Source: Ruminococcaceae bacterium R-25 (GTDB lineage: Bacteria; Bacillota; Clostridia; Saccharofermentanales; Saccharofermentanaceae). Taken from it: a DNA stretch of 64,000 nt. Location of the stretch: contig QGFZ01000002.1 in the NCBI GenBank assembly GCA_003149065.1, positions 372,001 to 436,000 on the forward strand, in the 5' to 3' direction. The translations under genes and the position numbers were made by a program. The notes under the pieces were generated by a model. The model saw only the letters and a list, made by a program, of their open reading frames with translations. It had not been told where the DNA came from and searched no databases. Each line of letters starts with the position of its first letter. Position 1 is the stretch's first letter. Positions 1 through 64,000 of this stretch are shown one piece after another.

Positions 1-100
1 TGACAATGCGAAATTTGCCGCGTTTTCCGTTTTCGAGTTTCTCAACGGATACGATGCATGTCATAGCACCAAAGCCATCTACATATTTCTGTAAATCCAT
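1..100 (-). CDS. Partial N-terminus, probable PAS/GGDEF-type signalling protein
   Basis: Only the first ~33 codons are inside the window; the reading frame is open to the left edge. It begins MDLQKYVDGFGAMTC and continues with ISVEK-like sequence (IVSVEKLENG, KFRIV). From memory, this opening resembles clostridial regulators that carry an N-terminal PAS-like segment before GGDEF, EAL or HD domains, but no catalytic domain is visible, so the family is an inference. I chose the ATG at 100 because GGAGG lies about 9 bases upstream; an in-frame ATG at 106 sits too close to that site. It follows the solute-binding protein gene after 64 bases on the same strand, so it is probably the third gene of that operon. 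Confidence 0.55.
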   Translation of the reverse strand, partial: MDLQKYVDGFGAMTCIVSVEKLENGKRGKFRIV

Positions 101-164
101 ACGCATTTCCCTCCCATTAATAAACGTAATATCAGATATAAAAGCCATGAGAAGTGAAAGATCA

Positions 165-1460
165 CTACTCAAGCTTGCCATAGGCGGCAACTGCCTCATC
201 CACGGTCATCTTACCCGTGCCAACATTGAATCCTGCCAGCCTTAACTGCATGACCGCGTCATCAGTCACGCCTATTACTTCGGGTGACAGGATGCGTGAC
301 TCAGGGACCTTTCCGAATGCGGCATACATGCTGTTGAAAGACAGGTCCTTTGTAGGAGACATGAGCCCCTTGTTTTGCGCCATCTCGCTGAGTTCACGTT
401 GTGTGACGAGGAAGCGCATGAATTCATTGGACATCTGAAGATTCTTGCTGTCCTTGTTTACCGAGAACTGGAGATTTGCCATGTCAGCGAAAATAGCACC
501 GTCGTCAGACATAGGAACAGGGACAAACGTGTATTTAAAGGGATTTGCGATGAATTCCTCCGAACGGCTCTCACGCTTCTTGGTTCCCGAAACCGTGTCA
601 CCGGAGCATGTCATCATTGGCACATCACCCTTGAAAAAGCGAAGGATAACGGCCTCGTAGTTGTTCTCTATCTCATCGCAGGAGGTAAGATCCACCGAGC
701 AGTCAGTCGTGAACTGCTTTATCTTCTCGAGAGAAGGACGCATGTATTCGCCGGCCGAAGCATCCATTGAATTGAGCTTTTCGACAGCTCCCGCATCTTT
801 CGCGATCGTGCTGAAAAAGTAAGGATAGACCGTCAGAGTGAAGAGTGAGGTCGTTTCCTTTTGGGTGAATCCCATTATCGGATTCTCATAACCCTTTTCG
901 CGGAAAGCGGTGCACACTTTAACGAGTTCCTGATAGGTCGTGGGAACTTTCAGGCCTTCCTTCTCGAAAAGGCTCTGATTAACGAGCATGCCGTATGTAT
1001 TGGAAAAGACAGGTACCATTGGCAGCGTGCCGTCGTTTGTCTTGAGGATGATGTTGCTGCGGATGCAGTTCAGATCAAGATTCAGCGCGGGATCTGCCAG
1101 GTTCTCGGCATGGTCGATTGAAGACTTATACTTATCACGGCCGTACATCCAGGAGTAATTGAAATAGATGTCGGGTGCATCGTTTCCGTCCAGTACCGTT
1201 CCGATCATGTTGTTGTAGTCGTCGATCTTCGTATAGACCAGTTTCACGTTCGGATAATATGCGTTAAAACGCTCAAATTCGGTCTCGAGCGCCTCAAAAT
1301 TATCATAGCCGCCTGCGATCTTTATGTTGCAGCTTACGGAAGTATCCAGCGCGGGCTTGAAAGCCTTATCCTCTGTTTTCTTGTCAGCCGGACTGCATGA
1401 AGCAATGCCGAGCAAAATTGTTGCCGATAATATCAGGCTTACCGTCTTTTTCATCTTCAT
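165..1460 (-). CDS. Extracellular solute-binding lipoprotein (family 1)
   Basis: A 431-residue protein with a lipoprotein signal (MKMKKTVSLIL..., lipobox LGIASC, cysteine near residue 22) and the two-lobe layout of ABC-type family 1 solute-binding proteins (YYPNVKLVYTKID near residue 75, APDIYFNYSW near 95, PMVPVFSNTYGMLVN near 150). Family members sit on the outer membrane face and bind sugars or peptides. Its start overlaps the stop of the upstream hybrid histidine kinase by 4 bases, which implies translational coupling. No permease or ATPase gene is present on the kinase side or in the visible part of the next gene. I infer that it serves as a ligand-binding co-sensor for the kinase rather than as a transport component. 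The ligand cannot be read from sequence. Confidence 0.85.
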   Translation of the reverse strand: MKMKKTVSLILSATILLGIASCSPADKKTEDKAFKPALDTSVSCNIKIAGGYDNFEALETEFERFNAYYPNVKLVYTKIDDYNNMIGTVLDGNDAPDIYFNYSWMYGRDKYKSSIDHAENLADPALNLDLNCIRSNIILKTNDGTLPMVPVFSNTYGMLVNQSLFEKEGLKVPTTYQELVKVCTAFREKGYENPIMGFTQKETTSLFTLTVYPYFFSTIAKDAGAVEKLNSMDASAGEYMRPSLEKIKQFTTDCSVDLTSCDEIENNYEAVILRFFKGDVPMMTCSGDTVSGTKKRESRSEEFIANPFKYTFVPVPMSDDGAIFADMANLQFSVNKDSKNLQMSNEFMRFLVTQRELSEMAQNKGLMSPTKDLSFNSMYAAFGKVPESRILSPEVIGVTDDAVMQLRLAGFNVGTGKMTVDEAVAAYGKLE

Positions 1461-4003
1461 ACTCTATCCTCCTTGATCCTGCGTATCTCCTTGATTACCA
1501 GCTTAATGTCCACAGGTTTTGCTATATGTCCGTTCATTCCGGCATCCATGCATGCCATGACGTTCTCCGAAAAAGCGTCTGCCGTCATGGCAACGATCGG
1601 AATGGATGATGCCCACGGGTCTTCCAGTTTCCTTATCGCTCTTGTTGCGTCGAGTCCGTTCATTTCAGGCATCTGCACGTCCATGAAGATGAGCGCATAA
1701 CTGTCCTTTTCAGCCGCTTTCATCATATCAACGCAGATCCTTCCGTTCTCCGCGCGTTCGGTGGTTATGCCAAACATCGAGAGCATTGCGGATATGATCT
1801 CCCAGTTGATGTCGTTATCCTCTGCAACAAGGATATTAAGACCCTTGAGGTCAGAATAGTCATCCTCAGGCTCAACGGACGCGGACTCTTTTCCTATCAG
1901 AGCGTTGATCTTGTCGTAGAGCGTGGACTTAAAGAGAGGCTTGCTTACAAAGCCGTTTGCGCCTGCAGCTTTCGCCTTGTCCTCTATGTCGGACCAGTCG
2001 TATGCAGAGACCAAAAGGATCGGGATCTTTGTCTCTATCGCGGAACGGATCCTGCTGATAGTCTCAAGTCCGTCAATGTCAGGCATCTTCCAGTCGATTA
2101 TGATGACGTTGTAGTCCCTTCCGGACTGATGCCTGTGCTCGATCATGCCGAGCGCTTCAAGACCGCCTCTTGCCTGTTCCACCGTTGCTCCAAGTGAAGA
2201 AAGCGTATCTGAGGTAGTTGCGAGCATCGTCTCATCGTCATCGACGATAAGGACGTCAATGGGTTCAAGCTGCATGTCGTCCCTCTGCCTGTCGGCTGCA
2301 GTTATGTCGAGCACGACGGTGAATCTCGTTCCCTTTCCAAACTCGCTCTGGCAGTCGATAGTGCCTCCGATCAGCTCTACCATCTGCTTTGTAATGGCAA
2401 GACCCAGACCGGTTCCCTGGATGCTGTTTACGCGGCTGTCCACCTGTCTTGAAAAGGGCTTATACATGTTCTCCATGAATTCCGGGGTCATTCCGATGCC
2501 GGTATCTTCAACAACATAAGTCAGCCTGACACAGCCCGGTACGTCGCTCTTTTCCTCACGAAGATCCACACTAACCTTTCCTCCCGGCTCGGTGTATTTG
2601 ATCGCGTTGGATAGGATGTTGATATAGATCTGGTTGAGACGAAGCTGATCCGTGTAAAGATATTCCGTTTCTATCTGATTGATATGGAAGCTGAATTCGA
2701 TGTTCTTTTCCTTTATCATCGGCTGCGAGATGTTTACGAGATTCTCCACCGTTTCAACTATCGAAAATGTCAGCGGGTTGAGCTTAAGCTTTCCGCTTTC
2801 GACCTTAGAGATATCAAGGATGTCGTTTATCAGCGTCAGGAGATGATTGCCCGCAAGACTGATCTTCCTTAAGCTCTCCTTCGTCGATTCCTCATCGGCG
2901 GTATTCTTCTCCGCGATCGCAGTAAGGCCAATGATCGCATTCATTGGCGTTCTGATGTCATGAGACATCGTGGAGAGGAAATCAGTCTTGGCCTTGTTTG
3001 CGGACTCAGCTTTTCTGGCCGCGATCTTAAGACGCTTGTTAAAGTAAAGCACATAAACAATGTCACTGATGAACAGTATCAACAGACCTACTGAAACGAC
3101 CGCAAGCAGCGCCTGGCTGCCTTTCTTGGCATTAAGGTCTTTCGCAGGAACCATGCCCAGCATGATCCATCCGTCTGTGTCGGCCATAGGGGTAAATGCA
3201 AGTATGCATTCCTGTTCGTGTGAGTCAGTCATCGAGACAGAACCACTCGATGAAGTGATCTTCTCAAACAGCTTCTTTGATGATTCAGGATCCGTCGGAT
3301 TATAGGATTTGTAGAACTCGAAAAAGCTTGAATTCTTAAAGCCGTATCCCTTGAGGATGTAATCGCCGTTTGAATCGATCATTGAAAGCTCGGCGTTTAC
3401 GAGCTCCGTCTGCGGGAAGACCCATTTCTGTTCAAGTTCTGATATCGGAATGACACGCAGCAGGATGGCTTTCTGTTCAGTGCCGTTCTCGAAAAGCGAG
3501 ATCCTGTTGCAGAAAGCAAGTGACTGTTCACCGTTCATCGGATTGGTATAAGCGCGGGTTACGTTGATGGACTTTCCGATCTCATTAACCCACTTCACGT
3601 CATTCAAAAGATTCAACCGTTCATAGGAAACCTCATAGTCATCAGCGGTACCAAGCCTGGGGCGCGTGGAAAGGCCTGTTAAGGTATCGAGCCGGACCAC
3701 ATGAGCCGATGTGAACTTAAGCACGTGCGAGGCGCGGATATAATCGGCTGCCTCATCCATCGTCATCTTCCTGCTGTTGATGTATTGCGCCCAGACATCG
3801 CATATACGCTGCTCGCCTTCAAGATAGTTAGCAGTTACCCGTTCCATGGTGACAGTCGTGTTCTCAAAGTTTTCAACCTGTCTGCGGTAAGAATCAGTGT
3901 TCTCAAATCTCGAATAAAGGACAACGAATATCAGGATGCCGGCCATGACAACCACATTGATGAAGATTATTATGAATCTTTTCAAGCTCCTGGCAGTTTC
4001 CAT
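1457..4003 (-). CDS. Hybrid sensor histidine kinase with two receiver domains
   Basis: An 848-residue membrane kinase. Order: TM1 (about 11-30), an extracellular Cache-like sensor region (about 31-295), TM2 (about 298-320), HisKA with phospho-acceptor H348 in FLSTMSHDIRTPMN, HATPase with N box SNAIKYTEPGG (about 465-475) and G box GTGLGLAITKQ (about 530-540), receiver 1 (VLIVDDD, D637, K688), and receiver 2 (ILVAEDN, D775, K829). Both receivers keep the acidic pair, phospho-aspartate and lysine, so both look functional. There is no HPt domain and no DNA-binding output domain. Output therefore probably runs through a partner, perhaps the signalling protein encoded just downstream. It is the first gene of a leftward operon with the solute-binding protein (4-base overlap). 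Confidence 0.93.
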   Translation of the reverse strand: METARSLKRFIIIFINVVVMAGILIFVVLYSRFENTDSYRRQVENFENTTVTMERVTANYLEGEQRICDVWAQYINSRKMTMDEAADYIRASHVLKFTSAHVVRLDTLTGLSTRPRLGTADDYEVSYERLNLLNDVKWVNEIGKSINVTRAYTNPMNGEQSLAFCNRISLFENGTEQKAILLRVIPISELEQKWVFPQTELVNAELSMIDSNGDYILKGYGFKNSSFFEFYKSYNPTDPESSKKLFEKITSSSGSVSMTDSHEQECILAFTPMADTDGWIMLGMVPAKDLNAKKGSQALLAVVSVGLLILFISDIVYVLYFNKRLKIAARKAESANKAKTDFLSTMSHDIRTPMNAIIGLTAIAEKNTADEESTKESLRKISLAGNHLLTLINDILDISKVESGKLKLNPLTFSIVETVENLVNISQPMIKEKNIEFSFHINQIETEYLYTDQLRLNQIYINILSNAIKYTEPGGKVSVDLREEKSDVPGCVRLTYVVEDTGIGMTPEFMENMYKPFSRQVDSRVNSIQGTGLGLAITKQMVELIGGTIDCQSEFGKGTRFTVVLDITAADRQRDDMQLEPIDVLIVDDDETMLATTSDTLSSLGATVEQARGGLEALGMIEHRHQSGRDYNVIIIDWKMPDIDGLETISRIRSAIETKIPILLVSAYDWSDIEDKAKAAGANGFVSKPLFKSTLYDKINALIGKESASVEPEDDYSDLKGLNILVAEDNDINWEIISAMLSMFGITTERAENGRICVDMMKAAEKDSYALIFMDVQMPEMNGLDATRAIRKLEDPWASSIPIVAMTADAFSENVMACMDAGMNGHIAKPVDIKLVIKEIRRIKEDRV

Positions 4004-4178
4004 CGCATTTCCCTTTAAAAATTTTTGATATTTACTATTATACCAACTATGATTTTTATAGTGTTGCGGAAATGTTAATCAAAAGAAAAGAAATAAAGTG
4101 ACATATCAGAAAAAATTCTTGTAACGAAATTGAATTTCCTCCGTCTAACCCATGAATAAGAAATCGGAGGATTAATAT

Positions 4179-5927
4179 ATGAATACTTTTTTCGGTACAC
4201 TTTGGCACCGTATCGCTGTATCTAATAAAGAGCAGCTCATATGGTTTGGTGCGGTCGTTATAATCATGATCGTGCTCGCAGTTCTCCACCACAAGTGGAA
4301 GGGCGATAAAAAGAAGATCCGCCTGTGGCGCGGGCTTTGCTTTCTGCCGGCTGTCATCGCCGCAGTTCATGCACTTATTTATCTGAGAGGATTCCCGTTG
4401 TTTATTATAGGGTTCTTCCCGCTTTATGCAGTCGCACTTTTCGCGCTCCTGCCAATACCTTTCGCAAAGCGCAAGATCGGATATAAGATCACAGCGGTGC
4501 TCGCAGGACTTGTGACATGTGTAATGGGTTTCTACTATATCGGCATGTCTCCGGACTATTTCAATCATACTAAAGAGAGCTACACCGAATCATTCCATTC
4601 AATGGTTCAGGATATGGACAAGCATTATGTTCTTAAGGAATGGAAAGAAGTAGACTTTGCAGCGCTTGAAGCAAAATACATGCCTATGGTGAAAGAAGCA
4701 GAACAGGAGCAGGATGAGGAGAAATTTACTGATGCTGTCATGATGTTCTGCGCTGAGCTTCACGACGGTCATGTTCATGTCGTAACAGATGATAAAGACA
4801 GGGTCGAAGGATGCATTTCATATACAGTGTCATATAAGCCCCGTGAATACGGTCTTGCAATGGTTCAGCTCGATAACGGTGATGTAATCGCTGTCTGCAC
4901 GGGCGCTGAAGTACAGAAGCTGGGCATTAAGGACGGTACTGTCATTACCAAATGGAACGGCAAGGATATTCTGAAGGCCTGTGCGGAGGAAGTTCCGAAT
5001 CTCGGTATGTCCGTTAAGGAAAACGCTGAGCGTATTGCTGCAATCGTGCTTTCCGGCGTCGGAGGCGACACACTCGATGTATCATTCCTTGATGATAATG
5101 GCACAGAACAGACCGTAACACTTAAAGATCTTGGCGATCCGCATACCCAGCTTGAAGCATTCAGATTGTACAAGCACTTCGAAAAGCTTGGCGCTGAGGA
5201 TGAATACGATTCTATTCTTGCTGAGAATTTCAGCACGAAGATGCTGGACGACAAGTGCGGCTATCTCAGGATTACCGCTGAATCATCAGGCGACGACCTT
5301 TACGATATCTTCATCGGATACATGACTGGTAATCATGCAAAGGCAAGAGAGATGTTCCGTGAGAAACTTCGCGGACTCAAGGCACAGGGAATGGAATACC
5401 TCATCATAGATATCCGTAATAATCAGGGCGGTTACGACGAGATCGCCAATGCTCTTTGCGACCTGTTTTCAACAGAGGATATGGATCATTACGCCGTAGG
5501 TGTACGCAAGAACGGCGTCTTTAAGAGCACTTCAACACATGGCATTAAAGGTGACGGCGAGTTTGCTGATCTGAAGGTCCTGGTACTCACGAATTACGGG
5601 TGTCTCAGTGCAGGCGACGGAGCTACGCTCTATCTTTCCATGATGCCTAATGTCACAGTTGCAGGACTTACAGACTCCTATGGCTGCAACCAGGAAACAG
5701 GCGGCATCAGCGCTCTTACCGGCGGACATATCTATGTAGGATTTCCTGTCGGTCCCGTGCTTGACGGCAATGGTAATCCCAACATTGATACCAGAAAAGA
5801 CTGCGTCAGCCGCAACCCTGTTGATGTGCGTATTCCCTTAGATTACGATGCGGCAATGAAGATCTTCCGTGACAAGGAAGATTACGAACTGAACTGGGCA
5901 ATGCAGTATCTCAGAGCAAACGCATGA
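4179..5927 (+). CDS. Membrane-anchored S41-family serine peptidase
   Basis: A 582-residue protein with four N-terminal membrane segments (about 21-37, 52-69, 72-92, 101-120) and a C-terminal domain facing outward. That domain has the S41 (C-terminal processing/tricorn-like) signature DIRNNQGG near 411-418 and a nucleophile motif NYGCLSAGD, with S477 the likely catalytic serine. A PDZ-like segment appears to lie at about 225-300 (LGIKDGTVITKWNGK). The start follows AGGAGG-type sequence 9 bases upstream. It stands alone between a divergent kinase operon and a convergent gene, so context gives no substrate. A second S41 peptidase with N-terminal membrane segments occurs at 19589-21070, but the two are only distantly alike. 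Confidence 0.85.
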   Translation: MNTFFGTLWHRIAVSNKEQLIWFGAVVIIMIVLAVLHHKWKGDKKKIRLWRGLCFLPAVIAAVHALIYLRGFPLFIIGFFPLYAVALFALLPIPFAKRKIGYKITAVLAGLVTCVMGFYYIGMSPDYFNHTKESYTESFHSMVQDMDKHYVLKEWKEVDFAALEAKYMPMVKEAEQEQDEEKFTDAVMMFCAELHDGHVHVVTDDKDRVEGCISYTVSYKPREYGLAMVQLDNGDVIAVCTGAEVQKLGIKDGTVITKWNGKDILKACAEEVPNLGMSVKENAERIAAIVLSGVGGDTLDVSFLDDNGTEQTVTLKDLGDPHTQLEAFRLYKHFEKLGAEDEYDSILAENFSTKMLDDKCGYLRITAESSGDDLYDIFIGYMTGNHAKAREMFREKLRGLKAQGMEYLIIDIRNNQGGYDEIANALCDLFSTEDMDHYAVGVRKNGVFKSTSTHGIKGDGEFADLKVLVLTNYGCLSAGDGATLYLSMMPNVTVAGLTDSYGCNQETGGISALTGGHIYVGFPVGPVLDGNGNPNIDTRKDCVSRNPVDVRIPLDYDAAMKIFRDKEDYELNWAMQYLRANA

Positions 5928-5990
5928 GTGAAGAATGGCCTGAACAGAATAAGAATTGCAGCTCTTGATCAAAAAGACTGATAAATATCT

Positions 5991-6013
5991 AAGCCCGGGA
6001 AGCTCTCGGGCTT
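5991..6013. terminator. Hairpin between convergent genes
   Basis: AAGCCCG (5991-5997) pairs with CGGGCTT (6007-6013). It sits between the convergent S41 peptidase and zinc-ribbon genes and could stop both. The U tract is weak on the plus side. Confidence 0.55.
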
Positions 6014-6032
6014 AGTTCGTTTAATTCAGGAA

Positions 6033-6839
6033 TTAATCGTCGTCTCTATAATATCTTAATGTGCCCAAACCCATGGTGCTGTCCAAGACTTCAAGAGATG
6101 TTCCGCAGTTGTTGCAGCACTTAAGTGATGATGTTGAGACGACACCGCAGTTAGGACAGACGTTGCGGTAACACTTCATGGGAGAACCTGCTCTTGCAGT
6201 CAGATCTGCCTCGATCTCATTTGCCAGTTTTTCGGCGCATTTATAGAGGATGTTGTCCCTGACAACGACGAAGATAAAACTTAAGATTGGACATACTAAA
6301 GCTAAAACACACGGCATATAGAATACGATTATTCTTAATGTGGCAATTTCTGTACCCGAACCCATGCTGGCGAAAAGCGAAGATACGGGATTATCTAAAA
6401 AGATATTCAGAACGAGGATCGCTATAGATACAGCAAGCCATACACCTGGTTGAAGCCATATGATCCACGGCTTGCTCTTCATGACCTTTAAGACTTCCTG
6501 ACAGTTTTTCGTACCCTGTTCCGATGCGGAAAATTCTATGCGGAAACTCTTCTCGCCGACGCCGGCCCAAGTCAAACTGCTGCCAACTCTTTTATAGGTA
6601 TAATTTCTGCTGAAAACAGGCATTTCGGATGCGCCGTAACGGCGGATTTCCGCCAGTGCATACGTCCTTGGAGCCTGTATATAGCTCGGAATAAGCAAAA
6701 GTCCTGCCACTACATAAACGGTGGCATTTATCGGGTCAAGGCCGGGGAACTCTCTGTTGTATATCCCATATGCGAGCGCAAAGATCGCATATGGTATCAC
6801 GATCCACATCTTGCTTAACATGGAATATCTATGGCCCAT
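6033..6839 (-). CDS. Membrane protein with C-terminal zinc ribbon
   Basis: A 268-residue protein of unknown function. Two membrane segments lie near the N-terminus (about 8-25 and 38-55), then a soluble stretch of about 85 residues, then two more membrane segments (about 147-170 and 185-212). The C-terminus holds a zinc ribbon with two CxxC knuckles (CPNCG near 228 and CNNCG near 242). Such C-terminal ribbons are common in clostridial membrane proteins of unknown role. It is monocistronic, convergent with the S41 peptidase and divergent from the first YbhB-like lipoprotein. No substrate or partner can be proposed. Confidence 0.75.
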   Translation of the reverse strand: MGHRYSMLSKMWIVIPYAIFALAYGIYNREFPGLDPINATVYVVAGLLLIPSYIQAPRTYALAEIRRYGASEMPVFSRNYTYKRVGSSLTWAGVGEKSFRIEFSASEQGTKNCQEVLKVMKSKPWIIWLQPGVWLAVSIAILVLNIFLDNPVSSLFASMGSGTEIATLRIIVFYMPCVLALVCPILSFIFVVVRDNILYKCAEKLANEIEADLTARAGSPMKCYRNVCPNCGVVSTSSLKCCNNCGTSLEVLDSTMGLGTLRYYRDDD

Positions 6840-6959
6840 CTGTTACTCCGTTCTAAAAATATTACTAACTTCTTTTTCTAATTATATGATATTGAACCGG
6901 TTCTGATATAATTGTCAAAATACATTGATTCATTTCACTAAATTTATAGGAGAAACAAT

Positions 6960-7607
6960 ATGCGCAGATTTCTGTCAATCGTCCTCATCGGAACACTCGC
7001 TTTGGGCATAGCTTCCTGTGCGAAAGAACCTGCTCCGTCAACTGCAACATCCGAAACAACAGAAGTTACAGCCGAAGTCACAACCGAAGCATCTGCTGAA
7101 GCCCCGGCTGATAACAGCGATGATAAATTCGTCAGCGCTTATCCGGCCTTTAAGGTCACCTCAGAGAGCCTAGATGGCAAGTATTGGAGCAAAACCTGTG
7201 CATTCCAAGGCGATAATCTTTCTCCGCAGCTCTCCTGGGAGCCCGTAGAAGGCGCAACCACTTATGTCATCTACATGGTCGACCTGACCGCCAGCAACAT
7301 CATCCACTGGAAGTTAGTCGGTATCACCGAAACAAACATTCCCCAGGGCTGGTCAACTTCTGCCTTCTCTCAAGGAGAAGCATCTAAAGCCGATTACGTC
7401 GGACCTAACCCGCCGTCGGGATCAACAAATCAGTACAATGTCTATGTTTTCGCGCTCAAAGCACCCGTAGAAAGAGTCAAGGGCAGCCTCGGAGCTCCGG
7501 CTTTAAAGCTCCAGGATTTTATGGACAGCCTTGATACGGATGCAGAAGGAAATACAGGCAATATCGTTGCAGTCGGCCGAGTAGTAGGCAAATACAGCGG
7601 AAAATGA
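6960..7607 (+). CDS. YbhB/PEBP-family lipoprotein
   Basis: A 215-residue lipoprotein: signal peptide with lipobox LGIASC, an acidic Thr/Glu/Ala-rich linker (about 24-55), then a PEBP (Raf kinase inhibitor-like, YbhB/YbcL) domain. Family landmarks are NLSPQLSWEPVEGA near 90, YVIYMVD near 107, IHWKLVGI near 118, and YVGPNPPSG near 155. PEBP folds bind anions or small hydrophobic ligands, and bacterial roles are poorly defined. AGGAG precedes the start, and a TATAAT at 6907-6912 may be its -10 box. A paralogue with the same layout is encoded at 10494-11165. Confidence 0.88.
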   Translation: MRRFLSIVLIGTLALGIASCAKEPAPSTATSETTEVTAEVTTEASAEAPADNSDDKFVSAYPAFKVTSESLDGKYWSKTCAFQGDNLSPQLSWEPVEGATTYVIYMVDLTASNIIHWKLVGITETNIPQGWSTSAFSQGEASKADYVGPNPPSGSTNQYNVYVFALKAPVERVKGSLGAPALKLQDFMDSLDTDAEGNTGNIVAVGRVVGKYSGK

Positions 7608-7666
7608 GGAATTAGACATTCCGTACCAGAGAACCTTTGGATAAGATAATCAGTACAGGCAACAAG

Positions 7667-8230
7667 ATGAAAAAGAAAGTCATAATAACAGTTTTGTTTA
7701 TTATCTCCATCGTTGCGCTGGTTCTTATTGGCTGCATAATTGAATTTTCCAAACCCGTTGGACCTGGTATTCCTATTGACAAGATTACCGGTATTTATTC
7801 AAGTGCGAAACTCAAGCAGGGACGTATTATTACCCATGGGACTTACTTTCCGGATGATGGCGTGTTCAGCCATGCGTATGAGAAGTACATTGAGAATGAA
7901 GACCAGGGCCTGTCTGTTTCTGATGTCAGGATAGTTGATGTATATGGGTTCAATTGCTCTGTTATTTTCATATACGATGAAAATCAGCAATTGTATATAG
8001 CAGAGGACTATCCGCTCTCAAATCTTGATTACAACGTTATTGAAGTAATATCTGCAAATGATTTGATGAAAGCCGATCTGCCCTTTAACTACACTCTTCG
8101 CGGAGCGCCTTCTGCACATATGCCCCGCATATTAATTATTCTCATTCCGGCTGTTGTACTTGCCGTTTTCGTTGCGTTGAATATCAGAATGTTGAAGAAA
8201 AAGTACAAAAGAGAAAGATATGGAGAATAA
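7667..8230 (+). CDS. Small bitopic membrane protein, unknown
   Basis: A 187-residue protein with one membrane segment at each end (about 4-24 and 155-173) and a soluble domain between them, followed by a short basic tail. I placed the start at ATG 7667 (MKKKVIITVLF), which gives a normal signal-anchor; an in-frame TTG at 7637 would add ten residues with no better binding site. I recognise no family. It lies 59 bases after the YbhB-like lipoprotein gene on the same strand and may be co-transcribed. Confidence 0.6.
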   Translation: MKKKVIITVLFIISIVALVLIGCIIEFSKPVGPGIPIDKITGIYSSAKLKQGRIITHGTYFPDDGVFSHAYEKYIENEDQGLSVSDVRIVDVYGFNCSVIFIYDENQQLYIAEDYPLSNLDYNVIEVISANDLMKADLPFNYTLRGAPSAHMPRILIILIPAVVLAVFVALNIRMLKKKYKRERYGE

Positions 8231-8255
8231 TTAGGAAGAAATAGATTAGTCGAAT

Positions 8256-8400
8256 AAATCAACAGTAAAATAGACTAAGATATATCAGAGTTTGTGTAAT
8301 TTTCAGGCGTTTTTCAGGCCTTCAAATGCACAAGTCAACTTGCGACCTTGCATCACGAGTTCAACTGTATCTAAAACCTCGAAAAGCCAATTTCGATACA
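8256..8400 (+). repeat. 145-bp dispersed intergenic repeat, copy 1
   Basis: This copy aligns along its whole length with 12255-12403. Shared words include GAGTTTGTGTAATT, CAAATGCACAAG and TCAACTGTAT, and both copies end in TTCGATACA. It lies in a 381-base gap with no convincing gene. The copy is diverged from its partner but collinear with it, so it is a true repeat. Confidence 0.75.
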
Positions 8401-8456
8401 AATTCAAGTTTGTCGGGCGGATGTGTTATCGTGTTATATCATGAATTAAAGCAATT

Positions 8457-8482
8457 AACGCCTCTGAGAAATCAGGGGCGTT
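8457..8482 (+). terminator. Rho-independent terminator
   Basis: An 11-bp stem AACGCCTCTGA (8457-8467) and TCAGGGGCGTT (8472-8482) with a GAAA loop, followed by TTTATT. It closes the transcription unit of the YbhB lipoprotein and small membrane protein and insulates the CPBP gene. Confidence 0.8.
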
Positions 8483-8611
8483 TTTATTGGCGGTGACGGA
8501 ATAGTTATAAATTTCCTTGGAAATCCCTGTAACTAAATCCGTTTTAATCCGTCTAATGTAAAGAAGAACAAAAAGGCACTCAAAACTATTTATTACAGAG
8601 GAAAGTATACT

Positions 8612-9382
8612 ATGCCTAAAACTTTCAAGGATCATCTTATCATCACTTTTCCAATCATGCTTGTTTGCTGGGGCCTGTGCATTATCCTTGGCTTAAACGG
8701 CATCACTAAATCGGATCACATATGGATAAACATCCCCTATGCTCTTGGAGCATTTTCCACCACTATAGCCTCTTATATCGCTTTGAAAAAGAACGGTGAG
8801 GTAAAGGGGTTCAAAGAATGGCTGAAAAATGTGTTCGGTTTCAAGCAGAGTGCATGGTCTTATATAGCAGTGATCATTCTTGTCGCACTCAACACCTTAG
8901 TGTTGTGCTTAGCAGGCGGGTGTGAAAACAAAGCTCCTCTGTATATGATCATCCTTATGCTCCCCATTATGCTTGTCGGAGGCGGACTTGAAGAGGCAGG
9001 CTGGCGGTATATAACATTCCCCGAGCTGGATAAGAAACTCGGCTTTGTACCTGCGGCATTGATAATGGGACTGATATGGGCATTCTGGCACCTGCCGCTG
9101 TTCTTTATCCCGGGAGTAAATCAGTACGGAAAGAATTACCTTGCATTCGTTTTCGGATGTATCGGCCTTAGCTTTATACTGGGTGCGATAAGAAAGGTAA
9201 CAGGCAGCGTATGGCTGTGCGTACTGACACATATGCTTATCAATGCTGTCCCCGAATCGATCAGATATGATTTCTACGGTGTAAAAGCACAGGTTATCAC
9301 AATGATCGTTATGGCAACAATAACTACCATATGGGTCAAATCATATGAAAAAAAGAGGGCCAAGGCTGTACCTGAATGCTGA
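8612..9382 (+). CDS. CPBP-family intramembrane glutamic endopeptidase
   Basis: A 256-residue polytopic protein with about seven membrane segments. It carries the CPBP (CAAX/Abi) motifs: EEAGWR near residue 127 (the EExxxR motif), FWHLPLFF near 152 (FxxxH motif), and a third motif with a conserved His/Asn (LTHMLIN near 210). These residues form the intramembrane active site in the family. Members process prenylated or bacteriocin-type peptides or act in immunity to them. No bacteriocin gene is next to it, so the substrate is unknown. It has GAGGA before the start and its own upstream terminator, so it appears monocistronic. Confidence 0.88.
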   Translation: MPKTFKDHLIITFPIMLVCWGLCIILGLNGITKSDHIWINIPYALGAFSTTIASYIALKKNGEVKGFKEWLKNVFGFKQSAWSYIAVIILVALNTLVLCLAGGCENKAPLYMIILMLPIMLVGGGLEEAGWRYITFPELDKKLGFVPAALIMGLIWAFWHLPLFFIPGVNQYGKNYLAFVFGCIGLSFILGAIRKVTGSVWLCVLTHMLINAVPESIRYDFYGVKAQVITMIVMATITTIWVKSYEKKRAKAVPEC

Positions 9383-9453
9383 GAGGAAAAAGCCTTACCT
9401 TCCATGACAGATTGGGAATAATATTACTCATAGCAAGATTTAGCCGGTTCTAA

Positions 9454-10356
9454 TTATGAGCGGGTGTCCTTCCTGTACTTAGTCGGCGACTTGCCGGTCG
9501 CTTTGCGGAAGACTTTGTTGAAATAATTGGGATCTTCGAAGCCGAGGCGCTGCGCTATCTCGAAGACGGGGAGATCTGTGTCCGAGAGCCAGTATTTCGC
9601 GAGGTTCATGCGGTGCTCGGCAAGAAAGGTCATGCAGGTCATACCGGTCTCTTCTACGCAGACCTTGTTCAAGGTATTACGGTTCAAGTTGAATTCCGTT
9701 GTAACCATCTCGAGTGTGATCTTCTCCCTGATGTGGTTATTGAAGTATTCGTAGAGGCGGGAGACGAACGCGGTATTGTTCTCACCGGTGGTGCTGTTGC
9801 TGATGAAACAGTACTTGAGCTTGAAGAGCAGTTCGATGAAGTAGGACCGCGAGCGGCAGGGCCAGAAACCATCAACGGAAAGCTTAAGCTCGGCATCGAG
9901 TTTCTCTATGATATCGATCATGTCCGCGAGTGACCTAGGGATAAACGAAGCCGCCTTGGGAGATTTAGAATCTTGGAAGATAAAGTTCCTTACGAGCAGG
10001 TAATCCTGATAGAGCGTCGAGCCATCAATGTTTTCAAATTCGCGCGAATAAAGACGCTCGTAGGTGAACGCGTCGTTGATGATGTAAGGCTTGAAAAATA
10101 TTATGTACGCTTGGTATTTGGATTCCTTCCTGATCTTGAGGATGTCCCTGTCGGACAGGTAGATCGCGGATGGTGCCTTAAGATCCATCAGATCGCCGTT
10201 AAGTTCTATAACCAGGTTGCCCTTGCTGAGCAATATGAGCTTGCAGCGCTCGTTGTTATCTACATACGGGAGTTCGTTCTTGAACTTGAATACGGCAAGA
10301 TCCAAGAGAATCTCGTAACCGCAGTATTTACGCAATGTGTATAACTGTTCACCCAT
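9454..10356 (-). CDS. AraC-family transcriptional regulator
   Basis: A ~300-residue regulator. The N-terminal two-thirds is a cupin-like or unknown sensing domain; the last ~95 residues form the double helix-turn-helix of AraC/XylS proteins (ITLEMVTTEFNLNRNTLNKV, then DLPVFEIAQRLGFEDPNYFN and FRKATGKSPTKYR). I used the ATG at 10356 (MGEQLYTLRKY). An in-frame GTG at 10392 would add 12 residues; neither start has a clear binding site. TATAAT lies just before the ATG, so a nearly leaderless message is possible. It is divergent from the second YbhB-like lipoprotein across about 137 bases, which makes that gene the likeliest target. Confidence 0.88.
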   Translation of the reverse strand: MGEQLYTLRKYCGYEILLDLAVFKFKNELPYVDNNERCKLILLSKGNLVIELNGDLMDLKAPSAIYLSDRDILKIRKESKYQAYIIFFKPYIINDAFTYERLYSREFENIDGSTLYQDYLLVRNFIFQDSKSPKAASFIPRSLADMIDIIEKLDAELKLSVDGFWPCRSRSYFIELLFKLKYCFISNSTTGENNTAFVSRLYEYFNNHIREKITLEMVTTEFNLNRNTLNKVCVEETGMTCMTFLAEHRMNLAKYWLSDTDLPVFEIAQRLGFEDPNYFNKVFRKATGKSPTKYRKDTRS

Positions 10357-10493
10357 ATGCAGATTATAACAAAGCATTGGTAATATTTGCACGGTCTGTG
10401 CAGATTTTACAGATAAACCGTGACGTTATTCCATTCCGGAAAAGCATACCGAAGGTCAGAATAGGGCTAACCAAAGAACAGGAAGGCGAGGAT

Positions 10494-11165
10494 ATGAAAA
10501 GCACAGATTTATTCAAATCGATGATTGCAGCAGGCATGGCCGCATCGATTCTGGCGGGAACAGCAGGCTGCTATGCTGCTGACAAGCCTTATGAGACTTC
10601 ATTTTCACAGGCGGAAGCTGTAACAGAAGCATCATCTGAAGACACGCAGGCCGTAACGGAAGCTGCTAAACCGGTTGTTACTGATTCAGGTGTTGATTTC
10701 CTTGAAGGTTATAAGAAGTTTGAATTAACATCCACGGATCTTGAGAACGGCGTCTGGGCGGATATTATCTCAAACGCCCGCGGAAACAATTCGTCACCCG
10801 AGCTCTCATGGGAACCTGTAGAGGGTGCTTCGGAGTATGTCGTTTACATGGTTGACATGAACACTCCGGATGTGATCGTGTGCGGCGTCCTCCACTGGAA
10901 AGCCGGCGGTATTACGGTAACTGAACTTCCCGAAGGATGGGCACCCTCAAGTGATTATGTAGGTCCCAATCCGGGGTCTGGCGTAACTCATATCTATGAG
11001 GTATATGTTGTGGCCCTTAAGGAACCTGTCGAAAAACTTAAGGGCGGAGTCAGAGCTCCCAATCCCAAATTCAAAGAATTCATCCAGGGCCTGGATACCG
11101 ACAGCGAAGGCAACACCGGAAACATTTTGGCATACGGCAAGATATCCGGAACCTTTACGGGTTAA
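10494..11165 (+). CDS. YbhB/PEBP-family lipoprotein, second copy
   Basis: A 223-residue paralogue of the protein at 6960-7607. It has a lipoprotein signal (lipobox LAGTAGC), an acidic Ala/Thr linker, and a PEBP domain with the same landmarks (SSPELSWEPVEGA, YVVYMVDM, LHWKAGGI, YVGPNPGSG). I chose ATG 10494 because it follows an AGGCGAGG site and gives a clean signal peptide; the open frame runs back to 10335. The divergent AraC gene is the likely regulator. Two secreted PEBP lipoproteins within 4 kb suggest a shared envelope role, though the ligand is unknown. Confidence 0.88.
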   Translation: MKSTDLFKSMIAAGMAASILAGTAGCYAADKPYETSFSQAEAVTEASSEDTQAVTEAAKPVVTDSGVDFLEGYKKFELTSTDLENGVWADIISNARGNNSSPELSWEPVEGASEYVVYMVDMNTPDVIVCGVLHWKAGGITVTELPEGWAPSSDYVGPNPGSGVTHIYEVYVVALKEPVEKLKGGVRAPNPKFKEFIQGLDTDSEGNTGNILAYGKISGTFTG

Positions 11166-11202
11166 AGCGAGTGGCTTTGCATCAAAAGAAGTAAGTTGAA
11201 AA

Positions 11203-11232
11203 AGCCCATCCGGTACATCTGCCGGATGGGCT
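11203..11232 (+). terminator. Rho-independent terminator
   Basis: A perfect 11-bp stem AGCCCATCCGG (11203-11213) and CCGGATGGGCT (11222-11232) follows the YbhB-like lipoprotein gene. Confidence 0.85.
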
Positions 11233-11267
11233 GAAATGCTTTTATTTATTGCGTTTGCTTGGGATAA

Positions 11268-11300
11268 ATCCAGAGGCTTCATCGTGGGGAAGAGGGGAAC
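11268..11300 (-). other. lysS 3'-end-like tag (putative attachment scar)
   Basis: Read leftward, this 33-base stretch encodes VPLFPTMKPLD, the conserved C-terminal sequence of class II lysyl-tRNA synthetase. The intact lysS in this window ends LLFPTMKPIDN. No other lysS sequence is present here. The frame does not stop after PLD. It has the same orientation as the real lysS end (29914) and the displaced tail at 26285-26308. I infer an old attachment site of an element that used the lysS 3' end. Confidence 0.6.
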
Positions 11301-11340
11301 GTAAAGTTAATTGCTAAATAGCCAAACATAATACATAAAC

Positions 11341-11625
11341 ATGAGAACAGTAAAAAAGACTTCTGTATTTCCAGCACCCCGCGAAATTGTTTTCGCGAAA
11401 TTACAGGAACTAAGCACACTTCAATATATTGCGGCTCCCTATGCAACATTTACACCGGTTGATCCTGATGATTCAATGGTATGGTAAGATGAAGTTGATA
11501 TTGATGCCGGGTGGAAAACCATCTTTGTCTGGCTTTGGGCTAAGGTTTTCTATGCGCATCGTCAGCGCAAATGGCTTAAACTCTTGTTCTTGAACGATAA
11601 GATAATAAACAGCAAAAAGGACTAG
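11341..11625 (+). pseudogene. SRPBCC-fold protein, internally deleted
   Basis: The frame starts MRTVKKTSVFPAPREIVFAK, typical of an SRPBCC (START/cyclase-like) family, and reaches a TAA at 11485-11487 after 48 codons. The same frame then resumes with DEVDIDAGWKTIFVWLWAK and AHRQRKWLK, which from memory is the C-terminal part of that family. Full-length relatives are about 140-150 residues, so roughly 50-60 residues in the middle are missing and a stop sits at the junction. This fits an internal deletion. The end of the frame runs into a copy of the recurrent GATAA...CAG motif (11596-11614). Confidence 0.7.
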
Positions 11626-11630
11626 ACATA

Positions 11631-12173
11631 ATGCATTATAACTATTCATATCAGCTTGATCCTAATCCCAATCTGGTTTCTTTGGATAAGGTTAAGTTTG
11701 ATCCTGTTACCGAAGAACATAGAAGCCGCATCGAGGCGGAAACGCAGCTCTTCCGGCAAAAGCGGCGTAAGGACCTGATAAGATCCATAGTCTTTTTCGT
11801 GATATCCTTGCTGCTCATCGTTCTGGGTGTGATCTTATGGCTCAAAGTATCGGTCATCCTTCTGTTTCTTCCGGTGTTTATAGCGATACCTTTCCTTATC
11901 ATTGCAATAATCTCGTTGATTTCATGCGTGGGATTTAAGGTCACAGGCATAAAGGAATGCCGGGTCACTCACCGGGAGACACATAAATATTTTACGGACA
12001 ATGCCTATGATATGCCTGTGGAAAGGAGCACTGACCGGGTTACAGTCAGGATAGAAGACACCGGTGAAGAGGTCTCCATCGTGACTGATGCTTATACCCA
12101 GATGCACTGCATTGAGGGCAAGAAGGTCTGGCTTCTCAAAACATCCAAAGGAACGATGATCTCTTTCATATGA
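11631..12173 (+). CDS. Two-TM membrane protein, unknown
   Basis: A 180-residue protein. An N-terminal soluble segment of about 50 residues rich in charge is followed by two adjacent hydrophobic helices (about 49-70 and 74-100), then a soluble C-terminal domain of about 80 residues. No family is recognised. The start is the ATG right after the SRPBCC remnant; its binding site is weak. It lies in the AT-rich accessory stretch, followed by the second copy of the 145-bp repeat. Confidence 0.6.
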   Translation: MHYNYSYQLDPNPNLVSLDKVKFDPVTEEHRSRIEAETQLFRQKRRKDLIRSIVFFVISLLLIVLGVILWLKVSVILLFLPVFIAIPFLIIAIISLISCVGFKVTGIKECRVTHRETHKYFTDNAYDMPVERSTDRVTVRIEDTGEEVSIVTDAYTQMHCIEGKKVWLLKTSKGTMISFI

Positions 12174-12254
12174 TCTCTTTCTGAAAGATAATATCCTGAA
12201 GAGAACAATCATGAAGTAATCAAGGAAAATATAATGGATGGGTGATTGTAAATT

Positions 12255-12403
12255 AAATCAGCAGAATAATTGACTAAGAAAAATCGGAGTTTGTGTAATT
12301 ATTGGGCATTTTTCAAGCCAACAAATGCACAAGCCAACTAGTGATCTTACACAACAAGCTCAACTGTATCGAAAACCTCGAAAAAATACCCGTCTTCGAT
12401 ACA
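12255..12403 (+). repeat. 145-bp dispersed intergenic repeat, copy 2
   Basis: Homologous along its length to 8256-8400, with small indels. It sits in a 431-base gap between the two-TM protein and the antitoxin gene. Beyond the repeat, the gap holds a motif copy (12508-12523) and the antitoxin promoter; no gene is visible. Confidence 0.75.
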
Positions 12404-12552
12404 CGGTCGCACTTTGGTGTATCGAACAACAACAAGAATGTTTCCTGCCCTTTATAAATACAATTAAACGCATGTTATAATCCTCGTATCTGAAAGGAAA
12501 TTCTTAGTATAGATAATAGACAGTTTTATAAACCAATAGCTTGTGTTTTCTA

Positions 12553-12568
12553 TATCATAATTATGATA
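12553..12568. promoter_or_regulatory. Palindromic operator over antitoxin promoter
   Basis: A perfect 16-bp palindrome, TATCATAATTATGATA, overlaps a -10-like TATAAT at 12567-12572, about 35 bases before the antitoxin start. Phd/YefM proteins repress their own operons at such palindromes, so autoregulation is likely. Confidence 0.6.
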
Positions 12569-12604
12569 TAATCATGATAGCTAAATGATAAGGCGGATTC
12601 GATC

Positions 12605-12862
12605 ATGATAAATATAAGACCCGTTTCAGATTTAAGGAATAAGTTTACTGATATTGAGAAAACCGTAAGCGATGGAGAACCTGTTTTTCTTACTAAGAAC
12701 GGATATGGTTCTATGGTCGTTATGAGCATTGATGCTTATTCCAGACTGACACAAAATGTTGAACAGGCATTGGACGAAGCTGATGAATTTGCAAGAAATA
12801 ACAGAGAGAGAATGACTCACGAGGAAGTGTTCGGTCAATTGCGGAGTCAGTTAAATGGCTGA
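12605..12862 (+). CDS. Phd/YefM-family antitoxin
   Basis: An 85-residue protein with the Phd/YefM N-terminal fold: MINIRPVSDLRNKFTDIEK, then PVFLTKNGYGSMVVMSIDAY, which is the DNA-binding and dimer part. The acidic C-terminal half (QALDEADEFARNN, MTHEEVFGQLR) is the usual toxin-wrapping segment. The gene ends with an 8-base overlap (ATGGCTGA) with the start of its toxin gene, the standard layout of these modules. The antitoxin is full length while the toxin is not, so it may now act only as a repressor or neutralise toxins encoded elsewhere. Confidence 0.9.
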   Translation: MINIRPVSDLRNKFTDIEKTVSDGEPVFLTKNGYGSMVVMSIDAYSRLTQNVEQALDEADEFARNNRERMTHEEVFGQLRSQLNG

Positions 12863-12998
12863 AGTCAAATACACACTTCAGTATCTCCCAACTTTTTACA
12901 CTGATCTTGAAGAGCATGTGATGTACATTTCACATGTTCTTAAGAATGTTCAAGCTGCCAATGCACAAAGCAGCACGTTATACAATCAGTATATTTGA
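12855..12998 (+). pseudogene. Truncated RelE/ParE-type toxin
   Basis: The frame opens MAEVKYTLQYLPTFYTDLEE and continues HVMYISHVLKN, the N-terminal strand and helices of a RelE/ParE toxin of the type paired with Phd/YefM. It stops after 47 residues; relatives are about 90-110. The last nine or so residues (AQSSTLYNQYI) no longer look like the family. The catalytic C-terminal strand region is missing, so no ribonuclease or gyrase-poisoning activity is expected. A GNAT gene starts 15 bases after the stop, so the rest was probably lost when that gene arrived. Confidence 0.75.
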
Positions 12999-13013
12999 AT
13001 TTGGGAATAGAAA

Positions 13014-13433
13014 ATGATAACAATAAGATATGTGACAAATGAAGATAAGCGGTTCTGGTTTGAACTTGACAAGCATTTACCGGAAGCTGAATTTGAGAAG
13101 AAAGTCCGCGACAGACAGGGATATGTTCTTTTCGAGGACAATGAGCCTGTCGGAATACTGAGATATAACCTGTTTTGGGACAACACGCCATTCTGCACTA
13201 TGCTATATATCAGGAATGATAAACACGGATGCGGATATGGCCTTAGCCTGATGAAGCATTGGGAAGACGATATGAAGAGTATGGGTTACGGAATGTTACT
13301 TACATCTACCCGGGAAGATGAGGAAGCACAGTATTTTTACAGAAAACTGGGGTATGAAGATTGCGGGAATCTCGATATTTTCTATCCGGGATTCGAACAG
13401 CCTACGGAGCTGTTCCTGAGTAAGAAACTGTAA
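13014..13433 (+). CDS. GNAT-family N-acetyltransferase
   Basis: A 139-residue GNAT-fold protein. It begins with the beta-1 strand ITIRYVTNED, has the central strand GILRYNLFWDN, and the acetyl-CoA-binding region NDKHGCGYGLSLMKHWE near residue 70. The C-terminal part has LTSTREDEEAQYFYRKLGY, the usual helix and beta-bulge. The acceptor is unknown. It is one of four GNAT genes within 5 kb, all on the plus strand, each standing as a separate small gene. It starts just after the truncated toxin. Confidence 0.88.
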   Translation: MITIRYVTNEDKRFWFELDKHLPEAEFEKKVRDRQGYVLFEDNEPVGILRYNLFWDNTPFCTMLYIRNDKHGCGYGLSLMKHWEDDMKSMGYGMLLTSTREDEEAQYFYRKLGYEDCGNLDIFYPGFEQPTELFLSKKL

Positions 13434-13500
13434 GTATAGATAAACAACAGGATAATGAACTATCAGGTAGCTGAGTTGGAATTCATGAGGAATGATAATT

Positions 13501-13803
13501 ATGGACGAAGCACGTATTTATGTTGATTTAAACGAGCGCGTTGATAAGGATATCTTCTTGTTGTCTAAGGAGGATACGAAAGTTGATTCAAAGGGGAATA
13601 TTGTCACGTTTTATGAGAATATGCCTATTCTGATTTGGAGTGATGACGGCGACGAAGAAGGAAATCCGGATAATTTGCTTGCAGACGCTGTAGCTATCAA
13701 GGCAGATCTTAGAATGTGTTCTAATTGGAGTCATGTTAAGTGGTGGTGTAGGATTGATATGTCAACACTGATCCATGAATCAGAATATAGAACAAGGAGT
13801 TAA
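13501..13803 (+). CDS. Hypothetical protein
   Basis: A 100-residue protein, MDEARIYVDLNERV..., with an acidic centre (WSDDGDEEGNPD) and a Trp/Cys-containing C-terminal part (SNWSHVKWWCRID). No signal peptide or membrane segment. I chose ATG 13501 because GAGGA lies nine bases upstream; an ATG at 13492 has no room for a site. The look is that of small single-domain proteins or immunity proteins found in accessory regions, but I do not recognise the family. Confidence 0.6.
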   Translation: MDEARIYVDLNERVDKDIFLLSKEDTKVDSKGNIVTFYENMPILIWSDDGDEEGNPDNLLADAVAIKADLRMCSNWSHVKWWCRIDMSTLIHESEYRTRS

Positions 13804-13850
13804 CCCTTAGATAAGATAAACAGTTTATCAAGTACAGGGGATCATAGCTT

Positions 13851-14384
13851 ATGGGAAAGCAGATAAATTATTACATGGAATACGACAGCTTTGTTCTTCT
13901 GGCAAAAAAGGCTGTTGAATTGGGCTGTGAGATATTGCCTTTTAGTGCTGAGGTTTTAAAGAGGGGAGCTCTTGATATCCTTTCGAAAGAAGAACTTTTG
14001 TATTGTTTTCATGTTCCTGAAGCTGGCGAAATAAAGACCGAGCAGCGTTGGGGCAAAGAACACGTAGTTCGAGGATATAATGCGAGTGGAGCAACGATTA
14101 TCGAAGCCGGTTTTTCCTACATAGACAGTAAGGATAAGCATATAACGAGAGCTCGCATATACTGTATAACAGATTATTTTGATGCTGACGGCAATCTGAT
14201 CAAAAGACCTGACTGTGTTACGAAGGTACATGAATCACTGGCAAGATATGTAAAAAAGCTGGCTCCGTATACTGAAGTAGAGTACAAGCCTGCCAATCCG
14301 CTTTACGACATAATAAAGGAGAAAAACTATATTACTCCTCAATGCTTAGCTTTGGTCCGTGAACAGGGCTATGAGCTGCATTGA
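13851..14384 (+). CDS. Hypothetical protein
   Basis: A 177-residue soluble protein beginning MGKQINYYMEYDSFV. It has a central alternating pattern (GASGATII-like stretch YNASGATIIEAGFSYID, then KHITRARIYC) and ends without a membrane segment. Similar proteins, from memory, occur singly in clostridial accessory regions, but I cannot name the family. It is preceded by a copy of the GATAA...CAG motif at 13807-13823, which includes the palindrome GATAAACAGTTTATC. Confidence 0.6.
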   Translation: MGKQINYYMEYDSFVLLAKKAVELGCEILPFSAEVLKRGALDILSKEELLYCFHVPEAGEIKTEQRWGKEHVVRGYNASGATIIEAGFSYIDSKDKHITRARIYCITDYFDADGNLIKRPDCVTKVHESLARYVKKLAPYTEVEYKPANPLYDIIKEKNYITPQCLALVREQGYELH

Positions 14385-14556
14385 AGTGGCGAGAAATCTG
14401 GCCGTCTTAATCCTGAATAAACCATACTTTCTACTTGCGTGCCATAAACTAAATCAAGCGTTGAGTAAGCTTGATAAGATCACAAAGAAGAACGGGATAC
14501 CTCATTATCACTGCAGGATATCGGAAAGAACAATAGTTAAACACATCCATACATTT

Positions 14557-14572
14557 ACATATGTCGATATGT
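14557..14572. promoter_or_regulatory. Inverted repeat upstream of arsR-type gene
   Basis: ACATAT-GTCG-ATATGT lies about 38 bases before the ArsR-family start, inside a wider partly symmetric stretch (ATACAT at 14549-14554, ATGTAT-like to 14574). ArsR/SmtB proteins bind AT-rich dyads of this kind over their own promoters. Confidence 0.5.
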
Positions 14573-14609
14573 ATGTTAATATCCTTTTGTTCAGGGGAGG
14601 TGACTGCAT

Positions 14610-14888
14610 ATGGGATACAGAGAAGATGCACGTAAGATCAAAGCATTGGCAGATGAGAACCGGCTGGCAATAATGATGTCGCTTCGGCAGAGGGAGAAAT
14701 GTGCCTGTTATCTCCTGGAAGAACTCAATATCTCTCAATCCACGCTTTCGCATCACATGAAGCTTCTTTGCGACAGCGGACTTGTTGATTACCGCAAAGA
14801 AGGAAAATGGATGCACTATTCTCTTTCAGAAGAAGGTGTAAATGCTTTCCGAGAAATGATAGATGGATATATACGGACCGACAAATGA
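14610..14888 (+). CDS. ArsR/SmtB-family metalloregulator-like repressor
   Basis: A 92-residue winged-helix protein. DARKIKALADENRLAIM opens helix 1-2. KCACYLLEELNISQSTLSHHM contains a CxC pair (C31, C33) next to the recognition helix, the position of the arsenic/cadmium-sensing cysteines in ArsR and CadC. The wing is YRKEGKWMHYSL. The start has AGGGGAGG upstream. Such regulators usually control a metal efflux gene, but the next gene is a short-chain dehydrogenase starting 17 bases later and no efflux gene is near. So the inducer is uncertain. Confidence 0.88.
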   Translation: MGYREDARKIKALADENRLAIMMSLRQREKCACYLLEELNISQSTLSHHMKLLCDSGLVDYRKEGKWMHYSLSEEGVNAFREMIDGYIRTDK

Positions 14889-14904
14889 TCTAGGAGATAC
14901 AGGT

Positions 14905-15633
14905 ATGACCTTCAAAGACAGAGTTTTTATTGTAACCGGTGCAAGTTCCGGTATGGGAAAGAGCTGTTGTGAACTTCTGCTTGAGAATGAAGCTATTGTA
15001 GCAGGCATCGATGTGAATGACAGCACGATAGAACATGAATTTTACTCACACTATAAGTCGGATGTCCTTGCAGAAGAGCAGATCCGGAAGTGTATGTCAG
15101 AAGTCGATTCCAAATACGGGCATATAGACGGTCTGGTCAATGCTGCCGGTATCTTTGGCAATAACAAGCCCTTCTATGAATTGACAAAAGAAGAATGGAA
15201 CAGAGTAATATTGGTAAATACTACCGGAACTTTTATCGTATCCAAAGCTGCAGCCCCGCTAATGATCAGGCAAAAGCAAGGCAAGATAGTCAATATAAGC
15301 TGCATAAGATCCACCATATATAAGAACAATATGGCAGATTATGCTGCTTCGAAGGGCGCAGTTACGGCGATGACATCTGCCATGGCATTGGATCTAGCTC
15401 CATATAACATTCAGGTAAATAGTGTTGCTCCCGGATTTATTTACACCGGAATGACAGCGGCTTCATTTGATATACCCGATGTGAGAGCAAAGTCAGAAGC
15501 TCTGATACCAAACGGAAGACTTGGTATGCCCAAAGACATAGCATCGGTTGTGCTGTTCCTTTTGTCTGACATGTCGGATTATGTGACAGGAACCATGTTA
15601 TTTGCTGATGGCGGCTATCACATACAGAAGTGA
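14905..15633 (+). CDS. SDR-family NAD(P)-dependent oxidoreductase
   Basis: A 242-residue classical short-chain dehydrogenase. It has the nucleotide-binding TGASSGMG (about 11-18), the structural VNAAGIFG near 88, and the catalytic Tyr-Lys in YAASKGA near 155; NISCIRST supplies the catalytic serine. The C-terminal VAPGFIYTGMT and ADGGYH are also typical. The true start is ATG 14905, preceded by AGGAG; the open frame extends back to 14863. It lies 17 bases after the ArsR-type gene and is probably its co-transcribed target. The substrate is unknown. Confidence 0.9.
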   Translation: MTFKDRVFIVTGASSGMGKSCCELLLENEAIVAGIDVNDSTIEHEFYSHYKSDVLAEEQIRKCMSEVDSKYGHIDGLVNAAGIFGNNKPFYELTKEEWNRVILVNTTGTFIVSKAAAPLMIRQKQGKIVNISCIRSTIYKNNMADYAASKGAVTAMTSAMALDLAPYNIQVNSVAPGFIYTGMTAASFDIPDVRAKSEALIPNGRLGMPKDIASVVLFLLSDMSDYVTGTMLFADGGYHIQK

Positions 15634-15680
15634 TCAGACGAGTTTCATTATGAGATAGGGATAAAAAATATATAGCATTT

Positions 15681-16124
15681 ATGGTTAAAGAGTATTCTGA
15701 TACAGAAACAGTTAAGGTCTTATTTATTGAGTATTCTCATATCAAAGGGGCGGAAAGCTGTTTTGTCTCGTTTGATAAAGAATTGAATGATCTGGATGGA
15801 TATTATTCCGGCGGAGCAATATTGATCGGATACGAAGAAGACAAACCTGTGGCCTGCGTAGCTGTCAGAAAGATAAATGACGAAACATGTGAAGGAAAAC
15901 GCTTGTTTATCAGGCCTGAATACAGAGGAAAAGGGTACGCCCGAATAATGATCAAAGCAATGACGGACAAGGCCTCTGAACTTGGATTCAAAGAAGTTGT
16001 TTTCACGACCAAACCGGAAGTCATGAGCGTAGGATACGGTCTGTATAAACGAATGGGGTTTGAAGAATTATCAGAAGAAAACGGAATTGTCTCAATGAGA
16101 ATAGATCTTAGCAGAATGAATTGA
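15681..16124 (+). CDS. GNAT-family N-acetyltransferase
   Basis: A 147-residue GNAT protein. GGAILIGYEEDKPVACVAVR forms strands 2-4, RPEYRGKGYARIM is the acetyl-CoA pyrophosphate-binding motif (R/QxxGxG/A type), and YGLYKRMGFEEL closes the fold. No substrate can be assigned. It stands alone between the SDR gene and another GNAT gene, with only a weak ribosome binding site. Confidence 0.88.
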   Translation: MVKEYSDTETVKVLFIEYSHIKGAESCFVSFDKELNDLDGYYSGGAILIGYEEDKPVACVAVRKINDETCEGKRLFIRPEYRGKGYARIMIKAMTDKASELGFKEVVFTTKPEVMSVGYGLYKRMGFEELSEENGIVSMRIDLSRMN

Positions 16125-16159
16125 GTTCCTTTTGGTTATATCAACAACTTTGAGGTGTA

Positions 16160-16690
16160 ATGAATACTATGATAAAGATACGTGAAGCCACAACAGAAGA
16201 TGCAGCAAGACTTGTTGAGATCTACTCATACTATGTGTTAAACACAGCCGTTTCATTCGAATATGAGGTTCCTTCAGTTGAGGAGTTTACCGAAAGAATG
16301 AGAAGCGTAATGAAGAAATATCCTTATCTGGTTGCGGTCAAGGATGACTACATAGTCGGATATGTGTATGCTGGAACTTACAGCGCCAGAGATGCATATT
16401 CCTGGACGGTGGCAAATTCAATATATGTGGATAAAGACTACAGAAGGCAGGGAATCGGCGCCTTGATGTATGGCGAGCTGGAGAAGCGGTTAAAAGATCT
16501 GGGTATCGTGAATATGCTTGCCGGAAGTGCCTTTTGCGAGACTGAGGATGAATATCTTTCTCACGACAGTTATGAATTCCATAAACACATGGGATATGAA
16601 AAGGTTGCTCAGTTGAAAGGGATTGGCAAGAAATTTGACCGCTGGTATGATCTTTTGTGGATGCAGAAGAAGCTGCAGCCGGAAGTATAG
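16160..16690 (+). CDS. GNAT-family N-acyltransferase (phosphinothricin-acetyltransferase-like)
   Basis: A 176-residue GNAT protein of the YncA/Pat type. IREATTEDAARLVEIYSYYV opens the fold, VSFEYEVPSVEEFTERM is the Pat-like segment, YAGTYSARDAYSWTVANSIY precedes the acetyl-CoA loop DKDYRRQGIG, and the C-terminus has FHKHMGYEKVAQLKGIG. Family members acetylate amino-acid analogues or methionine derivatives; the actual substrate is unknown. The start at 16160 follows GAGGTGTA; a second ATG at 16169 is possible. The stop TAG lies inside a GATAA...CAG motif copy (16686-16707). Confidence 0.88.
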   Translation: MNTMIKIREATTEDAARLVEIYSYYVLNTAVSFEYEVPSVEEFTERMRSVMKKYPYLVAVKDDYIVGYVYAGTYSARDAYSWTVANSIYVDKDYRRQGIGALMYGELEKRLKDLGIVNMLAGSAFCETEDEYLSHDSYEFHKHMGYEKVAQLKGIGKKFDRWYDLLWMQKKLQPEV

Positions 16691-16769
16691 ATAATAGTCA
16701 GTAAATCTTACCATTGATGGAAAACGGCGAGTGTATCATGAGACAACTTGATAGTTTGAGTTTTTAATT

Positions 16770-17378
16770 ATGAATCAGATCAAAATGAAAGTTTTAATTG
16801 TTTATTGTCATCCGAGTAAAAACAGTTTCACATACGAAGTGAAAGAGACTTTTATCAAAGGACTGGAGAGTGCAGGGCATACATATGTAATTTCTGATCT
16901 GTATGCAGATGGCTTCAATCCCGTGATGTCGGAAAACGAGTATATAAGAGAAGGGTTTTACAATATGGACAGTCCTGTAGCGGAAGACGTTCTTCTTGAG
17001 CAGAAAAAGATAAATGAAGCAGATGCGATAGCTTTTATTTACCCTGATTTCTGGACTTCGTCTCCTGCTATGTTAGAGGGATGGTTTCAACGTGTATGGA
17101 CTTACGGATTTGCATATGGAGATGATCCATCTATGAAGTGTCTTAAAAAAGCATTGTTTTTGATTACCATGGGCGGTTCATTAAAAGATGAGATAAGAAG
17201 AGATCAGTTAGAAGCAATGAAGACGGTTATGGTTGGTGACCGGATCAGAAATAGAGCAACAACATGCGAAGTATATGCTTTTGATGAGATGACCAGAGGT
17301 CATGGTAATGAAGCTAACAGGGATGAAAACGTTGGTAAGCATCTAAGAAAAGTATTTGAAATTGCAGAAAAAATATGA
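16770..17378 (+). CDS. Flavodoxin-fold NAD(P)H oxidoreductase
   Basis: A 202-residue protein of the NQO1/MdaB/KefF-like family. KVLIVYCHPSKNSFTYEVKE (about 7-26) is the first strand and FMN phosphate loop, DLYADGFNPVMS follows, and FIYPDFWTSSPAMLEGWFQ (about 90-108) is the signature flavin and dimer-contact segment. The family reduces quinones and related compounds with two-electron transfer. A second ATG at 16785 (MKVLIVY) is equally possible since neither has a strong binding site. It is one of the single-gene units of the accessory stretch. Confidence 0.88.
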   Translation: MNQIKMKVLIVYCHPSKNSFTYEVKETFIKGLESAGHTYVISDLYADGFNPVMSENEYIREGFYNMDSPVAEDVLLEQKKINEADAIAFIYPDFWTSSPAMLEGWFQRVWTYGFAYGDDPSMKCLKKALFLITMGGSLKDEIRRDQLEAMKTVMVGDRIRNRATTCEVYAFDEMTRGHGNEANRDENVGKHLRKVFEIAEKI

Positions 17379-17417
17379 AAGGGAAAAAGACTTCTGTAAA
17401 GAGGATGAGGATAATAA

Positions 17418-17840
17418 ATGATAAGATACGATGATTATATTTCTCCTGAAGAATACTTGGAATTACGTAAGTTGGTCGGATGGAGGCTTTTCCCGCTCGA
17501 TGAAGCAAAAAAATGTGTAGAGAACGCTTATATGGTTCTTTGTGTCAGAGATGATGACAGAGCAATAGGTGTTGTAAGACTGTCTTGGGATGGCGGATAT
17601 GTAGCTTTCCTGTCAGACGTAATCGTTATTCCTGAGTATCAGGGACAAGGAATAGGTAAAAAACTGGTTGAGGCCGTCATCAAAAGGATAAAGGACGATA
17701 TGAAGCCGGGTTATATAGTGAATCTAAATCTTAATTCTGCAAAAGGGAAAGAACCCTTCTATGCAAAACTCGGATTTGTGGAACGCCCGAATGAAGATGC
17801 AGGTGCCGGAATGAATCAGTGGCTGGCATTGGAAGAATAA
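17418..17840 (+). CDS. GNAT-family N-acetyltransferase
   Basis: A 140-residue GNAT protein. It has a short N-terminal part (ISPEEYLELRKLVGW), the strand GVVRLSWDGGYVAFLSDVIV, the acetyl-CoA loop PEYQGQGIGKKLVE near residue 75, and the C-terminal KGKEPFYAKLGF. From memory this arrangement is close to small GNATs annotated as aminoglycoside- or polyamine-like acetyltransferases, but the substrate is not inferable. GAGGATGAGG precedes the start. The stop is followed directly by AATCAGCAGTAAAATCAG, a motif copy. Confidence 0.88.
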   Translation: MIRYDDYISPEEYLELRKLVGWRLFPLDEAKKCVENAYMVLCVRDDDRAIGVVRLSWDGGYVAFLSDVIVIPEYQGQGIGKKLVEAVIKRIKDDMKPGYIVNLNLNSAKGKEPFYAKLGFVERPNEDAGAGMNQWLALEE

Positions 17841-17903
17841 ATCAGCAGTAAAATCAGATAGTTAATTACTAAGAAACGATATATATACTGGAGGGTATGC
17901 TTA

Positions 17904-18263
17904 TTGAAATCTAAACGTGAGCCTAAAATGAGCTTCTGGATGACTCTGTATGGGAAGAATATTGATTTATCCGGAATCGAGGAATTGCTCCATATACAAC
18001 TCGATAATAACAGCATCCGTGTACCGGATAATTTGCCAGAGAATCCGGATGGACCTGTATTCTACGAAGAAATAGAATGGCTTTTGGATCTGGCAGAAGA
18101 AAATGAGAATGAACTTATCAGATTGGGAGTTGATTTCTCAGATTCGCAGATCTGGATGATCTACTATTACGATAAACAATGCAACATGGAGTTTGATCCT
18201 GATCTGATGGAGCGCATGGGAAAACTGGGGTTGAAACTTTGTGTTTCCTGTCAGGAGATTTAA
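17904..18263 (+). CDS. DUF4279 family protein
   Basis: A 119-residue protein matching DUF4279 as I recall it: an N-terminal MSFWMTLYGKNIDLSGIEEL stretch, then EWLLDLAEENENELIRLGVD, and the C-terminal YYYDKQCNMEFDPDLMERMG with LKLCVSCQEI. The function is unknown; family members often sit near toxins or in accessory gene clusters and may be immunity proteins. The start is TTG at 17904, nine bases after GGAGG; a later ATG at 17928 is possible. Confidence 0.7.
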   Translation: MKSKREPKMSFWMTLYGKNIDLSGIEELLHIQLDNNSIRVPDNLPENPDGPVFYEEIEWLLDLAEENENELIRLGVDFSDSQIWMIYYYDKQCNMEFDPDLMERMGKLGLKLCVSCQEI

Positions 18264-18360
18264 TCTTGAAGAGAATGGTATAAGCATCGAAGTAATTAGA
18301 TAGTGTTTTACACAGGTTTGTTGACGATGACAATTTGGATTTTGTCGAGGATGGTATTCT

Positions 18361-18699
18361 ATGAGTGTTGCTGTTAAAGGAAGACGTCAAATAATTGTAG
18401 GGGATCAAAAGTATATTTGGTATGTTGCGCTAGATGATGATTCTCCTTACCATTTTTTGAATATAGTATCTGACGATAAATGTTTAATTCTATCTTGCCC
18501 ACTTAAGACCGAAACGGAATATGTAATTAGCAAGGGGAGAGTGTTCCAAACAAAAGCAACAAACGGAGTTTGGAACAGATATCTTTTGCCGTTTAAAACA
18601 CCTGATGTTATCACGCCTGCATTTGTTGAAAGATTAATCGTTTGGGCAACTCAGATTACAGATGCAGTTCCGATATATGATATAGGGCTTCCTGTATAG
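18361..18699 (+). CDS. Hypothetical protein
   Basis: A 112-residue soluble protein, MSVAVKGRRQIIVGDQ..., with strand-rich character (KYIWYVALDDD, KCLILSCPLKTE) and a helical C-terminus (FVERLIVWATQITDAV). GAGGA lies nine bases before the ATG. The family is not recognised; similar short proteins occur next to DUF4279 or immunity-like genes. The next gene starts 11 bases after its stop, so the two may be transcribed together. Confidence 0.6.
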   Translation: MSVAVKGRRQIIVGDQKYIWYVALDDDSPYHFLNIVSDDKCLILSCPLKTETEYVISKGRVFQTKATNGVWNRYLLPFKTPDVITPAFVERLIVWATQITDAVPIYDIGLPV

Positions 18700-18709
18700 A
18701 TAAAATAAA

Positions 18710-19303
18710 ATGAAAAAGTATAGTGCTTGGTTTCTGATAATTCAAATGGGGACAATTTGGTTTATAAGCTGCATCATCAGCATTGCCATTTATGCTGCCA
18801 TCGGCGTCCGTAATGCAATTACGTCAGGACTGATTTTGTCGATTCCCGTTATGATTACGCTTGGGTTTATTTATGTATGTTTGGTAAATTTCATTACTAA
18901 TCCCATGGCCAAAAAGACACTGGAGAGAGGATCGAAGGAACACAATTTTAAAAGACCAGTTACACTGACTAATCATGATTCTTTTACGCTTGGATCGATT
19001 ATAAGAATAGACGAGGAAACAGATAAGGTTGCCTATGTTTCCTTCCAGAATCCTTTTACGTTTCAACTGGTGCAGGCAAAGGATATTACGAACGTTAAAT
19101 CGGGTTATTTGGCAGGCCCTTTCGGAACGACAAGATATGTGTACTTTGATTTTTTTTACGACAACAAACGGGTGAGAATTCCTACCTTTACGTCGAGACG
19201 AATGGAAATGGTGACGTCAAGCTGGGTGACCACCGGTATTTCCAAGGCAGACGCATTTCGCGATGCGTTATTACGAGCACAGAAAGTGGATTCAAGTTTG
19301 TAG
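18710..19303 (+). CDS. Two-TM membrane protein, unknown
   Basis: A 197-residue protein with two N-terminal membrane segments (about 7-30 and 38-65) and a soluble, strand-rich C-terminal domain (TLGSIIRIDEETDKVAYVSF, then FTFQLVQAKDITNV). The C-terminal part resembles a small PH-like or bacterial membrane-attached barrel, which is a guess. No family name can be given. It follows the 112-residue gene closely. The 285 bases after it hold no recognisable gene. Confidence 0.6.
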   Translation: MKKYSAWFLIIQMGTIWFISCIISIAIYAAIGVRNAITSGLILSIPVMITLGFIYVCLVNFITNPMAKKTLERGSKEHNFKRPVTLTNHDSFTLGSIIRIDEETDKVAYVSFQNPFTFQLVQAKDITNVKSGYLAGPFGTTRYVYFDFFYDNKRVRIPTFTSRRMEMVTSSWVTTGISKADAFRDALLRAQKVDSSL

Positions 19304-19588
19304 AGCTATTGATAGAGTGATAAATCCTGAATTTATTGGCTTGCGGATTTCGCAAAATTGGCTGAAATAGAACAACCTCTTCAGTGATTCGGCGCCTCAG
19401 CGTATAAAGTTTAAGGTTATGTTAAGGAAAGCATAATCTTCCCGAAAGTCGCACTGATTATAATCGTTATTGTAAATGCATATTATGGGGAAATTGATTA
19501 TGTATAAGGTTTGTAAGAAAGATTTAAAGATAATTATTTGGAAGTAATAGATTATTCAAAGAATAAATAATTACTCGAAGGGATAGGA

Positions 19589-21070
19589 ATGCTTACAATG
19601 AATAGACTTAAAAAGGCTGGCGCAGTATTTGTTATTTTATTAATAAATCTTATGGTGTCTGGCATAATTGCGCTGAATGTATTTGTGATATGGAAGGATT
19701 TTCCACAGTGGATTATGATACTCGCCGCAATGTTGGATATAGCTGTTGTACTTCTTATAGCCAAGAAGGTATTTGCCGGGAAAGTAGCAAAGACAATTGC
19801 AGTATCTATCACGAGTGTTTTTGCGGTTTTGTGCGTGCTTTTTGCATATGCCTGCCCATATTGGAATAGTGATGGCTACAAGTTGTCTGAGGGACCGGTT
19901 CTTTATTATGAGAATTCAGACCTCACAAAGAAAGAGGCACTGGCTGATCTTGAAGAGGTTATGGACTACCTTAGAAAGTATCATATATCTTTCGTGGATG
20001 GACTGACACCTGAGGTTCAGGCAAAGTATGATGAAGTTAAGGCTGATTTTGAGTCAAAGGATACGGTTACGAGAATAGAATTTACACGTGGTGTAAAAAG
20101 TATCTTGCATGAGATAAACGATGCTCATACACGTTTTAATACGTGGAACTCTATGTATCTATCGGATGGTCCTGAGATGAAGAGCAAAGGTTATAGCATT
20201 TATTCCGTAAACGGAATTACAGAGGATGGGATGAAGGAACTCATAGAGCCTTACTCTTCCTATGAAACACCGCGTCATATTTTTGTAGATATGGAAGATT
20301 TGTTTTATCTGGATCTATGTGGGGTTGAGGCGCCTTATGAGGTTGTGTGGAAGACCGAAGATGGAGACGAGGAATCCCGAACATATAACCGCGAGGATTT
20401 CATAACTTGTGATGAATACTATGTTCTTGAGGATAAGTACCTGCAATCAGATAATAATGATTATGTTTATTATGAGATAGACGAAGAAAAGAGTCTGGCC
20501 ATACTTACGCTAAAGCGTTGCAGGACAAGTGAGCATTACAGGGAAGTCCTTCGTGAAATGTTTACGGAGATTAAAGAGAAAAACATTGAGAATCTTGCAA
20601 TTGATCTAAGAGGAAATGGTGGCGGTGACACATATGTCGCAAATGAAATGTTTAAATACCTTCCGATAGACACATACTATCAGGTAGACGACTTTAGAAA
20701 AATAAGGTGGAACTATCTGACATTTGATTTTGATCAAGGTGGTAAAACTAAGAATAAGAGAAATACAGAGCTTGAGTTTGATGGAAAAGTATATGTGCTT
20801 ACAGATAAAGGGACATTTTCAGCAGCCATGGTTTTTACTGAAATGATAGTAGACAATGGTTTGGGAAAGGTAATAGGAGAGTCGCCTGCGGAGCCCTGCA
20901 ACTCCTGCGGCGAGATTACGCAGTTCTATTTCGAGGATATCGGAATGTGGCTTTCGGTGTCAACAGATTACAGCAACCGAATAGATCCGTCTAAGGGTGA
21001 CTATATCGAACCTGACTATCCATGCTCAGGGGAAGAAGCAATCGATACGTTATATGATATTGTCAGATAA
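19589..21070 (+). CDS. Membrane-anchored S41-family serine peptidase
   Basis: A 493-residue protein. Three N-terminal membrane segments (about 11-33, 42-58, 69-87) are followed by an extracellular S41 domain: DAHTRFNTWN near 178 (the conserved DxHT/S), DLRGNGGGD near 339 (the GGG loop), and TDKGTFSAAMVF near 405 with S411 as nucleophile, plus ESPAEPCNSCGE near 430. It is a tricorn/CtpA relative without an obvious PDZ domain. GGATAGGA precedes ATG 19589; ATG 19598 is an alternative. The substrate is unknown. It lies in the AT-rich accessory region. Confidence 0.87.
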   Translation: MLTMNRLKKAGAVFVILLINLMVSGIIALNVFVIWKDFPQWIMILAAMLDIAVVLLIAKKVFAGKVAKTIAVSITSVFAVLCVLFAYACPYWNSDGYKLSEGPVLYYENSDLTKKEALADLEEVMDYLRKYHISFVDGLTPEVQAKYDEVKADFESKDTVTRIEFTRGVKSILHEINDAHTRFNTWNSMYLSDGPEMKSKGYSIYSVNGITEDGMKELIEPYSSYETPRHIFVDMEDLFYLDLCGVEAPYEVVWKTEDGDEESRTYNREDFITCDEYYVLEDKYLQSDNNDYVYYEIDEEKSLAILTLKRCRTSEHYREVLREMFTEIKEKNIENLAIDLRGNGGGDTYVANEMFKYLPIDTYYQVDDFRKIRWNYLTFDFDQGGKTKNKRNTELEFDGKVYVLTDKGTFSAAMVFTEMIVDNGLGKVIGESPAEPCNSCGEITQFYFEDIGMWLSVSTDYSNRIDPSKGDYIEPDYPCSGEEAIDTLYDIVR

Positions 21071-21087
21071 AAACGAGATTATGAGGA

Positions 21088-21267
21088 ATGAAAGATTTTA
21101 TTGAAGCACACAAGTTTAGTAATAACCACATGGAGCAGCTTAAGAAAGATAAAGTGTGTGGTTGTTTTAATTGTCTGAGGATCTATGCTCCTTCTGAAAT
21201 TGAAGAATGGTTAGTATCTGAAGATGAGAATATCTGCATAACAGATTGGTCTGGTATGATAATATGA
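21088..21267 (+). CDS. Truncated zinc-finger-like cytoplasmic protein
   Basis: A 59-residue frame, MKDFIEAHKFSNNHMEQLKK then DKVCGCFNCLRIYAPSEIEE. From memory this matches a small clostridial cytoplasmic protein family in which the CGCF.C motif is followed by a CPYCGIDS-type second knuckle. Here the sequence departs at ICITDWSGMII and stops, so the second cysteine pair is absent and relatives are about 30-40 residues longer. It may be a broken gene or a shortened but expressed one. It starts 17 bases after the S41 peptidase stop. Confidence 0.55.
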   Translation: MKDFIEAHKFSNNHMEQLKKDKVCGCFNCLRIYAPSEIEEWLVSEDENICITDWSGMII

Positions 21268-21310
21268 TCCATAATGAATAATATTCCAGTATTTGTGGAA
21301 GCGGGTTAAT

Positions 21311-22522
21311 ATGCTATTTGTGACAGCAGGCAGGAGAGTACGCATCGCGATAAAGGCGGTAAGTATTGTTGTAGCTGTATCTTTGTTGATAGGTCTTACT
21401 TCATGTAAGCCAAATCTGGATTCCAGGGTAAGTGTTGAGAAAGAACTTTCCGGACTTAAAAATGCAGAACAGAATATCTATGTTTCCGGGAATAAGGAAT
21501 ATCAGAATATAGCGGATTATCTGCTTTATGTTGCGACTGAATCTGGTTTTAAGGGTTCCATGATCGTAGCAACTGATGAAGAGATCATCTTTGCAGCAGG
21601 AACAGGTCTTCCTGATGTTGACGGAAACGAAGTAACTCCATATACGACATATGAGATCGGATCCAACACCAAATCTTTTGTCGGTGTTTGCATTATGAGT
21701 CTTATTGAAAGCAAAAAGCTCTCAATGGATAAGACTATAGGAGAGTTGTTCCCCGAATACAGTTCCTTCCCTGTTTACCAAAAGATTTCAGGGATAACAG
21801 TATCTGATCTTTTGCATATGCGTTCTGGGCTTGTTGATTATGTAAATAACCCGATCGATTTTATTGGAGCTGAGAAATTATATGAGATCTGCGGGCCCGA
21901 TTCGAAGAGCAATATGAGTTATCCGGAAGCTTATAGACTGATCGAGGCTTCATTTGATGACGGACTGTTCCTGGAACGTCTTTTCACTGTCGAACCGCTG
22001 AGTGAGCCGGATGTTGAATTTGTATACAACAATACGAATTATCATCTTCTCGCACTGATCATCGAAAAAGTCAGCGGAATGACATTCGAAGAGTACATAA
22101 GTAAGAACATTTTCGAGCCATGCAAAATGACAACTTCAGCTGTCGGCGGCGTTGGGGTCATGGCATCTTATGAACACTCGGAAGAACTGGATTATCTGTC
22201 TGATCCGGAATTCCAGATGGGAGCAGGGGGAATCTGCTCCAATGCGGTCGATATGCTGAAATTTGACAGGGCGCTCTTCGGAGGCTATCTCCTTAATGAG
22301 AAGTCAATGTATGAACTCCTCACGCCGTTTGACGGATATGCCTGCGGATGGCAGATCAGTGACGGTCTTGTTTACCATAACGGAGACGTCCCCAGGTTTT
22401 CTACAAGCAATTATATGATCGAACGGGACGGTAAACGGTACTATATCATCCTTATGTCCAATCTGAAGGGGGATTACCGTTCAGTTATACCAAAGAATAT
22501 CAGTATGATTCTTGATAGATAA
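21311..22522 (+). CDS. Serine hydrolase, class C beta-lactamase family, lipoprotein
   Basis: A 403-residue protein with a lipoprotein signal (lipobox IGLTSC, C32) and the beta-lactamase/penicillin-binding-protein-like fold. The active-site SxxK is S118-N-T-K121 in EIGSNTKSF, the YxN motif is Y239-N-N241, and the third motif is H356-N-G358. These are the marks of the AmpC/DD-peptidase/esterase superfamily. True beta-lactamase activity cannot be assumed; many members are peptidases or esterases. I chose ATG 21311; a TTG at 21293 would add six residues. A copy of the recurrent motif follows its stop (22514-22531). Confidence 0.87.
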   Translation: MLFVTAGRRVRIAIKAVSIVVAVSLLIGLTSCKPNLDSRVSVEKELSGLKNAEQNIYVSGNKEYQNIADYLLYVATESGFKGSMIVATDEEIIFAAGTGLPDVDGNEVTPYTTYEIGSNTKSFVGVCIMSLIESKKLSMDKTIGELFPEYSSFPVYQKISGITVSDLLHMRSGLVDYVNNPIDFIGAEKLYEICGPDSKSNMSYPEAYRLIEASFDDGLFLERLFTVEPLSEPDVEFVYNNTNYHLLALIIEKVSGMTFEEYISKNIFEPCKMTTSAVGGVGVMASYEHSEELDYLSDPEFQMGAGGICSNAVDMLKFDRALFGGYLLNEKSMYELLTPFDGYACGWQISDGLVYHNGDVPRFSTSNYMIERDGKRYYIILMSNLKGDYRSVIPKNISMILDR

Positions 22523-22712
22523 TCAGATCAGCGGATAATAAGATCAACATGATAGCGGGATAAGAATTAATGGATAAGCCACTTTATTCGGATGATATAA
22601 TGATTTACGAAGGGGTAACCCTTAGATAGGATAATTAACAGTAATAACGTCTAAAATGATTCTTGTCATTTATTAATTTTTCTACATCATTGCTGACGGG
22701 GGACAGCGCATA

Positions 22713-23315
22713 ATGAGCAACTGGTATACTGCGGATACTCATTTCGGCTCGGATTCAAAAGAGGTCCTGGTTCGTGATAACCGGCCGTTCAAGGATATTA
22801 ATGAGTATACAAAAAAGCAGGTAAGGATCTGGAACGAACAGGCATCTTCGGATGACACCATATACGTCATCGGAGATTTTTGTAACTGCTTTCCTAAGCT
22901 TGAAAACGATTTCAGGAGCGGTCTTGCCGTATCAAAGCAGATAAATGCGCACATCATCCTCATTATCGGAAACAATGAGCAGCGTGCCATCGACGTATAT
23001 TTTGACGGTTCTTTTGAAAAGTTCCGCGAATACTGCCTGAATGATCCCTCATGCAAATTCGATGACGTAAAGCAGAATGACTATGTCGATATAAAGGGTG
23101 AGAAGTTCTTCCTGACGCATAAGCCTACTGACCACGCTAAAGACTGTCAGACCCTGTTCGGCCACACGCACAGATACGGCGGGCTATGGAAGCCTTTCGG
23201 ATTTAATGTCGGCGTTGACTTGAACCACTTCAGACTGTTCAGTGATGACGACATAATGTTTATGCTCGGCAAAAAGAAGAAATACTGGGACGAGGACATG
23301 GCGATCAACAGTTAA
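22713..23315 (+). CDS. Calcineurin-like metallophosphoesterase
   Basis: A 200-residue single-domain phosphoesterase. Metal ligands in order are D8 and H10 (YTADTHFG), the GD of VIGDFCN, the GNNEQ that replaces the usual GNHE/D, H of LTHKP, and GHTH. The Asn at the usual catalytic-His position (GNN instead of GNH) is common in this small phage/plasmid-like subgroup. The substrate is unknown. The start follows ACGGGGGACAGCG, a modest binding site. It closes the rightward accessory run. Confidence 0.88.
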   Translation: MSNWYTADTHFGSDSKEVLVRDNRPFKDINEYTKKQVRIWNEQASSDDTIYVIGDFCNCFPKLENDFRSGLAVSKQINAHIILIIGNNEQRAIDVYFDGSFEKFREYCLNDPSCKFDDVKQNDYVDIKGEKFFLTHKPTDHAKDCQTLFGHTHRYGGLWKPFGFNVGVDLNHFRLFSDDDIMFMLGKKKKYWDEDMAINS

Positions 23316-23452
23316 GAATAAAGCCTTGGATTGGATCTGGTAAGATCTTTGCGAGACTATTACCAGTAGTTTTAGATAATCGGATGTAGATTTATTGATT
23401 AGTATAATTAATAGACAGTAAGCAAATGCAATGATCTTGGGATATAAATATC

Positions 23453-23484
23453 AGGCGGTGCCGTTATCTGAAACAGCACCGCCT
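23453..23484. terminator. Rho-independent terminator between convergent genes
   Basis: AGGCGGTGC (23453-23461) pairs with GCACCGCCT (23476-23484) and is followed by TTATTT. It lies between the phosphoesterase and the leftward surface-protein gene and can serve both. Confidence 0.8.
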
Positions 23485-23528
23485 TTATTTGTCCTTGCAG
23501 GACTTATTCTACATCAAATGATCAATCC

Positions 23529-25694
23529 TTAATTGTCTTCCTTAGTGATCTGCCCGGAAACGTGAGGCGCAGGCCTTACTTTTCTGCGGGGAGCTCTTGA
23601 GAGCTTAACAGCAATGAGCATTCCCAAAGCTCCTGCAATGAGGAGCGTGATGCCGATGAAAATCAACGGACTATCGGTCTCGCCGGTCTTCGGCACAGGA
23701 GCAGGAGCCTTGGCAATGTTTATCGCTGCCGTAGCCGTGCCGTCCGCAAACGTGATCTCGATGTTGTGACTGCCTGTTGAAAGCGTATCAAGATAGGCCG
23801 ACTTGATCGTCAGGATAAGGCTTCCGGGGGCCTTCTCACAGTTCTCATCACTGAGGTCAGAACCATCAACTTTTGCGCTTACGAATTTGCTGAATGTCTG
23901 ACTGTCATTGATGCTGCACTTTACGGTAATGACCATGTCCTTTCCGCTTCCGGGTACAAAATTGTCGCCTTCTACCGTAACAGTATATACAGGGTCTTCG
24001 GCGTACGTATAAACATATTTGGTATCACCGGTAATCTCTGTATCCGTGTCAGGAGTCTTATCCCATGCACCCTGCTTATAGCTTGCAGCAGGCTTTGTTC
24101 CACAAGCCGGGATCTGGTCAGGCGCAAGCTTAAAAGAATCTCCTTCATAACCTGAGAAGACGACTTCAATGTCATCACTTCCGCCGTTATCCCATTCGCC
24201 GTTTACAACACTGAAAGTAACCTTAATACTGATCTTATGGAGCACTGTCAGTTCGCCGTTCGAATAAGAAACGTTGTAATTGGCTGTAACGTCCTCGCCT
24301 GTGCCGTTAACTATCGTTGCTGCAGAAGGAACAAGTTTGTCACCGCTTGCCGTGATAGTTACATTGCCGAGCGAGTGGCCTGATGCAGCACCGTTAAGAC
24401 TTGCATAGTCCTTGCTTAATTTTGGATCCTCTGATTCCTTGACCGTCTGGTCATTCGCTTGTACTAAAGCATTTGCTTTTTCGATCTTTACTGTGACACA
24501 GCTCTTTGCTGAGTTGCTGTGATCCTTGTCTCCGGCAGCTCTGTACCAGACATAATAGGATTTAGCATCGTTTCCTTGAGGAATACTCTTGCTCCAGCCT
24601 GTAGCAGGCGCATTTGTCGCATCATCACCTAAAGCATACTGCATCTCGCCATCTGTAGCCTCGCCCGCTGTAACAAGATCCATTGCATTGCCGGTATAAG
24701 TGAGGGTCTTTTCCTTCGGAGCAGTCTTGACGGTAGCTGCAGGAGCATCCTTCCAGGCTGCAACAACGGTGATCACACCGTTTTTTACGTATTGGTTGTT
24801 AATATCACAACCATTACCCGGTAAAACGATCACGTCGACGATGTCGATTCTCCAGAAACTGAAAACCTTGCCGTCGGGAGCTTCAAAGCCGCATTCCGGA
24901 AACTTATAATTTTCGCCATCACTTACTGTTACCGGTTCCATGCTGCCTGTACCGCCATTGGAATCGAATACAAGCTTATATTTCGCGATGGGAAATGCGA
25001 GGGCTTTATAGACACATTGAACTTCCGTTGTTGAAGGCTCTAACTTCGTTACCCTATTAAATCGGTCAGCAGCCATTCCGTCGGTCTCGTTGATGAAATT
25101 TCCGGTAACAGCTTTTGCAGAATCCCTGTGACCCCTTAAAAGTACTGATGTGACATCTTTCCTGATGGTAACTTTAGGTGAATCAATAGCACCGAGACCA
25201 CCATCGACCGTCAATGAGCCGCCCTTGATCTCTACATCTCCGATGCAGGATACTGCAGGACCTGCCCATTCATCAACCATTATTAACTCAAGACTTCCCG
25301 AACCGGTGAAGAACAGATCGGCACTGGGATTATCGATCTTTAACACATGATCCGAAGAGTTCGCATAGCGTGACTGGAGAACACGGCTATCGCCCTTACG
25401 TAAGATCGTCAGATCATCTGCACCGTTATAATAAATGCATGCGTAAGAACTTGCGTTGTAGTTATATCCCTCTCCTGTGTATTTGTAACCGTCAAGCGTC
25501 AGAGTATGAGTCACGTGGTCGTAACTCCATTTATTACCCGATAAGTCGTTGCAATTAGTTGAGGTAACCTGTGCTCCGCCAATCCAGAGAGGATACTTTT
25601 CCTCTTCTGCTGCCGATGCAAGTGCTGCAGGACAAAGTGCTGCCACCAGCATGCATGTCAAAAGTGCTACCAAAAGTTTGATTCTGCTTCTCAT
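23529..25694 (-). CDS. Sortase-anchored surface protein with Ig/InlB/MBG-type repeats
   Basis: A 721-residue secreted protein. Signal peptide 1-28 (KLLVALLTCMLVAAL, cut after ASA); an N-terminal domain starting YPLWIGGAQVTSTN; an InlB-type beta-grasp repeat (LVFDSNGGTGSMEPVTV near 245); a beta-sandwich region; an MBG-like domain (ANDQTVKESEDPKLSKDYA near 410); and a C-terminal sortase signal PVPKTGE, a hydrophobic helix and the basic tail APRRKVRP. VPKTG is an LPxTG variant. I took the ATG at 25694 (MRSRIKLL) because AGGGGGT precedes it; the frame extends 14 codons further. It is probably an adhesin or matrix protein. No sortase gene is in the window. Confidence 0.85.
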   Translation of the reverse strand: MRSRIKLLVALLTCMLVAALCPAALASAAEEEKYPLWIGGAQVTSTNCNDLSGNKWSYDHVTHTLTLDGYKYTGEGYNYNASSYACIYYNGADDLTILRKGDSRVLQSRYANSSDHVLKIDNPSADLFFTGSGSLELIMVDEWAGPAVSCIGDVEIKGGSLTVDGGLGAIDSPKVTIRKDVTSVLLRGHRDSAKAVTGNFINETDGMAADRFNRVTKLEPSTTEVQCVYKALAFPIAKYKLVFDSNGGTGSMEPVTVSDGENYKFPECGFEAPDGKVFSFWRIDIVDVIVLPGNGCDINNQYVKNGVITVVAAWKDAPAATVKTAPKEKTLTYTGNAMDLVTAGEATDGEMQYALGDDATNAPATGWSKSIPQGNDAKSYYVWYRAAGDKDHSNSAKSCVTVKIEKANALVQANDQTVKESEDPKLSKDYASLNGAASGHSLGNVTITASGDKLVPSAATIVNGTGEDVTANYNVSYSNGELTVLHKISIKVTFSVVNGEWDNGGSDDIEVVFSGYEGDSFKLAPDQIPACGTKPAASYKQGAWDKTPDTDTEITGDTKYVYTYAEDPVYTVTVEGDNFVPGSGKDMVITVKCSINDSQTFSKFVSAKVDGSDLSDENCEKAPGSLILTIKSAYLDTLSTGSHNIEITFADGTATAAINIAKAPAPVPKTGETDSPLIFIGITLLIAGALGMLIAVKLSRAPRRKVRPAPHVSGQITKEDN

Positions 25695-25814
25695 AAATAT
25701 GACCCCCTTCGTCATGCGGCACTCCGAGACCCCCAACCATCATGACCGCGGCTTATGCTAATAATTTTAAAGGGAATATGTTTTTATCTCAACACCTTTT
25801 TTCATTTGTTATAA

Positions 25815-25961
25815 TTACAGAAGATCGTCGATGCACATGTAATAGACGCCGAGTCTCTTAATCCTATCCTCGACGCTGCAGCTGAGCTTATCTACCCGGA
25901 ACAGACTCTTTCTGAGCCGGGCTAAGAGAACAGCAAGGGTTCCACCCCATATAACAGTCAT
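25815..25961 (-). CDS. Small 48-residue protein, unknown
   Basis: MTVIWGGTLAVLLARLRKSL and a further 28 residues ending CIDDLL. GGAGG lies seven bases before the ATG, which is the main support. The N-terminus is hydrophobic, the middle basic, and the end acidic. I recognise no family. It lies alone in a 1.1-kb gap between the surface-protein gene and the integrative element. Confidence 0.5.
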   Translation of the reverse strand: MTVIWGGTLAVLLARLRKSLFRVDKLSCSVEDRIKRLGVYYMCIDDLL

Positions 25962-26114
25962 TTCTTAACCTCCAATTCCTTATAGTAAGGATATGAAGAA
26001 GAGCTGTTATTTTCCAATGTGCGATTTGAATGCTGCAAATTCTAATAAAAAACGTGACCTGGTTTTTAATAGCATTCTATACACAAGGCATAAGTTGCTA
26101 TAACTTGATAAAAA

Positions 26115-26146
26115 ATAAGCCACGAGTTACGAAAACTCATGGCTTA
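26115..26146. terminator. Long hairpin, possible terminator
   Basis: TAAGCCACGAGTT pairs with AACTCATGGCTTA with one mismatch around an ACGAA-type loop. It lies upstream of the attachment region and could be a bidirectional terminator or an element end structure. The rest of 25962-26285 holds only short direct repeats. Confidence 0.5.
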
Positions 26147-26198
26147 TAGAAATTTATGCTTCAAAAATGTGCGATTTTATAGTGGTTTGGGAACTTTG

Positions 26199-26225
26199 TC
26201 GTGCGATTGTCGTGGATTTGTCGTG
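26199..26225 (+). repeat. Three 11-bp-spaced TCGTG direct repeats
   Basis: TCGTG occurs at 26199-26203, 26210-26214 and 26221-26225, with GATTTG between the last two. They lie about 75 bases left of the displaced lysS tail. Spaced short repeats beside an attachment core resemble integrase arm-type sites. GTGCGATT also recurs at 26019, 26169, 26201 and 26372. Confidence 0.5.
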
Positions 26226-26284
26226 GAAATTGCAGTTCTCGAAAAGTACAAACCCAATAAAATCAAGGGTTTCAGGGCATCAAA

Positions 26285-26310
26285 TTAGTCCAGGGGACGC
26301 ATCGTCGGGA
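26285..26310 (-). other. Displaced lysS 3' end (attachment site, far end of element)
   Basis: Read leftward, codons CCG ACG ATG CGT CCC CTG GAC TAA give PTMRPLD-stop, the usual C-terminus of lysyl-tRNA synthetase. The 11 bases CATCGTCGGGA (26300-26310) are identical to 29932-29942 inside the intact lysS. Joining the lysS body to this tail would give LLFPTMRPLD, in frame. So this is the original lysS end pushed away by insertion of the element between the two cores. Confidence 0.75.
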
Positions 26311-26437
26311 TTTTGTTGGTGTAACCCATAGCGAATTCTACCCATGTCTACATCATTCTACCCCCACAACAGTGCGATTATGACTGAGTTTTGTATAGTT
26401 CTACTCAGTTCTACGTGTGGAATTTCATCATTGGCGT

Positions 26438-26457
26438 GGTGTTTGGTGTAGTGGTGT
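26438..26457 (+). repeat. GGTGT repeats, left end of element
   Basis: GGTGT at 26438-26442, 26445-26449 and 26453-26457. The same word occurs twice at the opposite end of the element after the integrase gene. They are plausible integrase arm-binding sites. Confidence 0.5.
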
Positions 26458-26785
26458 GGAGTCAATGCATTTCTGCACCATCTATCACGGCAGTGTATCA
26501 CAAATTGGAGTCAATAGAGTTAAAGAGAGTCTTATAATTTACTATCTGTTAATCTATGTTCAATAGAATAGCAATGTTTCTTGCCATGGACAAATCAAGA
26601 GAATATCCAGTTGATTAGTCAGATTTTACATCAGAATTTCGCTCAGAAACACCCCTGGTAGGCTCTATCTTAATTCAAACGTATCTGATCTTTAATTTAG
26701 TTTTTCATTTAACGCCCATACAAAACGGCCCATACAAAACCTCCATCAAATTCAGTTGTATAATAAACTTCGGGAGGACTGATCT

Positions 26786-27619
26786 ATGGACTTTAGGTCA
26801 ATGCTGTTCTATTTCATGATCTACTCATTTGCAGGCTGGGTGATAGAGGTTGCTTATCATGCTGTCACAATGGGAAAAGTCGTTAACAGGGGATTCCTTA
26901 ACGGCCCTATTTGTCCTGTCTATGGAGTGGGAGTGTCTCTGGTACTGGTCGTTATGCAGGGGCTGGCCAGACAGAATATCGAGACGAGTAATCCGCTGGT
27001 CCTTTTCGCTGTGGGGATAGTGCTCGCCACGCTTGCCGAGCTTGTCGCGGGATTCATGCTGGATAAGCTTTTTCATGCCAGGTGGTGGGATTACAGCAAT
27101 GAGAAATTCAACTTGAACGGGTATATTTGCTTGTCGTTCAGTATTGTTTGGGGGCTGGCGATCGCTTTCGTGCTGAGGGTGGTGCAGCCTGTGGTGGCAG
27201 GACTGGTGGCGAAGATCCCTCCGGTGGCTGGGTACATTATACTGGCTGTACTATATATTGTTTTTGTAATCGATATAATCCTGACGACGCTGTCTGTGCT
27301 GAAATTCAATAAGCAGCTAGAGCAGATGTCCGACCTGCGAAATGCTATCCTCAAGGTGAGCGACGGAATGAGCGAGGTGATTGCAAGCGGTACCATCAGG
27401 ACAGTCAGCAAGTTCGATGAGAGTAAGGAGAAGGTGGAAGAGCGCCGGGCTGAACTTGAGATTAAGCTGGAGGCACTGCGCAAAGATATGACGCTTCATG
27501 CCTTCTACGGACGTGGAAGGATCTTGAAAGCCTTTCCTCATCTGAAACACAGACGATATGGTGAGATATATGAGTGGCTGAAAAGCAGGCTCGATCACGA
27601 GAAAGGTGATCCGGAGTAG
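26786..27619 (+). CDS. ABC_trans_CmpB-family membrane protein (putative permease)
   Basis: A 277-residue protein with about five membrane segments in the first 190 residues, then a charged, coiled C-terminal region. FAGWVIEVAYHAVTMGKVVN and NGPICPVYGVG near residue 40 are hallmark sequences of the CmpB family (PF06541), and LDKLFHARWWDYS near 95 is also typical. Family members are annotated as putative ABC permeases, but no ATPase accompanies this one, so the real role is unknown. TATAAT at 26759-26764 and GGGAGGA give a local promoter and ribosome site. The gene is flanked by copies of CCCATACAAAAC (26715, 26729, 27689). Confidence 0.85.
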   Translation: MDFRSMLFYFMIYSFAGWVIEVAYHAVTMGKVVNRGFLNGPICPVYGVGVSLVLVVMQGLARQNIETSNPLVLFAVGIVLATLAELVAGFMLDKLFHARWWDYSNEKFNLNGYICLSFSIVWGLAIAFVLRVVQPVVAGLVAKIPPVAGYIILAVLYIVFVIDIILTTLSVLKFNKQLEQMSDLRNAILKVSDGMSEVIASGTIRTVSKFDESKEKVEERRAELEIKLEALRKDMTLHAFYGRGRILKAFPHLKHRRYGEIYEWLKSRLDHEKGDPE

Positions 27620-27732
27620 CGCCGCGGGATCTTGTTGTGGCAATGGTGTCCGGGTTGACATAATTGGGTCAGACTGTGAGTTCTTACCCCCATACAAAAC
27701 AAAAAACAAAAAATGGCTAACAATGCCTAAAC

Positions 27733-27761
27733 AAATGGCCCAGCTATTTGCTGAGCCATTT
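27733..27761. terminator. Bidirectional hairpin terminator
   Basis: AAATGGCCCAGC (27733-27744) pairs with GCTGAGCCATTT (27750-27761) with one mismatch. It lies between the CmpB-type gene and the convergent antitoxin gene. Confidence 0.7.
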
Positions 27762-27836
27762 AGAGCTTTATTCTTCTTTTGAGTCAAGTCGTACCCTCAT
27801 AACAATCAGCTGAAATCGGATCAATACTATATCCCA

Positions 27837-28001
27837 TTAATCTTGTGTATTAACAAGCTCAAGTGCTTTAGTCAGAAATTCATTCCATGTGATTTCATTA
27901 TTGGAATATTGGCGACACAATTCATAACCTTCATCACTAAGATAAAGGCCTTCCATTTCTACGGACGCGATTGCATTAACTAGAGCCAAATCGTTTGACA
28001 T
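27837..28001 (-). CDS. VbhA-like antitoxin
   Basis: A 54-residue protein, MSNDLALVNAIASVEMEGLY and so on, with EITWNEFLTKALELV at the end. The pattern AIASV.MEGL...EG.EL...Y...EI follows the VbhA antitoxin fold, in which an S-x-x-x-E-G helix blocks Fic toxins; here SVEMEG holds the Ser and Glu. AGGAGGTGC precedes the ATG. No Fic gene is in the window, so it is an orphan or neutralises a toxin elsewhere. The family call is from memory of the motif. Confidence 0.6.
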   Translation of the reverse strand: MSNDLALVNAIASVEMEGLYLSDEGYELCRQYSNNEITWNEFLTKALELVNTQD

Positions 28002-28268
28002 AAGCACCTCCTGATACCGAGATTATATCACACAAGCGATAGGTTCATTTATATATAAATATGACCGGCATTCTGCCAGTCCATTAGTTTGTTATATTCT
28101 TGAATTAAACAAATATAGTGCATGAGATTAACGAATTTGCAAAATGTCTAGCGGCGCTTTTTATCGATATACGGAAGTATTTGGCTCGAACTTATAAATG
28201 AAACCAGTGTTCTGGCAGAAAGAAATCCTATCCTTTTCCTTATTTTGAGAAAAGGAGGATGTGCTGTA

Positions 28269-28538
28269 ATGATGAATTATGCAGGACTGGACAAGGAATT
28301 ACTTTTGGAAAGAGCAGGGGAATTTATAGTAAATGCGAGGAAAAAGAACGGGATAACGCAAGAAGGTTTACTTAGATTGATAGACAAAGGATGCAATCTG
28401 AATATGGACAGGAATACACTTTCGCTTATAGAACGCGGCCGAGTGGCAACCAATTGGTTGAATCTGATGGTCATACAACATGTTCTTGGGTTTTCCTTTG
28501 ATGACTTTATAAATTTTGTAACTAATCCGGACTCCTAA
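28269..28538 (+). CDS. XRE-type helix-turn-helix regulator
   Basis: An 89-residue protein with an XRE-like HTH: FIVNARKKNGITQEGLLRLI, then MDRNTLSLIERGRVATNWLN. It is likely the element's repressor or integrase regulator. The ATG at 28269 (MMNYAGLDKEL) follows AAAGGAGG at 10-base spacing; the open frame begins at a TTG (28245) that overlaps the binding site. The integrase gene begins 67 bases downstream. Confidence 0.82.
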   Translation: MMNYAGLDKELLLERAGEFIVNARKKNGITQEGLLRLIDKGCNLNMDRNTLSLIERGRVATNWLNLMVIQHVLGFSFDDFINFVTNPDS

Positions 28539-28605
28539 TATTTTGTGCGGACATGGTTTTCGCGATGTGCAATACTCCTTTTCATTATTTGAGGGAGGTA
28601 TATTT

Positions 28606-29823
28606 ATGTCTGAAAAACTGAGATATGATCCTTTTGGAAATCAGTTGCATACAGGTGAAGGTTTTCGAAATAAAGACCATCTATATGTCTATCGTTATAA
28701 GGATTCTACCGGAAAGCGGTGTAGTATTTATGCGAAGGATATTTATGAGCTGAGGAGCAAAGAACGTGATCTCCTTGGGATAATGAAATCTATTTCAGAT
28801 GTCTATAACCGCGGAATAATTACTCTTAATGAAGCTTTTGACTTCTATATGGGAACCAAGAAAAGCCTCAGAAAAACGACAATCGACAACTATCATTACA
28901 CATTTGATCATTTTGTGAGGGACCGGTTCGGAAAGAAAATCGTGAATCAATACAAAAGAACGGATATTCTGTTTTTCTACAGGTCGTTATACGATAACAG
29001 AATATCGATAGGCACTCTGGACAATATCCAGACACTGATCTACCCGACATTCCAGATGCTGGTGGATGACGGGATCTTAAGTTTCAATCCGGCGAACAAT
29101 GCGCTGAAAGAATTCAGAAAGAATCACAACCTTCATCACGGCATCAGGCATGCTCTAACAGAGGAACAGGAAACGGCTTTTCTGGATTATGTCAGAAATG
29201 CCCCGGAATGCGCACTGTGGCGTAACCTGCTCATTATCCTGTTTGGTACAGGAATGCGTATCGGAGAGTGTTTAGGCCTTCTCTGGGATAATATCGACTT
29301 CGAAGAAAGGACGATAACCATTGACCATTCGATAGTTACGTTAAGGGAATCCACAATTGGCTGTCCGTACCATATCTCTGAACCCAAAACAGAGAGCGGT
29401 ATAAGAACGATTCCCATGATTGATGAAGTCTACAATGCCTTCCTTGATGAGTATAGAAGACAGGAAGAAGCCGGCTGGAGTAATATTGCAGTTGAGGGTA
29501 TCACAGGTTTTATTTTCATCAATAAGGAAGATAGATTGATGAACAAGCAAAACGTAAATCGTGCAATCGAGCGCATCAGGATTGCCTGTAACGAACATTC
29601 CCTGCGTTCAAAAGACAGAAACCCCGTTATCATTCCGCATTTTTCCAGTCATCATATCCGGCACACTTTCTGTTCCCGTCTATGTGAGAATGAGTGCAAT
29701 ATTAAGGTTATTCAGTCGATCATGGGTCAAACTGATATCAGGACCACAATGGAGGTGTATAGCGAGGTATCAACAAGACGTCTCAAAGAGTCACTTAAAG
29801 AACATCAGGAAAAACTGATGTAA
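28606..29823 (+). CDS. Tyrosine-recombinase integrase
   Basis: A 405-residue phage/ICE-type integrase. An N-terminal arm-binding domain (about 1-60) and a SAM-like core-binding domain (about 70-175) precede the catalytic domain with R218 (GTGMRIGECLGL), the HxxR motif H349..R352 (SSHHIRHTF), and nucleophile Y385 (TMEVYSEV). The position that is usually the second His or Trp (LGH motif) is Q375 (MGQTDIRTT). ATG 28606 is preceded by GAGGGAGG. The gene ends about 110 bases before the lysS 3'-end core, the usual position for an integrase that uses that site. Confidence 0.92.
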   Translation: MSEKLRYDPFGNQLHTGEGFRNKDHLYVYRYKDSTGKRCSIYAKDIYELRSKERDLLGIMKSISDVYNRGIITLNEAFDFYMGTKKSLRKTTIDNYHYTFDHFVRDRFGKKIVNQYKRTDILFFYRSLYDNRISIGTLDNIQTLIYPTFQMLVDDGILSFNPANNALKEFRKNHNLHHGIRHALTEEQETAFLDYVRNAPECALWRNLLIILFGTGMRIGECLGLLWDNIDFEERTITIDHSIVTLRESTIGCPYHISEPKTESGIRTIPMIDEVYNAFLDEYRRQEEAGWSNIAVEGITGFIFINKEDRLMNKQNVNRAIERIRIACNEHSLRSKDRNPVIIPHFSSHHIRHTFCSRLCENECNIKVIQSIMGQTDIRTTMEVYSEVSTRRLKESLKEHQEKLM

Positions 29824-29850
29824 GGGAGATGGTGTAAAGCATGGTGTAAA

Positions 29851-29878
29851 AAAGTGTGAGTTTTTAAGCTCACACTTT
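29851..29878. terminator. Rho-independent terminator
   Basis: AAAGTGTGAG (29851-29860) pairs with CTCACACTTT (29869-29878), followed by TT. It is placed between the convergent integrase and lysS genes. Confidence 0.8.
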
Positions 29879-29913
29879 TTAAATGTCTTATATTTATTGA
29901 GGTTGAAGATAAA

Positions 29914-31419
29914 TTAATTGTCGATGGGCTTCATCGTCGGGAAAAGCAGGACGTCCCTGATGCTCGGACTGTCTGTCAGGAGCATTACGAGACGGTCGAT
30001 GCCGTAGCCGATACCGCCCGTAGGGGGCATACCGAGCTCGAGAGCATTGAGGAAGTCCTCGTCTGTGTGGTCTGCTTCGTCGTTGCCTGCCTCAGCTGTA
30101 GCGTCCTGAGCAGCGAATCTCTCGCGCTGGTCGATAGGATCGTTGAGCTCTGAGTAAGCGTTGCACATTTCCCATGTGTTAATGAAGAGTTCGAATCTCT
30201 CGACCTTGTCAGGAGAGCCCTTCTTTTTCTTTGTAAGAGGGGAGATGGCGATAGGGTGGTCCATGATGAATGTAGGCTGGAGGAGGTTCTTTTCGCAGTA
30301 TTCCTCGAAGAAGAGGTTTACGATATCACCCTTTGTGTGCCATGTCTCATATTCGATGTGGTGCTCGTCAGCAAGCTTTTTCGCAGCCTCATCGCTCTCA
30401 ACAGTATCGAAATCGATTCCTGCATACTTCTTGATCGCATCGGTCATTGTGAGCCTCTCAAAGGGCTTGCCGAAGTCAATCTCGAGGTCACCGTACTTGA
30501 TGAGTGTTGTGCCGCATACCTTTTCAGCTACATAGCGGAACATGGACTCTGTGAGCTCCATCATGCCATTGTAGTCTGTGTATGCCTGGTAGAGCTCCAT
30601 GAGTGTGAACTCAGGATTATGGCGTGTATCCATACCTTCGTTACGGAAAACTCTGCCGATCTCGAAAACTCTTTCGAAGCCGCCTACGAGGAGTCTCTTG
30701 AGGTAGAGCTCAAGAGAGATACGGAGCTTCAAGTCGATATCAAGAGCGTTGAAGTGTGTTGTGAACGGTCTTGCAGCAGCGCCGCCTGCGTTAGTAACGA
30801 GGAGGGGAGTCTCAACTTCCATGAAGTCTCTGTCTGCAAGGAAGTTTCTGATCTCCTTGATGACCTTGGATCTCTTTTCGAAAGTCTCCTTAACCTGGGG
30901 ATTAACGATGAGGTCCAGATATCTCTGACGGTAACGGATCTCAGTGTCCTTCAATCCCTGGTACTTGTTCGGGAGAGGGTGGAGGCACTTGGCAAGGAGC
31001 TTGTAGGACTTGGTGAGGATGGAAACCTCGCCCTTTTCGGTCATGTAAACCTCACCCTCAACGCCTACCAAGTCGCCGATGTCGAGGTTCTGCCATGCCT
31101 TGTAGTCTTCCTCAGGGAGGTTGTCGATCTTTGTGAAGATCTGGATCTTGCCCCTTCTGTCGTAAAGGTCACAGAAAGATACCTTACCCATGCCACGCTT
31201 GCTCATAAGACGTCCTGCGACTCTTACTGTCTTTCCTGCGAAAGAATCGTAATCGCCCGTGATCTCAACGGAGTGGTTCGTTACGTCGTATGTAAGCTCT
31301 TCATAAGGATCCTTGCCTTCTGCCTGGAGGGCCTTAAGCTTCTCCATACGGAATCTTGTCTGTTCCTGGATCTCTTCTGCACTTAAAGGTTCTGTCTGAG
31401 GTACGAATTTCTTAGCCAT
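29914..31419 (-). CDS. lysS: Lysyl-tRNA synthetase, class II
   Basis: A 501-residue enzyme that charges tRNA-Lys. An N-terminal OB-fold anticodon-binding domain (about 55-150, VRVAGRLMSKRGMGK) is followed by the class II catalytic core with motif 2 FRNEGMDTRHNPEFT near 263 and motif 3 GGIGYGIDRLVMLL near 475. Length is normal. It is the last gene of the leftward guaB-greA-lysS operon, 46 bases after greA. Its C-terminus (FPTMKPIDN) is probably supplied by the inserted element, since a different tail (PTMRPLD) lies at 26285-26308. Confidence 0.97.
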   Translation of the reverse strand: MAKKFVPQTEPLSAEEIQEQTRFRMEKLKALQAEGKDPYEELTYDVTNHSVEITGDYDSFAGKTVRVAGRLMSKRGMGKVSFCDLYDRRGKIQIFTKIDNLPEEDYKAWQNLDIGDLVGVEGEVYMTEKGEVSILTKSYKLLAKCLHPLPNKYQGLKDTEIRYRQRYLDLIVNPQVKETFEKRSKVIKEIRNFLADRDFMEVETPLLVTNAGGAAARPFTTHFNALDIDLKLRISLELYLKRLLVGGFERVFEIGRVFRNEGMDTRHNPEFTLMELYQAYTDYNGMMELTESMFRYVAEKVCGTTLIKYGDLEIDFGKPFERLTMTDAIKKYAGIDFDTVESDEAAKKLADEHHIEYETWHTKGDIVNLFFEEYCEKNLLQPTFIMDHPIAISPLTKKKKGSPDKVERFELFINTWEMCNAYSELNDPIDQRERFAAQDATAEAGNDEADHTDEDFLNALELGMPPTGGIGYGIDRLVMLLTDSPSIRDVLLFPTMKPIDN

Positions 31420-31465
31420 AGTTACTCTCTGTTCTAGTTATAGTTTTCGATTATTGTGTACAGGA

Positions 31466-31948
31466 TTACTTTTCAATCTTGATGATCTTGTACTTGATGA
31501 TGCCGGAAGGTGTGGAAACAGAAACTGTCTTACCCTTCTTCTGGTTGGAGATTGCTCTTCCTACAGGGGAGTTCTCTGAGATTCTCTTCTTCTTGAAGTC
31601 GATCTCGGACTCACCAACGAGCTTATATGTGTATTCCTGCTTTGTAGCGGTATTCTGGAGAGTTACCTTTGATCCGAGAGATACCTTATCTGTGGAAAGG
31701 TTGGAATCGTCAACAACTTCAACAGCCTTGAGGATAGCTTCGAGTTCTTCGATACGTGTCTCGTTCTCAGCCTGCTCGGCTCTCGCTTCATCGTACTCGG
31801 AGTTCTCTGAAAGGTCGCCCTGTGCCTTAGCATCTTCGATTCTTGCAGCGATCTCGCTTCTCTTCTTGGTCTTACGCTCGGAAAGCTCGTTCTGTAATTC
31901 GTCGTAACCTTCCTTGGTAATCTGCTTCTTGATGATTTCGTCAGCCAT
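31466..31948 (-). CDS. greA: Transcription elongation factor GreA
   Basis: A 160-residue protein of normal GreA length. The N-terminal coiled coil (about 10-75) has the acidic tip DLSENSEYDEARAEQAENE, which reaches the RNA polymerase active site and stimulates cleavage of backtracked RNA. The C-terminal FKBP-like domain has GSKVTLQNT and ISENSPVGRAISNQKKG. AGGAGACATAAC precedes the ATG. It lies between guaB and lysS in the same operon. Confidence 0.96.
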   Translation of the reverse strand: MADEIIKKQITKEGYDELQNELSERKTKKRSEIAARIEDAKAQGDLSENSEYDEARAEQAENETRIEELEAILKAVEVVDDSNLSTDKVSLGSKVTLQNTATKQEYTYKLVGESEIDFKKKRISENSPVGRAISNQKKGKTVSVSTPSGIIKYKIIKIEK

Positions 31949-31990
31949 GTTATGTCTCCTTTTGTTTGGATATCGTTTATTCTTCGAAAA

Positions 31991-33499
31991 TTATCTCGCT
32001 GTTCTGTCGTTTTCCTTCTGGATAACGTCGTGAGCGCCGCCCTCGATGATGGATGTGGAGGATACGACTACGAGGCGTGCCTTCTGCTGGAATTCCTCGA
32101 TGGAAGAGGAGCCGCATGAGCACATTGTTGCCTTAACCTTTGCAAGGGATACGTCAAGGCCGTCCTTGAGGTTGCCGGCATAAGGTACGTAAGAGTCAAC
32201 GCCTTCTTCGAAAGCCATCTTGCCGCCCTTGCCGCCGTCGTCGTAACGCTGCCAGTTGCGCGCACGGTTGGAGCCTTCGCCCCAATACTCTTTAACATAT
32301 GTGCCGCCTACAAGAAGCTTTCTCGTAGGGGATTCGTCGAATCTTGCGAAATAACGTCCGAGCATCATGAAATCAGCGCCCATAGCGAGAGCCAATGCCA
32401 TGTGATAGTCATGAACGATACCGCCGTCAGAGCAGAGAGGAATGTAATATCCTGTCTCCTTGAAGTACTCGTCACGAGCCTTAGCTACTGCGAGCACAGC
32501 GGAAGCCTGGCCGCAGCCGATACCCTTCTGCTCACGTGTGATGCAGATGGAACCGCCGCCGATACCGATCTTGATGAAGTCTGCGCCGCAGTCAGCGAGG
32601 AATCTGAAGCCCTCAGCGTCAACTACGTTGCCTGCACCGATGATGGCGTCAGGATAGTTATCCTTGCACCACTTGAGTGCTCTTTCCTGCCATACGGAGA
32701 ATCCGTCGGAGGAGTCGAGGCAGAGAACGTCAGCGCCTGCTTCGAGAAGAGCAGGGATACGCTCCTGATAGTCTCTTGTGTTGATTCCGGCACCAACGAT
32801 GAGCTTTTTCTCGGAGTCGAGGAGCTCATAAGGGTTAGCCTTGTGGAATTCATAGTCCTTACGGAAAACGAGACCTACGAGTCTTCCTTCTGCATTTACG
32901 ATAGGGAGCTGGTTGATCTTGTTGTCCCAGATGATGTCGTTAGCTTCCTTAAGGGATGTGCCCTCAGGTGCTGTGACGAGCTTTTCGATAGGAGTCATGA
33001 ACTCTTTGACCTTGGTATCGAGTGAGAGTCTGGAAACACGGTAATCACGTGTTGTAACGAGACCCAGGAGTTTGCCTTCAGCTGTACCGTCTTCTGTAAC
33101 GGCTGCTGTGCCGTGGCCTGTTCTCTCGTGCAGTTCGATAACCTTTTCGAGAGTGTCTTCAGGAGAGAGGTTGGAGTCGGACTCAACGATTCCGGCCTTG
33201 TACTTCTTAACTCTTCTGATCATGGCGCACTGTGACTCGATGGACTGTGACTGGAAGATAAAGGACAAACCGCCGCATCTTGCGAGCGCGATTGCCATAC
33301 CGTCGTCTGAAACAGCCTGCATGACTGCAGATACCATAGGGATATTGATCTTGAGGCGTGACTCTTCCTGGCCCTTCTTGTACTTAGCGATAGGTGCGGA
33401 CAAGTCTACCTGATCAGGTGTGTTCTTCTCTGTTGTGAGATTGGGTACCAAAAGGTACTCTGAAAATGTTCTTGACTCTTCTTCGAAAATCTTTGCCAT
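31991..33499 (-). CDS. guaB: IMP dehydrogenase
   Basis: A 502-residue enzyme converting IMP to XMP, the committed step of GMP synthesis. The TIM barrel is interrupted by two CBS domains (about 115-230: [20 protein letters not shown], then [20 protein letters not shown]). NAD/IMP residues include [10 protein letters not shown] near 265, and the catalytic loop is [19 protein letters not shown] near 317 with the active-site Cys. The start ATG (33499) lies eight bases after the stop of the upstream zinc-ribbon gene, so the genes are co-transcribed. The GGG in place of the usual GPG before the catalytic loop is a mild variant. Confidence 0.96.
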
Positions 33500-33507
33500 A
33501 TTTCTCC

Positions 33508-34002
33508 TTATTCCTCCTTAGATTCTTCTGTTACTTCCTGTGCCTCAGCTGCATCGATAACGGGATCAGCAACTACAGTTTCAACTGCGGGAGCTACGGG
33601 TGCGGGTGCAGCGGGCTTGGTTTCCTGGCGAGAGGGCGTAGCAGAAGCGTTCGGAGGAGCGATAACGTCAGCTGGAACTGCATCAGCGTCATCAAATCTG
33701 GCACCGCACTTGAAACAGAAAGCGTTGGAAAGGTTATTTTCCGTACCGCATACTGCGCACTTCTTGAGTCCTCTCTCACGGAGGATCTTAACGTTGAGGT
33801 CTTCGATCTCGATGTAGAGGTTGGAGATGGATTCGCATCTTGCATTGATGTCCTTCGTCATGTCAACGTTTACATCTTTGTACTGTCCATAGTAGAGGTG
33901 ACCGATCTCATCGTAATACTTGCGGATGGTGGTTTTCTTTTCATCGATCATCTTCTGAAAGTTGGAAATGTTCTTTCCCTTTTGATCCTGGAAAATGGGC
34001 AT
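33508..34002 (-). CDS. Coiled-coil zinc-ribbon protein
   Basis: A 164-residue protein: a helical N-terminal half (about 1-80, [15 protein letters not shown]), one zinc ribbon ([19 protein letters not shown] near 85), and a Pro/Ala/Glu-rich, low-complexity C-terminus. It is the first gene of the operon ahead of guaB, with a strong AAGGAGG site and a good promoter. Function is unknown. Clostridial proteins of this layout are common and may be membrane- or ribosome-associated, but nothing here proves it. Confidence 0.7.
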
Positions 34003-34033
34003 ATTAAGTTCCTCCTTAAAAGATTTAAAGAAG

Positions 34034-34063
34034 ATTATACAACAATTTGCAGCGAATTGTCAT
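34034..34063 (-). promoter_or_regulatory. Promoter of the guaB-greA-lysS operon
   Basis: Read leftward: ATGACA (-35, 34058-34063), an 18-base spacer and TATAAT (-10, 34034-34039), about 32 bases before the first start codon. The -10 is consensus. Confidence 0.7.
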
Positions 34064-34184
34064 TATTTATAATACTTTAAGGAAAATTGAGGAATTTAGG
34101 GGTGCTTTGGTGGGCGGGGTCGGCGACGGGAGTGATTTTTCGAGCATTGGGCGGGAATGCGCGCGTGCGGAAGGGGTTGCGGCC

Positions 34185-34409
34185 CCTGATTGACAAAAAA
34201 CTGTACGAAAACAGTGGATTTTGTCAATAAAATCGTCAATAAGGCCTCGGATTGACGGATTTATTGACGAAATGGCCTCAAAATGAACAGTTTTTCGTAC
34301 ACTTGCAGAATACTTCAATCGATTAACTGACTTGCAGAGCGCTATATCCGGCGAATGACTCAAACAGTGACTATTTTTTCCAAAATCAGTCACCATTTCA
34401 GTCATTCAC
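34185..34409. repeat. Nested hairpin repeat, family shared with 59 kb
   Basis: Contains hairpin arms ATTGACAAAA/TTTTGTCAAT (34189-34198, 34219-34228) and GAATGACTCAAACAGTGACT with AGTCACCATTTCAGTCATTC (34353-34372, 34388-34407; 17 of 20 paired). Blocks of 30, 18, 19 and 28 bases are identical to 59086-59215. It lies in the 620-base gap between the guaB operon promoter and glgP. Confidence 0.75.
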
Positions 34410-34437
34410 CGAAAAGGCCGCCCCACCGCCGGACAGT

Positions 34438-34552
34438 AGTCAACTTTTAAGCTAGCATTTTCCCGAATTTAGCTAGCAAAAAAGTTGGATTTTCGCAAAA
34501 TCCAACTTTTTACCTAGCATTTTTGGGATTTTTGCTAGCTGAAAAGTTGACT
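34438..34552. repeat. Tandem hairpin pair, period 62
   Basis: Four 20-base arms: AGTCAACTTTTAAGCTAGCA (34438-34457), its imperfect complement (34471-34490), a second forward arm (34500-34519), and TGCTAGCTGAAAAGTTGACT (34533-34552). The spacers within each hairpin are both 13 bases. Arms 1 and 4 pair at 19 of 20 positions. It lies between the 34.2-kb repeat and the glgP terminator. Confidence 0.75.
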
Positions 34553-34569
34553 CGGTGTTTCAGGGTACT

Positions 34570-34595
34570 AAAAAACCGCCCCTGTGAAGGAGCGG
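34570..34595 (-). terminator. Terminator of glgP
   Basis: Read leftward, CCGCTCCT (34595-34588) pairs with AGGGGCGG (34583-34576), followed by six T residues. It lies about 30 bases after the glgP stop. Confidence 0.82.
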
Positions 34596-34622
34596 CCTGT
34601 TGGTTTTCGAAAAAACGATAAA

Positions 34623-37004
34623 TCAGATCTTCTGCGGCTTGATCTTCCAGATGCCGGAAGCGTATTCCTTGATCGTACGGTCGGAGGAGAACTTGCCGGA
34701 GTTGCAGATGTTGATCCAGCACTTTCTTGCCCACTCGAGGTTGTCCTGGTAGTCCTTGTAGAGGCGGTCACGCTGCTTTCTGTAGTCGTCGAAGTCGCCC
34801 AATACGTAGTAAGGATCGCCGGGCTGCCAGTTGGAGCCGTAGATAAGGCCGTTGAAGAGGTCGTTGAACATTCCTGTGCCTTCGTCGTTGAAGGAGCCGT
34901 CAACCAAGCGGTCAAGGCACTTCTTGAGGCCGGGGATGTTCTCGTACTGCCACTTCGGGTTGTAGTAAGCCTTTGTAGCAGCCATATCCTGTGAGCGGCA
35001 GCCGAAGATGTAGATGTTGTCGTCGCCAACGCATTCAGCGATCTCAACGTTAGCGCCGTCCAGTGTGCCGAGAGTTACGGCACCGTTCATCATGAACTTC
35101 ATGTTGCCTGTACCGGAAGCCTCAAGGCCTGCTGTGGAGATCTGCTCGGAAACGTCTGCTGCAGGGAACATCTTTTCGCCGACGGAAACGTTGTAGTTCT
35201 CGACGAAGACGACCTTGAGCTTGTTCTTCATTGCAGGATCGGAGTCGATGAGCTTTGCGATCTCGTTGATGAACTTGATGATTGCCTTAGCTCTGAAGTA
35301 GCCAGGAGCAGCCTTTGCAGCGAAAAGGATAGTTACCGGAGGCATGTCGAGCTTCGGATTCTCCTTGAGTCTGTCGTAAAGGTTAAGAGCATAGAGGGCA
35401 TTGAGGAGCTGTCTCTTGTATTCGTGGAGACGCTTGATCTGTACGTCGAAGCAGCTGTTAGGGTTAAGCTTGATGCCCTTTGTCTTTTCGAGGTACTCGG
35501 AAAGCGCCTTCTTGTTGTTCTTCTTGATGGCAATGAACTTCTTCATTACCTTGTCGTCGTCCTTATACTTTTCGAGGTCCTTCAAGAGGTCGAGGTTTGT
35601 AACCCACTTGTCGCTGCCCAAAAGGTCAGTGATGAGGTTAGCAAGCTCAGGATCGCAGGTACGGAGCCATCTACGGGGAGTAACGCCGTTTGTCTTGTTG
35701 GAGAACTTCTCAGGATAGATGTTGTACCAGTCCTTGAGTGTCTCGTTCTTCAGGATGTCTGTGTGGAGGGCAGCAACGCCGTTTACGGAGTGTGAACCGT
35801 AGATTGCCATCCAAGCCATGTGGATCTTGCCGTCACCCAAAGGAGACATGCGGTCGATGAGCTCGGAATAGAGGCCTGCTTCGTACATCTGTGCACGGAA
35901 CTGGTTGTTGATGCCTTCGATGATCTCGAAAATTCTGGGGAAGAGGAAACGGAAAATGGAGATATCCCACTTTTCGAGTGCCTCTGCCATGATCGTGTGG
36001 TTAGTATAAGCGAATGTAGCCTTAACGATCTCCCATGCCTCTGTCCACTCGATGCCGTTCTCGTCAACGAGGAGTCTCATGAGCTCAGGGATAGCTACGA
36101 CAGGGTGTGTGTCATTGAGCTGGATCGTGTTGTACTTGGCGAAATCGTGGAGATCGTCACCGTGATACTTCTTATATCTGTAGATGATGTCCTGCAAAGA
36201 AGCGGAAACGAAGAAGTACTGCTGTCTAACACGGAGGACCTTTCCGTCGTAAGAAGTGTCGTTCGGATAGAGAACTCTCCAGATGTCCTGGACGCGGTTT
36301 CTCTCGATAACGGCGTCATCGAATCTCTGTGAGTTGAAGAGATTGAAGTTGAACTCCTGAGCGGGTTCAGCCTTCCAGAGTCTCAGGAGGTTAACGTTCT
36401 TTGTGCCGTAACCTGTGATAAGGAGATCGCACGGAATAGCCCAAACATCGATATCTGAGTAGTGGATCTTAACCTTTCTGTCGTATCTGGGGAGGATGAA
36501 AGGATATCCGTGCTCCATCCAGGAGTCAGGATACTCGTTCTGGAAGCCGTTTTCGATCGTCTGTCTGAAAAGACCGTAACGATAGAGGATTCCGTAGCCT
36601 GTAACAGGGAGGTTGAGTGTTGCGCATGAATCGAGGAAGCATGCTGCGAGACGTCCCAAACCGCCGTTTCCGAGTGCCGGGTCTGTTTCTTCTTCGAGAA
36701 TATCGGTGATATTAAGGCCGAAAGATGCGAGAGCTTCCTTTGCCTGATCGTAAATTCCCAGGTTTACGAGGTTGTTGAGCATTGAGCGGCCTTCAAGGAA
36801 CTCAGCTGAGAAATAGTGAGCCTGGCGGCCCTGGTTGTACTTGTGCCTTGTTGCCATCCAGTTCTCGGAGATGATCTCAACGATACTCTTCGAGAGTGCT
36901 GTCCAATAATCGCGGGGTGTAGCCTGTTCGAGACTCATGCCTGTTTCAGCTCTGACGTGAGCCTGCATCATCTGTTCAAGGGCTTTAGCTGTAACTGTTG
37001 CCAT
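34623..37004 (-). CDS. glgP: Glycogen/maltodextrin phosphorylase
   Basis: A 794-residue GT35 enzyme that releases glucose-1-phosphate from alpha-1,4-glucans using PLP. Landmarks: YFSAEFLEGRSMLNNL near 65, DPALGNGGLGRLAACFLDS near 110, and the PLP-lysine region EASGTGNMKFMMNGAVTLGT near 640. I start at ATG 37004 (MATVTAKALEQMM), matching family length; the frame stays open another 70 codons upstream but that extension is not conserved sequence. The ATG itself has only a weak binding site and lies 2 bases after a tiny leader frame (37007-37042) that has a strong one. Single-gene unit. Confidence 0.95.
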   Translation of the reverse strand: MATVTAKALEQMMQAHVRAETGMSLEQATPRDYWTALSKSIVEIISENWMATRHKYNQGRQAHYFSAEFLEGRSMLNNLVNLGIYDQAKEALASFGLNITDILEEETDPALGNGGLGRLAACFLDSCATLNLPVTGYGILYRYGLFRQTIENGFQNEYPDSWMEHGYPFILPRYDRKVKIHYSDIDVWAIPCDLLITGYGTKNVNLLRLWKAEPAQEFNFNLFNSQRFDDAVIERNRVQDIWRVLYPNDTSYDGKVLRVRQQYFFVSASLQDIIYRYKKYHGDDLHDFAKYNTIQLNDTHPVVAIPELMRLLVDENGIEWTEAWEIVKATFAYTNHTIMAEALEKWDISIFRFLFPRIFEIIEGINNQFRAQMYEAGLYSELIDRMSPLGDGKIHMAWMAIYGSHSVNGVAALHTDILKNETLKDWYNIYPEKFSNKTNGVTPRRWLRTCDPELANLITDLLGSDKWVTNLDLLKDLEKYKDDDKVMKKFIAIKKNNKKALSEYLEKTKGIKLNPNSCFDVQIKRLHEYKRQLLNALYALNLYDRLKENPKLDMPPVTILFAAKAAPGYFRAKAIIKFINEIAKLIDSDPAMKNKLKVVFVENYNVSVGEKMFPAADVSEQISTAGLEASGTGNMKFMMNGAVTLGTLDGANVEIAECVGDDNIYIFGCRSQDMAATKAYYNPKWQYENIPGLKKCLDRLVDGSFNDEGTGMFNDLFNGLIYGSNWQPGDPYYVLGDFDDYRKQRDRLYKDYQDNLEWARKCWINICNSGKFSSDRTIKEYASGIWKIKPQKI

Positions 37005-37006
37005 TT

Positions 37007-37042
37007 TTACGTCTTCAATGCCTTTTTTACCCGTAAAGACAT
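37007..37042 (-). CDS. 11-residue leader peptide before glgP
   Basis: MSLRVKKALKT-stop. GGAGG lies seven bases upstream (37050-37054) and the stop is 2 bases before the glgP ATG. The near-perfect binding site in front of a tiny frame that touches glgP suggests translational coupling or attenuation control. It might be chance. Relatives need checking. Confidence 0.4.
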   Translation of the reverse strand: MSLRVKKALKT

Positions 37043-37347
37043 CTACTTCCCTCCATAATAATTCACGTCTGATTTTAACAATATTGAAGTGCGTTAGCAA
37101 TTTTTTGGAATAAGTTCGATTTTTTCGACAAAAACGGCCCGAAAACCAGTATTTCAGCGTGTTTATTTGACAACGGGAAGCGCTGAAAACGAACAAAAAT
37201 GACTGAAATTTCACTTAATATTTACAGATGCGAAACTTACTGTAAAGAAATGCCGATATTTAAGCATTCTCGGGCTGATTTTGCCCTAAAATGAGCCATC
37301 CTCTGCATTTGTATTTTTCCGCGCACTATATTAAACTTCTACTGATT
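37043..37347. other. Divergent intergenic region
   Basis: About 300 bases between glgP (leftward) and the A24 peptidase (rightward). It holds an 8-bp inverted repeat TTTCAGCG (37152-37159) and CGCTGAAA (37181-37188) with a 21-base gap. No gene is visible on either strand apart from the leader frame. Promoters for both sides must lie here, but I cannot fix the boxes. Confidence 0.4.
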
Positions 37348-38235
37348 ATGAATATAGCAATTTATTATGTTTTGGCCGTTTTGGCCGGCGTGCTCGCTGG
37401 CGCGCTCATTACATACTTATTCGGGAGGTTTCCCGATAAGTGGCTCCAGGATTACGGTGTAAAGCCCGAAGATCCTGATTACAGGCCGTCCAAGCGAATG
37501 AGACCTTTCCCGGAAGGCCTTATTGCTGCTGTTTTCTGTGCGGTCTGCTACGTTGTTACGATCTATTTCTGCAAATCATGCTATATCGATGAGTTCCGCC
37601 CGATGCATCTGGCGGTGATCGTCCTCGTAATACCTGCGCTGATGCTGGTCATGATGGCCGACAAGCTCAACAGGATAATTCCCAACCAGTTCTCCGTCTA
37701 TATCGCTTTTTGCGGCGTCCTTTCCATTGCAGCTGAGGTTTTGGAGGGCTCTGTCTGGTTCTCGCCCGACGCAAAATGGTGGATGTTGGTGCTTAATAAA
37801 GTAATCGCTTCCCTTGTCGGCGGCGGTGTCATCTGGCTCATCGGCTTTTTGTCCATCACATTCCTCGGAAAAGAAGGCATGGGAATGGGCGACATGTGGC
37901 TTTTATTTGCAACAGGCCTTATCACAGGCTGCTACGGACTCGTTGTCCTTATCTATGTATCGATCTTCTCTGCTGTTATCTTTGCGGTTCCGCTTCTTAT
38001 CAGAAAGTGCAAGAGAGTCAGCGCCGAGAAAAAGAGGATCGCGAATGCGGAAAATCCCAGAGAAGAAAAGCTCAAGATCCAGCGCGAAAAGGCTGCGATC
38101 CACTTTGCAGAAGACCCGGATTATATGGCATTCGGCCCCTTCCTCGCATTGGGATGTGCTGTTTTCACAGTCATGGAGCCTTTCTTCTTCGAAAAGATGT
38201 TCATGACGATTAAGCTGTTCGGAGTATATTTCTGA
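37348..38235 (+). CDS. A24-family prepilin peptidase-like protein
   Basis: A 295-residue polytopic protein with about eight membrane helices. It carries the aspartyl motifs of type IV prepilin peptidases: D105 in MADKLNRIIPNQ and D182 in GMGMGD. The N-terminal methylase domain of the classic enzyme is absent, as in many Gram-positive relatives. It would cleave prepilin-like leaders at the inner membrane. I start at ATG 37348 (MNIAIYYVLAV); an in-frame ATG at 37291 would add 19 residues. No pilin gene is in the window, so the substrate is elsewhere. The next gene overlaps its stop by one base. Confidence 0.83.
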   Translation: MNIAIYYVLAVLAGVLAGALITYLFGRFPDKWLQDYGVKPEDPDYRPSKRMRPFPEGLIAAVFCAVCYVVTIYFCKSCYIDEFRPMHLAVIVLVIPALMLVMMADKLNRIIPNQFSVYIAFCGVLSIAAEVLEGSVWFSPDAKWWMLVLNKVIASLVGGGVIWLIGFLSITFLGKEGMGMGDMWLLFATGLITGCYGLVVLIYVSIFSAVIFAVPLLIRKCKRVSAEKKRIANAENPREEKLKIQREKAAIHFAEDPDYMAFGPFLALGCAVFTVMEPFFFEKMFMTIKLFGVYF

Positions 38236-39245
38236 TGAGCGTCTTTAAGTCCGTGATAAACCACATTACGGGTGCTTTCAAAGTCCCTAAGCCTTATAAC
38301 TGGGGATATCCGTTGTTTTTCGGGTCCCTTGGCATGGGATTTTCGTTCCTGCTCCTGAAACTGATGTTTTCAGGCGCTTTCCAGTTCTCCTCAACATCTT
38401 TGATAGGCTGCGCTGTATCAGTCATTGTTATCGTGATGTTTGCTTTTGTCGTGCCATCGGTCCTGATCGCCGAAAAGAGCGGAGTCTGCATAACAGGGCA
38501 TTACACAGGGATAGGCGCGTTGATACTCTCGTTTTTGTCGGGCGCACCCGTTTATCTTTTAAAGTCATCACTTCATAACATTATATCGACCCAGTGGCTC
38601 AGGGCAGGGGGATCTATTGTGTTCCCGGCCGTTTTCTACCATGTTGAAGGCGTTTCAGGCCAGCTCCTTGCATTGGAGATCCTCATAGATACGGTAATCC
38701 CGGCATTCGGATTTTCGCTCTTTTTCCTGGGCGCCGTATGGCAGGGATTTTCAGAAAAGAACAGGAAATGGGCGTTTTTCTTCATCCCGCTGTTCTTCGC
38801 GGCTTTCTCATTCGATTTTCTGGACATCATCGCCATCCTCATCATCGGCTGGTGGCTCTGCATGGTAAGAAATCACACAGGAAACATCTATGGACCGATC
38901 TTAACGCTCTTAGGCGCGAGGATTACAGGAATCCTTATAGACAACGTTGTCAGTGAGGTGGACCTCACAACGATCAGAGTTTACAGCGATATTCCGACAA
39001 CGATCTATTTCTCGGCGGTTCCCGCGATCGTCGTTGCCGTGATCCTTTTTGCTTTCTTCAGAAAGACATTGGGCGAGTTCCATTTTACATACAGTGCCGA
39101 CATCTACGGCGACAGCAAGAAACTCGAAGAGGGCGAAGGCGAAAAGGCCGAAAGCGTCCTGGCGGGCTTCAACCTCACATTTTTACTGGGCGTGCTGATC
39201 ATTATGGCATTCTGGATTTTGCTCATGAAGGGTGTACGATTATAA
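38235..39245 (+). CDS. Polytopic membrane protein, CPBP-like remnant or unknown
   Basis: A 336-residue protein with about nine membrane helices. The stretch GWWLCMVRNHTGNIYGPILT near 205 resembles the third conserved region of CPBP peptidases (GW.....TGS.W.PI..H), but the EExxxR motif is not visible, so enzyme activity is doubtful. It overlaps the A24 gene by one base (TGATG), implying coupled translation. Function unknown; a partner role in the same membrane process as the A24 peptidase is an inference. Confidence 0.65.
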   Translation: MSVFKSVINHITGAFKVPKPYNWGYPLFFGSLGMGFSFLLLKLMFSGAFQFSSTSLIGCAVSVIVIVMFAFVVPSVLIAEKSGVCITGHYTGIGALILSFLSGAPVYLLKSSLHNIISTQWLRAGGSIVFPAVFYHVEGVSGQLLALEILIDTVIPAFGFSLFFLGAVWQGFSEKNRKWAFFFIPLFFAAFSFDFLDIIAILIIGWWLCMVRNHTGNIYGPILTLLGARITGILIDNVVSEVDLTTIRVYSDIPTTIYFSAVPAIVVAVILFAFFRKTLGEFHFTYSADIYGDSKKLEEGEGEKAESVLAGFNLTFLLGVLIIMAFWILLMKGVRL

Positions 39246-39299
39246 GAGGATAATTATTTTGGTTAATTGAGGGGAAACCTCAAGATAAAGGGGATAAAT

Positions 39300-40568
39300 A
39301 TGGAAGATAAAAATAAGACACTCACAGATCAGGAAAGATATGAGAGGGACAGAGCATCGGTAATGTCGATGCTGAAGTTCATTCTTATCATCGCGATCCT
39401 GGCAGGCGCCTGCTATGTAGGCAAGATAGTCGTAGTCATTCTGGTGCCGTTCCTTTTGGGATTTTTGCTCTCAAAGACTTCAGTCCTTATGGCAAAGCCC
39501 ATCTCAAAGCTCTTCGATAAGGACGCCACGAAGATCAAGCCGGGCAAGAAAAAATCGACCCACACAAAAACATCGATAGTCATCTATGTAATCTTAAACA
39601 TCGTTGTTTTCATACTTATCGTGCTCGCTTTGATAGGTCTGATCTACCAGGCAAACAGCCTTTTGGTAACTCTTGCAGACCTTGCGAAAACGATCAAGCC
39701 TGCTGAGATGGTCAACACACAGATCCTTGACCGCTTGAGCACCGAAAACGGCGGCTTTTTGACAGCTGACATGATCACATCTCTTGAAGAGAGCGTCACC
39801 AACATGGGCCAGACGATCATTAAGAACGTTCCTTCTTTCATCAACACAGCGTTCTCGTCAGTAGGAAAGCTCGTAGGAAACCTTCCTTACGGCGTATTCT
39901 TCGTAATCAGCATCCTCTTGAGCGGTTTCTACTTCATCAATGACGGTCCCACCGTCATGAAGTTCTTCGTAAAGAACACCCCAAACAAGAAGTTCAGAAA
40001 CAGGGTCTTCACGCTCTTTAACGAACTCTCCATCACGGTCTTCCGCGTACTCGGAGGTTATCTCGTACTGTTCATTATCACAGCTGTTGAATCCCTGATC
40101 GTATTCTGGTGCGCAGGCCTTCACGAATATGCGATCGTGCTCTCCATCATCACCGCACTCATCGACTTCCTGCCTGTTTTAGGCGTCAGCGCAACAATGG
40201 TACCCATGATGATCTACCAGGTCGCAAACGGCCAGTATGTTTCAGCAGCCATCCTTCTCAGCGGCCTTATCCTCATGTCGATAATCCGCCGTTTTGTTGA
40301 ACCTGCAGTGCTCGGCAAGTCCTTAAAGATGCACCCCTTGATCACGCTCATCGCAATGGCAGCAGGTGTCTACATCTGGGGCGCAGCAGGATTCCTGCTC
40401 GGACCTGTTTTGGCGATCATCATCATCCAGGTCATCAAGGTTTTCGAGATCGACAAGATGGTCGGCAAATACTTCTCGGGCGTCCTTGACCGCTTCATGA
40501 AAGACAAGAACATGAAAGAGAAGAACGTAAAGGAAAAATCCAAAGCCACTGCATCCGAAGAGGCTTGA
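39300..40568 (+). CDS. AI-2E family transporter (PerM/YtvI type)
   Basis: A 422-residue protein with about eight membrane segments typical of the AI-2E transporter family. FLLGFLLSKTSVLMAKPISK near 65, LSGFYFINDGPTVMKFFVK near 210, ALIDFLPVLGVSATMVPMMI near 290 and GKSLKMHPLITLIAMAAG near 340 match the family. Members export small compounds or act in osmotic stress; the name comes from E. coli TqsA. ATG 39300 follows AAAGGGGATAA; the frame extends 11 codons upstream. It may be co-transcribed with the two preceding membrane genes. Confidence 0.88.
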   Translation: MEDKNKTLTDQERYERDRASVMSMLKFILIIAILAGACYVGKIVVVILVPFLLGFLLSKTSVLMAKPISKLFDKDATKIKPGKKKSTHTKTSIVIYVILNIVVFILIVLALIGLIYQANSLLVTLADLAKTIKPAEMVNTQILDRLSTENGGFLTADMITSLEESVTNMGQTIIKNVPSFINTAFSSVGKLVGNLPYGVFFVISILLSGFYFINDGPTVMKFFVKNTPNKKFRNRVFTLFNELSITVFRVLGGYLVLFIITAVESLIVFWCAGLHEYAIVLSIITALIDFLPVLGVSATMVPMMIYQVANGQYVSAAILLSGLILMSIIRRFVEPAVLGKSLKMHPLITLIAMAAGVYIWGAAGFLLGPVLAIIIIQVIKVFEIDKMVGKYFSGVLDRFMKDKNMKEKNVKEKSKATASEEA

Positions 40569-40660
40569 TTTTCAAGGGCTTGCGAGTTTTTCGAGATTTT
40601 GTTCCGTGACATACTGACGACATACCCATAACGTATGATGTTGGCAAGGAGGATGAAGCA

Positions 40661-40900
40661 ATGTCTTTTAGATTGTTGATAGTCGAAGATTCACCCGAAC
40701 TGCTTGAAGCTGCGAGCGACTTCTTTCGCGAGGAAGGCGCCGGCCTCTGGAACATCGTGACCGCCTCAGACGGAAATGATGCTTTGGCCAAGGTCAACAG
40801 CGAATCTTTCGACCTCATGATCTTAGACATAATGCTCCCCGGAGCATCAGGTTTTGATATCTGCAAAGCCGCCCGCAAGATAAGCGACTGCCCGATAATT
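40661..40900 (+). pseudogene. Truncated response-regulator receiver domain
   Basis: The frame begins MSFRLLIVEDSPELLEAASD with the acidic pair (E9, D10) and phospho-acceptor D56 (LMILDIMLPGASG). It reaches SDCPII, just before the conserved Thr/Lys half of the receiver, and then continues into sequence that is the end of an opposite-strand gene. The Lys motif, the fold's C-terminal third and any DNA-binding domain are missing. AAGGAGGATGAAGCA precedes the ATG, so the truncated frame can still be translated. No histidine kinase follows. The break at 40897-40903 coincides with the 3' end of the nuclease-like gene. Confidence 0.8.
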
Positions 40901-41716
40901 TTATATCGAAACGGAATCTATTACGCTTTCCATATCCTGCTTAGTACTGATCATTGTCCCGTAAACTGCGTTGTTCAGTTTTGAAGAAAGATACCTTATG
41001 TCAAAAGGCAGATCAGTGGTGTCATGCGTGAATAAAATATCAAGCTCAGGGACAAGTCCTGCTTCTGTATAGTTGCGGTATTTAATTGCAGTAGTCCTCA
41101 GGTAGCTTGATGATTGCTGGATACCAAAATGCTCATGAATCTTGCAATTATCAAGCTCTTCGATATAGATGACAAAATCCGGATAAATAGGTTCCGGCAA
41201 TCCCTTGATCGTTACTTCCGGTTCGTATTTAAACGGAATCCCCAACTCCGTATAGAACATCGCAATCTCACGCTCCGCCGCAGAGCGGTAGTAAATACCA
41301 TTGAAAGGATGATTTAATGGTTTTGGATTTTTGGTATTGGCATCGTTTTTCAAGCTGTCAAAGTAAGCCTTGTTCATTACGACTCTGGTCGTAGCATCGA
41401 TACACAGTGTCCTTTTTACCTTGTGCGGCACACATTCCGGCAGCGGTTCGCCCTTGAAATTGGCATCCCAGATCGCTTCGTAAAGACGAAGCTTGCGCTG
41501 GATGAGATCACGCTTTTTCCAGAGAGCATAGTACCGTTTACCTTTATCAACATTTAGATCATAGCGATGCTTTCCGAAAACCATTTTAGTGACCTGAACA
41601 TCATCTTTAGAGTATTTATGCACTCTAATCTCAGGCAGCACTTCAAGCAGCTGTCTGCAGTAGTTGATTCTGAGAGCTAACAGCTCTCTTGGGATGTGTT
41701 TATCTATAAGTTCCAT
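40901..41716 (-). CDS. PD-(D/E)XK nuclease-like protein
   Basis: A 271-residue protein. The C-terminal part has RSAAEREIAMFYTELGIPFK, then EPIYPDFVIYIEELDNCKIH and EHFG. This reads as the PD...(D/E)xK fold: Asp in YPDF, with a Glu in HEHFG in the expected second strand. The N-terminal part (DKGKRYYALWKKRDLIQRKL) is helical and charged. The family is unnamed to me; similar proteins are scattered singly in clostridial genomes. It lacks a clear binding site. Its 3' end cuts the truncated response regulator and its 5' end adjoins a tandem-hairpin repeat, so it looks like an inserted gene. Confidence 0.6.
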   Translation of the reverse strand: MELIDKHIPRELLALRINYCRQLLEVLPEIRVHKYSKDDVQVTKMVFGKHRYDLNVDKGKRYYALWKKRDLIQRKLRLYEAIWDANFKGEPLPECVPHKVKRTLCIDATTRVVMNKAYFDSLKNDANTKNPKPLNHPFNGIYYRSAAEREIAMFYTELGIPFKYEPEVTIKGLPEPIYPDFVIYIEELDNCKIHEHFGIQQSSSYLRTTAIKYRNYTEAGLVPELDILFTHDTTDLPFDIRYLSSKLNNAVYGTMISTKQDMESVIDSVSI

Positions 41717-41738
41717 ATTCGAATTGTAAAGGGTATCT

Positions 41739-41997
41739 TTGTCGGTTTTGTGTTAACTTTTCCGACAATTTCCGACAAAACCCGACAAGGAAAAATGCCC
41801 GAATTTGGCTCCTCAGACGGTAAAGAAAAAATAAATATAATTACTACAAGAAAAGCATAGCGGCTTAACTGTTTTGAAAGACTCCCGGTGTAAATTTAGT
41901 GCGTAAAATAAGTGAAATGCGCACTGGATTTACACTAGAGGGCTAAAAATGTAAATTTTGTGCGTAAAACTGCTGATTTGCGCACTGATTTTGCACT
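41739..41997. repeat. Tandem hairpins, period 61
   Basis: Hairpin 1: GTGTAAATTTAGTGCG (41888-41903) and GCGCACTGGATTTACAC (41919-41935) with a 15-base spacer. Hairpin 2: ATGTAAATTTTGTGCG (41949-41964) and GCGCACTGATTTTGCACT (41980-41997), spacer 15. A further pair, TTGTCGGTTTTGT (41739-41751) and ACAAAACCCGACAA (41775-41788), lies upstream. The 390-base gap 41717-42106 otherwise holds only the terminator of the next gene. Confidence 0.75.
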
Positions 41998-42050
41998 GGC
42001 TTATATCTGCACACGCGAAAACGATTACTCTGCCCGTTATCTGTGTTTCA

Positions 42051-42082
42051 AAGAAAAACGGCTGTCTCCAACGAGGCAGCCG
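42051..42082 (-). terminator. Terminator of beta-helix protein gene
   Basis: Read leftward, CGGCTGCCTC pairs with GAGACAGCCG (42059-42068 and 42073-42082), followed by TTTTTC. Confidence 0.82.
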
Positions 42083-42106
42083 CTTGTTTTATCGATTTGC
42101 CAGCAA

Positions 42107-44092
42107 TTACAGCACTACGTTCTTGCCTTCAACATTGAGTGAAGCGAATGGGCCGGGGATGATGGCGTCTCTCTTTTCGCCGAAGTAATCGGTATCGAAA
42201 ATGATGTCGTTGCCGTCCTTGTCTTCGAATCTCTGCTGGGGTTCGAAAGCCTTACCCAAAACGTCTGTTGTAACAAGAGAAGAAGTAAAGGAGCCGATCG
42301 CGTCAGCGAGGTTGGTGTCGAGATAAACCCTGTCGCCTTCTTCGCGGACATTGACGTATACCTCACTTGCAGAATCCATGAGGAAGTTCTTCTCCTTGCA
42401 GAAGCGCTGGGCGCCGCCAAGGTATGCGTTGCCTTCGATCCAGACGGGAAGTTTATCGAAGTGGGCCTTCGCGATTTTCATCATGTCGGGTGTGTCGCTC
42501 TCGAGATCGAACTGCTTGATCCAGTCTTCGTAGAGAGGGTAGTGGTCCCATACGTGGGTGCCGACTACGCGTTCTTCTTCCCAGACGACGCCGTCGTCGA
42601 AGCGGGAGATCAGGGATTCCTTCGGGTGCTTCTGGAAGAAGATGTTGTTATAGAATCTGTCGTCGCCGTGCAGGATCGTCATGAAGCCCATGACTTCTGT
42701 CCTGTGCGGGAAGTGGTAAGGCGTGTAGCGCCAGTCGGTGCCTTCGCCTACGGATGTGAATGCACCGCAGATGAGGTTGTGGACCATTGCGACGCCCTGT
42801 GTTGCGATACGTAAAGTAGCGTCAGAGAGGAGAATGTTGTTGTCGATCAATGTAGGGCCGTGTCCGACTTCTACGAAAATATCCTCACTGCCCATGCCGC
42901 CCTTGAGGGGTTCAGCGTAATCAGGGCGCTGGTTGTCGTGAAGGAGATTGCAGGTGATTCTTGTGCCCTGTGCTTCCCAGTCTGTCCAGATGCCCATGAC
43001 GCAGTGGTGGATGTGGTTTCTCTGCATGATGACATCGATAGCTGCGTGGAGCTTGATGCCTGCAACTTCAGCGCCGCCCAATTCCATCATGTTGTTGATG
43101 TGGTGAATGTGGTTGTCTTCAATGACTGAGAAAACAGCGCCCATACGGCCGATGATGCCGCCCTGCTCGCAGTGGTGGATGTTGTTGCGGCGGATGATGT
43201 GGCTTCCGATGTTTTCCTTGAGCCAGCCGTGATACTGACCGCGGCATACTGCGTCACGCTCCATCTGTGTGGGGCTCTTAAGATGCTCGTATGTGAAGTA
43301 GTGGTTGTTTTCGGGATCTAAATACTTGCCAAGGCCGATGCCTGAGCACTTGGAGAAATAAACTTCGTTGTCTTCGATGATCCAGCCCTTTGACCAGTGG
43401 GGACCGATCATGCCTTCCTGCCATGCTGCCGGAGGAGCCCAGTTTGTTGCAGCTTTGCAGATCTTAAAGCCTCTTACGGTGATATAGTTTCTGCCTGTTT
43501 CAGCAGGGAAGAAGCACATTCTTCTTACGTTGATCTCTACCATCTCAGAGTTGGGATCAAGCCCGCCGAAGTTAGCATAGATAACGGTAAAGTCGCCGTC
43601 CTGCTCTGCGTACCACTTGTACTTTGATTCTTCCGGAACCCATGAGCACTTATAGACCTGTGCCTTGATGACTTCATCGATTGATGCCGCTTCGTAGAGT
43701 CTTCTGTCGTTGATGTAGACGCAGCCGACGTGTCTGTTCTTGCCTGCGAAATACCAGTCGCCGTAGCAGAAAGTGGTGTAGGGGTTATAGTCGCCGAAGA
43801 TCTTGTTGTCGACCTTGCAGCAATAGACTTCGCCGTCGTACTGCTGCCAGTTGGAGATCTGCTCTGCGCCTGAGATTGTTGCACCCAAAGGCTCATCGCT
43901 CACGTATGTGATGCGCGCATCTTCGGTACCGCCGTTTACGGGCGAAACATATTCTCTGTAAAGACCGGGCGCAACGTGGACTGTGTCGCCAGGCTGTGCG
44001 ATCTTTGCTGCTTCGGAGATGGTGCCGAAATGCTTTTCCTTGTTGCCGTCGCCTGAGTTGTTAAGGAATTTGATGTCTACATAAAGTTCCAT
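42107..44092 (-). CDS. Right-handed parallel beta-helix protein (probable carbohydrate-active)
   Basis: A 661-residue protein. The start LYVDIKFLNNSGDGNKEKHF, GTISEAAKIAQPGDTVHVAP and GLYREYVSPVNGGT is typical of DUF1565/GH141-like beta-helix enzymes. Repeating coil rungs follow (NNIHHCEQGGII, DNHIHHINN, QRNHIHHCVMGIW, CNLLHDNQR), the usual Asn/His-rich ladder. No signal peptide is present, so it acts inside the cell, unlike most relatives. It may be a glycosidase or lyase on plant polysaccharide fragments; the reaction is not assignable from sequence. It is a single-gene unit with its own terminator. Confidence 0.8.
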   Translation of the reverse strand: MELYVDIKFLNNSGDGNKEKHFGTISEAAKIAQPGDTVHVAPGLYREYVSPVNGGTEDARITYVSDEPLGATISGAEQISNWQQYDGEVYCCKVDNKIFGDYNPYTTFCYGDWYFAGKNRHVGCVYINDRRLYEAASIDEVIKAQVYKCSWVPEESKYKWYAEQDGDFTVIYANFGGLDPNSEMVEINVRRMCFFPAETGRNYITVRGFKICKAATNWAPPAAWQEGMIGPHWSKGWIIEDNEVYFSKCSGIGLGKYLDPENNHYFTYEHLKSPTQMERDAVCRGQYHGWLKENIGSHIIRRNNIHHCEQGGIIGRMGAVFSVIEDNHIHHINNMMELGGAEVAGIKLHAAIDVIMQRNHIHHCVMGIWTDWEAQGTRITCNLLHDNQRPDYAEPLKGGMGSEDIFVEVGHGPTLIDNNILLSDATLRIATQGVAMVHNLICGAFTSVGEGTDWRYTPYHFPHRTEVMGFMTILHGDDRFYNNIFFQKHPKESLISRFDDGVVWEEERVVGTHVWDHYPLYEDWIKQFDLESDTPDMMKIAKAHFDKLPVWIEGNAYLGGAQRFCKEKNFLMDSASEVYVNVREEGDRVYLDTNLADAIGSFTSSLVTTDVLGKAFEPQQRFEDKDGNDIIFDTDYFGEKRDAIIPGPFASLNVEGKNVVL

Positions 44093-44198
44093 GGCGGTAC
44101 CTCTTTTCTAAAGGATTTTTTACGAGTGTAGTTCTAATATAACAACGCGCAAAACTAATGTATATAAGAATTTGAGATATAAGTGTTGCAAAGCTTTT

Positions 44199-44292
44199 CC
44201 AGGTGGCGAAAAACTGTTTGCTGCCTGGTGTTCTGCTTCAAGGTTATGTGAGTTGTAATTTTTGCTCGATTTTTCAAGGAAAATTACAACTC
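44199..44292. repeat. Adjacent hairpins
   Basis: CCAGG...CCTGG (44199-44203 and 44224-44228) and a perfect 13-bp pair GAGTTGTAATTTT (44250-44262) with AAAATTACAACTC (44280-44292), spacer 17. It lies between the beta-helix gene and the PadR promoter. It resembles the tandem hairpins at 34, 41 and 55 kb in layout. Confidence 0.6.
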
Positions 44293-44370
44293 ATGGCTGC
44301 CGGCTGAATTCTGACAGTGAATGAGTGCGTCGTGCCCGAAAAAAATCAAAGATAAATTTCGAAAATCCTG

Positions 44371-44399
44371 TTGACATCATTTTCGCAGGGTGTTATATT
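44371..44399 (+). promoter_or_regulatory. Promoter of the PadR module
   Basis: TTGACA (44371-44376), a 17-base spacer and TATATT (44394-44399). This is a near-consensus sigma-A type promoter about 85 bases before the padR-type start. Confidence 0.8.
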
Positions 44400-44403
44400 T
44401 ACC

Positions 44404-44454
44404 ACGACAGGCGTAGTACGACAGTCGAAGCAACGACAGACGAAGCAACGACAG
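44404..44454 (+). repeat. Four ACGACAG direct repeats in the padR leader
   Basis: ACGACAG at 44404-44410, 44418-44424, 44433-44439 and 44448-44454 (spacings 14, 15 and 15). They start right after the -10 box and so overlap the transcription start and early leader. They could be an operator array; the known PadR operator type (ATGT-n8-ACAT) is not seen. Confidence 0.6.
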
Positions 44455-44484
44455 TCGTAACAAAATACGGAAGGAGATAGATTT

Positions 44485-44817
44485 ATGGCAGAGATCAGCA
44501 GCGATGTCATTAGAGGATATAACGACATCATTATTCTGTACCTGCTTCTTAATGATCCGTCTTACGGATACGAGATCTCAAAGCAGATCCGCACCATGTC
44601 CCAGGACAAGTACATAATCAAGGAAACGACGCTCTACTCGGCATTCACGAGAATGGAGAAGAACGGTTTCATCGAATCATTCGTAGATGAGGATCTCGCA
44701 GGCGGAAAGAAGAGAACTTATTACAGGATCACACCGGCAGGCAGAGATTATTACCGCGCTAAGTGTGAGGAGTGGACACTTACAAAAGAAGTTATCGAAA
44801 AGTTTATTGCAGGCTGA
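44485..44817 (+). CDS. PadR-family transcriptional regulator
   Basis: A 110-residue winged-helix protein: IILYLLLNDPSYGYEISKQI and YIIKETTLYSAFTRMEKNGF, then the wing GKKRTYYRITPAGRDYY. PadR proteins are small repressors that often pair with a DUF1700-domain membrane protein, exactly as here. GGAGATAG precedes the ATG. The four direct repeats in its promoter leader are a likely autoregulation site. The next gene starts 15 bases downstream. Confidence 0.93.
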   Translation: MAEISSDVIRGYNDIIILYLLLNDPSYGYEISKQIRTMSQDKYIIKETTLYSAFTRMEKNGFIESFVDEDLAGGKKRTYYRITPAGRDYYRAKCEEWTLTKEVIEKFIAG

Positions 44818-44831
44818 GGGGAGTAAATAAA

Positions 44832-46463
44832 ATGAACGCTATTAGAAATTATCTGGACAATATGTTCCGCAATCTTCCTAACACGGAAGAAGTAAGGAGG
44901 GCCAAATCTGAGCTCCTCCAAATGATGGAAGACAAGTATGAAGAATTGATCGCAGAAGGAAAGACCGAGAACGAGGCAGTAGGTATCGTAATCTCAGAAT
45001 TCGGCAACCTCGATGAGCTCGCAGATTCACTCGGCATTTCCGAAGCAGTAACTGAGAATCCCGCAGAAGACAAGCCGATGCTCTCACTCGACAGAGTTAA
45101 GGATTACCTCAGCATGATCAGCACACAGTCGATCTTAACACCTCTTGGAGTTGCACTCTGCATCTTAAGCGTAGTATCACCGATCCTTGCTGACATTCTG
45201 CCGGTAAATCTCGACATCGTTGGTGCAGGCGGACTTTTCGCGATCATCGCAGTCGCAGTAGGACTTTTCATTTTCTCCGGAATCAAGGGAAAAGAATTTG
45301 CAGAAGTTAAAAATAAGGAATGCTCACTCAGCATTGAAGGCGCTGAATATGTAAGAAATGAGAGAAAGAGCTTCAAGCACTCATACGGCCTCATGTCTTC
45401 TTTTGGTATCGGCCTTTGCATCCTGAGCTTTATCAATCCTATCATTATCGATAAGATCCCTTATGTTAACTCAAACATCGGTGCAGCTATGATGTTCGTA
45501 TTCGTTGCTTTGGGCGTATTCCTTATCACATCTTCTAATATCAAGATGAACGGATATGACAGACTTCTTGCCCTCAATGAATCAGGCAAGATGAGCGAGG
45601 AATTCGTACCGAAGTCTGAGCGCAAAGTAAACAAGGCTCCCATCATTATCTGCACTATCATCGCTATCGCAGTAGTTGTTATCTCAGCAGGTGTCAGATT
45701 CTTCATTCCTTTCTTTACAGGAGTATTCATTAAGGACGACATCATCGATACAGTTGCTACAACATATGAATTAACAGACGGAGATACAGTCAATATGCAG
45801 GGTGAAGTAAATTCTATCAAGTTGGATCTTAAGGCTTGCTCAGTTAACTTTGAGGTCAAGGAAGGTTCCGGTCTTCTCGGTATCGAGTATTCCGGTGACA
45901 AGAGACTTAAGCCTGACGTTACTTTCGAGAACGGCAAGCTCGTTGCAACACAGAAGAACACTCAGAGCTTCTCACTCCGCTCCTATAACGGACCTAAGCT
46001 CACGATCACATTAGGCACAGATGTTGCTTTGGACAATCTCGAAATGAACATCAACGCAGGTGATATCAACATGAAGAGTGTTAAAGCAGATTACCTCTAC
46101 GGCGACTTTAACGCAGGCAACATCATCATCAAGGACTGCGTTTTCGCAAAGGCTGAACTCGATGCTGATGCAGGCAACATCCAGATCAACGATTCTGACA
46201 TCAAGGTCCTTAAGGTTGAAACAGACGCAGGCAATATTGAGGTCGATGACACAAAGCTCGAAAAGGTTGATGTTACAACTGATTTCGGTAACGTTGAGAT
46301 CAAGGGCTTGGACAATGTTGAAGATTTCGAGATCGACTGCCATGTAGATGCTGGTGCGATCCAGGTTGCTAACCACACTTCAGGCAGAAGCTACAGCCAG
46401 AATGGTACAGGCGCAGGCTCGATCAAGGTCGACGTCGACGCAGGTAACATCGAGATCAAGTAA
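44832..46463 (+). CDS. DUF1700/DUF4097 membrane protein with strand-repeat C-terminus
   Basis: A 543-residue protein. The N-terminal helical permease-prefix/DUF1700-like domain (MNAIRNYLDNMFRNLPNTEE, FGNLDELADSLG) is followed by several membrane segments (about 90-250). The last ~200 residues are a DUF4097-type right-handed strand repeat with recurring GNI/GDI units (DAGNIQINDSD, TDAGNIEVDD, DAGNIEIK). The start is ATG 44832; the open frame continues upstream into the PadR frame. PadR-DUF1700-DUF4097 sets occur in envelope-stress modules of Firmicutes. The exact signal is unknown. Confidence 0.85.
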   Translation: MNAIRNYLDNMFRNLPNTEEVRRAKSELLQMMEDKYEELIAEGKTENEAVGIVISEFGNLDELADSLGISEAVTENPAEDKPMLSLDRVKDYLSMISTQSILTPLGVALCILSVVSPILADILPVNLDIVGAGGLFAIIAVAVGLFIFSGIKGKEFAEVKNKECSLSIEGAEYVRNERKSFKHSYGLMSSFGIGLCILSFINPIIIDKIPYVNSNIGAAMMFVFVALGVFLITSSNIKMNGYDRLLALNESGKMSEEFVPKSERKVNKAPIIICTIIAIAVVVISAGVRFFIPFFTGVFIKDDIIDTVATTYELTDGDTVNMQGEVNSIKLDLKACSVNFEVKEGSGLLGIEYSGDKRLKPDVTFENGKLVATQKNTQSFSLRSYNGPKLTITLGTDVALDNLEMNINAGDINMKSVKADYLYGDFNAGNIIIKDCVFAKAELDADAGNIQINDSDIKVLKVETDAGNIEVDDTKLEKVDVTTDFGNVEIKGLDNVEDFEIDCHVDAGAIQVANHTSGRSYSQNGTGAGSIKVDVDAGNIEIK

Positions 46464-46465
46464 GC

Positions 46466-46512
46466 GTGCTTTCCGGGCGCAAGGCGCCTGTGAAACCGGA
46501 TAGAAAAAGCAC
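46466..46512 (+). terminator. Branched hairpin after the PadR module
   Basis: GTGCTTT (46466-46472) pairs with AAAGCAC (46506-46512), and inner CCGG pairs with CCGG, with a small GGCGC-type arm between. It lacks a U tract, so it may be a processing or regulatory structure rather than a terminator. It lies just before the cytidine deaminase gene. Confidence 0.45.
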
Positions 46513-46548
46513 AAAACGGCCACGGTATATCTTAAAGGAGATCTAAAG

Positions 46549-46968
46549 ATGATCGATGCAAATGCAATTTCCGATCTCTGCCAAAAGGCGATAGACATGA
46601 GATCTGAAAGTTACGCTCCATATTCAAATTTCCTGGTTGGCAGCGCGCTCCTTACAAGCGACGGTAAAGTCTTTACCGGCTGCAACGTGGAGAACAGCGC
46701 ATTCGGCCCCTCCATATGCGCTGAGAGGACCGCGATAGTCAAGGCTGTCAGCAGTGGCTCCAGGGATTTCGCTGCCATCGCTATCGCAGGCGGCAAGAGG
46801 GACGGCGAGTTGCAGTATTGCGCACCTTGCGGTGTCTGTCGGCAGGTGATGCGAGAATTCTGCAGACCTGATTTCAAGATATACCTGGCTAAAAGTGCAA
46901 ACGACTATCAGGAATATACATTGGGCGAGCTCTTACCTGAGAGCTTTGGACCTGAGAATTTAGATTAA
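46549..46968 (+). CDS. cdd: Cytidine deaminase
   Basis: A 139-residue zinc enzyme that deaminates cytidine and deoxycytidine to uridines in pyrimidine salvage. APYSNFLVGSALL near 23 and GCNVENSAFGPSICAERTA contain the zinc ligand C57 and catalytic E59; PCGVCRQV supplies C94 and C97. Length and motifs match the small tetrameric CDA class. A good AAGGAG lies upstream. A 12-codon frame follows 17 bases after the stop. Confidence 0.95.
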   Translation: MIDANAISDLCQKAIDMRSESYAPYSNFLVGSALLTSDGKVFTGCNVENSAFGPSICAERTAIVKAVSSGSRDFAAIAIAGGKRDGELQYCAPCGVCRQVMREFCRPDFKIYLAKSANDYQEYTLGELLPESFGPENLD

Positions 46969-46985
46969 CTCGGAGGAACAAGCGT

Positions 46986-47024
46986 ATGACCCCGAGCGTA
47001 GTATTTGGAAGCGTTTTCGGGTGA
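46986..47024 (+). CDS. 12-residue possible small peptide
   Basis: MTPSVVFGSVFG-stop, with GGAGG nine bases upstream. It lies in a GC-rich, self-complementary stretch (CTCGG/CCGAG, TTCGG/CCGAA) between cdd and the hydrolase terminator. It may be a leader peptide or chance. Confidence 0.25.
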   Translation: MTPSVVFGSVFG

Positions 47025-47080
47025 GCCCGCGAGAATTACCCCCGAAGATTGAAAATAGAGAATAAGGATAGAATAAGACA

Positions 47081-47106
47081 GCAGCCGGGCGCATTTGTCC
47101 GGCTGC
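47081..47106 (+). terminator. Rho-independent terminator
   Basis: GCAGCCGG (47081-47088) pairs with CCGGCTGC (47099-47106), followed by TTCTTTTT. It closes the cdd unit; the hydrolase ribosome site starts immediately after it. Confidence 0.85.
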
Positions 47107-47124
47107 TTCTTTTTGGAGAACATC

Positions 47125-48075
47125 ATGAAAAAAGCATTGAAAAGAATTGGAAAAATATTACTCGGAATCGTCGCAGTCATTGCAGTATTTCTGTTAGGCA
47201 CATGCGTTTACGACAAGATCTGCTTAGCTTCCGAGAAGGACCTTCTCGAAAACCAGATCTATGGACAGAAGGTCGAAGTTGACGGTCATAGGATGAGTGT
47301 ATACGTATCAGGCGAAGGTAAGCATACACTGGTGTTTATGGCAGGTTCCGGTGACTCAGGCCCGATCTTCAGTTTCAAGGATTTTGCAGACCGTTTTGAA
47401 GACTGCCGCGTAGTAATCATCGAGAGATTCGGATACGGTTTCAGCGACGGTTTTGACGGCCCTAGAGATGTTGAGACAAGGGTCTCCCAGAACAGGAAAG
47501 CGCTTGAAGCAGCAGGTGTTGAAGGCCCCTTTATCCTTTGTCCTCATTCTTATTCAGGACTCGAGACAGTGTGCTGGGCACAGAACTTCCCTGAAGAAGT
47601 TGAAGCTATCGTCGGTCTCGACATGGCAGTGCCTGCTGCATACGACACTTTTGACGATTTGAATGTAAGCCAAAATAATTCATCAAATGCTCTGATGAGA
47701 ACGCTCAGGAAGATGGGCATTGTAAGACTTCTTGCTGGAAGCCGAATGGAAAAAGAGTTTTCTCCCGAGGAAGAAAAGACTGCAATGGCACTTGTCTGCA
47801 GCAGATACTGCAACGAAACATATGCACACGAGGCAGATTATTTAATTTCGGACCGTGACCTTGTCGAGAGCTATAAGATGCCTGATGTTCCGACACTGCT
47901 CATTGTTTCCGACGGTTCTATCTTTAACGGATGGATCGACCTTGAAAAGGAATATGCCTCACAGATCTCAGATGCAACCACTGTCCAGCTTAACTGCGGA
48001 CACGCTGTATTTTCCTATGAGCCTGACGCTTGCGAAAAAGCGATGAGAGATTTCTTTAACAGATTGGAGAAATAA
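47125..48075 (+). CDS. Membrane-anchored alpha/beta hydrolase
   Basis: A 316-residue protein with an N-terminal membrane anchor (about 8-27) and an alpha/beta-hydrolase domain. GSGDSGPIFSFKDFADRFED near 75 is the oxyanion region, and the nucleophile elbow is CPHSYSGLE (S142) instead of the usual GHSYGG. Catalytic His is likely the one in NCGHAVF near the C-terminus. I used ATG 47125, which has TTTTGGAGAA upstream. The next gene starts two bases after its stop, so the two hydrolases form an operon, with the rhomboid gene next. The substrate is unknown. Confidence 0.8.
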   Translation: MKKALKRIGKILLGIVAVIAVFLLGTCVYDKICLASEKDLLENQIYGQKVEVDGHRMSVYVSGEGKHTLVFMAGSGDSGPIFSFKDFADRFEDCRVVIIERFGYGFSDGFDGPRDVETRVSQNRKALEAAGVEGPFILCPHSYSGLETVCWAQNFPEEVEAIVGLDMAVPAAYDTFDDLNVSQNNSSNALMRTLRKMGIVRLLAGSRMEKEFSPEEEKTAMALVCSRYCNETYAHEADYLISDRDLVESYKMPDVPTLLIVSDGSIFNGWIDLEKEYASQISDATTVQLNCGHAVFSYEPDACEKAMRDFFNRLEK

Positions 48076-48077
48076 AA

Positions 48078-49655
48078 ATGCAGTTTGGTTTTTCATATGT
48101 TGGCCTGATAATGCTGCTGATGCTGTTCATCCCAAATTTCATCTGGACGAAGAACCAGCCGAAAGATTACGAAAAGTATGCGGAAAAAGAGAATAAGGTT
48201 TTGTTGGCGTTAGAGCGCATCGGACAGTTTATCGTAACGCCTGCTGCGTTGATCTTTTCCAACTTCAATTACCACGGGTTAAATTTCTGGACTTCTGTTT
48301 TGATCCTCGCACTTCTTAATCTCGTTGTGTACGACATCGCATGGATCAGATATTTCAAGTCTGAAAAGACCATGGAGGATTTCTATAAGAGCTTTCTCGG
48401 AATGCCTTTGGCTTTAGCGACTTATCCTGTTATCGCATTCTTCCTTTTGGGAATCTACGGCGGAAACATCATCATGATCGCAGGCTCTGTTATCCTCGGA
48501 ATCGGTCACATCGGAATTCACCAGGCGCACAAGAATGAAGTATGCGGAAAGAAGAAAAGAAAGCTTCCGGTCAAGATCTTTAAGGGGCTTGGAATTGCAG
48601 TCCTGGTACTTGTTTTCGGGCTTCTCGCAGGAATAATCGCGATCAGAAATTACAGGGAAGTAAGCCGTGCATTTATGTACAAGGGAGGCATAAATGAAGG
48701 CTGTTATATCAAACTTACCGACCAGGAAGAATATGTTCTCATGATGGGAAAGAAGACTGATAATCCGGTCATCATCTCGCTTCACGGAGGACCCGGCGCG
48801 CCGACAACATTTGTGGATTACTGTTTCATCGATTACCTGACAGATGAATATACGGTCTTGTGCTGGGACGAGAGAGGCTGCGGAAGATCGTACTACAGGA
48901 ATATTGCGACTGATCCGGACAATAAGACTTTGACTTTTGAAAAGCAGATAGAAGACCTCGACGCTCTTGTCGATTATGCATGCGAGAGATTCGGCCAGGA
49001 GAAGGTCATCATTATGGGCCATTCTTACGGTTCTATGCTGGGTTCTGCATATGTCAGGGAACACGCTGATAAGGTTACTGCATATATAGGTATCGGACAA
49101 TGCATAGATGAACGTGATATGGCAGGTGAGAAGTACAGCTATGAAGATGCCCTCTGCAAAGCAAAAGCAAGCGGTGCTGACACAACAGAAATGGAAGCAG
49201 CATATGAAATGTTCCTGGCAGATCCGAGCACTGCAAACATCATGAAGTTAAGAACTTACACGGATGTTTATCATCCCTTGCCCGTCACTGATGATGTATC
49301 AACATTTGCAGGAATCACATCACCTTATGCCGGTGTAGATGATTTCAGTTGGTACTTTCTGGAGATAAGCATGATGCTTAACTATTCAAAATACGACGAA
49401 CTCATAGGAGGATTGACCGACACACTCAATTTGTTTTATATCGGTGATAAGGGAACATCATTTGAAGTTCCTGTCCTCTTCATTTCGGGCTCTGAAGACT
49501 GGATCTGTCCGGTAGGACTTATCAAAGATTACTACGATGAAATGTCTGCGCCTTATAAGGATATGTATCTTGTCGAAGGATGCGGCCATTCACCTCAGGG
49601 ACAGCGCCCGGAAGAGTTCGCAAATGCAGTAAAATCATTTTTGAAGAACACATAA
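48078..49655 (+). CDS. Membrane protein fused to proline-iminopeptidase-like hydrolase
   Basis: A 525-residue protein. The first ~200 residues have about six membrane segments; the rest is an alpha/beta hydrolase resembling proline iminopeptidase: SLHGGPGAPTTFVDY near 235, DERGCGRSYY near 265, nucleophile S316 in IIMGHSYGSMLG, and GCGHSPQ supplying the His. Fusion of an unrelated membrane domain to this hydrolase is unusual and suggests a membrane-surface substrate. It is cotranscribed with the preceding hydrolase (2-base gap) and the rhomboid gene (34-base gap). Confidence 0.82.
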   Translation: MQFGFSYVGLIMLLMLFIPNFIWTKNQPKDYEKYAEKENKVLLALERIGQFIVTPAALIFSNFNYHGLNFWTSVLILALLNLVVYDIAWIRYFKSEKTMEDFYKSFLGMPLALATYPVIAFFLLGIYGGNIIMIAGSVILGIGHIGIHQAHKNEVCGKKKRKLPVKIFKGLGIAVLVLVFGLLAGIIAIRNYREVSRAFMYKGGINEGCYIKLTDQEEYVLMMGKKTDNPVIISLHGGPGAPTTFVDYCFIDYLTDEYTVLCWDERGCGRSYYRNIATDPDNKTLTFEKQIEDLDALVDYACERFGQEKVIIMGHSYGSMLGSAYVREHADKVTAYIGIGQCIDERDMAGEKYSYEDALCKAKASGADTTEMEAAYEMFLADPSTANIMKLRTYTDVYHPLPVTDDVSTFAGITSPYAGVDDFSWYFLEISMMLNYSKYDELIGGLTDTLNLFYIGDKGTSFEVPVLFISGSEDWICPVGLIKDYYDEMSAPYKDMYLVEGCGHSPQGQRPEEFANAVKSFLKNT

Positions 49656-49689
49656 AAGTAATAAACTACTAACAGCGGGGGGTGACAAC

Positions 49690-50421
49690 ATGAAGATCAG
49701 GAATATCTATTTTGGCAAACGCATACCGTTCTTTTGCATCGCGGTGACGGTGCTCTGCATTGTTGTCACCCTGATCTCACAGCTGATCCCTTCCACATAT
49801 GGGGCATTCAGGTTTATGTATCCTGTGAAGTATCCGTGGCAGGTGATCTCCTACATTTTCCTGCAGGGTGCTCCTCAGGAACTGTTGCCTGAAGGCTTTC
49901 AGTATTCGGCGATGGAACTAACTATCGGACACCTGGGATATAATCTTTTGCTCATACTGCCTTTCGGCATTCTGGTCGAGAAGATAACAGGCACAAAGAA
50001 GATGCTTATCCTGTTTGCCACGACATGCATAGCGGACCTTATTGCCAATCTGATAATGGGTGCGATCTACACAAGGGGTGGTGATACTTACGGCTGCGCC
50101 GGCGCTTCTGGAATGGCATTTGCGTTCATGCCGGTCGGAATGTATGCGCTGTTCCTTTTGGGAAGCAGATTCGGTTACGGAAAGCTTTTTAAGCAGGTAT
50201 CTTTCTATGTGCTGATGAGCATAGCGATCCCGACGGTAATCATATCCGTGACACCTAATGTTGCGGGCGTCACCGGCATTCCTTCGATGGTGATTCATCT
50301 GCTAGGTCTTGTCATCGGAACTGTTTTCGCGATCGTGTTCCGCAAAACGTTACAGGAATTTTTCGACAAAGAAAAAGCAGCGAGAGAGGACATTACTATT
50401 AACAGTTCTGAAACTGTGTAA
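49690..50421 (+). CDS. Rhomboid-family intramembrane serine protease
   Basis: A 243-residue polytopic protein with six or so membrane helices. It keeps the rhomboid residues: GHLGYN (H81, N85 region), catalytic S140 in GCAGASGMAF, and H203 (MVIHLLGLVIG) as the base. The usual GxSG is GASG here. The ribosome site is GGGGGTGA. The substrate is not known. It follows the hydrolase fusion gene and may act on the same envelope proteins. Confidence 0.87.
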   Translation: MKIRNIYFGKRIPFFCIAVTVLCIVVTLISQLIPSTYGAFRFMYPVKYPWQVISYIFLQGAPQELLPEGFQYSAMELTIGHLGYNLLLILPFGILVEKITGTKKMLILFATTCIADLIANLIMGAIYTRGGDTYGCAGASGMAFAFMPVGMYALFLLGSRFGYGKLFKQVSFYVLMSIAIPTVIISVTPNVAGVTGIPSMVIHLLGLVIGTVFAIVFRKTLQEFFDKEKAAREDITINSSETV

Positions 50422-50502
50422 ACATGCGAAAAAACGTTCGAGCAGCGGGGCGTCAATGGTGTTAGAATCTGAAATATAGAGAAGAAGAGGGAACAGGTTA
50501 AA

Positions 50503-52230
50503 GTGACTGCTTATTACGAGATATTATTCGGCTTGTCGGTGTTACTGACGCTCATATATCTGGCGATCTGGCACAAGCATTTTGATGTGCACATCTCGCT
50601 TATCTTCGCGTTCATACCGATAGCAAATCTCGGTTATGCCATGCTCGCTCATTCGAGAAATCTCGATGCTGCCCTGACGGCCGTTAAGATCACTTACATC
50701 GGCGGCTGTTTCCTGACCCTGTTCATTACGCAGAGCATCTTAAGCCTTTGCCACATCAACATCAGAAGATGGCAGAGCGCACTAATGACCCTGGTCTGCA
50801 TGGGAATCTATTCGTTCGCACTGTCAGTCGGCAACGCGCCGTATTTCTATAAGTCTGTCAGATTTGAGATAGACAGGGGCATGGGTAAGCTCGTTAAGAC
50901 ATATGGTTTTGCGCACACGCTGACTTATGTCGTCATCACGGTGTTCGTCCTTATCAGCGCTGCCGCGATGATATACAGCCTCGTTAAGAAGAAGGATGTT
51001 TCCAACAAGACGATCCTGCTCCTGGCCTTCCCGATGACGGTTTCCTTCATCAGTTATTTTGCCGGAAAGCTCCTGCCTGAAGGCCTTGACGCTATGCCGT
51101 TGTCTTATGTTTTTGCGCAGGTCATATACCTTGTCATCGTTCACAGACTGTGCCTTTATGACATTACCGATCTCGGTGTTGATTCGCTCGTAAAGAAGGG
51201 CGACACGGGATTTATCTCATTCGACTTTGACGATAACTATCTGGGGTCCAATGAATCCGCGAGGAAGGTTTTCCCGGTCTTCAACGACATTAATGTCGAT
51301 ACCCGTCCGGGCAAGCACGAGGTCATTAAGAATACGATCTATAAGTGGCTCGAAGAGTTCAAAAGAGATGAGACAAAGGACCACTTCTACTACGAAGTTG
51401 ACGATAAGATCTATCTTGTTACGATACGTTATCTGTACGACGGCAAGCACAGAAGGGGATACCAGTTCTTCATTACCGATGATACCGATTCAAGAAAGTA
51501 CGTTAAGCTTCTCGCAAACTATAACGACCAGCTTTCCGAAGAAGTCGCGAAGAAGACCGAGAACATCGTTCAGATGCATAACCGCCTGATCCTCGGCATG
51601 GCAACCATGGTTGAGAGCCGCGACAATTCCACGGGCGGCCACATCAGACGTACGAGCGATGTCGTTAAGATCCTGATCGACGAGATCAAGAATGAAGCTG
51701 CTTCAGACAAGAAAAATATCCTCGTTCTTTTTGGCAGAAACGGCTTTACCGAAGAGTTCTGCAAGAACGTGATCCAGGCAGCGCCGATGCATGACCTTGG
51801 CAAGATCGCAGTAGATGACGCAGTCTTAAGAAAGCCCGGTAAGTTCACTCCTGAAGAATACGAAGAGATGAAGAAGCACGCATCAGAAGGCGCGCGCATA
51901 GTCAACTCGATCCTCGAAGGCACGGAGAATGAGGCTTTCCACAAGGTTGCGGTCAACGTCGCGCACTACCATCACGAGCGCTGGGACGGCTCCGGCTATC
52001 CTGAAGGCTTGAAGGGCGAAGAGATCCCTATTGAAGCGCGCATCATGGCGATCGCAGATGTTTACGATGCCCTCGTCAGCAAGCGTGTCTATAAGGACAA
52101 GTTCTCGTTCGATGACGCTGACAGGATCATGATGGAGAGCTTCGGCAAGCATTTCGACAAGAGGCTCGAAAAGTACTACGTCGCAGCTAAGCCCAAGCTC
52201 GAAGTCTACTACAAGCACATGGGTGAGTAA
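50503..52230 (+). CDS. HD-GYP protein with N-terminal membrane sensor
   Basis: A 575-residue protein, with GTG start at 50503 and GAGGGAAC upstream. The N-terminal ~220 residues form about seven membrane segments (7TM-type sensor), then a PAS-like region (DTGFISFDFDDNYLG near 235), then the HD-GYP domain: H430-D431 in HDLGK and HYHHERWDGSGYPEG near 490. HD-GYP proteins hydrolyse cyclic di-GMP. GGHIRRTSDVVK and IMAIADVYDALVS also match. It would tune cyclic di-GMP in response to a membrane or extracellular cue. It is followed by two small genes. Confidence 0.93.
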   Translation: MTAYYEILFGLSVLLTLIYLAIWHKHFDVHISLIFAFIPIANLGYAMLAHSRNLDAALTAVKITYIGGCFLTLFITQSILSLCHINIRRWQSALMTLVCMGIYSFALSVGNAPYFYKSVRFEIDRGMGKLVKTYGFAHTLTYVVITVFVLISAAAMIYSLVKKKDVSNKTILLLAFPMTVSFISYFAGKLLPEGLDAMPLSYVFAQVIYLVIVHRLCLYDITDLGVDSLVKKGDTGFISFDFDDNYLGSNESARKVFPVFNDINVDTRPGKHEVIKNTIYKWLEEFKRDETKDHFYYEVDDKIYLVTIRYLYDGKHRRGYQFFITDDTDSRKYVKLLANYNDQLSEEVAKKTENIVQMHNRLILGMATMVESRDNSTGGHIRRTSDVVKILIDEIKNEAASDKKNILVLFGRNGFTEEFCKNVIQAAPMHDLGKIAVDDAVLRKPGKFTPEEYEEMKKHASEGARIVNSILEGTENEAFHKVAVNVAHYHHERWDGSGYPEGLKGEEIPIEARIMAIADVYDALVSKRVYKDKFSFDDADRIMMESFGKHFDKRLEKYYVAAKPKLEVYYKHMGE

Positions 52231-52237
52231 TAGGAAT

Positions 52238-52672
52238 ATGAAGAAGAAAACGTTTTTGATCTGCCAGATATTGCTTCTTATTTGGTTCTTTCTAGACATG
52301 ACAGGTGTATATTTTAAGGACAGTTATCTGGTCACGAGATCATATATAGATGACGGTCTATTTTTTCTGATCTACCTGTCGACGGTGGTGCTTTTCCTGA
52401 TAAAGGATAAGATAGGTAAGTGGGCAGTGCTGGCATGGTCGGTAATATGGTTCATCGCTCAATTCATGAGCCACGAGCTGGTCACGATAACCGGCAACGG
52501 ATATGAGAATAAGACACACTATTTCGAAGGCGCCGTAAAGTGGCTCGAGATAGACGGTGTATATGTTCCCGATGTGTATCACACGGTGCTGCACATACTG
52601 ATACTGGCGGTGACCGTAACGGGCTTAGTATATGTGTTTGGCCGGAAGAAGCCGGAGGAGGCAAAGACATGA
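52238..52672 (+). CDS. Small membrane protein, unknown
   Basis: A 144-residue protein with four membrane segments (about 4-22, 35-53, 62-78 and 112-132). ATG 52238 is preferred; an upstream GTG at 52223 overlaps the HD-GYP stop. The family is not recognised. The stop overlaps the next start by 4 bases (ATGA), so translation is coupled to the TIGR04076-type gene. Confidence 0.65.
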   Translation: MKKKTFLICQILLLIWFFLDMTGVYFKDSYLVTRSYIDDGLFFLIYLSTVVLFLIKDKIGKWAVLAWSVIWFIAQFMSHELVTITGNGYENKTHYFEGAVKWLEIDGVYVPDVYHTVLHILILAVTVTGLVYVFGRKKPEEAKT

Positions 52673-53034
52673 AGAAGTGGTATGACGAAGAATATGAATT
52701 TACAGTAGAAGTAACAGGTTTTCTGCACGGCGACAAGACCGAGAATTACTGCAGGAACGGCGAGGAGATCGGCGATAAATACACTTGCACTTACGGTTGC
52801 CCTGTTAATCAGGACGGATGTGGCATCTGCTCTAAGACCATGATGATGCTCTATCCTCTGATGGAAGCTGTAAGAAGCGGAGGCGACTTGGAGAACGTCG
52901 GCGGCGATTCAAAGTATTCCAAGACCGTAGTCTGTCCCGACGGCTGCGTTGTCTTTAAGCTGACCGCAAAGCCTCTCGGAAATGAGAACTTCTACAAGGG
53001 CAATTTCTGGAGCTATCCGGACGAGACAGTATAA
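52669..53034 (+). CDS. TIGR04076-family protein
   Basis: A 121-residue soluble protein, MKKWYDEEYEFTVEVTGFLH, with a cysteine-rich part (CTYGCPVNQDGCGICSK) and VCPDGCVVFKLTAK near the end. The arrangement matches TIGR04076 as I recall it; the function of the family is not known, though metal binding is plausible given the cysteines. ATG 52669 overlaps the preceding stop. Next gene starts 11 bases later. Confidence 0.75.
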   Translation: MKKWYDEEYEFTVEVTGFLHGDKTENYCRNGEEIGDKYTCTYGCPVNQDGCGICSKTMMMLYPLMEAVRSGGDLENVGGDSKYSKTVVCPDGCVVFKLTAKPLGNENFYKGNFWSYPDETV

Positions 53035-53044
53035 GAGGTCTTAT

Positions 53045-53470
53045 ATGAAAAGAATTCTTGCGCTCATTCTCATATTGGCGATGGTCCTTCCTTTGTGTGG
53101 CTGCAAAGAGAATACGACATCCATAACGATCTGCGTCCATTATGGCGGATACAGTATTTCAGGTGAGGACCTTGGCAGCGGGTCATACAATCTTTTGTTT
53201 AAGGGCCTTAAAGAGGGCGACCGCATATATGAGATTGAGCCGGGAAAGCTTACGGAAAGATGCAGAAATGAGGAGATGCTGGAGCGCTGGATCCTTAAGA
53301 TCGACAGCATCGACGGTGAATATGTAAAGTTCACTGCCAGGCAGACTTTTAAAACGTCTTATGATGAGATGGCCATTCCCTCCTATTATCAAATTGATGA
53401 TGGCACGAACTACTACTATACGGTCATCTCGGTCGACGGCAGACGCGAGCCCTACATGCAGAACTGGTAA
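53045..53470 (+). CDS. Small lipoprotein, unknown
   Basis: A 141-residue protein with a lipoprotein signal (lipobox LPLCGC, Cys near 20) and a small strand-rich domain (SITICVHYGGYSISGEDLG). I use ATG 53045; AAGAGG lies just upstream. It follows TIGR04076 by 11 bases and is probably in the same unit. No family is recognised. Confidence 0.7.
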   Translation: MKRILALILILAMVLPLCGCKENTTSITICVHYGGYSISGEDLGSGSYNLLFKGLKEGDRIYEIEPGKLTERCRNEEMLERWILKIDSIDGEYVKFTARQTFKTSYDEMAIPSYYQIDDGTNYYYTVISVDGRREPYMQNW

Positions 53471-53528
53471 AGCGTACGTTCTGCCGCTCCGTGATATAAT
53501 CGGTTTATTACTTTTACGGCGGTGAAAA

Positions 53529-54338
53529 ATGTACGGTGCAGTATTCGGAGACATTATAGGTTCCTGGTACGAATGGCATAACAGGAAGAGCGAGGAAATA
53601 GAGCTTTTCCCCCGGGAGGCCAGGTTTACCGATGACACTGTGCTCACGGTTGCAATTGCCGAGAGCATCCTGCACATGGAAAACAACTCTCCGCGCAAGT
53701 GTTATGCAAACCACATCAAGGCATACTACAGCCGCTATCCCGGTGCCGGTTTCGGCAACATGTTCAGGGACTGGGCGACCGAAGATCATTTAAGTGTCCA
53801 GCACAGTTACGGCAACGGTGCATCGATGCGTGTGTCAGCGATCGGCTGGGCCTTCGACGATGAGAAAGAGATCCTTCACCAGGTCAGCGAGAGCTGTTAT
53901 TATACCCATCACAACAAAGAAGCGATAAAGTGCGCGCAGGCAGTTGCGATCGCCATTTTCCTTGCGCGTAAAGGTGCTTCCAAGGAAGATATCAAGGCAC
54001 GTCTCGAAAAGGATTTCAAGATGAAATTCTATCCCTTGGATCTGATCCGCGAAGACTATCAGTTTGACAGCCGTTCAGACTATTCAGTACCGCCTGCGAT
54101 AGAGGCTTTTTTCGAGAGCAGCGATTATGAATCTGCCATCCGCAAAGCCATCTCAATCGGCGGCGACAGTGACACGATCGCGGCGATTGCAGGAAGCATT
54201 GCCGAAGCATATTATGGCAGCATTCCGGAAGACATCAGGAAGAAGGGCAGACTCCTTTTGGACAGCGGCTTGAAGCGCGTCCTTGATGAGTTTGAGGAGA
54301 AGTATTGCCGTAAACTTACCGGCGGTGAGAACACATGA
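53529..54338 (+). CDS. ADP-ribosylglycohydrolase-family protein
   Basis: A 269-residue enzyme of the DraG/ARH type. Metal-binding acidic motifs are GAVFGDIIGS near 3, FTDDTVLTVA near 35, and ISIGGDSDTIAAIAGSIAEA near 225. The family removes ADP-ribose from protein or nucleic-acid targets or hydrolyses related compounds. No ADP-ribosyltransferase is nearby. The methyltransferase gene overlaps its stop by 4 bases (ATGA), so the two are translated together, though no known pathway links them. Confidence 0.88.
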   Translation: MYGAVFGDIIGSWYEWHNRKSEEIELFPREARFTDDTVLTVAIAESILHMENNSPRKCYANHIKAYYSRYPGAGFGNMFRDWATEDHLSVQHSYGNGASMRVSAIGWAFDDEKEILHQVSESCYYTHHNKEAIKCAQAVAIAIFLARKGASKEDIKARLEKDFKMKFYPLDLIREDYQFDSRSDYSVPPAIEAFFESSDYESAIRKAISIGGDSDTIAAIAGSIAEAYYGSIPEDIRKKGRLLLDSGLKRVLDEFEEKYCRKLTGGENT

Positions 54339-55180
54339 ATTATATAGAGATTACAGACATCAACGCACCTGAACTGGATGTGTTTTCGAGGATAACAGAG
54401 CCGCAGCTCAGGACATATTTTGAGCCTGAGATAGGCATATTCCTCGCTGAGACCGCGAACGTTATCATGCGCGCGATCGAAGCAGGTTATGAGCCTTTGG
54501 CGATGCTCGTTGAGACAGAGAGACTGGAAGCTGAGGCAGAGCCTGTTTTCGAGTGCATCGAAAAGCATTGCGGCAGGGAAAAACTCGAATCGATGCCCAT
54601 CTATATTGCAGGACGCGAGATAGTAACGCAGCTTACAGGCTACACGCTGGTTCGCGGCCTCTGGATGACGCTTAGGAGAAGACCTGAGATTTCTGTTGAA
54701 GAATTCTGCAGGGACAAGAAGCGCATCACGGTCTTGATGGATGTCGTAAATCCCACGAACGTCGGCGCGATAATCAGGTCGGCTGCAGCGCTCGGAATGG
54801 ACGGCGTGCTCCTTACGCATGCATCGGTAGATCCTCTGACGAGGCGCTCTGCGAGAGTCAGTATGGGAACATGTTTTCAGATTCCGTGGACAAAGGCTAC
54901 GCTGGAGCAGTCGGAGGGACTTAATCTTTTGGATATTCTTCATTCGTATGGATTTAAGACCGTTGCGATGGCTCTGACCGAAGATTCGACCAGCATCGAC
55001 AATGATGAGATAAGGGCAAATGAGAAACTCGCAGTGCTGATGGGTTCTGAAGGACCCGGCCTCCCGAAGGAAGTCATTGCCGCCAGTGATTACCGCGTCA
55101 TGATACCGATGTATCACGGAGTGGATTCATTAAACGTTGCCGCTGCGAGCGCGGTAGCTTTCTGGGAGCTGACGAAGTAA
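54335..55180 (+). CDS. TrmH/SpoU-family RNA 2'-O-methyltransferase
   Basis: A 281-residue SPOUT methyltransferase. The C-terminal knot domain carries DVVNPTNVGAIIRSAAALGM (motif 1, near 130), LMGSEGPGLP (motif 2, near 232), and DSLNVAAASAVAFWEL (motif 3, near 263), which bind S-adenosylmethionine. The N-terminal ~110 residues form a substrate-binding domain. The target could be rRNA or tRNA; sequence alone does not say. The start overlaps the ADP-ribosylglycohydrolase gene by 4 bases. Confidence 0.92.
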   Translation: MNYIEITDINAPELDVFSRITEPQLRTYFEPEIGIFLAETANVIMRAIEAGYEPLAMLVETERLEAEAEPVFECIEKHCGREKLESMPIYIAGREIVTQLTGYTLVRGLWMTLRRRPEISVEEFCRDKKRITVLMDVVNPTNVGAIIRSAAALGMDGVLLTHASVDPLTRRSARVSMGTCFQIPWTKATLEQSEGLNLLDILHSYGFKTVAMALTEDSTSIDNDEIRANEKLAVLMGSEGPGLPKEVIAASDYRVMIPMYHGVDSLNVAAASAVAFWELTK

Positions 55181-55192
55181 GACGATTTAACT

Positions 55193-55306
55193 GTTTCACT
55201 TTTTGTCACCGTCTTTCCTGTTTTCGTTGTACAAAAAGTTGAACTGAGCCCTGATTTCAACTTTTTGTCACTGATTTTCGGGTTTTCGTGCAACAAAATG
55301 TGAAAC
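55193..55306. repeat. Tandem hairpin pair, period 63
   Basis: GTTTCACTTTTTGT (55193-55206) and ACAAAAAGTTGAA (55231-55243); then TTCAACTTTTTGT (55256-55268) and ACAAAATGTGAAAC (55293-55306). Each hairpin has a 24-base spacer, and both spacers contain TTTTCGT. Arms 1 and 4 pair at 13 of 14, arms 2 and 3 perfectly. It directly follows the methyltransferase gene; 55181-55577 has no gene. Confidence 0.75.
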
Positions 55307-55366
55307 AACTTCAGCAGTTGATGGTTGGGTGAAGGGTGTTCGTGCAACATGACGTGAAAACCCTGG

Positions 55367-55478
55367 GTTGCTCGTTTTGTAGACGATTTTCCGATTTCCG
55401 TCTGCAGAATGAGCAAAAACGCTTGGATTTGCACGTTTTGCAGACGATATCACGATTTTCGTCTACAAAATGAGCAAC
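55367..55478. repeat. Tandem hairpin pair, period 64
   Basis: GTTGCTCGTTTTGTAGACG (55367-55385), CGTCTGCAGAATGAGC (55399-55414), GCACGTTTTGCAGACG (55431-55446) and CGTCTACAAAATGAGCAAC (55460-55478). Both inner spacers are 13 bases. Arms 1 and 4 pair at 18 of 19. It sits 60 bases after the previous pair, with unrelated sequence. Confidence 0.75.
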
Positions 55479-55520
55479 AGCCCTGAAATCAAAATATGCA
55501 CATAACAATTAACCCAATGA

Positions 55521-55552
55521 AAAAGGGATGCCCCTGAGCGGACATCCCTTTT
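55521..55552. terminator. Rho-independent terminator
   Basis: AAAAGGGATG (55521-55530) pairs with CATCCCTTTT (55543-55552). It serves the leftward lipoprotein gene and possibly the rightward unit. Confidence 0.8.
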
Positions 55553-55577
55553 CCAAAGGGAGAGTATCTATGAAAAG

Positions 55578-56681
55578 TTAAGTGACTTTTCCTGTGACGG
55601 GTTTGAGATAGTAATCCGAGCCCGTTGAGAGTGTTTGGAAGCGGGTGCCGGTGTAGTTGTCCATCCAGCCTACAGGTGTGTAATAGACGTTGCCGGTGGT
55701 GGTGTCGTAGACGCGGTCTCTGCCGAGAACTGCATCGCAGTATGCCTGGGTCGTGATATCACTTGAGCGGTTGCTTCTTTCCCAGCTGTCCATGATGATC
55801 GCGCTTATCTGGTCTGCGTAGTACATGATCGCCTGGGAGTTGCCGTAGACCTGCTGCCAGGCTCTGTTTCTAGCCTGATAGTAATCTTGTGTGAATTCAA
55901 GGCTCGCGAAAATTTGGAGCATTACGCCGATCCAGTCGGTGAAGTCTTCCTGCGGCAGGAGCATTACAGTCGTGCCGGATGCCAGATCCCAGTCCATCTG
56001 ATCGTAGTAGAGTTTGATGTCGACCAGGGAAGATGTGAAGATGCCTTCGTATTCCTTGTCGCCGTAAACTGCTTTTGCCTTGAGGATATCGCCGCCGTAT
56101 CCGTTTTCGCCTAAGTTATCCAAAATAGTAAATGTATCGTAGCCGAAGAAATTCTTGGAGTTCTCGAAAAGGGACTGCGCGGTGGATTTAGGTGAGATGT
56201 AAGCTGTGTCGCCAAGGCTCAATCCGTACTGCTTGCCGGCTTTTCTCCAATACTGGAAATTATCCCAGGAAGGGTAGCTCACGACAGATGTGCAGAAGTA
56301 GAAGCTCTTTTGCTGTGAAGGGTCCTGAACCTTGATCTCATAACCAATGGTGTCAATATTATTGAACGTTGCGGTCCACCCTTCGGGTATCTTCATTTTT
56401 ATGTAGCCTTCGGGAGAACTTACATCTTTCCACGTGATATTTGCATTATCGGTAGGAACGATATTAACTTCAGGTTCTGCTGTAGTTGTAGTCGTTGCTT
56501 CCGTTGTGGGTTCTGTATCGTCAGTATCGTCAGTATCGTCAGTATCATCGATATCTCTTTCGACCTTGGTCTTTTTGGACTTGTCCCTGGATTTCTTTTT
56601 GCTTGAAGAAGAATCTGAGCAAGCAGTGAGTGATGCCAATGTCATGGCAAGGACTAATAGGATTGCTATTTTCTTTTTCAT
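55578..56681 (-). CDS. Secreted lipoprotein with Asp-Asp-Thr linker
   Basis: A 367-residue lipoprotein (lipobox LASLTAC) with a basic Lys/Ser segment, a DDT tandem-repeat linker (four copies in a row, then EPTTEATTTTT), and a C-terminal domain of about 290 residues with PEGWTATFNNIDTIG near 85. I use ATG 56681, with GAGGAG upstream. The C-terminal domain is a clostridial surface domain of unknown function. The linker is encoded by TATCGTCAG-type tandem DNA repeats (about 56515-56555), which may vary in number between strains. Confidence 0.75.
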   Translation of the reverse strand: MKKKIAILLVLAMTLASLTACSDSSSSKKKSRDKSKKTKVERDIDDTDDTDDTDDTEPTTEATTTTTAEPEVNIVPTDNANITWKDVSSPEGYIKMKIPEGWTATFNNIDTIGYEIKVQDPSQQKSFYFCTSVVSYPSWDNFQYWRKAGKQYGLSLGDTAYISPKSTAQSLFENSKNFFGYDTFTILDNLGENGYGGDILKAKAVYGDKEYEGIFTSSLVDIKLYYDQMDWDLASGTTVMLLPQEDFTDWIGVMLQIFASLEFTQDYYQARNRAWQQVYGNSQAIMYYADQISAIIMDSWERSNRSSDITTQAYCDAVLGRDRVYDTTTGNVYYTPVGWMDNYTGTRFQTLSTGSDYYLKPVTGKVT

Positions 56682-56789
56682 GATACTCACACTCCTCAAA
56701 AAAACTTATACTTTGAGGTTAGCAAGCGGATGTTAAGGTCGTATTAACTCAATTGAAAGAAGTGTTAATTGACAGTTAATAAAAATGTT

Positions 56790-56817
56790 AAAGGGGCCGT
56801 TATGAGACAGCCCCTTT
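56790..56817. terminator. Rho-independent terminator
   Basis: AAAGGGGC (56790-56797) pairs with GCCCCTTT (56810-56817). It ends the small 26-residue gene and lies upstream of the lipoprotein. Confidence 0.75.
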
Positions 56818-56843
56818 GAAATGTGCTTAAAAACTGCGTTTTA

Positions 56844-56924
56844 TCAGAATGTGTACTCGATGCTGTCATCGACCTCATCGTCAGCTGCGTCCTTGATCTT
56901 CTTTTTACGACGCTGATGTTCCAT
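56844..56924 (-). CDS. 26-residue small protein
   Basis: MEHQRRKKKIKDAADDEVDD followed by SIEYTF and a stop. AAGGAG lies nine bases before the ATG and a strong terminator follows 27 bases after the stop, so the gene has a complete expression unit of its own. The N-terminal half is strongly basic, the C-terminal half acidic. No family is recognised. Confidence 0.5.
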   Translation of the reverse strand: MEHQRRKKKIKDAADDEVDDSIEYTF

Positions 56925-57153
56925 TTATCCGAACTCCTTTTTTGTTCATTCTTGTGCCATTATTGCCAAGTCTAATTCCCGTACCTAAAATCAACTTGAA
57001 ATGGAAGACCGGATTTGCGCAGTTTCGGTTAGCCAAGGCAAACTACACAAAGGAAATGTCAGGAATCAGCCATAAATGGGCATATATTTTCGAGCACGCC
57101 CCCTAATAATCTGTTATAATGTCGCCGGTCAAAATGATGAGAGGTGATATGAG

Positions 57154-57339
57154 ATGTCCCTGCCCAAAGATCCGTTCATGCTTTTGAGCTATGTAAATAC
57201 GCAGCTTAGAGACAATTACGCGAGCTTATCTGAGCTCTGCAGTTCCCTGGGCGTGAACGAAGAAGACATTGTCAGCACGCTGGCTAATGCGGGATATTCA
57301 TACGATGAAGGCCTCAACCGTTTTACGGCCGGACATTGA
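57154..57339 (+). CDS. DUF4250 family protein
   Basis: A 61-residue protein, MSLPKDPFMLLSYVNTQLRD, with SLSELCSSLGVNEEDIVSTL and YSYDEGLNRF. This matches DUF4250, a small clostridial domain of unknown function with a helix-turn-helix-like look. GAGGTGA precedes the ATG. The gpmI gene starts 33 bases after it. Confidence 0.85.
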   Translation: MSLPKDPFMLLSYVNTQLRDNYASLSELCSSLGVNEEDIVSTLANAGYSYDEGLNRFTAGH

Positions 57340-57371
57340 TGTAAGTTAACTTAAATACAAAGGAGAATAAT

Positions 57372-58964
57372 ATGAAGCGCAGACCTGTAGTACTTATGGT
57401 TCTTGACGGTTTCGGACTTTCCGACACCAAGGAATACAATGCCATCGCAATGGCAAAGACTCCCGTAATCGACAAGCTTATGGCTGAGTGCCCTTATGTT
57501 AAGGGTTTTGCATCCGGCCTCGCAGTAGGACTTCCTGACGGACAGATGGGCAACTCTGAGGTTGGCCACATGAATATCGGTTCCGGCAGAATCATCTATC
57601 AGGACCTCACACTCATCACAAAGTATATTGAGGATGGTGTTTTCTTTAAGAATGAAGACCTCCTCCGTGCGATCAACAACTGCAAAGAGAAGAATTCCGA
57701 CCTCCACGTTTGGGGTCTCCTCTCTGACGGCGGCGTTCACTCACACAACACACACCTCTATGCAATTTTAGAGCTCTGCAAGAAGGAGAACTTCGACAGA
57801 GTTTACGTTCATCCTTTCTTCGACGGCCGTGACACTCCTCCGGCATCCGGCAAGGATTATCTCCAGGCATTGGTAGACAAGATGGCTGAGATCGGCGTTG
57901 GTAAGGTTGCTTCCATGTCCGGACGTTACTATGCAATGGACAGAGACAACAACTGGGACAGAATCCAGACAGCTTACGATTCACTCGTTCTCGGTGAGGG
58001 CGTTAAGGATACAGACCCTGTTGCAGCAATGCAGAAGTCTTACGACAACGGCGTAACAGACGAGTTCGTTCTTCCTACAGTTATCGTAGATGCAGAGGGC
58101 AAGCCTGTTTCTGTCGTTAAGCCTAACGACTCCGTTATCTTCTTCAACTTCCGTCCTGACCGTGCAAGAGAGATCACAAAGGCTTTCTGCTACTCCGACG
58201 AGGATATCGCAGCTCAAGCAGGTGACGCTTCTGACACAAAGTGCATCAAGTACTTAAAGAGAGCTAACGGCTTCATGCCTCTCACATATGTATGCTTCAA
58301 GGATTACGACGAGCTCATTCCCAACAAGTTCGTTGCTTTCAAGAAGGAAGAGATCAAGAACACTCTTGGTGAATACCTCGCAGCAAACGGCTTGAAGCAG
58401 CTCAGAATCGCTGAGACAGAGAAGTATGCACACGTTACATTCTTCTTCAACGGCGGTATCGAAGAACCCAACAAGGATGAGGACCGTACACTCGTTCCTT
58501 CTCCTGCAGTTGCTACTTATGACCTTAAGCCTGAGATGAGCGCTCCCGAAGTTTCCGAGAAGCTCGACGCAGCAATCTGCTCAGACAAGTACGATGTAGT
58601 TATCATCAACTTCGCTAACCCTGACATGGTCGGCCACACCGGCGTTCTCGAAGCAGCTATCGAAGCAGTAGAGAGAGTTGACGCCTGCGTAGGCGGCGCT
58701 GTTGAAGCAGTTAAGAAGATGAACGGCGTTCTCTTCATCTGCGCTGACCACGGCAATGCCGAGCAGATGATGAACCTCGAGACAATGCAGCCTCATACTG
58801 CACACACAACAAATCCCGTTCCGTTCATCCTCTACAACTATGATCCCGAGTACACTCTCCGTGAGGGCGGCCGCCTCTGCGACATCGCTCCTACACTTTT
58901 GGAGATCATGGGACTTCCTCAGCCTGCAGAAATGACAGGCGAGTCACTTCTTATCAAGAAGTAA
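57372..58964 (+). CDS. gpmI: Cofactor-independent phosphoglycerate mutase
   Basis: A 530-residue enzyme interconverting 3- and 2-phosphoglycerate in glycolysis without 2,3-bisphosphoglycerate. It has D12 in LDGFG, the catalytic S62 in GNSEVGHMNIG, and metal ligands in NFANPDMVGHTG near 414 and ICADHGNAEQM near 457. HPFFDGRDTPP and FNFRPDRAREIT are also typical. Length is slightly above the usual 510. It has AAAGGAG upstream. Codon usage is strongly biased, as expected of a highly expressed gene. Confidence 0.97.
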   Translation: MKRRPVVLMVLDGFGLSDTKEYNAIAMAKTPVIDKLMAECPYVKGFASGLAVGLPDGQMGNSEVGHMNIGSGRIIYQDLTLITKYIEDGVFFKNEDLLRAINNCKEKNSDLHVWGLLSDGGVHSHNTHLYAILELCKKENFDRVYVHPFFDGRDTPPASGKDYLQALVDKMAEIGVGKVASMSGRYYAMDRDNNWDRIQTAYDSLVLGEGVKDTDPVAAMQKSYDNGVTDEFVLPTVIVDAEGKPVSVVKPNDSVIFFNFRPDRAREITKAFCYSDEDIAAQAGDASDTKCIKYLKRANGFMPLTYVCFKDYDELIPNKFVAFKKEEIKNTLGEYLAANGLKQLRIAETEKYAHVTFFFNGGIEEPNKDEDRTLVPSPAVATYDLKPEMSAPEVSEKLDAAICSDKYDVVIINFANPDMVGHTGVLEAAIEAVERVDACVGGAVEAVKKMNGVLFICADHGNAEQMMNLETMQPHTAHTTNPVPFILYNYDPEYTLREGGRLCDIAPTLLEIMGLPQPAEMTGESLLIKK

Positions 58965-59014
58965 TAGTTTTAAATAATGTAAAAATGAAGGCTGCCTGCC
59001 TCATTGTGAAATGA

Positions 59015-59043
59015 ACCCCTGAAGTTGGACAAACTTCGGGGGT
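59015..59043 (+). terminator. Terminator of gpmI
   Basis: ACCCCTGAAGTT (59015-59026) pairs with AACTTCGGGGGT (59032-59043), followed by TTTATTT. It lies about 50 bases after the gpmI stop. Confidence 0.85.
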
Positions 59044-59085
59044 TTTATTTGGGGTTGGTGCTTCGGGCGCGGAAGTGTTTGAAAC

Positions 59086-59215
59086 CCTGATTGACAAAAA
59101 ACTGTACGAAAACAGCTCAAACTGTCAATAAAATCGTCAAAATGGGCATTTTGTGGTGAAAATGACTCAAACAGTGACTCAAAATTCAAAATCAGTCACC
59201 ATTTCAGTCATTCAC
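59086..59215. repeat. Second copy of the 34.2-kb nested hairpin family
   Basis: Four blocks of 30, 18, 19 and 28 bases are identical to 34185-34409 in the same order; about 95 bases of the longer copy are missing. The hairpin arms AATGACTCAAACAGTGACT and AGTCACCATTTCAGTCATT are kept. It lies between gpmI and a leftward lipoprotein gene; 58965-59272 has no gene. Confidence 0.75.
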
Positions 59216-59218
59216 TAA

Positions 59219-59240
59219 AAGGCTGCCCTTACTGCAGCCT
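59219..59240 (-). terminator. Terminator of first tandem lipoprotein
   Basis: Read leftward, GGCTGC (59239-59234) pairs with GCAGCC (59226-59221), followed by TTTTAG. Confidence 0.65.
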
Positions 59241-59272
59241 ATTATTTTGCCTTTAGCAGAATATCCGGTGGA

Positions 59273-59665
59273 TCAGGGTGTCACGACTATTTTGACAGGG
59301 CCGAATCTTTCCTCGATCTCATCTTTGGTCATATTGGTTTCTTCAACATATGAGCGCGAAAAATGTGCGATCTCTTGATGATCCTTATATATAGTTGCCC
59401 AACTGACTGTTCCGCGTCCTGGTTCTGGTCTTAATACGGATATTTCATCTGCTTCGATCGTTGTCTTATATATTGTTCCGTCATAAACAATGACATAAAG
59501 GATGCCGGATCTGATCTCCAGCTTTACGGCTGCAACATACTCTTCAACGTCAGCAGGACCGGAGAATGATTCTCTGACCGTCTGAGATGTGGATAGAGGA
59601 CCGCACCCTGTAAGAAAGCCTGCGCACAAAACCAAACAAATTAAAACTGCTGCAAATCTTTTCAT
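59273..59665 (-). CDS. Small lipoprotein, tandem copy A
   Basis: A 130-residue lipoprotein (lipobox LTGCGP) with a strand-rich domain: SGILYVIVYDGT, IYKTTIEADEISVLRPE and the C-terminal IEERFGPVKIVVTP. It is a duplicate of the gene at 59868-60269, and the 3' flank is copied too. No family name is known to me. The ATG 59665 has GGTTAAATAAAC upstream, a weak binding site. Compared with copy B, it lacks a few residues near the linker. Confidence 0.7.
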   Translation of the reverse strand: MKRFAAVLICLVLCAGFLTGCGPLSTSQTVRESFSGPADVEEYVAAVKLEIRSGILYVIVYDGTIYKTTIEADEISVLRPEPGRGTVSWATIYKDHQEIAHFSRSYVEETNMTKDEIEERFGPVKIVVTP

Positions 59666-59747
59666 GTTTATTTAACCTGGCATACCTTTCATAAGTATTC
59701 TTATTATAGATACAGATAAAGGGCAGGGTTTGTTGCATCAGATAAAT

Positions 59748-59778
59748 AAAGGAACCTCAACAGTTCGGAGGTCCCTTT
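59748..59778 (-). terminator. Hairpin between the tandem lipoproteins
   Basis: AAAGGAACCTC (59748-59758) pairs with GAGGTCCCTTT (59768-59778) with one mismatch. It is placed after copy B and before copy A on the minus strand. Confidence 0.65.
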
Positions 59779-59867
59779 CGATTTTCTTGGAGACGTGACT
59801 CCGTCGAGTACGCGAGGAACGAAGCGTGCGAGACAATGATTTTGCCTTTAGCAGAATATCCGGTGGA

Positions 59868-60269
59868 TCAGGGTGTCACGACTATTTTGACAGGACCGAA
59901 TCTTTCCTCGATCTCCTTTTTGGTCATATAGCTTTCCTCAAAATATGAACGCGAAAAACTAAGGACCTTTTGATGATCCTTATATATAATCGCCGTACTG
60001 ACTGTTCCATTTCCGTCTTCAGGCCTGATCACAGATATTTCATCTGCTTCGATCGTTGTCTTATATGTTCCACCATAAACAATGACATAAAGGATGCCTG
60101 ATCTGATCTGCAGCCTTACGCCTGGAACATCCCCTTCAACGTCAGCATGACCGGAGAATGACTCCACGACCGTCTCCGCGGTCGTTTGTGATGTGGATTC
60201 AGGACCGCACCCTGTAAGAAAGCTTCCGCACAAAGCCAAACAAATTAAAACTGCTGCAAATCTTTTCAT
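59868..60269 (-). CDS. Small lipoprotein, tandem copy B
   Basis: A 133-residue paralogue of copy A, starting MKRFAAVLICLALCGSFLTG (lipobox LTGCGP). It keeps SGILYVIVYGG, TYKTTIEADEISVIRPE and IEERFGPVKIVVTP. I start at ATG 60269; an in-frame ATG at 60287 is possible. The two copies differ mainly in the linker after the lipid cysteine. Substitutions rather than gaps dominate, so both are probably functional. It follows the larger lipoprotein at 60295 by 25 bases and may share its transcript. Confidence 0.7.
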   Translation of the reverse strand: MKRFAAVLICLALCGSFLTGCGPESTSQTTAETVVESFSGHADVEGDVPGVRLQIRSGILYVIVYGGTYKTTIEADEISVIRPEDGNGTVSTAIIYKDHQKVLSFSRSYFEESYMTKKEIEERFGPVKIVVTP

Positions 60270-60294
60270 AGTTACTAAGTCCGGCATTCAAATC

Positions 60295-61845
60295 CTATGC
60301 CGCCTTCTTATATGTCATCAGGATCTTTTCTGCTTCGAGGAGTTTCCTGGCATCAGGATCGGTGATCTTTGCTTCGACTGTTATCGAACCGAAGTTGTCG
60401 ATCGTGCCGGTTGTCGTGTCTGATGAAGACTTGAACGTGATGCTGCTGCCATCGACTGTGTAGGTGCCTGAGCTCTCGAGTCCTGATACGTTGATCGTTT
60501 CAACGTTCGTCGTAACCTGGTTTAAGATCTGCTGCTTCATGTCGGCATAATCCTTGTAGCCGGCGATCTTTGCCATGGCATCAAGACCGACTGCAGAGGT
60601 CGTGCCTAAGGTGTTCTGGATGATCCTGTCGATATTCTTTTCGACGAAGGACTTGATGTCGGAAACGAAGGCGTCACGGTCGATCTTGACCTCAAACTTG
60701 CCGTTCTGAAGGACCATTGTGGATTTGATGTTGATCTTGCCTTCGCAGCCGGACGGAATGTTGACGCTGTATTCTTTGGAGATATATTTGATGAACTGGT
60801 CGGTGATATCCTTTGTGGCCTTGTAGGTGCCGTCAACGGATTTGAGACTGATATTGAACTTCTTATATGTGAGAAGTCCTGCGAAAGCTTCGGAATCGAG
60901 ATTGGTGATGTGCCACTCCGAGCCGTCTCTTTCAAGTTTGCAATCGTAGTAATAAGTGATGATCTCACAGTTTTTGACAGCCTGTTCGATCTCAGGGATC
61001 GACTTAAATGACTTGCCTGCGAGGACCTCGAAAATCGGTCTGCTTATTCTGATCTGGACTTTGCCTTTATTGCCTTCGATCTCTACGGTCGAAGTGTCGA
61101 CATCGTAGAGCATCAGGCTTCTTACGGCAGTTTGGAATGCCTTCTGTTCATCGGTGGGTTTGCCGTCGACGTCGAAAGCATCTTTTACGGCCGCTATTGT
61201 CTTATCGTCTGCAGAAGAACCTGCAAGAACGATCGCGACGCCGGACTCGTCTTCTACGATTGCCTTTGCGAGCTTTGTTGCTGTGTCGATCAGTGTGCCT
61301 CTTCCGATAATGGGCATGTTGCCGTAGAAGGAGAAGAGGTCTTTGAATTCCTGGTCATCGAAATTGGTGACATACCAGTCCTTGTCGATCTCCTTGAGTT
61401 CCACGGTGATCTCAGTCTCTTTTGTATCTGCCTTATCTACTGCCGATGCCAGGTCATTGATGTCTTTGTAATCGCCTTTCTGAAGTGCTTCCAGATCTGC
61501 CGATGTGAAAGTTATGCTGACCGTTGCAGTGTCTTTGGTGACCTTTACGGATTTCTCGTCGATGACGCCTGAGACTATAGCCTGCATGTGAGTGTTAAAG
61601 ACCTTTTCCTCGTCGGAATAATTCTTCTCATCAAGAAGATCCTTGAAGGACTTTTTGTACTCTTTTTCGAGCCCGTCAGTCTTTTGCAGGATGTCAGTAG
61701 CAGCGCCTGAAGAGATTCCGGAAACGAAATCCGATGCTGCAGTTAATACTGCCTTTTTCTTGAAGAGCGAGCATGATGAAAACATCGGGAGCAGAGTCAC
61801 GATCGCCATCACAGCTGCTGTTTTACGTACAAATGATCTATCCAT
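60295..61845 (-). CDS. Large lipoprotein with two NTF2-like repeats
   Basis: A 516-residue lipoprotein (lipobox MFSSCS). Two copies of an NTF2/DUF4878-like domain are visible: VKVTKDTATVSITFTSADLE, EIDKDWYVTNFDDQEFKDL, and again VEIEGNKGKVQIRISRPIFE, ERDGSEWHITNLDSEAF. A third, strand-rich C-terminal domain follows (YTVDGSSITFKSSSDTTTGT). The layout is common in clostridial surface lipoproteins of unknown function. The start at 61845 has AAGGAATAAAG upstream. Confidence 0.75.
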   Translation of the reverse strand: MDRSFVRKTAAVMAIVTLLPMFSSCSLFKKKAVLTAASDFVSGISSGAATDILQKTDGLEKEYKKSFKDLLDEKNYSDEEKVFNTHMQAIVSGVIDEKSVKVTKDTATVSITFTSADLEALQKGDYKDINDLASAVDKADTKETEITVELKEIDKDWYVTNFDDQEFKDLFSFYGNMPIIGRGTLIDTATKLAKAIVEDESGVAIVLAGSSADDKTIAAVKDAFDVDGKPTDEQKAFQTAVRSLMLYDVDTSTVEIEGNKGKVQIRISRPIFEVLAGKSFKSIPEIEQAVKNCEIITYYYDCKLERDGSEWHITNLDSEAFAGLLTYKKFNISLKSVDGTYKATKDITDQFIKYISKEYSVNIPSGCEGKINIKSTMVLQNGKFEVKIDRDAFVSDIKSFVEKNIDRIIQNTLGTTSAVGLDAMAKIAGYKDYADMKQQILNQVTTNVETINVSGLESSGTYTVDGSSITFKSSSDTTTGTIDNFGSITVEAKITDPDARKLLEAEKILMTYKKAA

Positions 61846-62055
61846 TATTTCTTTATTCCTTATTCTGTAATACCTTTACAATACCGAGTGCGAATTGCTC
61901 CGTCAAGGTAAACATGCTGTAAATTATAGGTTTGCAGGGCCCATCGCAGGGGGGTGAATCATTGAATTTTGCCTTAAATTCTATTAAAATAATTTTTAGA
62001 ATTTGGGCGTGAGAATCAGTTTTTCGCGCATAGAAATATACAGGAGGATTGCCTT

Positions 62056-62985
62056 ATGGATAAGAAAAGACTTATTACCAGAAGCGATTTTGACGGTCTC
62101 GTCTGCGCTATGCTTCTCAAAGAATTAGATATGATCGATGAGATAAAGTTTGTTCATCCTAAGGATGTTCAGGACGGTAAGGTCGATATTACCGAGAATG
62201 ACATCACGACAAATCTTCCTTTCGATCCCAGAGTAGGACTCGCGTTTGACCATCACGAGAGCGAACTCGTAAGAAATAACAAAGAGGCTTTCGGCGACAA
62301 GTTCATCTGTATCTGCGAAAAGTCTGCTGCCAGAGTCGTTTATAAGTATTATGGCGGCGCTGATACTTTCAAGACTGTCAACGAAGAGATCATGCAGGCA
62401 GTCGACAAGGGCGATTCCGCTGACTTTACGATCGACGAGATCTTAGATCCAAAGGGCTGGGTCCTCATGAACTTCATTATGGACGCGAGAACAGGATTGG
62501 GCCGTTTTCACGATTTCAGGATCTCAAATTACCAGCTCATGATGGAACTCATCGATTACTGCACAAACCACTCTATTGAAGAAGTTTTGGAGCTCCCTGA
62601 CGTTAAGGAACGTACGGACTTGTATTTCGAGCAGCAGGAACTTTTCAAGAAGCAGCTTTCTGAGATCGTTAAGATCGAAGGCAAGGTTGCGGTCCTCGAC
62701 TTAAGACCTTTGGAGACGATCTATACAGGCAACAGATTCATGATCTACGCCATGTATCCCGAGACCGAATTCAGCGTACATGTAGCCTGGGGTTTCAAGA
62801 AGCAGAATACTGCGGTCATGATTGGCAAGTCTATTATCAACAAGGCCGGCACGACAGACATCGGCGAGCTTTGCCTCTCATACGGAGGCGGCGGACACAC
62901 CAACGCAGGCACCTGCCAGCTCGACAATGACAAGGTCGATGCGGAGCTTCCTAACATAATAGCCAAGCTAAATGAACATAAATGA
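62056..62985 (+). CDS. DHH-family phosphoesterase
   Basis: A 309-residue protein with the DHH/DHHA1 layout: ITRSDFDGLVCAMLLKEL (motif I), FDHHESELVR (the DHH motif, near 75), and the C-terminal GGGGHTNAGTCQ (DHHA1-type substrate loop). Related enzymes act on nanoRNA, pAp, polyphosphate or cyclic dinucleotides; exopolyphosphatase-like is the closest guess. ACAGGAGGATT precedes the ATG. It is a single-gene unit with its own terminator. Confidence 0.85.
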   Translation: MDKKRLITRSDFDGLVCAMLLKELDMIDEIKFVHPKDVQDGKVDITENDITTNLPFDPRVGLAFDHHESELVRNNKEAFGDKFICICEKSAARVVYKYYGGADTFKTVNEEIMQAVDKGDSADFTIDEILDPKGWVLMNFIMDARTGLGRFHDFRISNYQLMMELIDYCTNHSIEEVLELPDVKERTDLYFEQQELFKKQLSEIVKIEGKVAVLDLRPLETIYTGNRFMIYAMYPETEFSVHVAWGFKKQNTAVMIGKSIINKAGTTDIGELCLSYGGGGHTNAGTCQLDNDKVDAELPNIIAKLNEHK

Positions 62986-62997
62986 TATATAATATGC

Positions 62998-63017
62998 CGG
63001 TCCCTGAAAAGGGACCG
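62998..63017 (+). terminator. Rho-independent terminator
   Basis: CGGTCCC (62998-63004) pairs with GGGACCG (63011-63017), followed by ACTTTTTTT. Confidence 0.88.
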
Positions 63018-63042
63018 ACTTTTTTTGAAAGGGAGCACAATA

Positions 63043-64000
63043 ATGCAGTTTTTAAAGAAGGCAGCTGCGGCTGTACTTGCTATGGCTATGGCTGCAGGTT
63101 TTACAGGTTGCTTCAATAGCGAAAAGAAGAACATTGATGCCGTTATCAAAGTAACGGACCAGTATGTTGAAGCACTGAGCAACTTTGACGCAGAAGGCGT
63201 TCTGGAACTCTCAAACTGGGATGAGGATGATGAAGAGTATCAGGAAGTCTCAAAGCTCCTCGATCTCGATTTTTACTCAACACAGGTAACCAAGGAAGAG
63301 ATCGAATACTACAAGTACATCGCTTCCACGATCACATACTCTTCTGATGACGGCAGGATCACTTTAGAAGATGATGAAGCTACTCTTAAGATCCAGTACA
63401 AGCTGGTCAACTGGAAGCCGGTCTTTGCCGAGACATACGATGATTTCGATGAGGTATTAAAGGCTCTCAAGGATTGCGACGATACCATCACCGTAAAGGA
63501 AACACTGAATTTCAAGAAGGAAAAAGACGGCTGGAAACTTACAAAAATATCCAAGCTCGGCGAGGCATTCAGCTTTGTATATGCGCTCCCCAATGTTATC
63601 TTAGAGCCCCAGCCCACAGGCGATGAGCCTTCAACTTCTGAAAGTTCCAGCCAGGTTTCGGATCTCTATAAGGAAGCGCGCGAGGCTTATCTTTACCTCC
63701 TCGGCACTAAGGAAGCTGCTATCAGGAAGGCAGAAAAGATCTACGGCAAGAGCTTCTGTAATTATGTCGATCTGAACGGAGACAGCGTTCCCGAACTTCT
63801 TTTCGTAAGCGCCGATAAACCGGATGACGATAACAGCTCCGCATCACTCCATGTCTATGAATATAACGAGTATGCAGGTGAGGTACTCGAAGTCATCACG
63901 ATCAATGAGATCGCTTATACGGCAGAGGGCGGAAGCTTCTTTATCTACACAACTGCAAGCAATCTCGTAATCACAACTCACAGCGGCGAATCATCTAACC
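63043..64000 (+). CDS. Lipoprotein, partial, cut by window edge
   Basis: The first ~319 residues of a lipoprotein (lipobox GFTGCF). A DUF4878/NTF2-like domain occupies about 25-190 (VIKVTDQYVEALSNFDAEGV, KKEKDGWKLTKISKLG). A Ser/Thr linker follows, then a second domain with LDLNGDSVPELLF-like sequence (YVDLNGDSVPELLFVSADKP near 240), an EF-hand/dockerin-like or FG-GAP-like calcium loop. AAAGGGAG precedes the ATG. It continues past the right edge. Confidence 0.8.
   Translation, partial: MQFLKKAAAAVLAMAMAAGFTGCFNSEKKNIDAVIKVTDQYVEALSNFDAEGVLELSNWDEDDEEYQEVSKLLDLDFYSTQVTKEEIEYYKYIASTITYSSDDGRITLEDDEATLKIQYKLVNWKPVFAETYDDFDEVLKALKDCDDTITVKETLNFKKEKDGWKLTKISKLGEAFSFVYALPNVILEPQPTGDEPSTSESSSQVSDLYKEAREAYLYLLGTKEAAIRKAEKIYGKSFCNYVDLNGDSVPELLFVSADKPDDDNSSASLHVYEYNEYAGEVLEVITINEIAYTAEGGSFFIYTTASNLVITTHSGESSN

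Follow-up and report, generated by a model that had tools for sequence, protein, structure and literature searches.

A nuclease-like gene family of Clostridia that often lies beside its own short palindromic arrays: a putative gene-plus-repeat system

In a 64,000-nt stretch of the 3.07-Mb genome of Ruminococcaceae bacterium R-25 (QGFZ01000002.1:372001-436000; hereafter the window), I found that a nuclease-like gene next to a pair of tandem inverted repeats belongs to a family of gut and rumen Clostridia. Its members often lie beside short palindromic arrays, and the arrays are typically of a sequence of their own. This looks like an undescribed gene-plus-repeat system. That the nuclease and the arrays belong together is strongly supported by counts of loci, controls and shuffles.

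As listed in Table 1, the locus reads from left to right: a transporter gene, which I take to be of the AI-2E family, a cut response regulator gene, the gene for a 271-aa protein, a two-repeat array, and a GH120-type gene. The array consists of two 48-nt copies (41888-41997) that are 79% alike and spaced at 61 bp, and is placed 5′ of the nuclease gene. Thus, tandem hairpins do flank the gene on the side away from the regulator, as a preliminary description of this DNA had it. The GH120 gene adjoins the nuclease gene in seven loci; among these, L105 and L196 represent a single place.

Table 1. Coordinates of the features in the window (position 1 is the first letter of the 64,000-nt stretch)
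Feature	Position	Strand	Remarks
AI-2E-type transporter gene (presumed family), left border of the locus	39300..40568	+	Orthologues 72% (G007), 67% (G004) and 72% (G040), used for synteny
Response regulator, 5′ fragment	40661..40902	+	Rest and next kinase gene missing; PF00072 to position 75/111; homology stops at 40902
Nuclease-like gene, 271 aa	40901..41716	-	Hypervariable N-terminal beta-hairpin (29-49), long helix, C-terminal PD-(D/E)XK-fold domain (~128-257)
Promoter-proximal repeats	41739..41788		TTGTCGG at 41739-41745; CCGACAA at 41762, 41772 and 41782 (+ strand); read from the sequence
Array, inverted repeat 1	41888..41935		Arms 41888-41903 and 41920-41935, 88% complementary
Array, inverted repeat 2	41949..41997		61 bp from inverted repeat 1
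GH120-type glycoside hydrolase gene, right border of the locus	42107..44092	-	PF21258, E 4.9e-39
Solo array, L002 type	34188..34304		L002 is the same-genome nuclease closest to the window's (48% identical protein)
Partial solo array, L002 type	59089..59140		
Solo period-62 array	34438..34552		Similar to the array beside the L079 nuclease of another species
Solo period-62 array	55193..55307		Similar to the array beside the L136 nuclease of another species
Solo period-61 array	55367..55478		Similar to the array beside L136
Solo arrays or remnants with L007-type half-sites	12365-12428; 8366-8400		

The TTGTCG(G)/CCGACAA repeats, which lie about 10 bp apart near the promoter, are common to nearly the whole clade, whereas the arrays are not. 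By eye, the TTGTCG core was seen upstream of 22 of the 23 clade members viewed, L141 being the one without it. Several members of other clades (L004, L005, and L008) have TGAGACT..AGTCTCA boxes in the same place. A common regulator is suggested. Another dispersed hairpin element, with variants of AGTCAAGG..CCTTGAC with GCAGGTGC, recurs near nuclease genes, in the flanks of L005, L116, L175, L210, and L219.

How often do such arrays accompany the gene? An array was called where two successive inverted repeats have a 9-mer arm in common, one mismatch being allowed, within 600 bp upstream or 400 bp downstream of the gene. From the 149 matches of a search of 40 genomes, 97 loci were examined, mostly by score (99 loci minus the two duplicates L061 and L086); 95 are of the genus of the window genome and two are of genome G030. 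An array was found beside the gene in 67 of the 97 loci and in none of the 97 shuffled flanks. The control consisted of 96 intergenic stretches from 20 hand-chosen 20-kb pieces, taken from 12 genomes of the genus at a distance from family members. Arrays were called in six of them at 600 bp per stretch, as against 1000 bp per locus (Fisher p 5.5e-21 against 67/97), and in seven when the control was repeated at 1000 bp. With a 10-mer arm, 52/97 loci were positive against 0/576 flank shuffles, with controls of 6/96 (600 bp) and 7/96 (1000 bp); the window's own array escapes this setting. The loosest setting gave 84/97 loci and 10/97 shuffles, with controls of 16/96 (600 bp) and 23/96 (1000 bp). 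Thirty of the 97 loci have no array with the 9-mer setting, and 13 have none even with the loosest, which also fires on shuffles and controls. Three of the six control arrays match a nuclease-side array of the same genome by BLAST (L155/L095, L160/L149, and L169/L102), and a fourth, L161, has an arm 10-mer in common with L071.

A similar picture was obtained with 77 of 79 loci of named relatives, which are partly the same DNA as the 97-locus set (the partial hits L248 and L249 were dropped, while the broken gene L245 was kept). Here an array lies beside the gene in 40/77 loci against 0/77 shuffles, and downstream of it in 32/77. Arrays occur on both sides in 11/77; they are alike and in direct orientation in ten of these and different in L234. 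Outside the genus, 38 of 50 matches were examined, and an array was found in 19 against none of the 38 shuffled. The preliminary description had proposed to check whether homologues lie next to period-62 hairpins elsewhere; they often lie beside tandem inverted-repeat arrays, in 67 of 97 loci and in 19 of 38 outside the genus. The period itself holds as the median of the window's clade, while the window array has 61 and other clades have other periods.

The family is multi-copy. The window genome has ten members (nine when searched with a single protein), and no second member within the 64-kb window was listed in the 40-genome search. That search, which included the window genome, found members in 25 genomes: all 24 of the genus and one of the 16 others. 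Across the class, 291 genomes were sampled, of which 22 match at E 1e-15; seven of these are of the genus, five of the 15 others with matches have six or seven copies, and one member of the genus in this sample, G196, gave no match. The relatives of the protein come from Saccharofermentans and other Ruminococcaceae or Clostridia assemblies, many of them from rumen or gut. By eye, five genomes have a member behind what seems to be the same neighbour gene with differing arrays (L073, L075, L110, L113, and L114). Thus, the specificity seems to change at a fixed site.

The arrays vary with the proteins. Similar arrays were found in 16/25 cross-genome pairs whose proteins are more than 70% identical, in 4/64 pairs at 60-70%, 26/400 at 50-60%, 8/619 at 40-50%, 4/393 at 30-40%, and 9/3035 below 30% (duplicate proteins were removed for this and the following residue-agreement analysis only). 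Similarity of the hypervariable N-terminal beta-hairpin is the best predictor of array similarity. With C-domain identity matched, agreement over residues 29-49 was 0.327 for array-similar pairs against 0.225 for the others (16/465 pairs, p 1.1e-4), and in further matched sets it was 0.323 against 0.259 (9/160, p 0.033) and 0.405 against 0.303 (4/51, p 0.08); since the pairs overlap, these p values are guides. When labels were permuted, the regression coefficient was reached in 0/1000 permutations for the beta-hairpin 29-49 and in 3/1000 for residues 1-28. The helix at residues 57-75 was considered as a second reading part; it is variable, yet unlinked to array similarity (310/1000 permutations). 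Linkage by descent alone would account for part of the correlation. Between the window and L219, the final 235 residues of the GH120 protein are 92% identical, against 51% for the nucleases, and the arrays are different. Of 120 same-genome pairs, none has arrays in common, which is not significant as evidence of orthogonality.

Are the repeats hairpins or duplex sites? The array periods lie mostly near 41, 52, 62, 73, 84, and 95, in steps of about one DNA turn; off-step values among the 69 arrays are 44, 48, 58, 70, 71, and 78. The median period is 62 in protein clade A, to which the window protein belongs, 64 in B, 73.5 in C, and 52 in D (the clades were read off the protein tree, and 13 arrays fall in no clade). 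The clustering of periods beats 2000/2000 smeared sets in each of three groups, with loci within a clade not independent, and the outside-genus group shows a like clustering. The best steps were 10.8, 10.85, and 11.55, the last for the named clade-A loci, which are nearly all at 62 and 73; a step of 10.5 gives R of 0.74, 0.78, and 0.87. In clade A, each arm also contains its half-site a second time, 12 bp further along (353 matches, as against 51 after shuffling). Among 63 L007-type hairpins with 43 changed cells, 39 changes break the pair, three give G-U, and one is compensated against 0.70 expected; these hairpins were picked by likeness to one consensus, a selection that disfavours doubly changed pairs. 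Since the periods step by turns and compensatory changes are not in excess, the arrays resemble protein sites phased on duplex DNA more than they do hairpins. A reading as RNA or single-stranded DNA structure is not supported by the phasing, by the chance level of compensation, or by an Rfam search of 40500-42200, which gave no match. Nor do the repeats look like those of a CRISPR array, which are direct, identical and parted by unique spacers: the conserved units are inverted arms, and the loops and spacers are partly common between copies.

The AlphaFold2 model of the window protein has a pLDDT of 89. Residues ~128-257 match PD-(D/E)XK nucleases with a middling Z (best 8.1 over 94-101 residues). 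The top structural rows are mostly PD-(D/E)XK enzymes; I-Bth0305I comes first, with Bax1 and others within 1. Foldseek alone gave no match under E 0.001 for this model, and the N-terminal domain alone has no clear fold match in a structure search (best Z 5.6). E148, D180, and E195 are present in the nine members inspected (9/9); among 44 sequences, E148 and D180 are invariant and E195 is found in 98%. None of the 44 has the lysine expected in the (D/E)XK motif; position 197 is F, L, Y, or C instead. Thus, the preliminary description's term "PD-(D/E)XK-like" is apt at the level of the fold; the lysine is missing, and nuclease activity is uncertain because of its absence. K163, which is invariant in the 44 sequences, might substitute for it. 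Conservation is highest in the catalytic core and lowest in residues 31-75 (the beta-hairpin and the start of the long helix, confidently modelled). No Pfam or NCBIfam family fits the protein, and no transposase profile appears among the hits to E 1 in 9/9 members. The C-terminal end of the PADLOC model PDC-S68 matches 9/9 members (best E 8.9e-27; window protein 1.8e-8), and a phage Holliday-junction-resolvase family matches weakly in 5/9 (best E 3e-4). The same nuclease domain was also seen inside a 1221-aa open frame (G006:C27:5803-6090), perhaps a PDC-S68-type protein.

The arrays are not confined to the genes. The window array type occurs at six places in its own genome, five of them without a family member within 30 kb, in addition to a 28-nt partial match. 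For three more types in this genome, matches of E 0.01 or better mark 16, 4, and 14 places, counting the place beside the gene itself. The four types searched were picked for clear arrays, and all four are dispersed (intergenic position was judged by eye); for each, solo arrays outnumber genes. The L177 type recurs at at least eight further places in each of the genomes G326 and G327. Array stretches match in 6/98 same-genome pairs against 4/1372 pairs between genomes. The solo arrays of the window at 34438 and at 55 kb gave no match among the own-genome arrays tested.

By eye, the copies lie in unrelated flanks, often right after a terminator-like hairpin, and different types adjoin. The copies have a unit of ~100-118 bp in common, and 4/9 G326 copies examined match G327 copies nowhere outside this unit. 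In a comparison of the nine G326 copies with the ten of G327, three pairs are orthologous with common flanks (L361/L360, L363/L364, and L369/L371), the nuclease locus L357 matches L356/L358, L381 matches a nuclease-side flank, and L359, L365, L367, and L370 are copies without a common flank. One array type has sharp ends, from CTACTGAAAT to ATTTCAGTAG, in four copies, at which no target-site duplication was seen by eye. Some L001- and L002-type copies have more flank in common than the array itself; thus, the dispersed unit is not always a bare array. A search for occupied and empty array sites in close relatives (L202/L204 and L176/L177) gave indels of other genes only, which is no proof of array movement.

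I lean, by a little, towards the reading that gene and array are the two halves of one cognate system, in which each nuclease would recognise the arrays of its own type and either spread or maintain them. The co-variation of protein and array supports binding, while cleavage, copying, and mobility are inferred. On the anatomy and the co-variation, the protein would recognise its own array as double-stranded DNA, the variable N-terminal beta-hairpin probably reading the half-sites, and several copies may bind cooperatively on one face of the helix. The PD-(D/E)XK-fold domain might then nick or cut DNA at or near the bound arrays, and repair of the break, or some strand-transfer step, might copy arrays to new intergenic sites and keep the copies alike. 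As a result, the gene would stay put and the arrays would spread. RAYT transposases and REPINs follow the same logic; here an unrelated enzyme would carry it out, with duplex DNA as its substrate. The proposal is weakest in two respects: the motif lysine is missing, and no polymorphic insertion was seen. Whether the family is, more broadly, a widespread undescribed genome parasite of Clostridia or a domesticated mobile system, with a fast-evolving beta-hairpin, private phased arrays that are copied, and up to 13 members per genome, seems to me evenly balanced.

Several other explanations were weighed against this one. The protein could be a sequence-specific DNA-organising or regulatory factor (a nucleoid, insulator, or operator binder) whose fold derives from a nuclease; the arrays would then be its binding platforms, spread by other means. 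Phased duplex sites, the missing motif lysine, and the frequent position of arrays after terminator-like hairpins (by eye) would all suit such a factor. However, E148, D180, and E195 remain conserved although the reading part is variable; a pure binder would have no need of this, and the unrelated flanks of the copies together with the sharp ends of one type call for some mobiliser. I therefore regard this explanation as unlikely.

Quite unlikely, too, is a homing-type selfish nuclease that cuts chromosomes without the element and is copied by repair, the arrays being its ends or solo recombination remnants. The top structural match is a homing endonuclease, I-Bth0305I, albeit tied with Bax1 and others within 1, and in 10/77 named loci the gene is flanked by the same array on either side, in direct orientation. 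Against this, the genes are kept at a syntenic site while the arrays change (by eye), and solo arrays are more numerous than genes for each type searched. Homing enzymes, as a rule, do not leave the target intact within the element, and here the arrays stay whole beside the gene.

A defence system, in which foreign DNA is the target of the nuclease and the chromosomal arrays tether or control the enzyme, would fit the match of the domain to the C-terminal end of PDC-S68 in 9/9 members; it is very unlikely, since the PDC-S68 models are ~1200-1270 positions long and the dispersed copies would be left unexplained. It is highly improbable that the arrays are transcribed as a structured RNA, antitoxin, or guide, in the manner of type III toxin-antitoxin or OMEGA systems. 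Tandem hairpins do lie directly upstream of the nuclease gene, a layout like that of ToxIN, in which an endoribonuclease toxin is paired with a repeat RNA as antitoxin, but the period steps by about one DNA turn, compensatory changes are at chance level in the one type analysed, Rfam has no match at 40500-42200, and arrays are also found downstream of the gene (32/77 loci) and far away from it.

It remains to account for the broken regulator. The PF00072 match (E 6.1e-15) of the ORF at 40661-40984 breaks off at position 75 of the 111 in the profile. When the DNA was aligned locally with four intact regulators of 226 aa, the alignments began in the promoter region (40582-40604) and all four ended exactly at 40902; a fifth comparison (L284) likewise ends there, and the stop codon of the nuclease gene sits at this junction. 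Thus, it was correctly noticed in the preliminary description that the receiver domain breaks off after SDCPII, where it meets the 3′ end of an opposite-strand gene, and that the rest of the regulator is missing. The last residues of the window nuclease, after ISTKQ, are unlike those of its relatives; such tails vary.

In genome G040, the order is AI-2E gene, intact regulator (226 aa), a gene for a 532-aa protein judged by eye to be kinase-like, nuclease, array, and GH120 gene, as pieced together from L219 and L286, which overlap on one contig. L171 and L189 have the order GH120, nuclease, AI-2E with no regulator match, and in G004 (L253) the AI-2E gene is next to the GH120 gene with neither nuclease nor array between them (by eye). 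From these three layouts, the nuclease and its array are a unit belonging to the AI-2E/GH120 intergenic site. Since G040 keeps regulator, kinase, nuclease, and array in order, it is probably the window that carries a deletion. In the simplest history that the sequences offer, a deletion probably removed the 3′ part of the regulator gene and the kinase gene, ending at the 3′ end of the nuclease gene. The junction (40902-40912) carries TATATCGAAAC, which is identical to an L007-type half-site at 10/11 positions; matches at that level number nine in the window against 2.97 expected, and several lie within array remnants. These matches are only suggestive of a deletion that broke within an array or its remnant.

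The preliminary description had instead supposed that nuclease and hairpins arrived as one unit and cut the regulator. The unit is supported, being absent as a whole in G004 and having its arrays beside homologues, but that it cut the regulator is not supported; an uninterrupted regulator does exist in a relative, G040, and nuclease and array are present beside it there too. Although the end of the regulator coincides exactly with the nuclease stop codon, insertion into the regulator gene is hardly credible, since regulator, kinase, nuclease, and array lie side by side and intact in G040 and the nuclease occurs at this site with no regulator match in L171 and L189. Response-regulator-like sequences were also seen near L218, L111/L225, L077, and L080; these are 65%, 54%, 31%, and 34% identical to the window fragment, the L111/L225 match covering only 61 residues.

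How does this compare with known systems? With I-Bth0305I, other PD-(D/E)XK or Vsr-like nucleases, Bax1, TnsA, and Hjc, the likeness is in the fold of the catalytic domain. I-Bth0305I, an EDxHD enzyme, forms a dimer on its target, which is nearly 60 bp long (PMC3943268). Unlike the I-Bth0305I group, the present family has a different N-terminal domain and a tie to dispersed arrays, and does not lie in an intron. With PDC-S68, the likeness is in the C-terminal nuclease domain (9/9 members), and the difference is in the length of ~1200-1270 positions of the PDC-S68 models; the name PDC-S68 was not found in the literature searched, mostly journals open without subscription. BIMEs are mosaics of REPs. 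Here, too, arrays of one type stand next to arrays of another at several places (by eye), which resembles BIMEs, but the repeats and the enzyme are different.

A search of open papers, by titles and the starts of abstracts, found no description of a system of a nuclease plus array. Such a system, if true, would account for short repeats in a number of Clostridia and would offer a natural series of pairs of protein and DNA site for learning how the beta-hairpin encodes recognition. For many of the genes the predicted target is already at hand beside them, which makes the link readily testable.

The closest parallel is the RAYT/REPIN pair. The RAYT gene is linked to its own dispersed short palindromes and stays in place, while protein and repeat co-evolve (PMC3116915, PMC8266576, and PMC8049555), and RAYTs, or TnpA-REP, are HuH enzymes that process single-stranded REPs (PMC8266576). 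The present genes likewise lie beside palindromic repeats of their own type (67/97 loci against 6/96 or 7/96 in controls), and the repeats are dispersed in the same genome for 4/4 array types searched. As for the GTAG or CGTC tag that stands beside the palindrome in REPs, one array type was seen by eye to end in CAGTAG, and none was noticed in the L001, L002, and L007 types. The proteins are not RAYTs: no HuH (Y1) transposase profile was found in 9/9 members, and the model has a PD-(D/E)XK fold. They differ further in that the arrays look like helically phased duplex sites and in that several members with different arrays occur in one genome. REP-type repeats have known partners in HuH enzymes; if a second enzyme, unrelated to these, were tied to dispersed repeats of its own, the partnership of gene and repeat would have arisen more than once.
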